Shown here piece by piece: positions 1-35,605 of a stretch of DNA of 35,605 bases. The notes under the pieces are model-generated. The model was not told the origin of the DNA. It saw only the letters and a list, made by a program, of their open reading frames with translations, and ran no database searches. Position 1 is the stretch's first letter. Every line of letters starts with the position of its first letter. The stretch comes from Alphaproteobacteria bacterium (GTDB lineage Bacteria > Pseudomonadota > Alphaproteobacteria > JANQMY01), in contig JANQMY010000573.1 of assembly GCA_028279895.1 (NCBI GenBank), forward strand, positions 1-35,605, in the 5' to 3' direction. The position numbers and the translations under genes were made by a program.

Positions 1-812
1 AAACGCTTGACCTTTTCCTCCGACATCAAGGACAGGCTGCTTTCGGCAATAAAGCGCATGCGCCGTTCCGGATCGCTTCGTTCGATCACGGACAAATAAT
101 CGTCGAACCGCACACCGAAATTCGGATCGTGCCACCCCACAATGGGCCGTTTGAATTTGGTTTGCAGGAATTTCAGGTCGTCGCTGATAACGTCGAAATC
201 CAGGGGCTGGTATTTGACAACCGAGTCGATGCAAAAACTGCAGGTATACGGACAGCCCAGGCTGCCGATCATGGGCACGATCTTGAAGCTGGTGGCGGTT
301 TTGGCCAGCGTCGCCTCGATGTATTTCCACCGCTGACGCACACCCGGCAGATCGACCGGTTGGCCTTTGGCGCTCATATAGCGGCCTATCGGGCGGTGTT
401 GGGCGCAGTCCGCCAACACGTCAGCGATGAGCGATTTGTCCGTAAACCCCAACACGTAGTCGAAATAGCGCTGCGCATCTTCCGGATAACAGCGGGCATG
501 GGGGCCGCCCAAGACCGTCACCACCCCGCGCTGTCGAAACATGTTGCTCATGGCGTAGGCGAGCTGCGCGCTTTGGGTAAACGCCCCGATGAAAAGGATG
601 TCTAAGTCGTCCGGGAAATCGATCGTCAGGTTCTCGTAACCCGTGAAGCAGATGAAGTGCACCTGGTGGCCCGCTTCCTCGCACCACACGCCGACGGCTT
701 GGGGCATGATGCTGGCTAAATTTCCATGCATCACCCGCCCATACAGCGTGGGTTTCGGGTTACGCGAGACGATGTCGAGTATGCCAATCTTGAGCTTCTT
801 CGCGCCCGTCAT
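1..812 (-). CDS. B12-binding domain / radical SAM protein (C-terminus beyond the left edge)
   Basis: Open reverse frame from ATG at 812 to the window edge: MTGAKKLKIGILDIVSRNPKPTLYGRVMHGN..., with a radical SAM CxxxCxxC motif (GCPYTCSFCID, about 229-256) after an N-terminal cobalamin-binding-like region. Absent from the ORF track because it has no stop in the window. Confidence 0.85.
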   Translation of the reverse strand, partial: MTGAKKLKIGILDIVSRNPKPTLYGRVMHGNLASIMPQAVGVWCEEAGHQVHFICFTGYENLTIDFPDDLDILFIGAFTQSAQLAYAMSNMFRQRGVVTVLGGPHARCYPEDAQRYFDYVLGFTDKSLIADVLADCAQHRPIGRYMSAKGQPVDLPGVRQRWKYIEATLAKTATSFKIVPMIGSLGCPYTCSFCIDSVVKYQPLDFDVISDDLKFLQTKFKRPIVGWHDPNFGVRFDDYLSVIERSDPERRMRFIAESSLSLMSEEKVKR

Positions 813-1092
813 ACAGATCCCTTTATTTATGCTCCGCCGCCAACCTTGGGAGAGCTGACGGACGCAAACGATCGGGGTCCGGCCAGGGATCAGCGTGACG
901 CCGACCCTAGCCGATCCGCGGGGAAACACCTAACGGAAACTTGGAATGATGCTAAACTTTAAGAAAACAGGTTAATTGATTTGCGAATGACGCTAATCAC
1001 GCTTACCGGGTGATGCTGCGGATTCTTTGATGGCCGCGCCGGTAACGCGAAAAACCGGATTCCACTTTTTCGCCCGGCGCTCTAACCGTGGC

Positions 1093-2085
1093 TTAGCGGG
1101 CAATCATGGCTTGGGCGATTGCCGTGCCGCTGTCAAACGCCGCTTCGACACGAGCGCCAAGACACCAATCGCCGCCGATGAACAGCGACTGATCTTCCGT
1201 ACAAAGAGAAGGCGTGCCCAATGGTGCCGTGGTCATGGCGTACCGCCACCGATGCGCGACAGAATAGGACGGGGTGGGGACGGAGCTTCTCAACCGCTCA
1301 TGGAACAAGGCCGTGAGTTCTCCAGCGACATCATCTGCCGCGCGCTCCAAATTCTGCCGGCTCCACTCCGGGCTTGCATGGGCGATCCAGCATTCCGGAG
1401 AGTCCGGGCGGCCCTGCTTTGAGGAATTGCGTGCTATCCAAGAAATCGCTGCCGTTTCCGATCGAAAAACATCGGCGCCCGGATCGAAGGCGTGGTCGAA
1501 CGATAACATCAACGCCCAACAGGGGGCTATGTCGACCGATGCGAGCTGCTCGGCAAGCGCAGAGTCCCAGGCCAGCAGTTCGCGCGTTTGAGGCGCGGGG
1601 GCCGTGCATATCACATCATCGAAGACGGACGGGGTATCTGCCCCGTCCAAGGTCAGACTCCAACCGCTGCGGGCACGCATAATTTGAACCACGCGATGTT
1701 GCAGTCTCACCGGAAGATCCGCGCCAAGGGGTTTCACAAGCGCATTCATGGCAGGGGCGCCGACGAAATGTTCCTTCGCATCGACCGCACCGAAAGACGA
1801 TCCGCGTGGGCGCCAAATGCTTCCCGATCCGTTGGCCACGGCGTCGGCCAAAAACGCCGAAAAGGCGTCGCCCCGCGCGGTGATGTATTGAGCGCCGTGA
1901 TCGAAAGCGTGGCCCTCGTGCGTTCGGCGGGTGGCGAGCCGTCCGCCCAAGCCCCGGCTTTTCTCGAAAACCGTCACGGCGAATCCGTGATCGTGCAGGG
2001 CACGCGCCGCAACCAGGCCGGTCAGGCCTGCGCCGATGACCGCCACGGTGCGGGGGAGCGGAGTGGAAGAAGATGATGCCATCAA
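1093..2085 (-). CDS. FAD/NAD(P)-binding oxidoreductase, renalase-like amine oxidase family
   Basis: N-terminal dinucleotide-binding motif VAVIGAGLTGLVAARALHDHGFAVTVFEKSRGLGGRLATRR; C-terminal FIGGDWCLGARVEAAFDSGTAIAQ. Confidence 0.88.
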   Translation of the reverse strand: MMASSSSTPLPRTVAVIGAGLTGLVAARALHDHGFAVTVFEKSRGLGGRLATRRTHEGHAFDHGAQYITARGDAFSAFLADAVANGSGSIWRPRGSSFGAVDAKEHFVGAPAMNALVKPLGADLPVRLQHRVVQIMRARSGWSLTLDGADTPSVFDDVICTAPAPQTRELLAWDSALAEQLASVDIAPCWALMLSFDHAFDPGADVFRSETAAISWIARNSSKQGRPDSPECWIAHASPEWSRQNLERAADDVAGELTALFHERLRSSVPTPSYSVAHRWRYAMTTAPLGTPSLCTEDQSLFIGGDWCLGARVEAAFDSGTAIAQAMIAR

Positions 2086-2174
2086 CCTATCAAAACGCGA
2101 TCGCGGATCTAGGATGATCCGGCTTCTCTCTGGTACGTATAAGCTACGACATTAGATTTTCTAGGGCTTTGCGC

Positions 2175-2741
2175 ATGGTTTCTCGACTATTTCTCGTTCT
2201 CGCCTTTGTCTGCTGGGCCGTGCCGGGTCATGCCGCCGACTTGACGGCTCACGATTTCGATTTCACGTCGATTGACGGGGACCCGTTGCCGTTATCCGCC
2301 TTTGCCGGCAAAGCGGTTCTGGTGGTCAACACGGCGTCACGCTGCGGTTTCACCCGGCAATATGGAGATCTTCAAACTGTGTGGGAGACCTACCGCGACC
2401 GCGGATTGGTCGTTTTGGGGGTTCCGTCCAACAATTTCGGCAATCAAGAGCCGGGGACGGAAGCGGAGATAAAGCGCTTTTGCGAAGTTAATTTCGATGT
2501 GGACTTTCCAATGACCGAGAAAGTCGCGGTGAAGGGCCCCGAGGCCCACCCCTTCTACCGATGGGCCGCCGACGAGCTTGGGGCCACTGCGGCGCCTGGG
2601 TGGAACTTCCACAAATATTTGGTGGGGCCCGACGGCAAGCTGGCGGATTGGTTCCCATCGCCTATCGCGCCGACGTCAACCGCTGTCACCAAGGCGATTG
2701 AAGGTCAACTCGACCGCGTCGGTGAAGCGGGCCGTTCATGA
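2175..2741 (+). CDS. glutathione peroxidase, Cys type, with signal peptide
   Basis: VVNTASRCGFTRQYGDLQTVWETYRDRGLVVLGVPSNNFGNQEPGTEAEIKRFC; WNFHKYLVGPDGKLADWF. Confidence 0.93.
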   Translation: MVSRLFLVLAFVCWAVPGHAADLTAHDFDFTSIDGDPLPLSAFAGKAVLVVNTASRCGFTRQYGDLQTVWETYRDRGLVVLGVPSNNFGNQEPGTEAEIKRFCEVNFDVDFPMTEKVAVKGPEAHPFYRWAADELGATAAPGWNFHKYLVGPDGKLADWFPSPIAPTSTAVTKAIEGQLDRVGEAGRS

Positions 2742-3211
2742 GCGTCGTACAGGCCGGCAAAAGACAAGCCGACCCGTCTTCTGTCCCCTTCGCTCCGGCA
2801 CTGCTTGGGGCTCTCGGCGCTGTTCCCTTTGTGGCCCTGGCCGCCGCGGCGGTGATTGACACGGGTGCCCTGGCGCCGGCCATAACGTTCGCGGTGACGA
2901 GCTATGGTGCCGTTATCCTGTCGTTTCTCGGCGGCGTACAGTGGGGGCTTGCCATGGGGAAGCAAAGGGACGACCCGCCTGGTTTGGCCGTTCCGTTGAC
3001 GATCAGCGTTATCCCCTCGCTTGTCGCCTGGGCCGCACTTTTTCTGCCGGATCAGCCCGGTGTGCTGGTGTTGGCAGCGGCGTTTGCAGTGGTCGGCCTG
3101 CACGACATGTGGGCGAGCCGCCGTGCAGCGGCCCCGGAATGGTATGGCACCCTTCGTGTATGGCTTAGTAGTATAGTGGTGCCGAGCCTTTTGATCGCAG
3201 CCTTCGGCTAG
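2738..3211 (+). CDS. DUF3429-like integral membrane protein
   Basis: Overlaps the Gpx stop by 4 nt; hydrophobic multi-TM protein (SYGAVILSFLGGVQWGLAMG...) typical of DUF3429. Confidence 0.75.
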   Translation: MSVVQAGKRQADPSSVPFAPALLGALGAVPFVALAAAAVIDTGALAPAITFAVTSYGAVILSFLGGVQWGLAMGKQRDDPPGLAVPLTISVIPSLVAWAALFLPDQPGVLVLAAAFAVVGLHDMWASRRAAAPEWYGTLRVWLSSIVVPSLLIAAFG

Positions 3212-4113
3212 AAGCGTCGTGCGGCAGCGACCGCGCCTGCTGACCCGACGCTTACCAAAGCCGACCAGCCCCGTGCAATAATACCCGGATCTGATGAGAG
3301 CTTTGTTTGCGCTTCGTCCCGGTGTTGAATTTCGTCGGCTCTACAGCTTTCCAAAACCACTTGCAGTTCGGGATAGAATTGCTCTTTCTTTAGGCGGTCA
3401 ATTTGATGGGTGTAATGACGATCCACAAATGTTTCGACGGCCGCGATGGTGACATAGACCGCGCGTGGACCGAAGAGCGCAGGTAAAGCGCCCGTAAAAA
3501 ATGCCGCGATGCGCCACAAAGGCAGCAAGCGGCTGCGTTGTTGAGGCGGTACTAATTTGTCCATGAGTTCGAGGTGGCGTCGTTCGGTTTCCAAATGGTC
3601 GGCAGCGAAGGCACGCACCGCGTCATGGCGTGAAACGGCCAGGATCCCCCGGTAGATTACAACGGCACCGGTTTCCCCAGCATGGTTGGAACGGAGGTCG
3701 CGTCTCAGCCATTTCGGCAATTGTTGCGTTGTTGCCTCCGGCAGGGGCGGCACGAGCCTTTGCAGGTAGGGCCGCAGGGGTAGAAACAGGGCATAGGCAC
3801 CGCGCAGCAATACCTTTAGAGGCGCGACAGAGGCCGCTCGTCCCAGAGGACGGAACCCGGGCAGCGCTGACCAGAGGCGGGCGAAGGCATCGCCACCCTT
3901 GATTAATCCGCCATCTGGTGTGCGCACATGGAATTTCGCCATGGCGTCGTCTTTGGTGAGGTCTGCGGCGACGTACGGGCCGTCAATGTCACCGACGTCG
4001 ACCCATTCAATGTCTTCCGCCCCTTGCCGGTTTTTATAGAAGCCAATCTCTCGCATGCATAATGTGCAAGCACCGTCGTAATACACTGTTATTTTGTTGC
4101 AGTTGTCTGTCAT
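3208..4113 (-). CDS. DCC (DUF393) thiol-oxidoreductase-like domain fused to a COQ7 demethoxyubiquinone hydroxylase domain
   Basis: N-terminus ITVYYDGACTLCMREIGFYKNR (DxxCxxC DCC motif); C-terminus LRSNHAGETGAVVIYRGIL...HLETERRHLELMDK...ADEIQHRDEA (COQ7 di-iron motifs) in one uninterrupted frame. Confidence 0.9.
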   Translation of the reverse strand: MTDNCNKITVYYDGACTLCMREIGFYKNRQGAEDIEWVDVGDIDGPYVAADLTKDDAMAKFHVRTPDGGLIKGGDAFARLWSALPGFRPLGRAASVAPLKVLLRGAYALFLPLRPYLQRLVPPLPEATTQQLPKWLRRDLRSNHAGETGAVVIYRGILAVSRHDAVRAFAADHLETERRHLELMDKLVPPQQRSRLLPLWRIAAFFTGALPALFGPRAVYVTIAAVETFVDRHYTHQIDRLKKEQFYPELQVVLESCRADEIQHRDEAQTKLSSDPGIIARGWSALVSVGSAGAVAAARRF

Positions 4114-4345
4114 GCACCGGTTTCCAAGCGGATCACGTGAGCGTCCGTAAACAGTCGGTGGGCGTTACAAATCAGATAGGGCGTCTGTCGCGCGTTACAA
4201 CGCGACACTTGGACCCGCACATTAGTTCTAGTGATCTTGATACGGACGGCATGGTCCATCTCGTCGCATGCGGCGTCGCACCACATCAACAAACGGCATA
4301 TGCCAGCCAAATCGCTGAGGGACGAAAACCGATTGGAGTAAAACG

Positions 4346-4810
4346 ATGTTTGTCCGTAAAGCGCTATGGATGTTCATGTCGGTCTGTGGACTGATGGCAT
4401 TAAACTTAGGTCCAGCTCTAGCAGAGGCGCCTGTAACACATGTGGTCGAAATGCTTAATGCGCACCCGGAAGATGCAAAGCAACGGCAGGTCTTCTATCC
4501 GGCTTTGCTGCGGATCAAATCCGGAGACACCGTAAAGTTTGTGTCGTCGGACAGGGGACACAATACTCAAAGTATAAAGGGGGCTATCCCCATTGGTGCT
4601 GAACCTTGGCGAAGTCCACTCGGTAAGAATTTCGAGATCACCTTCACCCAAGAGGGAACGTATCAGTATATGTGTACACCACACTACGGCATGGGAATGG
4701 TGGGCGTGATTCTCGTGGGCGACCACACCTCAAATTTGGATGCGGCGAAAGCGAAGAGACATCCCGGTAAGGCGAAAAAAATCTTCGCAGATCTCATGGA
4801 AGGTCTTTAG
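4346..4810 (+). CDS. pseudoazurin (type I blue copper protein)
   Basis: Signal peptide, then VTHVVEMLN...GDTVKFVSSDRGHNTQSIKGAIPIGAEPWRS...GTYQYMCTPHYGMGMVGVILVGD with Cu ligands His, Cys, His, Met. Confidence 0.93.
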   Translation: MFVRKALWMFMSVCGLMALNLGPALAEAPVTHVVEMLNAHPEDAKQRQVFYPALLRIKSGDTVKFVSSDRGHNTQSIKGAIPIGAEPWRSPLGKNFEITFTQEGTYQYMCTPHYGMGMVGVILVGDHTSNLDAAKAKRHPGKAKKIFADLMEGL

Positions 4811-4961
4811 CATGCTGCTGAAAAAGTCATCTGGCCCCTTCGAGACGGGCCTATCGGCCCTCCTCAGGGTGAGGAAATATAATAAAACCTCATGGTGAGG
4901 AGGCGCAAAAGCGCCGTCTCGAACCATGGGAAGATAAAGCGATGACTTTTTCAGCAGCCTG
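4811..4961. mobile_element. 151-bp MITE-like element, IS5-type target duplication
   Basis: Terminal inverted repeats catgctgctgaaaaagtcatc (4811-4831) and gatgactttttcagcagcctg (4941-4961), 20/21 complementary. Flanked by TTAG at 4807-4810 and 4962-4965. The interior is itself palindromic (ttcgagacgg...cctcagggtgagg / cctcatggtgaggagg...ccgtctcgaa). No transposase inside. Confidence 0.85.
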
Positions 4962-5007
4962 TTAGACCCTGTATCGTTGTCACGCTCGCCAAAAAAGGTC
5001 GACAGTC

Positions 5008-5331
5008 ATGAAACTTCCTTATCGAGCCGTCACGGCGTCAGGCGAAACCTTTGATTTTGAGTTTCCCCTCCACAAAGACACGTCGGATCCAGTGCGTGTG
5101 AGCCAGCTTGTTACCGAGTTGCTTCATGCTATTGACAAGGATATCCAAGTGTGTGGCGAAACAAGCAATGGCGATGTACTGCAAGCATTAGCTATGGCAA
5201 TGGCAATCCGTGGACAGATGATCTATGCGCCTAGTGAGGACATTCGTGCCCTTACGCAGGTGCTGCTCGACTTTGCGCTGGAGGCCGGGGCGGGGGCCAA
5301 TCAATATGGTCCCCCTGCCGGGCATGCTTGA
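5008..5331 (+). CDS. hypothetical protein, 107 aa
   Basis: Complete ORF with RBS-like context, immediately after the MITE; no family recognised. Confidence 0.6.
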   Translation: MKLPYRAVTASGETFDFEFPLHKDTSDPVRVSQLVTELLHAIDKDIQVCGETSNGDVLQALAMAMAIRGQMIYAPSEDIRALTQVLLDFALEAGAGANQYGPPAGHA

Positions 5332-5335
5332 CCGG

Positions 5336-6037
5336 CTAACGCGCGCCCGCGCATTCGCCCGTGACGTCCATATCCGTATTGCTTACCCATTCGGGCAAGA
5401 CACCTGCCGTCGGTGCCGCCCATTCCGACGGGAAGAAACGATAGCATTGTTGGAATGCGCCAGAGGCATCCGGTTTGAGCGCAAGGCCCTCAAGACATCC
5501 CATTCGGCAGGGCGCGCCGTTGCAAGTAAGCTTCTTGAGCACTTTGTTGGTGGCTACAAGAAATGCATTGCGGTTGCCGAGCGAAAGCCCCTTACGCATT
5601 TTTTTGGCATACCAGGCTTCCACATCGGTGATGCTTTCTTTCTCATACTCGAAACCCATGAACAGGCGCTCGCGCGTTTGCATCACCCGCGGGTGGAAAA
5701 ACTCTTTTTCGAACACCAGTACGCGATCGGTTTTGCGGGCACCGCTGTCGTCCCGCAACAAGCGGCCTAGATGCACATAAGCGTCCGACGCGGCCTGTTC
5801 GCCATCCGCCGTTAGCGAGCCGGGACGTCCTGTAGGGTGCTCGTCCTTATTGGAATGCCGGAAGGCAATCACATAACCGCCTTTCTCGACGATGTCCTTC
5901 TGGATGGCCGCACGGGCGTCGGGCGCCAGTTCGGCCAAGCGCTCGCAGGAATAGGCGAGGGCGTTTTGAAACGGTGCGATGACAAGAAGAACAAGCAGAC
6001 AGGCCCACGCAAGCTGGGCGATTTGGTTCGCTCTCAT
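5336..6037 (-). CDS. secreted histidine phosphatase (phosphoglycerate mutase-like) family protein
   Basis: Signal peptide from MRANQIAQLAWACLLVLLVIAPFQNALA; GGYVIAFRHSNKDEHPTGRPGSLTADGEQAASDAYVHLGRLL (RH motif); FEYEKESITDVEAW. Confidence 0.75.
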   Translation of the reverse strand: MRANQIAQLAWACLLVLLVIAPFQNALAYSCERLAELAPDARAAIQKDIVEKGGYVIAFRHSNKDEHPTGRPGSLTADGEQAASDAYVHLGRLLRDDSGARKTDRVLVFEKEFFHPRVMQTRERLFMGFEYEKESITDVEAWYAKKMRKGLSLGNRNAFLVATNKVLKKLTCNGAPCRMGCLEGLALKPDASGAFQQCYRFFPSEWAAPTAGVLPEWVSNTDMDVTGECAGAR

Positions 6038-6236
6038 ACTCTCCCCCTGATGAGATGCAGAAACATTCCAGAGTTTGCCGGGGCGGTTGCCCCGCAATCT
6101 CCTAGTCTAAAGCGCAATTTGGGCTGGGGGAACACGACTTTCTGAAGGTGGCCGCACCACTTCGGCTTAACGCCCGTGCCGTTTGCTGATAGGGATGGCG
6201 CATCTAAGAACACCAAGCACAGAGGGAGACGACCGA

Positions 6237-7484
6237 ATGTCGGAACTCAATCAAGACCTGTTTAATCTGGCCATGTCGGATGAAGCGCGACCGCTAATGG
6301 CCGCTGTGAAGACCCATGTTGCCGAAAATGTGGACCCCATCACCGAGGAGTTCTTCGCCCTCGACAAAGAAAAGGACGACCGCTGGAGTTGGCATCCCCG
6401 TCAGATGGAGCTTCTAGAGGGCGCCAAAAACAAGGCCAAGGAAAACGGCCTTTGGAACTTCTTTCTGCCCGAATCTGAAATCGGCCAAGGGCTGACCAAT
6501 CTGGACTACGCGTACATTGCGGCAGAACTCGGCAAGTCGCCGCTGGCGTCCGAGTCGCTCAACTGTTCGGCGCCCGATACGGGCAATATGGAAGTGCTGG
6601 AGCGGGTGGGCACGCCGGAACAGAAAAAGCAATGGCTTGAGCCGTTGCTCAATGGCGAAATTCGGTCGGCCTATGCCATGACCGAGCCGGGCCTGCCGTC
6701 GTCGGATGCGAAGAACATCAGCACCAGCGCCGTGCTGGAAGGTGACGAATGGGTCATCAATGGCGAGAAGTTCTACATTTCCGGGGCAGGCGACCCGCGC
6801 TGCAAGATCATGATCACCATGGTCAAGACAAGCCCTGATGCCGCGCCCAGCAGGCAACAGTCTCAAATTCTCGTGCCCATCGACACGCCGGGTGTGGAGA
6901 TCCTGGAAGGCATGCAGGTGTTCGGCAAAGACCACGCACCGCGCGGCCATATGCACATTAAGTTCAACAATGTCCGTGTGCCGAAGGAAAATATCCTGTT
7001 AGGCGAAGGGCGCGGATTCGAAATTTCGCAAGTGCGTCTGGGCCCCGGCCGCATCCATCACTGCATGCGTTCCATCGGCAAGGCAGAGAAGGCCTTAGAG
7101 TTGATGATCAAGCGGGCAGGGTCCCGGGTGGCCTTCGGCAAACCCATCGCCAAGCTGGGTAAGAATGTGGAAGTGATTGCCCGCGCGCGGATCGAAATCG
7201 ACGCCATGCGCCTCATGGTGCTTCAGGCGGCGAAGGCCATGGATGTGCTGGGCAATAAGGAAGCGCGCGTCTATGTAAGTGCCGTGAAGGCCATGGTGCC
7301 CGAAAAAGTATGCTTGATCATCGATCAGGCGATCCAAATGCATGGGGCGACGGGCATCTCTCAATGGACGCCGCTGGCCGAGATGTACACGGACATGCGC
7401 CATTTGCGCTTTGCGGATGGACCGGACGAAGTGCACCACATGGTGGTCGGCCGCACAGAGCTGCAAAAGCACGACATGTGGTAG
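6237..7484 (+). CDS. acyl-CoA dehydrogenase family protein
   Basis: YAMTEPGLPSSDAKNISTSAVLEGDEWVINGEKFYISGAGDPRC; FGKPIAKLG; QMHGATGISQWTPLAEMYTDMRHLRFADGPDEVHHMVVGR. Confidence 0.95.
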   Translation: MSELNQDLFNLAMSDEARPLMAAVKTHVAENVDPITEEFFALDKEKDDRWSWHPRQMELLEGAKNKAKENGLWNFFLPESEIGQGLTNLDYAYIAAELGKSPLASESLNCSAPDTGNMEVLERVGTPEQKKQWLEPLLNGEIRSAYAMTEPGLPSSDAKNISTSAVLEGDEWVINGEKFYISGAGDPRCKIMITMVKTSPDAAPSRQQSQILVPIDTPGVEILEGMQVFGKDHAPRGHMHIKFNNVRVPKENILLGEGRGFEISQVRLGPGRIHHCMRSIGKAEKALELMIKRAGSRVAFGKPIAKLGKNVEVIARARIEIDAMRLMVLQAAKAMDVLGNKEARVYVSAVKAMVPEKVCLIIDQAIQMHGATGISQWTPLAEMYTDMRHLRFADGPDEVHHMVVGRTELQKHDMW

Positions 7485-7509
7485 GGAAGACGCGTCTTCG
7501 CGATATGGA

Positions 7510-7540
7510 AAGGGGCAGGTCTTCGATTTGCCCCTTCTTT
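7510..7540 (+). terminator. putative Rho-independent terminator after the acyl-CoA dehydrogenase
   Basis: aaggggca (7510-7517) / tgcccctt (7529-7536) stem followed by a T-rich tract. Confidence 0.5.
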
Positions 7541-7675
7541 CTTTGTCTTTCATCGACAACACCTATGAAAACCATAGGGACAATCCGTTTTTCCGCCGCG
7601 ATGCCCTGAATTAACTTAGTAAGCGGTTCGTCGTTCGAGTGAAGTTTGTCGCTCTCCAAGATAGGTTTGTTATCG

Positions 7676-8221
7676 ATGCTGTTCTTCAAAGCGGGTGCGC
7701 TGTCCGGCGCCCTCATTTTCGCACTATCCACCGCCGCTGGCGCACAAGATATTGGCACCACGGCGACAAGCCGCATTGTCGACGTGTCCGGCCAGGAAAT
7801 CGGTGTTGCCACCTATACTCAGGGTAATGAGGGAATCGTCATGGAGCTGCAGGTGAAGGGGCTGCCTGCCGGCGCGCGGGGCATGCATTTTCACGCTGTC
7901 GGCACCTGTGACGGCGAGGAACACTTCAAAAGCGCCAAAGGCCACATCATGCCCACGGGCCGGCCGCATGGTTTCTTTCACCCGGAAGGTCCCCACGCGG
8001 GCAATTTGCCGAACTTAATCGTGGGTGAAGACGGAACGGCGCATGTGGAGCTGTATACGGATCTGGTATCCATCAGCGGCCGAGGCGGCAAGCCGGCCTT
8101 GCTGGACGAGGACGGGTCGACCTTGATCATCCATGCCAACCGGGATGACCACGAAACCCAACCGATTGGCGGCGCCGGCGGGCGCATCGGCTGCGGCCTC
8201 GTCGAACCTGCAGCGGACTGA
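7676..8221 (+). CDS. sodC: superoxide dismutase [Cu-Zn]
   Basis: Signal peptide; GMHFHAVGTCDGEEHFKSAKGHIMP...HPEGPHAGNLPNLIVGEDGTAHVELYT...IIHANRDDHETQPIGGAGGRIGCGLV. Confidence 0.93.
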   Translation: MLFFKAGALSGALIFALSTAAGAQDIGTTATSRIVDVSGQEIGVATYTQGNEGIVMELQVKGLPAGARGMHFHAVGTCDGEEHFKSAKGHIMPTGRPHGFFHPEGPHAGNLPNLIVGEDGTAHVELYTDLVSISGRGGKPALLDEDGSTLIIHANRDDHETQPIGGAGGRIGCGLVEPAAD

Positions 8222-8350
8222 ACGGCTCACTCGTTTTCCTGCAAAGTTGACGGCAATCAACACCTGTCCCGGGCAGCGGCGGTAAACGTCCTGTGACTGT
8301 ACTGTTTGAGGGTGCCCGCAATGGTGGGCGCGCCCAGCGGAGGAGGGGCC

Positions 8351-8794
8351 ATGAGCGGGACCAACTATTGGTGTGTGCTGATCGGCGGCGTGGCCGCGGG
8401 TCTGATCATTATCGTGGGAGAAACGATCCTCAACGCTATTCTCCTAGGGGCCGAATGGAATGCGCTGCGGACCCGGTTCGGTCTTCCGGCGTTGACCACC
8501 GCTCAGATGACGGGCGGTGTGCTGATTACAATTCTCTACGGTATCTTTCTGGTTTGGCTTTACGCGGCCATCCGTCCGCGTTTCGGCCCGGGGCCACGCA
8601 CGGCAGTGATCGCGGGCTTGGCCTTTTGGTTGGTCGCCTATGTCTTCTTCTTGGGGTCCATGTGGAACGGCGGCATGGTGACGGTGGAGATCGCGCTGGT
8701 GTCCTGCCTGTGGGGGCTGGTTGAAGCGCCGGTCGCGGCGGTTGCCGGGGCTTGGCTATACCAAGAACAGTCGGGCACGTTCCTCGCCTCCTAG
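8351..8794 (+). CDS. hypothetical multi-TM membrane protein
   Basis: MSGTNYWCVLIGGVAAGLIIIVGETILNAILLGAEW...; about 4 hydrophobic segments; stop codon TAG lies inside the CTAG at the IS left end. Confidence 0.7.
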   Translation: MSGTNYWCVLIGGVAAGLIIIVGETILNAILLGAEWNALRTRFGLPALTTAQMTGGVLITILYGIFLVWLYAAIRPRFGPGPRTAVIAGLAFWLVAYVFFLGSMWNGGMVTVEIALVSCLWGLVEAPVAAVAGAWLYQEQSGTFLAS

Positions 8795-9664
8795 GCGGTG
8801 TGGACGAATTGACTCACCGCTCTGTTTAAGGCTTCCCGGTTCCGCCGACATATGATTCATGGATAGCCGATTTTACGGAGGGTCGGCTATGCCCACGAAA
8901 ATGCAAAACAAAGACTGGGACCTGGCGCTTGAGGCGTTTCGGTTTTGCCTGCCCAGGTGCGGAGCCAAGGCCAAAGACGACAGGCTGTTTCTCGAAGCGC
9001 TTCATTATTTCACCGTACACAATATTTCGTGGCGGGCCTTGCCTGAACAGTTCGGGAACTGGAACAGTATCTGGCGACGCTTTGACCGGCTTTCGCGCGC
9101 CGGCGTCTTCGAGGACATGATGGCGCTCTTGGCCGAGTGCAGCCGTTCAGCGCATTTGGTCCAGATGTTCGACAGCACCGTGGTCAGAGCGCATGTCTCC
9201 GCAGCCGGCGCAAAGGGGAGCAAGATGGCCAAGCCCTCGGTCGCTCGCGCGGCGGGTTCTCGACCAAAATCCACCTCAAAACCGACCATGACGGCCATCC
9301 CATCGCCTTCGACCTGACCAGCGGCGAAGCCGCTGACAGCCTGCATTTTCCGACCCTTTTGAGCCTTGGCCCCGATGTTACGCCGCGCGCTGTCATTGCC
9401 GACAAGGGCTACGACAGCGCCGCCAACCGAGACCTCGCCCGCGCCAAAGGAGCCCTTGCCGTGATCCCTAAATGAAAAGGCGCGCGGAGGCCACATAAGC
9501 GCTTTGCAATTCTGCTCTACAAAGGACGGGCTCGGATCGAACAAGCCGTTGGGAAGCTCAAACGCTTTAAACGCATCGCATTACGCTATGAGAAAACCAA
9601 CGAAACTTCGCATCCTTCACAGCCCTCGCCGCACGTTTATTCTCGTCAAATCTGCACACCCCGC
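8795..9664 (+). mobile_element. degenerate IS5-family insertion sequence (IS427-like)
   Basis: Bounded by CTAG at 8791-8794 and 9665-9668. Imperfect inverted ends: left gcggtgtggacgaattgac, right (reverse complement) gcggggtgtgcagatttgac. Contains an IS5-type transposase. Confidence 0.75.
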
Positions 9665-9668
9665 CTAG
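8889..9668 (+). pseudogene. IS5-family transposase, disrupted
   Basis: ALEAFRFCLPRCGAKAKDDRLFLEALHYFTVHNISWRALPEQFGNWNSIWRRFDRLSRAG...FDSTVVRAHVSAAGAKG, then -1 frame EQDGQALGRSRGGFSTKIHLKTDHDGHPIAFDLTSGEAADS...VIADKGYDSAANRD. In-frame TGA near 9473, then KRFAILLYKGRARIEQAVGKLKRFKRIALRYEKTNE with two apparent 1-nt deletions near 9602 and 9631. Confidence 0.9.
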
Positions 9669-9913
9669 TAATGGAAGTACCGCGTCTTGCCGGCTGACAC
9701 CGGCTGTGGCGTGAAGGCAAATAGCGCAAACAGTCGGCCCACCCGCTTTACGCAGAGGGCAATTTATGATTGCATAGTCCAAGGTATGGAGACTGTTAAG
9801 AACTGGAAGCGCACTAGATCAACTAAGTCTGAGTGAGGTTCTGCAAACTACAGGAATTTTGTCGAGCATCTGTTTTGACTTTGGATGCAACGCAGCATCG
9901 GGGGGATGAATCA

Positions 9914-10429
9914 ATGGGGCAGCGCAAAACAGCGCTAGTGTTATCAGCAATCATTTTCTTAAGTGGATGTGCGTCCGGCCCGGGAAGTACCGCGATGGAC
10001 CGCGCAATCACAAAGTGCGTGTTGTCAATCGGCGCAGGGGCAGCATTGGGCGCAGTAATCGGGAGTCAGGCTGGCAGCGCTGGCAAAGGAGCTGCCATCG
10101 GGGGAGCCGTAGGAGCTGGAGCTTGCGCCATTTTTATTAAGTTGGCTAACGACGAAGACAGGGCCCGAATTCGCGCACTTGAGGAACAGGCCATCAGGCA
10201 AAACCAATCAAGAGTTCAGTCGTTTCAATCGAAGGATGGATCACAAGTCACAGTTCAAACAAGGGTTAGCGAAGCGCCCGTGCCGAAATCGTCGGCAAAT
10301 ACAGAACCAGAATATACAGCCTGTAGATATTCTGAGCAGACAGTAAGCCTAGAAGGGCAAAGCGCGAGAGTTGAGCCGCAATTGTGGTGTCGATTAGAGC
10401 CCGGTGATTGGCAGCCAGTTAATCCGTAA
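9914..10429 (+). CDS. glycine-zipper lipoprotein
   Basis: Lipobox LSGC in MGQRKTALVLSAIIFLSGCASG; SIGAGAALGAVIGSQAGSAGKGAAIGGAVGAGACA glycine zipper. Confidence 0.75.
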   Translation: MGQRKTALVLSAIIFLSGCASGPGSTAMDRAITKCVLSIGAGAALGAVIGSQAGSAGKGAAIGGAVGAGACAIFIKLANDEDRARIRALEEQAIRQNQSRVQSFQSKDGSQVTVQTRVSEAPVPKSSANTEPEYTACRYSEQTVSLEGQSARVEPQLWCRLEPGDWQPVNP

Positions 10430-10524
10430 ACGTTTCTTTGTATGACTGCCCAGATCTGTGATCTGCGGATTTATTGTTGAACATGGCTTGGATACGCGGA
10501 GGGCCTTTTTAAGGGGGGCATATC

Positions 10525-11832
10525 GTGGAAGACTTGCAAGACATCGACGAATACTCGACTGCAGACTTTGGCCGAAAGAGTTCCGCCTATAATGAATTGA
10601 TAGGGGAATTGGAGAATGAAGTTTCCCAAGAGTCTATAGAGCTTTCCGATTTTGTAGGACGACAACCAGCCTACCTTACCCCTGTAATGCTGGCTTGGTA
10701 CCAAGACCACGTGGAAGCGAAACGCATAGGGGCGCTGGCGACAATTGATGCTATCTTCTCAAGTATAGGCGAAAAGGGGCGCACAGTATTTCTTGCGTTA
10801 GAGACAGATCGAATTGAGGATGACCGCCTCGATAGAAAGCGAACGATTAAGAAAGCTCATATTGATCGAAACCAGGCAGCATACGGAAGGCTGTCAGCCT
10901 TGCGCGAGGCGATGGAAAGCGCAGAGCAACTCTATCAGGATAAGCAAAACGATCATGGGGGAAGGCACCCAACGGTTCCTGGCTGGTGGTATTGGTTGCT
11001 TCTTGGGTTTGTCGGTATTTTTGAAGCAATGATCAACTTCGAGAGCTTTTCAGCACTTAACTTTATGACACCTGCAATTGCCCTAGGATCGACGGTTGTG
11101 ATCGCAATTGTTTTAGCGCTAGCTTCCCATTTGCACGGCACTTTGATTAAGCAATGGAGCTATTATTTCGGTGAGCACCGCGAAGATATAGATAGATTTG
11201 CAGCACACAGAATGTGGGTGCTGGGATCGATAGCGTTGGGCGCAGTTTTGGGGAGCGTTTGGTATGCGCGCGCCGCCTATTTGGCTGAGTCAATTACGGA
11301 GGCCGCGATAATCGGGGGCACGGAACCAAGTTGGCTTTCGACCGTTGGCGGATCCCTTCTGTTGAACCTAGCTGTCTACATTGCGGGAGTCATAATTGCG
11401 TATCTGTCTCATGATCGGGACCCTTCATTTACAGATGCTTTTTTAACCCGTGCGAAGTTTCAACGGCAGTATCGGGCAGCGCAGGAAAAAATAGAGCGGG
11501 CGAACAATAGGCAATTCCGCAGGATTGATGCTGAGGCCGAAGAGAGGCTAAAGGCCGCCAGAGCAGCCGACAGAGTCCTGAGAAATCGACATAGAAATGA
11601 GTATCGAGAGGCTGAAAGGCAATTCAAACGATTAGTAGCGAAGGACGCTGCAGTCGAGTCAACGTTGAACGATTACAGAAACAAACTTGTTGCCGCTGCT
11701 AGGGGGCAAAAGCTGATGATCAAGGTTCCTGCTCAGATTAGAACAGAAGACAGCGATGTGGAGCTTATTAGCCCCCAAAAATTCAATGCTAAACCCATAA
11801 GGCTTAAATACATACTTTCCCATAAGGCTTAA
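10525..11832 (+). CDS. uncharacterised membrane protein with about 4 TM segments and a long C-terminal coiled coil
   Basis: TM segments in WWYWLLLGFVGIFEAMINF, AIALGSTVVIAIVLALASHL, MWVLGSIALGAVLGSVWYA, GGSLLLNLAVYIAGVIIAYL; charged coiled coil RAKFQRQYRAAQEKIERANNRQFRRIDAEAEERLKAARAADR. Confidence 0.75.
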   Translation: MEDLQDIDEYSTADFGRKSSAYNELIGELENEVSQESIELSDFVGRQPAYLTPVMLAWYQDHVEAKRIGALATIDAIFSSIGEKGRTVFLALETDRIEDDRLDRKRTIKKAHIDRNQAAYGRLSALREAMESAEQLYQDKQNDHGGRHPTVPGWWYWLLLGFVGIFEAMINFESFSALNFMTPAIALGSTVVIAIVLALASHLHGTLIKQWSYYFGEHREDIDRFAAHRMWVLGSIALGAVLGSVWYARAAYLAESITEAAIIGGTEPSWLSTVGGSLLLNLAVYIAGVIIAYLSHDRDPSFTDAFLTRAKFQRQYRAAQEKIERANNRQFRRIDAEAEERLKAARAADRVLRNRHRNEYREAERQFKRLVAKDAAVESTLNDYRNKLVAAARGQKLMIKVPAQIRTEDSDVELISPQKFNAKPIRLKYILSHKA

Positions 11833-11868
11833 ATACATACTTTCCCATAAGGCTTAAATACATACTTT
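11794..11868. repeat. 3 x 25-bp perfect tandem repeat (cccataaggcttaaatacatacttt)
   Basis: Units 11794-11818, 11819-11843 and 11844-11868 are identical by direct reading. Confidence 0.97.
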
Positions 11869-11880
11869 AGGAACCGCGAG

Positions 11881-13137
11881 ATGCTTCGACACCTAATAAT
11901 GGCCGCAATTGTCGCTCTGCTGCTTTGCGGAACGGGACAAAACGCTTACGCGGTCAAGATTGAAGATGGTTTCTGTAATCTTCAAGGATATGAAAGTGCG
12001 AAACGTCAGACGCTAATTCTGATCGATGGACAGCTAGTTGTCGACGAACCGGACGGAAAGCGCGCGAAGCAAAATCAGGTCTGGCGAGAGTTTGTAGCAA
12101 ACCTTCTGAATACTAGAGATCCCGCCATCGGACAGAATTTTGCACCGAGAGAACAGATCAGTATAGGAATCCTTGAAGTCGACGGATCAGGAGTGAGGCA
12201 GACATTCAGAGGCTGCATACCTACCTATTCCAAAGAGGAAAGCGATGCTCTCAGTGCAAGCGGAAGTGCGGTTGATGAGTTCTTCGGAAGGGGATGGAAA
12301 GCAAATTTGGCTGATGCTCAAGACCGCTTTCGGCGCAAGATGGTCTTATCCCTCGTCGATGAGCTTCCGGAACGTACTCCACTAACAGAAATTGAAGAAA
12401 CCGTTGATACCTTCGCAAGAGGTTCTTTAACCTCTTCGATATCTCGCGGTTTAGGGATCAATGTCGAGCTAGGAGTGCCGCGAATCATCATCCTGACCAA
12501 GCTATCAGTGTATACGTTCCCCGCGACCGATCCGGTCGGTGCACGAAAGACGGGACGCGTGGATTCGGAAAGGCTAAATCTCGACCTTCAGCATGCAGAG
12601 GTTCATTTATTTGGAGCTGACGGAAGTGAGGGGAGTAGCGGCACCGAATATCTAAGGGCGTTTTTTCTGAGCGGTAAAGGGAAGTTAGAAACTATTTCAG
12701 GAAGAAATGGAGCGCTACAAGTGATTAATCCACCTCAATCTGTGAGGGTCTTTCAAGGTAAGGTGGTGTACCCAGACGGATCCTATCCGATGCGCATACG
12801 TTTATCGCTCGACCGCAATGGCATTGCTGTGAACTCCTGGGCAGAGGTGGTCTCGGATAGAAACCGTTATTCGCCATTTAGTGGCATTTTAACGTGCGAA
12901 TCGGACGAGCATTGTCAATTTATTGGGGACCGAGTATTCGCTCAGATTTGGAGCGACGATCCTGACCCGGAGCCTGAGTTCGAAAATTGGATGCCGTTTG
13001 CTGGATTTCGGCAATTGGAGTTTGAACTTAGGGGAAACCGAATCACAGGCTCAATTTCCGATAGTTCGGGATTCGTAGAGGGGATGGAAGACGGACTGAA
13101 ATTTGAACTCAATTTGGTTCCAGGCGGACTCTTTTGA
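11881..13137 (+). CDS. secreted uncharacterised protein, possibly vWA-like N-terminal fold
   Basis: Signal peptide MLRHLIMAAIVALLLCGTGQNAYA; RQTLILIDGQLVVDE resembles the first strand of vWA folds but lacks DxSxS. Confidence 0.7.
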   Translation: MLRHLIMAAIVALLLCGTGQNAYAVKIEDGFCNLQGYESAKRQTLILIDGQLVVDEPDGKRAKQNQVWREFVANLLNTRDPAIGQNFAPREQISIGILEVDGSGVRQTFRGCIPTYSKEESDALSASGSAVDEFFGRGWKANLADAQDRFRRKMVLSLVDELPERTPLTEIEETVDTFARGSLTSSISRGLGINVELGVPRIIILTKLSVYTFPATDPVGARKTGRVDSERLNLDLQHAEVHLFGADGSEGSSGTEYLRAFFLSGKGKLETISGRNGALQVINPPQSVRVFQGKVVYPDGSYPMRIRLSLDRNGIAVNSWAEVVSDRNRYSPFSGILTCESDEHCQFIGDRVFAQIWSDDPDPEPEFENWMPFAGFRQLEFELRGNRITGSISDSSGFVEGMEDGLKFELNLVPGGLF

Positions 13138-13149
13138 CGTGGTTGCAAC

Positions 13150-14058
13150 ATGGGTAATCACATTCGGCTTTGGCTTTTGGCTCTAATTCCAGCGGTTTTC
13201 CTCAACTCTCAATCTTTTGCAGATTGCCCGCCAGGATACCCAGAAGACCTTCCCTGTCCTCAAGCCCCGTATGAGACGGTAGAAATTGAACACGAAGACA
13301 GAAAGAAGCGGCTGCAAAGACTCTCCTCGGGATCGGCACGTCCCATCTTTTATACTGAACGACTAAACCCTGCCGAACACGGTTTACCAGATTTCCCGGT
13401 CAGCATACCGATATTAAGGGTCGTTTTTGATCAGGATGTTTTTTTTGACGTTGACAGTTCGGTGATCCGACCGGAGGCGTATTCGGTTCTGCAAACTGTT
13501 GCCGCAAGTCTGAAGCGCGAACCGCCAGATGTTGCATTGTTCATCGCAGGGCACACTGATTGGACCGGCTCTGAAGACTACAATTTTAATTTGGGTTTAG
13601 ACCGAGCGGAGGCCGTCGCGCGAGATTTAGTAAGGCGCGGCATTTATCAAGCCGGCGTCTATCGTGTTTCATTCGGTGAACTGGTGCCGATCGCAACGAA
13701 TACAACAGCTAAAGGGCGAGCAAAAAATCGCCGTGTTGAGTTCTTATTCGGTGCAAACCCAACCGCGGTTGTTAAATGGCTCGAAAAACAGCCAGTACAG
13801 ACTTGTGCTGCCCGATCCCAGAATGAAGTTAGCAGCTGCAAAAGAAAAATTGTTATCGAGGCAGCCAAAGTCGAAGTCGATCCGGGAGCGCAGAGCAAGG
13901 TAAGAGCCTTAGATAGGCGCCTTGTTGAAGTCGAAAATTCCACTGACCTGTCACGTGCAGAAATCGAGGCAGAGAAGGAAAAGATAGAAATAGAGCGACA
14001 GAAAATACCAGTTGACGTGACGACCAAAAAAATTCCGATCACCCTTCGTCGAAAGTAG
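13150..14058 (+). CDS. OmpA-family C-terminal domain protein
   Basis: Signal peptide; VFFDVDSSVIRPEAYSVLQTVAASLKREPPDVALFIAGHTDWTGSEDYNFNLGLDRAEAVARDLVRRGI...SFGELVPIATNTTAKGRAKNRRVEFLF. Confidence 0.92.
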   Translation: MGNHIRLWLLALIPAVFLNSQSFADCPPGYPEDLPCPQAPYETVEIEHEDRKKRLQRLSSGSARPIFYTERLNPAEHGLPDFPVSIPILRVVFDQDVFFDVDSSVIRPEAYSVLQTVAASLKREPPDVALFIAGHTDWTGSEDYNFNLGLDRAEAVARDLVRRGIYQAGVYRVSFGELVPIATNTTAKGRAKNRRVEFLFGANPTAVVKWLEKQPVQTCAARSQNEVSSCKRKIVIEAAKVEVDPGAQSKVRALDRRLVEVENSTDLSRAEIEAEKEKIEIERQKIPVDVTTKKIPITLRRK

Positions 14059-14064
14059 CGCGCG

Positions 14065-14988
14065 TTGTCGAAACAAATAGCGCAGAGTTCACTCTTGCTG
14101 ATTTGTATGGGCCTATGCGCATGTTTTGCTAACGCTTCGCTAATGTCGGCGCACGCCATGTGGATTCCCTACGGTGAAACGCAGCTGCGGCCCGAAACAG
14201 CGCAAGAGCTGTCTCTCAGATGTAGAGAAGACCACCCCGACGCGACCACAAACCCCTCGAATCCAGGAGGTCTTTCGATCGTTAACGCGAATGGAGCTCG
14301 AGCACTTTGCATGTATGGCAGCCTTGAGCGTGTCCCGATTGCCAAATTAAGCGAGCTTCTTCGAACGATTGTTGTAGACACTGTTGTGCTGAGGTCAACC
14401 GGAGGCCCAGTCAAAGTTTGGCTCTCTTTGGCCGAAGCGCTGGTCAACAACGTTTCAAACATAGTGGTTGATGACGCCTGCTTTTCGAGTTGCGCGAATT
14501 ATGCGTTCGTCTTAGGCCGCTGGCGTCAATCGAATGAAAGTGCTCTAGTTGTTTGGCATGGCGGCCCAACTGGGCAAACAGAAGATCTCGCCGATACCAT
14601 AAGAAAATCGGGTGCAGCATTCTCTATGAGCACAAAGCTTGAGAAAGACTATAAGGACTTAGCCGCCCGTACAATTAGCCTTTACGAGCGCCTTAAAATC
14701 AATCCAGAAATACTGGATATTACTCAGCCGACAAACCCTCCAGCCCGAGCAGTAGAACTTGCGCAAAATATTCTTGGTTCGACAGAGAATGTCCCGCCAT
14801 TCTCGGGTTACGCGCTTCCGCCAGAAACCCTATCGAAATGTTTTGGACTCACAGGGATGGATCAACTTTGGTACCCTTCGAACCCAAACGCCATCACTAG
14901 GATCGGTTTCGAGCGATCGCGCTCTCTCTTTCTTGCTGCAATACCGGAAGAACTGCAAAAATTGCCGTGCATGGCACCTAAGTTGTGA
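14065..14988 (+). CDS. periplasmic ClpP/crotonase-fold-like protein (COG3904-like), TTG start
   Basis: VVLRSTGGPVKVWLSLAEALVNNVSNIVVDDACFSSCANYAFVLG matches the S/GG...CxSxCa...G pattern of periplasmic ClpP-like proteins; 6 nt after the OmpA gene. Confidence 0.65.
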   Translation: MSKQIAQSSLLLICMGLCACFANASLMSAHAMWIPYGETQLRPETAQELSLRCREDHPDATTNPSNPGGLSIVNANGARALCMYGSLERVPIAKLSELLRTIVVDTVVLRSTGGPVKVWLSLAEALVNNVSNIVVDDACFSSCANYAFVLGRWRQSNESALVVWHGGPTGQTEDLADTIRKSGAAFSMSTKLEKDYKDLAARTISLYERLKINPEILDITQPTNPPARAVELAQNILGSTENVPPFSGYALPPETLSKCFGLTGMDQLWYPSNPNAITRIGFERSRSLFLAAIPEELQKLPCMAPKL

Positions 14989-15047
14989 TGTTTCATTAGG
15001 TTGTCCATTCGGGCCTGATCCGGGATGGAATCCGGTTAACCCGTCCG

Positions 15048-15132
15048 ATCGCCTGCCTGCGCGAAGCCTAAGCTTCGCCCTGCGGGCCATAGCCCTTCGG
15101 GCGACGGGTCGTTCGGCGAAGGCAGGCGCGAC
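15048..15132. repeat. palindromic intergenic repeat (RIME/BIME-like)
   Basis: tcgcctgcctgcgcgaa...ttcggcgaaggcaggcgcga imperfect arms with internal hairpins gaagcctaagcttc and gcccttcgggc. Confidence 0.6.
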
Positions 15133-15593
15133 CAATTGTGAATCCCCATAGCGTTTTGGGGCATGATCATGTTTCTGTGAAAAATGATCATGCCGTAGAG
15201 CGCGATCGTTTCAGATGGAATGCCCCTTAAGCGATGAACGTGATCTCATTCGGTAGATGGAGTGGCATCGGCGTTGCACCCAAGCAGATGGACCACCGCA
15301 GCCATTAGCCCAACACATGCAAGGTTCAGCGCGAAAGCTTTTCGAGAGTAGATCGGAAAATCCTATCGACGTAATCCCCCTGCTGTTTTGAGAAATGGCG
15401 TACAGCACTAGCAAAACTGCCCTTTGCAAGAGGGCGCAAAGACGGAATAGGGCTTCAGCCGTGGGACCTGGGATTATGCATTTGGCGAAAGTCGCCCTGG
15501 TCTGCCAGACCAAACGGCCTATATCCGGGCCACGAATTCATGCGCAACAAAAAACCGCGCGGCATTTGAACATCGGGAGGTAGGGCGCGGCCC

Positions 15594-17027
15594 ATGGAGG
15601 AAGATCGTAAGCTTTCGGCGGGGCCGGTCGGCGTTGCCGCAGAGGGGCAGGTTGCGCAGACGGTAGACGCCGCCGCGAAAGGGCCGGCGGCGCAGGGAAG
15701 CAGCACCTCATCAACCCTGGGCATGCCGAGCTATCCAAGCCACGCCAGTCTCCTTGGCGTACAGGTCAGCTATCGGGCGTATGTGCTTTTCCTGCTGACG
15801 GCGGTCTATCTGATCAACTTCGTCGACCGTCAGATCATCTCGATCTTGCTGCCTTTTATCAAAGAAGAGTTTCAAGTCAGCGATACTTGGCTTGGCCTGC
15901 TGAGCGGCCTGGCCTTCGGCCTGTTCTATGCGACCCTCGGCATTCCGATTGCGCGCTTCGCCGACCGGCACAGCCGCAAGACGATCATCTCGGTTTCGCT
16001 CGCCCTGTTTTCCTTTATGACGGTGGTGTGCGGACTTGCCACCCAGTTCTGGCACCTTTTCTTGGCGCGTATGGGCGTGGGTGTTGGCGAAGCCGGAACC
16101 AGCCCGCCGTCTCATTCCATCATCGCGGATCTTTACAAGCCCGAGGAGCGCGCGACGGCCATGGGCATTTTCGCTCTGGGCGTGCCTCTGGGCATCATGG
16201 TCGGCTTCTTTGCCGGCGGCCAGATCGCGGCGGCCTTCGATTGGCGCGTCGCGTTCATTGCAGCGGGCCTGCCGGGCTTGTTCCTTGCGCTCATCGTCTA
16301 TTTCAGCCTGCGGGATCCGCCGCGCGGCCTCGCGGATAACCGCCATCACGAAGAAGCCGAACAGCCGCCCCTTGGCGAAGTCGTTCGGATCCTGATCGCA
16401 AGGCGCTCCTTTGTACACATCTGCCTTGGCGCCGCGCTTAGTGCGTTGGTCGGGTATGGCGTTGCCCAATGGGTGCCGTCCTATCTTGTCCGTACCCATC
16501 AGATGGATATCGGGACGGTCGGCCTCGTCCTCGCCGTTATCTTCGGTGTGTTCGGCGGCATCGGCACGTTCTTTGGCGGATATCTTGCGGACAAGTTGGC
16601 GCAACGGGATGTGCGCTGGACCATGTGGCTGCCGGCTTTAGGGGTGACGGTCGCGACGCCGTTCGCGCTCTTTTTCTATCTCTCCGACATGGTCGTGATC
16701 GGCATCCTTGCCTTCCTGGTGCCAGCGACGCTGAGCGCGATTTTCCTGGCGCCGGCGCTTGCGATCTGCCAGTCCCTTGTTCCGACCGCGATGCGGGCGA
16801 CCACGTCGGCGGTGTTTTTGTTCATCACCAACATTGTTGGTTTGGGCCTGGGGCCGCTGGCCATTGGGGCGCTGAGCGATCTGTTGTTGCCGGCGGCCGG
16901 CGACGCCAGCACGGCGCTGCGCTGGTCGCTTGCCCTTGTGTCGCTCATCGGGCTTTGGTCCGCCTTCCATATGTATTTGGCTTCGCGCTCGTTGAAAGCC
17001 GATCTCGCGCGGGGTGAAATGACCTAA
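15594..17027 (+). CDS. MFS transporter (spinster-like)
   Basis: About 12 TM; LLTAVYLINFVDRQIISILLPFIKEEFQVSDTWLGLLSGLAFGLFYATLGIPIARFADRHSRKTIISVSLALFSFMTVVCGLA. Confidence 0.93.
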   Translation: MEEDRKLSAGPVGVAAEGQVAQTVDAAAKGPAAQGSSTSSTLGMPSYPSHASLLGVQVSYRAYVLFLLTAVYLINFVDRQIISILLPFIKEEFQVSDTWLGLLSGLAFGLFYATLGIPIARFADRHSRKTIISVSLALFSFMTVVCGLATQFWHLFLARMGVGVGEAGTSPPSHSIIADLYKPEERATAMGIFALGVPLGIMVGFFAGGQIAAAFDWRVAFIAAGLPGLFLALIVYFSLRDPPRGLADNRHHEEAEQPPLGEVVRILIARRSFVHICLGAALSALVGYGVAQWVPSYLVRTHQMDIGTVGLVLAVIFGVFGGIGTFFGGYLADKLAQRDVRWTMWLPALGVTVATPFALFFYLSDMVVIGILAFLVPATLSAIFLAPALAICQSLVPTAMRATTSAVFLFITNIVGLGLGPLAIGALSDLLLPAAGDASTALRWSLALVSLIGLWSAFHMYLASRSLKADLARGEMT

Positions 17028-17109
17028 GGGCTAGGCGAGGGCGCACGAGAGAGTATTGTTCGGCTCGAAGCTGATCCCTCCCTAAAGCGATAGAGGAAGG
17101 GCGGGAAGA

Positions 17110-18186
17110 TTGACTTTGCCAAACCGCGACTCACGTGGGCTTCCCGCAGAACCACTCGGAACTGGCGGCGCTTTTGTGCTTGGACCGGGGCGATGCGGTT
17201 CAACCATGCTTTCGGATATTCTAAACACGCATCCAGATATACTGAGCCTGTCTGAGTTCTTTTCGATGCAGGGCACGCGCGGACTTCTGCCCGGTAAACT
17301 CAGTGGTTGGTCTTATTGGAAACGATTGTCCCGGCCGACCAAAAGTGTGCGTCTCATTATGACGCCGGAAAACGCGCCCAATGAGTTTCTCTACCGCACC
17401 GGGATGGGACGTTTTCCAATCGACAACGTACCGCCATTGCTCGCGAGCGCATTGCCCCATTTGAGTGATAATCCGGATGCGCTTTTTGATGAAGTGGCGA
17501 AGACGGTGCCCAGTCAACCGAAACAAACCGTCGAAGCTCACCATTCGATGTTATTCAAGCGCCTGATGGAGCTTTGTGGCGGCCGGGTCTGGGTGGAGCG
17601 AACCGGCATGTCGATCATGTATGCGCGACTGCTGCCGAAGCTCTTTCCGGCCGCCAAGTATATCATAATGTATCGAGACGGCCGGGACGTGGTGCTGTCG
17701 TTCCAAGCGTTCAAACCAATCCGCCCAATGATCTGGAATTGGACGTGGTTCCGTAAGATCGGACCGAACCTGTTGGATCTTGATTATCCGTCCGGCAGAA
17801 ATCGGCGTTTGCGGTTCAATGAGCGGTTCTTCGGACCTGCATTGCTTGTAAAGTGGATGCTGAACAATCCGCCGCCGTTGAAGGCGTGCGCAGAGTTTTG
17901 GAGCCATGCCACGCTGCAAAGCCTCCCGGAGTTCGATGTGCTTGCGCCGGAGCGCCGGACCTTTTTGCGCTTCGAAACACTGACGGCCGATCCACATTCT
18001 GAACTCACAAGACTAATAGAGTTTCTAGATATCGATATCGATGGAAAGTGGCTGGAACGTGCGTCGCGCATTCCTAAGCGTCTCGAGCCTCGCTGGACAA
18101 CGTTGGACACCGAACGGCAGAAGAACTTAACCGCTTGGACAGAAGAAGCGCGAGACGCTGTGGACCGGATGTTCCAAGAGCATTGA
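17110..18186 (+). CDS. sulfotransferase family protein
   Basis: PAPS-binding loop FVLGPGRCGSTMLSDILNTHPDILSLSEFF; KYIIMYRDGRDVVLSFQ. Confidence 0.88.
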   Translation: MTLPNRDSRGLPAEPLGTGGAFVLGPGRCGSTMLSDILNTHPDILSLSEFFSMQGTRGLLPGKLSGWSYWKRLSRPTKSVRLIMTPENAPNEFLYRTGMGRFPIDNVPPLLASALPHLSDNPDALFDEVAKTVPSQPKQTVEAHHSMLFKRLMELCGGRVWVERTGMSIMYARLLPKLFPAAKYIIMYRDGRDVVLSFQAFKPIRPMIWNWTWFRKIGPNLLDLDYPSGRNRRLRFNERFFGPALLVKWMLNNPPPLKACAEFWSHATLQSLPEFDVLAPERRTFLRFETLTADPHSELTRLIEFLDIDIDGKWLERASRIPKRLEPRWTTLDTERQKNLTAWTEEARDAVDRMFQEH

Positions 18187-18613
18187 CGTCATGCCGTCCG
18201 TGTTCTTGGGCCAAGTACGAACACCAGATCTGGTAAGCTTTTCAACCACGAGAGTAGAGCTGAAACTGGCATCGTTGGATCGGGCAAGCTCCCGGATCTA
18301 ATTCTAAATCCATAAGGCGCATAATATATATTATGGAAAATATCATGTAGGTTGGGGCGACGGAAACCGGCCTAACGTGCCTGTGTCCTCCACGCGGCAA
18401 GCCGCTTCAGGTCAATCGTTTGGGCCGTCGCCGGCAAAGTATCGCAAGCGGTCTGACGGCGAGCGAATGCACACGATTAGATTGCCTTTCCTTTATTTCT
18501 TCTACTCAAGATAAGTATCGACAAAGAGAATTGTAACGGTTTGCAGTCATACTCTCATGTATTGAAAGTAGAGAGGATCACGTCACAATACGAGAACAAG
18601 GAACGCCGTCCTC

Positions 18614-19822
18614 ATGTCGACCGCGCCTAAAGTATTCGCCACGCGAGAACAAAAACAAACACTGTGCGGTTTGATCGACACGCAGGCGGAGATCTTCGGC
18701 TCAAACTTGTCCTTCTTGAATTTGGAGCATTACAAGACATCGAACCCAAAGGAATGGGAAGCGCGCCTTAAGATCATTCGGCAGATCTGTCTGCGGACTT
18801 TGAGCCAAAAGCTGGACGGCAATTCAGCGCTTGTGGATTTCGGCGAGTCGTTCGTCGTGCTGTTCTTTAACAATTACGGCAACATCCAAAGGAAAGTGAT
18901 GGATGAGATCGCCCAGCAGATCGATCAGGCGATTAAGTCTCATGACAAGCTGTCCGGATTGGATATTGCGTGCACATCGAGCACGCTCAAACCGGAGCAA
19001 TTGAAGGGGTTGCTGGATGCCCAGCTTCAGAAATCCGTAGAAGAAGCCGAGGCGCTTTCGGAACGTAACAGGCGGGCTCACTCGGATGTGCTTTACCAAG
19101 CCGTGGTCGCGCCCGGTCAAAAGGCAACGATCGCGCTGAACTGCATGCCGCGTGTGCTCATCGAAAGCAGCAAGAAGACCGTCGAAAGCCGCTACTTGGT
19201 CGAAAGCGAACAGACGAAACAGATCGACATTCAGGCGTTCGAACACGCACTCAGTGTCGCCTTCAAAATGTCGAGAAAGAAGGATGCCCGGCGCATCATT
19301 TTCTCGATCAACTTCAACAATTTGAAGGTGCCCAAATTCCGCAAGGAATATGAGCATGCGCTCAAACAGTCGCCGAGAAACACATTGGAGCGGTTGATCC
19401 CTAAACTTGTCCGGGTACCCCTTAACACCCCACCCTCTACGATCGAAAACACGATCGTCACGATCCGCCACTACTTTCAGTATTTGGCCATGGAAGCCGT
19501 CTATTCGAAGCGCGACCAGTCGGTATTTGTAGAGGAGAATGTGAACCGCACCATCACCTCGCTTTTCGTGCCGAAGGTTCGGCATTATGACGACGATCAG
19601 CTGGTTGAACTAAAAGCGAGATTGCGCCGCGCGTGCGTCGCCACACACAGCCGCATACTGGGCCATGGGATAGAAACGGTCGAGGATTGGATCACGGCAC
19701 AACGGCTTGGGATCGATTTTGTCTGTGGTGGCGCCATTCATGAGTTTGGGCCACCGGCAGACGTGCCGGTTACGATCGACCCCGAACAGAACATTGCGGA
19801 AAACGTCTTGGTTCAAGTCTGA
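18614..19822 (+). CDS. degenerate GGDEF/EAL-like domain protein
   Basis: ALVDFGESFVVLFFNNYGNIQRKVMDEIAQQI aligns to the GGDEF region without catalytic residues; QIDIQAFEHALSVAFKM...IIFSINFNNL and LGHGIETVEDWITAQRLGIDFVCGGAI align to EAL-domain elements (id.w.l..al / lsvNls / iaEGvEt....lGvd..qG). Confidence 0.6.
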   Translation: MSTAPKVFATREQKQTLCGLIDTQAEIFGSNLSFLNLEHYKTSNPKEWEARLKIIRQICLRTLSQKLDGNSALVDFGESFVVLFFNNYGNIQRKVMDEIAQQIDQAIKSHDKLSGLDIACTSSTLKPEQLKGLLDAQLQKSVEEAEALSERNRRAHSDVLYQAVVAPGQKATIALNCMPRVLIESSKKTVESRYLVESEQTKQIDIQAFEHALSVAFKMSRKKDARRIIFSINFNNLKVPKFRKEYEHALKQSPRNTLERLIPKLVRVPLNTPPSTIENTIVTIRHYFQYLAMEAVYSKRDQSVFVEENVNRTITSLFVPKVRHYDDDQLVELKARLRRACVATHSRILGHGIETVEDWITAQRLGIDFVCGGAIHEFGPPADVPVTIDPEQNIAENVLVQV

Positions 19823-19855
19823 GAGCGTAATCGCATCTCAAGCGGATTGTATCGA

Positions 19856-20221
19856 TTAGGGATTGAGAAGACGGTTTGACGTTGCCACAAACTCGTCGAT
19901 GTCCAATGGCTTTCTCACGACGGCGTCTGCCTCGAACTCTTTTTTTGTTCGTGCTAATTCGCTACCGTCGGCTGCAGACACCACTAAGATCTTTGCATTC
20001 TTGTTGGTGTCAGAAGCCCGCACATGTTTGCCGACGGTAAATCCGTCGATTTCCGGCATATGCAGATCCAAGACGATGAGGTCGAACTCTTCCGCGTCGA
20101 TCGCATCAATGGCTTCACGGCCGTTGGCCGCTTCGACGATCGAATGTGCGTCTTCGGCAAGCATCTCGACGAAGATCTCGCGGTTAACCAGATTGTCTTC
20201 AACAATCAAGCATCTAGCCAT
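19856..20221 (-). CDS. single-domain response regulator (CheY/DivK-like REC)
   Basis: CLIVEDNLVNREIFVEMLAEDAHSIVEAANGREAIDAIDAEEFDLIVLDLHMPEIDGF...KILVVSA...DAVVRKPLD. Confidence 0.93.
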   Translation of the reverse strand: MARCLIVEDNLVNREIFVEMLAEDAHSIVEAANGREAIDAIDAEEFDLIVLDLHMPEIDGFTVGKHVRASDTNKNAKILVVSAADGSELARTKKEFEADAVVRKPLDIDEFVATSNRLLNP

Positions 20222-20292
20222 GGCCTTACCCGTCTCTCTCGATGTGCGAAGGAGTGTGGCATAGGGAGGTTGCCCAAGGCTTAATCGATAGG

Positions 20293-22845
20293 TCAGGCCA
20301 CATTACTCGTCTCGGGCGCTGCCGTCGCGAGCTCCGATAGGGTCGTCTGCAGTTGATCCAAATCCACCGGCTTGGCCAGGTACGCGTTCGCGCCGGCCCG
20401 CAGATAGCGTTCGCATTGGCCGGTTAACGCATTCGCCGTGATCGCAATGATGGGAACGTCGGCATGAGCGCCTCCGGAGGCCCGAATGCGCCGCATGGCT
20501 TCTTCCCCGTTCATGACCGGCATGTTGATGTCCATCAGCACGATATCGAATGTGCCGGCCTTGAGCGCGTTGACGGCGGCCAGTCCGTTTTCTACGGTCG
20601 TCAGGTCGATATCCCATGCGTCCATGGTCGACAGGGCCTCTTCAATGAGCTGTTGATTTATCGGATTATCTTCGGCAAGCAAGACCCTCAGGCTTGGTAC
20701 GCGTGCCGGGGCTGGCGCGTCCCCGCGCATAATGTCCGCCGTCGTCTTCAAATCTTCGATGCCCGCCTCTAGGTTCTCGTCGGCCGATCGGAGCGGCAGG
20801 GTGAACCAGAATGTGGCCCCCTCGCCCGGCACGCTGTCGACGCCGATATGTCCCCCCATCAACGCCACCAGATCTTGCGAAATGGCAAGTCCCAGGCCGG
20901 TACCGCCATGTTTCCGCGTCACCGAGCCGTCCGCCTGGACGAAACGTTCGAATATCGCTTTTTGCTGCTCGACAGGGATACCTGGGCCGGAATCCGTCAC
21001 GGCAAAGCGGATCAATCCGTCCTCGGTCTTTTCAGCCGTGATAGTGATACCGCCCTCTTCCGTAAACTTGATGGCGTTGCCGGCCAAGTTGATCAGGATT
21101 TGACGAATGCGGTTATTGTCTCCGAGATAACGGCCGGGTCCGCTAAACAACTTATTCGTCTGAACCGCCAGTTTCTTCTGCGCTGCAATCCCGGCTACGG
21201 ACTCGACAACTTCTTGCAGCAGCTCTTCTAAGTCGAACGGCACCGGATCGAGATTCATAAGACCTGCCTCGATCTTCGAAATATCGAGAACATCATTTAT
21301 TAGCGACAGCAGAGCGGCGCCAGACGTGCGGATGGTCTTTGTGTAGCGCTTTTGCTTTTCGTCCAGATCGGTCCGTTCCAAAAGCTGCGCCATGCCGAGA
21401 ACACCGTTGAGCGGCGTGCGAATTTCGTGGCTCATATTGGCCAAGAATTGGCTTTTTGCGTCGTTCGCCGCTTCGGCGTCCCGGCGCCGGCTCTCCAGTT
21501 CTTCCGCATTGACCACACGGTCCGTTACATCATAACGAATGGAGACGTAGCTTTTGGGCTCACCCGCGAGATCGCAGATCGGAATGATCATCGTATCGAC
21601 CCAATAAAGCTGGCCATCGCGAGACCGGTTGCAGATTTCGCCTTGCCAGGGGCGGCCGCTGCCGATGGTGTCCCACATGTCGGCAAAGAACTCTTTGGAA
21701 TGGTGGCCGGAATTCACGATGCGGTGGTTCACGCCGATCAGATCGTCGCGATCGTATCCGCTGATTTCGCAAAATCGTTTATTGGCAAACGTAATGGCGC
21801 CCGACGTATCGGTCACGGCGACAATCGCCATTTCATCCAAAGCCGATTGATAGGCACTTAAATCGGAAAGCGCTTCGTCAGCCTTCTTCAATGCTTTCGC
21901 CAGCGAGGCACGTTCTTTTCTCTGTTCTGTGATGTCCTGCAAGGCGCCGTAGATCTTCGATGGCTTTCCGTTCCGGAGTGTGCAATTCCCTACAGTCCGT
22001 ACCCAGATGTGTTTGCCCTTTGCCGTAACAAGCGGGAGTTCCAAGTCGAATGGGGTGCCCTTCTCGACACATTGCGTGATGGCCTCGTTTAACGTGTCCC
22101 GCCCCTCCGGTTTAAAGAACTCGACTACTTGTTCAGTCGTTGGATAAAAGTCCGGATCGACCTCATAGATACGGCGCATTTGATCGCTCCAGATCGGACG
22201 GTTTTCCTGAAGATCGATTTCCCATGCGCCCACATGAGCGACTTCGGACATGCTCGCCAGCATCGTCTGGTTGTGCTCCACATGGTGCGCGGACAATGAA
22301 AGTTGGCGTGAATAAAATGTGGATGTGACGAGAGCGAGGGCGATGGCCGAGCACAAAACAAGAGTTGCAGCCAAACGAAGCGTGTTGGCATCGAGCGGCG
22401 ATTCGGTGACCAGATTATTGGCGTCGGCGATGTGCAGACCGAGCACACAAAGGATCGATAAGGATCCAAATATCAAGGAAGAACGCACACTGAGAAAATA
22501 ACAGGCGGCGATTGGCGTCATCATCAAAAACGGAGCGACGTAACCATCGGCACCGCCGTTGATGGCCGCCGCGGAGGTTGAGCAAATCAACATCACGGCA
22601 GCGAACACGGTTGCCGGCCAGGCGATCTTTTTTAATAAGAGAGACCAGATGCCTAAAACGGCAAAACAGGCCACGGCAAAGAAGCCGATGATCATTCCCA
22701 ATCTGACCTGCCCTGTCAGAAGATAGATTTCCAACAGGTAGACGAAAATGACGGCAGCGAAACCAAAAGACGACCAAACGAAAGCTCGGCGGACGGATGG
22801 ATCGGTAGACCTGTCGGCATCCAAAAGCGGCTTGTTCATTTTCAC
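20293..22845 (-). CDS. hybrid sensor histidine kinase (membrane sensor-PAS-PAS-HisKA-HATPase-REC)
   Basis: N-terminal TM block; [71 protein letters not shown]...[23 protein letters not shown]. Confidence 0.96.
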
Positions 22846-23077
22846 AAACCTTTCGCCATTCGAATTTCGTTCTAAAACTACAACCTATAGATTAATGAAT
22901 TGTTTGGGTGCGGATAGAATGTATAGGCGGCCAAGCGCTTAATCTGTACACGGTTCAGATAAAATGACAATTCGTCACCATGCGGATTTTGGGCGGTTTT
23001 GGCCCATTATTAATAGCCGTTAACAGATTGAGCCGGCGCTTATATACATTCAAGGTGGCGTACTGGCGTTACACCTT

Positions 23078-23776
23078 TTAATTGTTCTCAAGGCCGAACA
23101 CGTCTTTTAGGGCGCATTGTCCGCGGCGGGTCATTGTGACGGCTCGGGAACCAGTTTGGCGGCGCACATACCCTTGTTCAAAAAAATGTGTACAGATGGC
23201 GGCTCCCAACCGCCCGCCAAGGTGGTGGCGCCTCTCGGTCCAGTCGAGACACGGACGGCAGATGGGGCGCCGGGATTTCGGATGAGCGTTCTGGAGCGAA
23301 ATACCGACCTCGGTGAGGAAACGTTCTCCCTTTGTGGTAATGACGCCGGCCTCGTCGCCGAATTCGATCACTCTCTTGTTGATCAATGCATCGGTGATCG
23401 CGACTCCGAGGCGCCCAGCAAAATGGTCGTAACAGGTGCGGGCGCTCCGCAATGCCTTGTCGCGAGTCCCCACAAACGGTCTTTTCGGCGCCGGGGTTGT
23501 CGTAAGAGACATCTCCATCATGTGCTCCACAAGTGTGGCCACGTCGGGCGATGCCAATCGATGATAACGATGTCGCCCCTGCTTTTCGGCTTTGACAAGC
23601 GCGGCTTGTGTCAACCGGGCCAGATGGCTACTGGCCGTTTGCGGTGTGACATTGGCACTAAGGGCCAACTCTTTCGCAGTTAGAGCGCGACCATCCATGA
23701 GGGCCGTGATCATGGCCGCCCGCGTCGGATCTCCGACTAGCCGACCGATGATGGCAAGACGATTGGGCGTAACCAT
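23078..23776 (-). CDS. ArsR-family HTH transcriptional regulator
   Basis: MVTPNRLAIIGRLVGDPTRAAMITALMDGRALTAKELALSANVTPQTASSHLARLTQAALVKAEKQGRHRYHRLA. Confidence 0.9.
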   Translation of the reverse strand: MVTPNRLAIIGRLVGDPTRAAMITALMDGRALTAKELALSANVTPQTASSHLARLTQAALVKAEKQGRHRYHRLASPDVATLVEHMMEMSLTTTPAPKRPFVGTRDKALRSARTCYDHFAGRLGVAITDALINKRVIEFGDEAGVITTKGERFLTEVGISLQNAHPKSRRPICRPCLDWTERRHHLGGRLGAAICTHFFEQGYVRRQTGSRAVTMTRRGQCALKDVFGLENN

Positions 23777-23963
23777 GAGGCTTCCTCCTCGTCGGTTTAT
23801 AACAGCATTATGGGGATGATGCTTCGTCCGCCGTCGAACAATCGAAATTCACCGGGGTGATTGGGGCTTGTCTTCTTCCAGTCGCAGACGGTTCCTGACC
23901 TAACGGAATTGCCATGCACCGCGCGGCCAAGCCCGTTCGCATCCACAGCCATGGAACCGGCAG

Positions 23964-24392
23964 TCAACGTTGCATGAACTTGCTGTCGCTGATGCGCGTG
24001 AAGCCATGGCGCGCGTAAAAGTCGAATGCATCGTCTGTCGACAACATCCAGCGCCGGATGGTCTGAAGGTCGGGATGCGCCAACAGGCATCCCATCAGCC
24101 ATGTGCCGAGCCCCTTTCCTTTCCAGTCCGCCGCCACATAGACATCGCTGATCCAGGCGAACCTTGCCGCGTCGGTCGCCACGCGTGCAAAGCCGATCTG
24201 TTGGCCGTCACCATCGTAAAGGCCGAACGGCACCGACCCCTCGATCGATTGCCAAATCAGATCTTCGGGAATTTTGTTTGCCCAATAGGACTGGCTCAAT
24301 TCAGACAGGATACGGCATCGGTCCAGCAGCGATGAATCCGTACTCACCAGAAAACCATCTTTTTGCCAGTTCTGAAGCGACAGTGTGCGCAT
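23964..24392 (-). CDS. GNAT family N-acetyltransferase
   Basis: RFAWISDVYVAADWKGKGLGTWLMGCLLAHPDLQTIRRWMLSTDDAFDFYARHGF. Confidence 0.9.
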   Translation of the reverse strand: MRTLSLQNWQKDGFLVSTDSSLLDRCRILSELSQSYWANKIPEDLIWQSIEGSVPFGLYDGDGQQIGFARVATDAARFAWISDVYVAADWKGKGLGTWLMGCLLAHPDLQTIRRWMLSTDDAFDFYARHGFTRISDSKFMQR

Positions 24393-25207
24393 CAGGCCGG
24401 CAGTTCAATCGTCATGCCGTCAAAGGCCGGCTCGACATGAGGCGGCAGTGTGGATTTGAGCGTTTGATAATCCAAATCCACATGCAGATTCGTCAGTACA
24501 CCGCTCTTTGCCTGTGCCCGGCCGATCCATTGGAGGGCCGTTTCCACATTGGCGTGGGTCGGATGACGCGTGTAACGCAAAGCATCCACGATCCAGCAGT
24601 CGAGATCATGCAGCTTATCGAAGCTTTCGTCCGGCAGGTCGACCGCATCGCTCGTGTAGGCCAATGAACCGATGCGGAATCCAAGAGAGTCGATCTTGCC
24701 ATGGTCCTGCCAGAAGGGGATTGCTTCAATCGGCCCCCCTGCCCCGTCAACGATCACCGGCCGCAGATCATCGGAAATCAGGTGGTCGGACAGAATGGGT
24801 GGATAGTCGCTGCCCTCAGGCGTCACAAAGCAATAACCGAAACGGTCCATCAGCACGTCGTGGGTGCGCTTGTCCGCATAAACGTCGACCCGGCGCCACA
24901 TATTAATGGCCACCATGCGCAGATCGTCAATGCCGTGCATCTGGTCGGCGTGTTCATGGGTATACAAAACCGCATCGATCTTCGAGACGTTGGCGTCCAA
25001 CAATTGTTCGCGAATGTCTGGGGACGTGTCGATCAGCACGGTGGTGGGGTCCGGTCCGTCGCCGAAACGTTCCACCAGAAGGGAACAGCGGCGTCGGCGG
25101 TTCTTCGGCTCGTTTGGATCGCAAGCTCCCCAATGGCCGCCAATGCGCGGGACACCACCGGACGACCCACATCCTAGGATGGTAAAGCGGTAAAATGGCC
25201 GGTCCAT
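24392..25207 (-). CDS. MBL-fold metallo-hydrolase (PhnP-like)
   Basis: LGCGSSGGVPRIGGHWGACDPNEPKNRRRRCSLLVE; LYTHEHADQMHGIDDL (HxHxDH-type motif). Confidence 0.92.
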   Translation of the reverse strand: MDRPFYRFTILGCGSSGGVPRIGGHWGACDPNEPKNRRRRCSLLVERFGDGPDPTTVLIDTSPDIREQLLDANVSKIDAVLYTHEHADQMHGIDDLRMVAINMWRRVDVYADKRTHDVLMDRFGYCFVTPEGSDYPPILSDHLISDDLRPVIVDGAGGPIEAIPFWQDHGKIDSLGFRIGSLAYTSDAVDLPDESFDKLHDLDCWIVDALRYTRHPTHANVETALQWIGRAQAKSGVLTNLHVDLDYQTLKSTLPPHVEPAFDGMTIELPA

Positions 25208-25995
25208 TAAGCGGCGCCCTTCTCGGCCGCCTTGCTGAACAAGGTGAAAAAGTTTTCCGTCGTGCGGTCGGCCATATGTTCGGCCGAGACCCCTCGGATT
25301 TCCGCAAGCTTATTTAAGGTGTGCACAACGAAAGACGGTTCGTTCCGCTTGCCGCGGTGCGGCACCGGTGCCAGGAAGGGAGCATCCGTTTCCACGAGCA
25401 ACCGGTCCTCGGGCACGACGCGTGCGATCTCTCTCAGCTCATCTGCGTTTTTGAAGGTCAGGATTCCTGAAAAGGAAATGTATAGGCCTAGCTCGATGGC
25501 CCGCTCGGCCAAAGCGCGGCTGCTGCTGAAACAATGGAGAACGCCGGTAAACGCCGATTGCGCCATGTGACGAGAGAGGATCTCGATCATGTCGTCATCC
25601 GCGTCGCGCGTATGAACGATTAATGGCAGGCCTGTATTCTGGGCGGCGGCGATGTGGGTTTCGAAGCAAGAGCGTTGAATGTCGCGTGGACTGTGATCGT
25701 AATAATAGTCCAAGCCCGTCTCGCCAATGCCGACAACTTTGGGATGGTCCGCGCGTGAAATCAGTTGGTCGCTTGTGGTGTCGGGCTCTTTTTCCGCCTC
25801 ATGAGGGTGAACGCCCACGCTGCAATAAATATTCTCGAACTGCTCCGCCACCCGGAAAACTTTGTCAAAGCCGGCGATGGTGGTGGAGATTGTGACCATG
25901 CGGTCCACATGGGCGCTGCGGGCACGCGCGACCACGTCAACGAGGTCTTCCTCAAAATTGTCGAAATCCAGGTGGCAGTGACTGTCAACGATCAT
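25207..25995 (-). CDS. TatD family hydrolase/DNase
   Basis: MIVDSHCHLDFDNFEEDLVDVVARA; CSVGVHPHEAE; GIGETGLDYYYDHSPRDIQRSCFETHIAAA; VETDAPFLAPVPHRGKRNEPSFV. Confidence 0.95.
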   Translation of the reverse strand: MIVDSHCHLDFDNFEEDLVDVVARARSAHVDRMVTISTTIAGFDKVFRVAEQFENIYCSVGVHPHEAEKEPDTTSDQLISRADHPKVVGIGETGLDYYYDHSPRDIQRSCFETHIAAAQNTGLPLIVHTRDADDDMIEILSRHMAQSAFTGVLHCFSSSRALAERAIELGLYISFSGILTFKNADELREIARVVPEDRLLVETDAPFLAPVPHRGKRNEPSFVVHTLNKLAEIRGVSAEHMADRTTENFFTLFSKAAEKGAA

Positions 25996-26021
25996 GACGT
26001 GCGCAAGTACCCGGAGTGAGT

Positions 26022-27149
26022 TCAAAATGCAAGCGGCCGGGTGTTGCCGGCACTCACGCTCTTGAGTTGGTTAAAGGCCAGCAGGATCACTTGACGCCGA
26101 TCCAGGGCCACTGCGTCGGCACGGGCAAATAACCTTCGCAGGTTTTCCCACACCAGGAGCCAGTCTTCCAGCGCGCCTGTCTGTGCCACATGGTCTAGGG
26201 TCCGCTTCTCGGCGTTGGACGGAAGTCTGTCTGCGGCTTGTATGGCTGCGCCCTTAATAACCCGTTCCAAAAGGCCGGTCATTAGGGTGACCATCAGCCG
26301 ATACGATTGTTCCGCCGCCGCGGGAGCCAAGCGCTCACCGAACTCCATCACCCTCAGCGGGTCCAAATCCGGCAGGCTCGACATAATGTCGGTGAGTTCC
26401 TGATAGAGCGGCAATCCCCCGTCCGCCGCAAGCTGGTAGGCATAGCCAATGCTGCCGTCGGACAAGGCGGCAATTACCGCACGCCCGTCCACATCCAGAT
26501 CGGGAAATGCCTCGGCCAGGGCGCCTTCAACTACCTCGTTGCTGTGCGCGGTCAGTTTGAGAAGCCGGCATCTGGACCGAATGGTTGCAAGCACCTGTCC
26601 CGGATTATGGGAAATCAACAGAAAAACCGATTGTTCCGGCGGTTCTTCAAGAATTTTGAGTAAAGCGTTGGAAGCGCTGACATTTAGGTCGTCTACGCAA
26701 TCCACAATACAAACGCGCCAGCCGCCCTCCCCCGCATGGGAGCCGAAAAAACCGTTGGTCTTGCGGACCTCATCGACTGGGATGTCGCGCTTCAATTTGC
26801 CGGCCTTGTCGTCCCAAGGGCGCCGCAATAGTAACAGGTCCGTATGCGCCAACGCTTCGATGCGCCGGGCGGCTGGGTCTTCGCGTCCGGCCATGCCCAG
26901 TCTGTCGTGTCGCCCCAGTAGAGTGCGCGCCAATTGGTAGGCCAGCGTTGCTTTGCCGATTCCCTTAGGACCGCTGATCAACCAGGCATGGGGGAAACGG
27001 TCTTGCGATAGCGCATGGTCAATGATCGCCACGGCCTGGTCATGGCCGAAAAACCGATAGACCTCCCGCGGATGCGGGAAGTCACCTAGGCGATCGCTTT
27101 CTAAGGGGTCCATGGACCAGACTATTGAGAGGCGGTTGGTGGATTTCAA
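26022..27149 (-). CDS. holB: DNA polymerase III subunit delta'
   Basis: FPHAWLISGPKGIGKATLAYQLARTLL; DCVDDLNVSASNALLKILEEPPEQSVFLLISHNPGQVLATIRSRCR; adjacent to tmk. Alternative internal start at 27113. Confidence 0.92.
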   Translation of the reverse strand: MKSTNRLSIVWSMDPLESDRLGDFPHPREVYRFFGHDQAVAIIDHALSQDRFPHAWLISGPKGIGKATLAYQLARTLLGRHDRLGMAGREDPAARRIEALAHTDLLLLRRPWDDKAGKLKRDIPVDEVRKTNGFFGSHAGEGGWRVCIVDCVDDLNVSASNALLKILEEPPEQSVFLLISHNPGQVLATIRSRCRLLKLTAHSNEVVEGALAEAFPDLDVDGRAVIAALSDGSIGYAYQLAADGGLPLYQELTDIMSSLPDLDPLRVMEFGERLAPAAAEQSYRLMVTLMTGLLERVIKGAAIQAADRLPSNAEKRTLDHVAQTGALEDWLLVWENLRRLFARADAVALDRRQVILLAFNQLKSVSAGNTRPLAF

Positions 27150-27150
27150 C

Positions 27151-27786
27151 CTATTTTTGAAGCAAGCGGTCTCTCACGCAGCGCCAAATCTGATCCCCGA
27201 CCGGTTCGGGTGCTTGATCGGCATCTATGAGAACACAGCGTGACCTATGCTGATCGGCCAGATCGCGAAAGGCGGTGGCTAAGTTTTGATGCCACGCCAG
27301 TGGAAACTTCTCAAAACGGTCCTCATTGCCTGTCCGCGTGTGCGTGCGGGTCAGTGCGGCCTGTGGATCCATATCCAGCACAAAGGTCAGGTCGGGCATG
27401 GTATCGCCCACGACCAATGCGGTGAGTCGGTCTAAATCGCTGCGGGCCATGCCGCGCGCCGCCCCTTGGTAGACATAAGTTGAATCAACAAAACGGTCGC
27501 ACAGCACCCACTCTCCCCGGGCAAGCGCCGGACGGATCACCGTTGAAAGAAGATCTTGGCGCGCGGCAAACAAAAGCAGCGTCTCGCTCACCACATCCCA
27601 GCGGCCGGGGTCGCCTGTCACCAATAGGGCACGGATGTCTTCGGCACCAGGAGAGCCGCCGGGCTCTCGGGTTACGAGGTGCGTAACACCTTTTCTCTCA
27701 AGGTGTTGCGATAAGAGTTTGATTTGCGTCGATTTTCCGACACCTTCACCGCCTTCAAACGTAATGAAGCGGCCGGCATTAGCCAT
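27151..27786 (-). CDS. tmk: thymidylate kinase
   Basis: GRFITFEGGEGVGKSTQIKLLSQHLERKG...TREPGGSPGAEDIRALL...CDRFVDSTYVYQGAARG. Confidence 0.96.
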   Translation of the reverse strand: MANAGRFITFEGGEGVGKSTQIKLLSQHLERKGVTHLVTREPGGSPGAEDIRALLVTGDPGRWDVVSETLLLFAARQDLLSTVIRPALARGEWVLCDRFVDSTYVYQGAARGMARSDLDRLTALVVGDTMPDLTFVLDMDPQAALTRTHTRTGNEDRFEKFPLAWHQNLATAFRDLADQHRSRCVLIDADQAPEPVGDQIWRCVRDRLLQK

Positions 27787-28969
27787 CGCTGGCGTCGGTC
27801 GCGTCGGAGACCTGCTGGGGCTTTGGCAAGAGCAAGTGTTTCAAAGCCGTGCCCATCTGGCCGAAGACACCGGTGCGCGCCACGTCTTCCGTGGGAAAGA
27901 CCGCATATTCTTGGGGCGGTAAACCCGGCGCTGAAATCGTCAGCGTGGCGACCCGCTGCGATGCGCTGACCGGTGCCGGCAGCGGGCCGTCATAGGTCAC
28001 AACGGCTTTGATGTTTTTCCGGGCGCGGCGATGCATGACCACGGAGATGGGCTCACGTACTTCCAGACCGACGCTTCGCTTTTGGCCGTTCCACACTTTC
28101 GCCTTGTCGATTTTCGCGCCGGCGGCATAGAGGTCATAGTCTTTGAACTCCCGAAAACCGATATCCAACAAGCGCTTGGACTCGATTTTTCGTGCTTTTT
28201 CTGACTCAAGGCCGTTTACCACCACAATCAGCCGCCGGCCCTTGCGTTCCGCTGAACCGACCAGGCCATAGCCCGATGCCTCGGTATGGCCGGTTTTCAA
28301 CCCGTCGGCCGTATCGTCCACATAGAGCAGCGGATTGCGGTTCGGCTGGCGGATGCCTTCCCAGGTGAATTCCATCTCCTGGTAATATTTGTAGTATTGC
28401 TGGTGGTTTTCGACGATGTGGCGCGCCAGCAGGGCCAAGTCCTTGGCGGTGGTCAAGTGCTCGGGATCGGGCCAGCCGGTCGAGTTCTTGAATGTGGTGT
28501 TTTCCATGCCGATCTCGAGCGCGCGTTCGGTCATCATTTCCGCGAAACGGCTCTCGGTACCGGCCAGCGCTTCTGCCACGACAATGCAGGCATCGTTGCC
28601 CGATTGCACGATAATGCCGCGCAGCAGGTCTTCGACCCGGATCTGAGTGCCCTCCTGCACCCACATCTTGGACCCGCCCTTCTTCCAGGCGTTCACGCTG
28701 ACAAAAAACTTGTCATCCAAGGACAGTTCGCCTTCCTTCAGGCGGTCGAAGACAAGCAGTGCCGTCATCAGCTTTGTCATCGAGGCCGGCGCCATCAGGG
28801 TGTCGCCCTCTTTATCGTAAAGAACCTTGCCCGTTCGGGCATCCATCAGCAGCGCAAAATTTGCCTGCGTGTCGACCTCTTGGGCCGATACGGGCGCGGC
28901 AAAACCGAGCGCGACAGTAAAAACGACGATGTAGGCAGAAGCGAAACGATCAAGAATGAACCGAACCAT
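27779..28969 (-). CDS. D-alanyl-D-alanine carboxypeptidase (PBP5/6-type)
   Basis: SMTKLMTALLVFDRLKEG (SxxK), QSGNDACIVVAEALAGT (SxN), DGLKTGHTEASGYGLVGSAERKGRRLIVVVNG (KTG). Confidence 0.95.
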   Translation of the reverse strand: MVRFILDRFASAYIVVFTVALGFAAPVSAQEVDTQANFALLMDARTGKVLYDKEGDTLMAPASMTKLMTALLVFDRLKEGELSLDDKFFVSVNAWKKGGSKMWVQEGTQIRVEDLLRGIIVQSGNDACIVVAEALAGTESRFAEMMTERALEIGMENTTFKNSTGWPDPEHLTTAKDLALLARHIVENHQQYYKYYQEMEFTWEGIRQPNRNPLLYVDDTADGLKTGHTEASGYGLVGSAERKGRRLIVVVNGLESEKARKIESKRLLDIGFREFKDYDLYAAGAKIDKAKVWNGQKRSVGLEVREPISVVMHRRARKNIKAVVTYDGPLPAPVSASQRVATLTISAPGLPPQEYAVFPTEDVARTGVFGQMGTALKHLLLPKPQQVSDATDASDG

Positions 28970-29089
28970 GATGTCCTTCTCGGTGTTAGGCGGGGCGGAG
29001 ACGCATATGTCCCCGAAAGCCCTTTCTGTATCAGCCGCTAGAAGATAGTTAGCAAATCCTAACCGGCGGTTACGCGTGGCGACCCATCG

Positions 29090-30010
29090 TTAATCGACGA
29101 TGATCCGGGCATCATTATGGCCAAGAGCCACCACCTGCTCGAGGGTCTCGTCGGCGTCTTCGAGGGTCGTCATCGGGCCCAAGCGAACTTGATAGTAGTT
29201 CCGGCCCCCAAGGTCCTTCCGCCTGACTTTGACCGGCTGGCCCACCGTCTCGAGTTTACCGGCCAGCCGCTTTGCGTTGTCGGGGGCGACGAATGCACCG
29301 GCCTGAACATAAAGATCGGTGGAACTCGGTACTGGGACCACATTGACATCCCCTGCCGAAGAGTCCGGCGCAGGTGTGGGGGCGGCGGGTCGTACCAGTT
29401 CTGCCGGCGCGGCCACTTTCACGCCCGGCACGGCGGGAAGTACCTGCTGGGAGACTTGAGCCACGGGCGCTGCCTGGGCGGCCAATCGCTCTTTCCGGCT
29501 GGTTCTCGGTTTCTCGACGAATTCGGATTCCATATCTGCCCGGCCGAGAAAGGTCACCCGCACCTTGGCCGTGCCCTGCTCGTGGAAGCCCAACAGTTTG
29601 GAAGCGTGTTTCGAGACGTCTATGATTCGACCTTTACGGAAAGGTCCCCGATCATTCACACGTAAGACCAACGACTTGCCGTTCTCGAGATTGGTGACCC
29701 GCACTCTGGTGGGCATGGGCAAGGTGGGATGCGCGGCCGTCAGGGCGTTCATATCGTATATTTCGCCGTTGGCCGTCAGGTTGCCGTGGAAGTCCCGGCC
29801 ATACCAGGAGGCTACGCCCGTATAGTCGTAATCCGGGTCTTCTCGGGGGTAATACCAAACTCCATCGATTTTATACGGGGTGCCGACTTTGTAGACACCG
29901 CCACCGGTACTCGAGGGTTGTTGGGTCTGCACACACCCGGCAAGGAAAAGCCCCGCCGCAACAAAAATCGCGTAGCGGCGTAGCAAAACGGAAAACTGCA
30001 TAAAACTCAT
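29090..30010 (-). CDS. rlpA: septal ring lytic transglycosylase RlpA family with C-terminal SPOR domain
   Basis: Lipobox FLAGC; GVASWYGRDFHGNLTANGEIYDMNALTAAHPTLPMPTRVRVTNLENGKSLVLRVNDRGPF; C-terminal YVQAGAFVAPDNAKRLAGKLE. Confidence 0.94.
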   Translation of the reverse strand: MSFMQFSVLLRRYAIFVAAGLFLAGCVQTQQPSSTGGGVYKVGTPYKIDGVWYYPREDPDYDYTGVASWYGRDFHGNLTANGEIYDMNALTAAHPTLPMPTRVRVTNLENGKSLVLRVNDRGPFRKGRIIDVSKHASKLLGFHEQGTAKVRVTFLGRADMESEFVEKPRTSRKERLAAQAAPVAQVSQQVLPAVPGVKVAAPAELVRPAAPTPAPDSSAGDVNVVPVPSSTDLYVQAGAFVAPDNAKRLAGKLETVGQPVKVRRKDLGGRNYYQVRLGPMTTLEDADETLEQVVALGHNDARIIVD

Positions 30011-30081
30011 CTGGGTGAAAACTCGCTTTGTCGGGGTTAAGCGACCGGTTAATTCGCAAACCGCAGAATCACCCGGAAACT

Positions 30082-31092
30082 CTACTGTTGCCCGATGCGG
30101 TCAGCAAGGTGTCCTACGGCCAGGGCGAAATAGGTAGACCGGTTCCATTTCAGCGTCGTTCGATAGTTGTCGTAAACGATGAATACATCGTTTTTGTCAT
30201 CGCCCGGCTGAACCAATGACGCTTCCAAGTCGGCGACTGGTAAATCCCTGCCGTCGGGCCGGCGCACCCCTAAGGCCTGCCACTCGGAAAGTGTCTTGGT
30301 TACCTCCAACGAAATGAGAGAGCGATCAAATTGCGCGGGTAACCGCACCGCCCTGCCCCATGTTTGATCGCCCTTCCAGCCGGATCGGCTCAGGTAATTG
30401 GCCGCCGACGCGAAGACATCGTCCCGGGTGGTCCAAATGTCACGCCGCCCGTCTTTGTCAAAATCGACGGCAAACCGCAGGAAGCTCGACGGCATAAACT
30501 GGGTTTGGCCCATCGCCCCCGCCCATGACCCCTTCATGCGATGAGGCTGAATGTGTTTTTCATCAAGGATTTGCAGGGCATTAAGTAACTCACCTCTGAA
30601 GAACTGAGAGCGCCGCCCGTCATGCGCCAAAGTGGCCAGCGCATGGGGCACCGAGAATCCCCCGGTAATGCGGCCGAAATCGGACTCGATGCCCCAAAAG
30701 GCGACCAGGAACCGCGGCTGAACCTCAAATTCCTTCGAAACTTTTTCCAGGATCTCTTTGTTTTCACGTAATAAACGGCGGCCGGTATCAACGCGACTCT
30801 TAGGAACGGTTCTCGTCAGATATTGTCGGAAGGTCAGCGTGAATTCCGGCTGGCTGCGATCCAGTTCAATCACCCTAGGAATCGGCTGTGCCGTGGACAG
30901 TGCTGCTTCAAAGGTTTCTTCCGTGATGCCCTTAGAGAGCGCTTCGCTTTTCAATTCGGCAAGCCAGTCGGCGAATGGCAGCTGTTCCTCTTCTGCCGGC
31001 GCGGCCTGCGGTTCGACGGGCTGAGCACATCCCGCAGTCGCCCCCAACATCAACACGGCAAGCGCCCCCGCCGCACGCACAACAAACCTCAT
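30082..31092 (-). CDS. lytic murein transglycosylase (MltB-like) lipoprotein
   Basis: Lipobox LGATAGC; FLVAFWGIESDFGRITGGFSVPHALATLAHDGRRSQFFRGELLNAL; MKGSWAGAMGQTQFMPSSFLRFAVDFDKDGRRDIW. Confidence 0.93.
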   Translation of the reverse strand: MRFVVRAAGALAVLMLGATAGCAQPVEPQAAPAEEEQLPFADWLAELKSEALSKGITEETFEAALSTAQPIPRVIELDRSQPEFTLTFRQYLTRTVPKSRVDTGRRLLRENKEILEKVSKEFEVQPRFLVAFWGIESDFGRITGGFSVPHALATLAHDGRRSQFFRGELLNALQILDEKHIQPHRMKGSWAGAMGQTQFMPSSFLRFAVDFDKDGRRDIWTTRDDVFASAANYLSRSGWKGDQTWGRAVRLPAQFDRSLISLEVTKTLSEWQALGVRRPDGRDLPVADLEASLVQPGDDKNDVFIVYDNYRTTLKWNRSTYFALAVGHLADRIGQQ

Positions 31093-31517
31093 GGCCCAAC
31101 TCCGTTCGTTTTCTTTAGCCGGGCCGCTCCCACACAGCGCCCAATCGACCGGTTTCGGATTATGCATGCAATGAACGGTTTGAGAACCGGCTTCGCATTG
31201 CAATTTACCAATTGCGGAGGGAGTGGCGCATAAAGGTTAAAGTAATAAAACCATGCGACTCTTCGCGCCGAAGTGACGGGAGTTTTTGGCGCGAATGCGG
31301 CGTTCCATGTGGTATAAAACCGCACATTGCCTGGCGAATCGTGGTAGGCAGCTTCGGAACGTACGCGGACAATTCAGCTCTAATAGACCATTCGGTTTAT
31401 CGTATTCACGTCGCTTTGGGTTGTTTGGAAGGTCTAAGAAGGCTGACTAAATAGCTCGTTTTAAAAGCAAATTGAGTGTGTCCTAAGATTCTGAATGAGG
31501 GAGAGGGGGCGCGAAAC

Positions 31518-33005
31518 GTGTCAACACACAACCAAAGTAAGCAGCGACCGAATTGGCGTAAGCTATGCGTCGTTGCCGCTGTTGGAATAGGTTTGAGCGC
31601 CTGTGCAGGTGTTCAGAACGACTCCCAACGCGTTGAAAATGAACCGAAAGCAAGCCAATCCACGACCAAGCAAGGGGATAATTTGGCGAGCTTATCAACG
31701 GAACTCGATGCGCAAAAGCAAGCGCTGAGGGTCCAGCAAGACCGCATTTCGCAGTTAGAACAGCGCATTGAAGCCCAGCGTGCGACGCAAGCTTCAGTAC
31801 AATCGGCTGACTATGCGGCCGGCGGCGAGCAAGACGTACCGATCTATTCGCTGCCGGAGCAAAACAGCCTAAAGTCGCCTTATCGTGACCAGGGCCCTGT
31901 CCGTCAGGCGAGCTGGGTCAACCCGGCTCAACGAGGCCAAGCGACTCAAGGCTATCAGACGGTTGCGGATGAAAATGAGAGCGGCAGCGGGCGCGAATTT
32001 GTCGGGGAACGTCCCCCGGTAGAGGAAGAAGAGCGTCCGCCTGAAATCTTGGCGTTGGCCGATTCTGGTGGCGTTTTGACCCCCAAGGGTGTTTTGACGA
32101 TCGATCCGGCCATCACCTACTCCAATAGTAACGTGAGCCAATTCAGCTTCCGCGGTGTTCAAATCCTGGATGCGTTTTTGATTGGTGCCATTGAGGCCAC
32201 CGAGTCCGATCGTGACTTTATTTCGGCCTCTATTGCCGCCCGCTACGGCGTCACCGACCGCTTGGAAGTGTCGGTGCAAGTGCCGGGCGTTTACCGTAAT
32301 GACGATATTGTCGAAACCAACGTGACCAGCGTCTCGACCACCTCAACCAGTGATGAAGAGACACTGGAGGCGTTTGGTTTGGGCGACATCGATTTCGGCC
32401 TGCAGTATCAGCTCAATAAGGGCAAGAACAACTGGCCCTTCTTTGTGGCCAATGTGCGTGCCCGGGCCCCCACAGGCGAAGGTCCGTTCGATGTTGATCG
32501 GGAAGGCTTCACTCCAACGGAGTCGACGACCGGTTCCGGCTTCTGGACGATCCAGCCGAGCATTACGGTCATTAAGCCGACCGACCCCTTGGTCTATTTC
32601 GGTAACTTCAGCTACCTCTACAATAAGAAGACCAGGCCGGATGCGGCCGTCAGTGCCACCCAGGTGGCCAATGAGTTCGATCCCGGTGATTCCATCGGCG
32701 TGAGCTTTGGCGCCGCGTTGGGCATTACGGAGAAGGTGTCGGCGAGCATGAGCTACCAGCACTTCTACATCTTCCCGTCCGAGCAGACGTCGACGATCTT
32801 CACGCCGTCATTGGTCGGACCCGGTGTCGACGAAACCACCGCTATCTCCCGCACGGGGGATTTGCAAGTGGGCACGCTGAATTTCGCTCTGAACAACCGC
32901 TTGAAGCGGGGGTCTGCAAGCCTGCAGGTCGGTGTCGGCGTGACGGAAGATGCGCCCGACATCGCGGTGACCTTCAGACGTCCGCTCAATTTCCGGCTCA
33001 ACTAG
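31518..33005 (+). CDS. putative FapF-like outer-membrane beta-barrel with N-terminal coiled coil and lipobox; GTG start
   Basis: RBS-like gagggagaggggg before GTG at 31518; CVVAAVGIGLSACAG lipobox; coiled coil LSTELDAQKQALRVQQDRISQLEQRIEAQR; then alternating beta strands (GVLTIDPAITYSNSN... to VAVTFRRPLNFRLN) as in transporter-type barrels. Confidence 0.65.
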   Translation: MSTHNQSKQRPNWRKLCVVAAVGIGLSACAGVQNDSQRVENEPKASQSTTKQGDNLASLSTELDAQKQALRVQQDRISQLEQRIEAQRATQASVQSADYAAGGEQDVPIYSLPEQNSLKSPYRDQGPVRQASWVNPAQRGQATQGYQTVADENESGSGREFVGERPPVEEEERPPEILALADSGGVLTPKGVLTIDPAITYSNSNVSQFSFRGVQILDAFLIGAIEATESDRDFISASIAARYGVTDRLEVSVQVPGVYRNDDIVETNVTSVSTTSTSDEETLEAFGLGDIDFGLQYQLNKGKNNWPFFVANVRARAPTGEGPFDVDREGFTPTESTTGSGFWTIQPSITVIKPTDPLVYFGNFSYLYNKKTRPDAAVSATQVANEFDPGDSIGVSFGAALGITEKVSASMSYQHFYIFPSEQTSTIFTPSLVGPGVDETTAISRTGDLQVGTLNFALNNRLKRGSASLQVGVGVTEDAPDIAVTFRRPLNFRLN

Positions 33006-33050
33006 AGACAAATATCTGGTCCGTGTCAGTGGACCAGTCGGTTACAAGAA

Positions 33051-33078
33051 GGCGGTGCCCATCGGCACCGCCTTTTTT
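33051..33078 (+). terminator. Rho-independent terminator
   Basis: Perfect 9-bp stem ggcggtgcc (33051-33059) / ggcaccgcc (33064-33072), then TTTTTT. Confidence 0.9.
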
Positions 33079-33173
33079 CGTTCGCCGGCCGATGTGCCCT
33101 CTCCGCCCCCGCGTGACAAAAAAAGGGCGGTTCAAAGTGAACCCAGCTACACGCTCGGAAGCCTTCGAGAGAC

Positions 33174-33953
33174 TTAGAACTGCCGTCCCAGCTGGAACAA
33201 GATTTGGGAATTGACCACATTGGTGATCTGACTTTCGACCCGCGCCCGCGCCGCCATGGCATCGATCATGGAATAATTGGCGATGTCCAGATTGATGACC
33301 CGGTTCAACAAGACGTTCGAATTGTCGGTTTCGATGACGCCCATCTGAACTTCGAAGACACTGCTCGGCAAAGCGCCGGAGGTCGATACGCCTTCAGGTG
33401 GCAGCACCGCAGCTTCCTCGCCGGCCGTCATGTCGGCCGTGTTGAAGGTCATGGTGTCGTCCGTCAATGTGGCCGTCTGCTCAGCGCCGGTATTTGTGGT
33501 GGTGGATGCCTCTACCATCGTTTCCGGTGTGACGCTTGCCGCGGAGACTTGCGTCACCGTACTGTTGGAAACAACGGGCGCCCCGTCGACCGACGTTTCG
33601 ATTACCTCGTCAGAAACAATCTGCTCCACCGCATCTTCCCGGCGCCGGATCATAACGTTCCGGCCCAACTGATCCATCCGGTTTTGCACTCTTCCCAACA
33701 CGGCGTTGGAAGTGCGCAAGATCCGTCCATTGACGGCCTGGGTCACTTCCACACCGATATTGAATTTGAGACCGTTCACGGTCACGAAGCCGCCACGAAG
33801 TTCGCCCAATTCGTTGTCGGACAAGGCTTCGACGGGCTCGCCCATCAGCTCTTCAAGTTCGGACATGGCATAGGCATTCGGGCTGAGAAAAACAGCTGCC
33901 GAAAGCGCAATGGCCGCGCCAATCGATTTTCCTGATTTGTACTCAATACTCAT
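33174..33953 (-). CDS. Sec-exported protein with double-glycine leader-like motif (possible Fap-associated component)
   Basis: Signal peptide IGAAIALSAAVFLSPNAYA, then MSELEELMGEPVEALSDNELGELRGGFVTVNGLKFNIGVEVTQAVNG; upstream neighbour encodes a C39 peptidase. Confidence 0.7.
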   Translation of the reverse strand: MSIEYKSGKSIGAAIALSAAVFLSPNAYAMSELEELMGEPVEALSDNELGELRGGFVTVNGLKFNIGVEVTQAVNGRILRTSNAVLGRVQNRMDQLGRNVMIRRREDAVEQIVSDEVIETSVDGAPVVSNSTVTQVSAASVTPETMVEASTTTNTGAEQTATLTDDTMTFNTADMTAGEEAAVLPPEGVSTSGALPSSVFEVQMGVIETDNSNVLLNRVINLDIANYSMIDAMAARARVESQITNVVNSQILFQLGRQF

Positions 33954-33987
33954 TTACCAGCACCCCCCGAAGTGCCCGCGCTGCCTA

Positions 33988-34707
33988 TTAGAACTGGTTC
34001 TGTCCTGGCGCTAAGACGGTGACGGCCTCAAGACCGTTCCGGTCTAGCGCCATACCGAGATACGCCTTGCTTTCGAAAGGCAGATCGCGTTTCAGGTTAA
34101 ATTGCGAGCGGGCCAGCCTTGCCTTGTTGTGAATCGCGAAAGCGATACCGCTCCATTCTGTTAGGAATTGCTCGCGGGTCACCATTCGAGACCCAAGAGC
34201 AGGATCACCCACCACAACATGGGTGTCCGTGATGCCGCGAAGAACCACAAAGTGGGTGTAGCCACGTGTCGTAATCAATGTGATCGTGGGGACACCGACT
34301 TGGCGCAACTTGTCTAATGGCACACGAAATCCGTCCGAGCGCATGCCAATGCTTTGCAGGTAGTTTTTCATGTCGAGAAGAGAGAACCCTTCCCGCCTGA
34401 TTTTTTCTTTATCGCCTGCTGCCCACATTGCGTCGAAGAGAACACCTTCGGTCTTGGGCATGTCGTAGTGATAGGTCAGAAGCGTGGCGAGAGCCGCCGA
34501 ACCGCAACTGAAGTCGTAATTCTGTTTAACGACCGTGTCGAACCGCTTTTCTTGCAGACTTTTGATGGTGACATTGACCGGGAACGCGCCGGCAAAAATG
34601 CGCGCTTCGACAGCGCTGGCCGGTTGGGGCTGCGAGACGACCGCAGCCAGGCCAAAAGCAGCGACGGCACAAAGCGTACGAGAACTTTTTGAAAGTAAAG
34701 ACATCAT
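33988..34707 (-). CDS. standalone C39-family cysteine peptidase, FapD-like
   Basis: VVKQNYDFSCGSAALATLLTYHYDMP (Q...C), GYTHFVVLRGITDTHVVVGDPALGSR (H...D); N-terminal signal peptide; no ABC transporter domains. Confidence 0.88.
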   Translation of the reverse strand: MMSLLSKSSRTLCAVAAFGLAAVVSQPQPASAVEARIFAGAFPVNVTIKSLQEKRFDTVVKQNYDFSCGSAALATLLTYHYDMPKTEGVLFDAMWAAGDKEKIRREGFSLLDMKNYLQSIGMRSDGFRVPLDKLRQVGVPTITLITTRGYTHFVVLRGITDTHVVVGDPALGSRMVTREQFLTEWSGIAFAIHNKARLARSQFNLKRDLPFESKAYLGMALDRNGLEAVTVLAPGQNQF

Positions 34708-34764
34708 GACCTCAAAAAAACGAATCCACTGTCTTTTGATCTACGCAATCTTTGTGCCTGTTCG

Positions 34765-35139
34765 CTAGAACAGATTCACATTAATCGTGGTGTTCATCTG
34801 AACGTTGTTGTTATTTCCGGAAACTACCGCCGCCTGGCCGAAGGTTGAGTTGCCGAAGGCACCGTCGCTAATTACCGCCTGGCCCGTATTCCCGGTAACT
34901 GAGTTGCCGGCATTGACGGCGTCCAGATCAGAGTTCTGCAAAGTGAGAACGTTCTGACGGCCGCGTGTGTCTCCCAATTCACCTTCAACGGAGATAGCTT
35001 GTCCAAACGCCCCGTCTAGGAAATTTTCTTCTGCAGCCGGTGCATCGCTAGACCTGAGATCTTCCATGGCAAACCCGGTCGTCGCACTGAGCGACAGGGC
35101 GATGCCCGAGATCAAACTGCACACAAACCCGTACTTCAT
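34765..35139 (-). CDS. small secreted N/G/Q-rich protein, putative amyloid subunit or nucleator
   Basis: Signal peptide MKYGFVCSLISGIALSLSATTGFA; motif recurrence DGAFGQAISVEG and DGAFGNSTFGQAAVVSGNNNNVQMNTTINVNLF. Confidence 0.65.
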   Translation of the reverse strand: MKYGFVCSLISGIALSLSATTGFAMEDLRSSDAPAAEENFLDGAFGQAISVEGELGDTRGRQNVLTLQNSDLDAVNAGNSVTGNTGQAVISDGAFGNSTFGQAAVVSGNNNNVQMNTTINVNLF

Positions 35140-35242
35140 CGAACCACTGCCTTCCAGGAGACTCGTTCCTGGATCCAAAGGGTTGAACGATCAAAACTAC
35201 AAAGGTCCCGGCGGGCCGAAGCCCGCCGAGATTACGTGTTGA

Positions 35243-35605
35243 TTAGAAGCCTACGTTGCCCATGTTGGCCGTAACGGTTTGGCTCTGCTCGGTGATACCC
35301 TGGGAACCAGAGTTAGCCGAGAACTGGCCAAGCGCTACGTCATCAGCCATGCCGCCGATATTGGCAGATGCGCTCATGGAAACTTCGCCGTCGTCGTTGG
35401 CAACAAGGTTAGCCGAAGCGATGTTCAGCACGTTTGCCGCAGACATTTCGGTGTTCGAAGCAACTGCATCCGTGTCGAACAGGATGTCGACATCGTCAAC
35501 AGCAACTGCAGGACCGTCCGTCGAGATGGCTTTCGCGCCATTCGAGTCGGAGTTGTCCACAACACCGTCGTCTTCCGCGACGCTGTTGCCAGCAACATTG
35601 ACGCC
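35243..35605 (-). CDS. putative functional-amyloid-like secreted protein (N-terminus beyond the right edge)
   Basis: Open frame to the edge: GVNVAGNSVAEDDGVVDNSDSNGAKAIS...SANVLNIASANLVANDDGEVSMSASANIGGMADDVALGQFSANSGSQGITEQSQTVTANMGNVGF, rich in A/N/S/G/D; 'GVNVAGN' is like Fap-type repeats. Confidence 0.65.
   Translation of the reverse strand, partial: GVNVAGNSVAEDDGVVDNSDSNGAKAISTDGPAVAVDDVDILFDTDAVASNTEMSAANVLNIASANLVANDDGEVSMSASANIGGMADDVALGQFSANSGSQGITEQSQTVTANMGNVGF

Follow-up and report, generated by a model that had tools for sequence, protein, structure and literature searches.

The stretch of DNA analysed here (the window, 35,605 nucleotides) is the entire contig C562 of assembly G000, and the gene cluster described below lies at its right end. 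All five genes that an earlier note on this DNA had reported were found in place. The gene order is as it had described, and so is the convergent lipoprotein with a coiled coil and a beta-barrel, which has an LSAC lipobox and, in the AF2 model, the corresponding helix and barrel. The features are:

31476-33005 (31518-33005 from a probable GTG start), plus strand: F gene, FapF-type outer-membrane export channel with lipobox LSAC
33051-33078, plus strand: GC-rich hairpin followed by a T-run, between the convergent F and E stop codons, read directly from the sequence
33174-33953, minus strand: E gene, FapE-like, with a signal peptide, a propeptide of about 26 residues carrying a double-glycine site, and a mature secreted protein
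33789-33824, minus strand: double-glycine leader LSDNELGELRGG of E, by direct translation
33988-34707, minus strand: D gene, FapD-type periplasmic C39 cysteine peptidase with a signal peptide
34765-35178 (probable ATG at 35139), minus strand: S gene, small subunit with a signal peptide, a degenerate leader GELGDTRGR and one C-terminal Fap-type repeat
35206-35231, minus strand: hairpin with an 11-pair stem in the gap between the large-subunit and S genes, found by scan
35243-35605, minus strand: C-terminal 120 residues of the large subunit, A/N/D/G/S-rich and secreted, the gene being cut by the contig end

The hairpin and T-run at 33051-33078 probably act as a terminator; our terminator scan did not list them and placed minus-strand terminator-like sites at 33037-33016 and 33143-33129 instead. 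The stem of the second hairpin (35206-35231) is nearly unchanged in a genome of the same genus (G001), and this element may be an attenuator or stabilise the mRNA. The window also encodes, some 9 kb away from the cluster, a TorS/BarA-type hybrid histidine kinase/response regulator (20293-22845, minus strand).

The missing part of the cut gene could be recovered. Its N-terminal part, corresponding to residues 1-326 of the G001 homologue, is on another contig of the same assembly (G000:C195:5-949), where it is followed by a second large paralogue and then by a GT41 gene. In G001 the locus is intact: two paralogous large-subunit genes (products of 456 and 408 aa) come with S, D and E, and F is convergent with them. 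The F, E, D and S proteins of the window and G001 share 62-85% identity. The G000 assembly is fragmented and has a contamination estimate of 9%. Six of the seven proteins tested from the left flank are collinear in G001 (68-82% identity), and thus the locus is genuine despite this estimate.

We then analysed the individual proteins, beginning with F. It matches the NCBIfam FapF model (1.1e-40, 139.7 bits), and FapF (5o67) was its sole significant sequence match in the PDB (8.8e-27, residues 197-504). The AF2 model consists of a 46-residue helix (coiled coil, 68-113 of the 31476 ORF), a disordered linker and a beta-barrel at about 205-509, with pLDDT mostly above 90 in the barrel blocks. This is the coiled-coil and beta-barrel architecture of FapF. 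When the model was searched with Foldseek, the top 18 matches were all FapF chains (best E 2.2e-21, target-normalised TM-score 0.80), followed by the COG4313 channel 4rl8 at 8.8e-12, and the Pfam family Phenol_MetA_deg matched at 1.3e-5. The likeness to FapF barrels that the earlier note had suspected is therefore borne out, and by its sequence and modelled fold the 31476-33005 product is a FapF-type channel. The lipobox is not a general feature of these proteins, being present in only 8 of 85 F proteins. We also asked whether GGVLTP, where the F barrel begins, could be a second peptidase site of universal occurrence; this idea was dropped, as the pattern used found the motif in only 30 of 85 F proteins.

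The D protein had been described as a standalone, FapD-type C39 peptidase with a signal peptide, and this description holds. It matches Pfam PF03412 (Peptidase_C39) at 6e-22 and the NCBIfam FapD model at 1.6e-48 (164.9 bits), and the best PDB match of the D profile is 6mpz, a double-glycine protease. Cys68, His152 and Asp168 are invariant in the nine sequences compared and, together with the signal peptide seen by reading, give D the features of a Sec-exported C39 peptidase. Profile matches and catalytic residues alike identify the product of 33988-34707 as a C39 peptidase of the FapD type. Neither the window's D (164.9 against 330 bits) nor its F (139.7 against 700 bits) reaches the equivalog cut-off, and the canonical copies of G001 are likewise under these cut-offs (FapD 249 bits, FapF 392 bits). 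In the fragmented G000 assembly, a further FapD or FapF did not turn up.

The earlier note had also recognised a secreted protein with a double-glycine leader. Bacteriocin leaders follow the consensus LSxxELxxIxGG. The E leader LSDNELGELRGG agrees with this consensus and directly precedes the mature protein, which by direct reading has about 200 residues. RGGF is invariant in the first eight of eight E relatives, the motif L...RG[GA] occurs in 76 of the 80 relatives among the matches listed, and leader positions -12 and -7 are hydrophobic in 98%. At the corresponding position, canonical FapE shows L.D.EL...RG[RK][YF] or something very close to it in the 19 loci with a located site, a count that is no independent test because these loci were picked with a pattern requiring RG[RKSG][YF]. 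The E profile and canonical FapE aligned at the leader site (hhalign 5.6e-7 over 52 columns), single-pair hhalign E-values being uncalibrated and taken here together with HMM searches and controls. The similarity is mainly confined to about 50 residues around the leader. By itself the window's E does not match the NCBIfam FapE model, five of 36 relatives match it weakly, and the hhalign comparison of E with FapB was not significant (0.38). E thus has a textbook double-glycine leader, and the version in canonical FapE is degenerate. We predict that D cuts the leader of E after RGG, and it is very probable that E is the substrate of the peptidase.

In Pseudomonas, FapC secretion requires FapD activity and FapE loses its N-terminus (PMC5557850); the substrate of FapD was left open, and the Fap proteins were said to have no canonical C39 site (PMC5557850, PMC6173800). 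By extension from E, we infer that canonical FapE is the substrate of FapD. The textbook site on E, together with its degenerate counterpart in canonical FapE, makes the FapD-substrate question testable at residue level.

Next, we turned to the putative subunits. The E, S and large proteins of the window gave no usable Pfam or NCBIfam match, including with the FapB, FapC and FapE models. S has a leader that is degenerate both in the window and in G001, is acidic after this leader by direct reading, and ends in one copy of a repeat of the form GAFsNasGl..viQNsGnNvlIQnaTivNv. The profile of this repeat matched ten canonical FapB proteins at 5e-3 or better (best 1.6e-8), with reversed controls at 0.18 or worse. 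A profile of the large-subunit tail matched FapB at 2.4e-6 (reversed controls 0.18 or worse, or absent), and in the other direction the canonical FapB profile reached the large subunits of L132 (6e-11) and L087 (8.2e-7). The hhalign comparison of S with FapC was not significant (0.095). The cut C-terminus in the window did not score alone, and its link to Fap runs only through the paralogue large2, which the tail profile matches in G000 and G001 (6.4e-6 and 3.4e-6) and which is about 48% identical to large1 in G001. These comparisons tie S to FapB-type repeats and the cut gene, via its close paralogue, to a large-subunit family.

The large subunits differ extremely in length and composition and contain 1-24 detectable S-type repeats in loci where the S-repeat profile scores. 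The earlier note had described the 35243 product as truncated and A/N/S-rich; the truncation is real, whereas the composition is better given as A/N/D/G/S-rich. Its full-length homologues are not globular: they are low-complexity secreted proteins without a Pfam or NCBIfam domain, and in complete homologues Arg makes up at most 0.9% and Lys at most 1.3%. Neither the S profile nor a large subunit with 24 repeats gave any match in PDB searches. The AF2 model of S had no confident fold (pLDDT 54), and therefore a cross-beta structure is without computational support.

A similarity search with D alone yielded at least 80 named loci. To describe the distribution of the cassette, we built profiles of S, E, D and F from 8-12 loci and applied them to the 80 loci listed. 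All 80 of these matches have E directly after D, and 77 have S before D; an F gene is close by in 73, with 40 of these F genes on the opposite strand and 33 on the same one. A large low-complexity secreted protein precedes S in 70 of the 77 loci with S among the matches listed, and several loci that lack a cassette member run into contig ends. The loci listed come from Alpha-, Beta-, Gamma- and Deltaproteobacteria. In a tree of D (quick search), rooted on more distant alphaproteobacterial D-F pairs, the 49 cassette-type peptidases group in a single clade with an SH-aLRT of 99, separated from 15 canonical FapD by a branch of 0.91 changes per column. Adjacent D-F pairs from other alphaproteobacteria (L055:1275-3121, L056:7463-9301 and L052:3964-6095) are distant and fall outside both branches. 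The proposal of a divergent alphaproteobacterial locus therefore stands as regards a sister branch, but this branch reaches far beyond the alphaproteobacteria, into four proteobacterial classes.

FapF-like genes were found in 26 of 387 alphaproteobacterial genomes, with about 14 strong matches. Across 399 sampled Pseudomonadota genomes, classed by F score alone, about 15 had a cassette-type score (at least 378 bits) and 20 a canonical one (217-280 bits), these being the same 20 genomes that the FapE model matched; two of the 399 had both score types. G001 has a second, canonical-type fap locus besides the cassette (FapB 77, FapC 118, FapD 249, FapE 61 and FapF 392 bits), and thus the genus can carry both kinds. 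In three Halomonadaceae loci (L079:12152-14692, L085:12324-14084, L089:6830-7555) a canonical fapB, accompanied by fapC in two of the three, is about 3 kb from the cassette F, so the two Fap branches are neighbours there. The literature searched contains no paper that pairs fapD/fapF with Halomonas. FapA had no match in G000 or G001 and was found only in the comparison genome G645, which has a canonical operon.

Some neighbouring genes recur. Genes for TPR-GT41 (OGT/SPY-like) glycosyltransferases, at L042:3680-6154(+), L006:13921-16398(+) and L007:10246-12783(-), adjoin fap-type loci. The whole genome of G001 has just two GT41 genes, one at each of its two fap-type loci, and the single GT41 gene of G000 adjoins the window's locus; near the 80 named loci listed none was seen. 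O-glycosylation of the subunits by the adjacent GT41 is possible. In canonical loci of alphaproteobacteria, fapE and fapF are separated by a gene for a secreted protein with a peptidoglycan-binding domain, and one cassette has a relative upstream. These genes are:

L007:5599-6225, minus strand: peptidoglycan-binding-domain protein
L043:6410-7042, plus strand: peptidoglycan-binding-domain protein
L044:9205-9801, minus strand: peptidoglycan-binding-domain protein
L047:1168-2112, plus strand: peptidoglycan-binding-domain protein

Judging from translations, a LuxR-type regulator lies in a similar position beside one canonical locus and one cassette (L007:13214-14317(+) and L048:5235-6473(-)).

Our main reading is that the cluster is a Fap-type secretion and fibre-assembly locus belonging to a distinct sister branch, and not a canonical fap operon; we give this a probability of roughly 75%. 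That it encodes a Fap-type exporter is nearly certain, while an amyloid-like fibre as its product is somewhat likely. Our strongest claim is a conserved exporter with a defined C39 site, and our weakest the amyloid product. The earlier proposal of a functionally equivalent Fap-like locus with diverged subunits and a split arrangement largely holds, except that the locus is homologous to Fap and not merely equivalent to it.

Could the same genes serve another purpose? FapD/FapF machinery can carry non-amyloid cargo, as in the nap island, which combines NapP, NapF and double-glycine peptides (PMC11798529), and both E and S carry leaders of the double-glycine type. The locus might accordingly be a Fap-derived exporter whose double-glycine cargo, peptides or proteins, serves as secreted signals or autolysins and does not build a fibre. 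We regard this as quite unlikely: Nap peptides are cationic and smaller than 10 kDa, whereas S is acidic after its leader and mature E has about 200 residues, and the large protein upstream of S, in 70 of 77 loci among the matches listed, goes together with repeats that are FapB-related. A further alternative retains the fibre and changes its nature, to a non-amyloid surface fibre, adhesin coat or pilus-like structure built through Fap-type machinery from repeats of another beta architecture, comparable to the putative Fil system. The extreme variability of the large subunits and the FilB and FilC matches of D and F (117.6 and 67 bits) are in keeping with it; the Fap models nevertheless outscore the Fil models (164.9 and 139.7 bits), and profile searches link the repeats with FapB whichever side serves as the query, which makes this alternative unlikely.

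Finally, F might be an uptake channel of the COG4313/phenol-degradation family in a coincidental neighbourhood, as its Phenol_MetA_deg match (1.3e-5) and the second place of 4rl8 in the fold search could suggest. FapF is, however, far ahead in that search (2.2e-21 versus 8.8e-12), and F is conserved together with D, S and E in four classes, so we consider this explanation extremely improbable.

For the Fap-type secretion and fibre-assembly locus, our model is as follows. The large, S, E, D and F proteins would all be exported by Sec, and the periplasmic C39 peptidase would remove the E leader after RGG and probably also the degenerate leader of S. Mature E would then open or prime the F trimer, through which the unfolded large and small subunits would pass, assembling outside via their shared repeats into an amyloid-like fibre. 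S may be a nucleator-like minor subunit, and the hairpin between the large-subunit and S genes could favour an excess of the large subunit. More speculatively, and with doubt as to the whole, the locus may represent an overlooked second Fap-type amyloid branch, about as frequent in Pseudomonadota as canonical fap, in which secretion is licensed once the periplasmic C39 peptidase has cut true double-glycine leaders off two secreted proteins, the major subunit is free in its repeat number (1-24) and the adjacent GT41 enzyme O-glycosylates the subunits of this genus.

A 2013 survey placed Fap in Beta-, Gamma- and Deltaproteobacteria only (PMC3792158), and the accessible text of a 2025 survey covers many Pseudomonadota families and does not name the alphaproteobacteria (PMC12822426). 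In the 2025 GTDB screens a hit had to have FapB/C repeat homologues near other fap genes, and the conclusion was that Fap systems have three repeats almost without exception (PMC12392863, PMC12822426). This FapB/C-repeat filter would probably miss the sister branch, and thus the distribution of Fap-type systems and their repeat rules may have to be revised. Our search, which covered openly available main texts, found no published description of the cassette, its subunits, the E protein or the leader. The fapD-fapF pairing itself is already known.

Several known systems resemble the locus in part. The fapD-fapF pairs that Rouse et al. (2018) reported outside canonical operons, within 5 kb and in five further phyla, share the pairing of FapD and FapF homologues, but the accessible main text names no subunits, E-like protein, leader or cassette (PMC6173800). 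The Neisseria nap island (NapP, NapF) shares a C39 peptidase, a FapF homologue and double-glycine cargo; this cargo, however, consists of small cationic autolysis peptides, and no repeat subunits are described (PMC11798529). The putative Fil pilus system (NCBIfam FilB/FilC) has a C39 peptidase and a FapF-like protein too, although in this comparison, made by models only, the Fil models score below the Fap models for the window proteins.

The canonical Fap system of Pseudomonas (fapABCDEF) shares a FapF-type channel, a periplasmic FapD-type C39 peptidase, a FapE-like protein and FapB-related repeat subunits, and in both systems D adjoins E. Canonical Fap has FapA, which had no match in G000 or G001; loss of FapA is common in canonical systems. 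Canonical Fap is a single co-directional operon ending in fapF, whereas F is convergent in the window and on the opposite strand in 40 of 73 loci among the matches listed. Separation of fapF is known in some canonical loci as well (PMC3792158). The window's subunits are not recognised by the FapB and FapC models, and in place of the three canonical repeats the sister branch has 1-24 in its large subunits and one in S. A further difference from canonical Fap is that its D proteins form a clade of their own and that its E carries a true double-glycine leader, with S bearing a degenerate leader.
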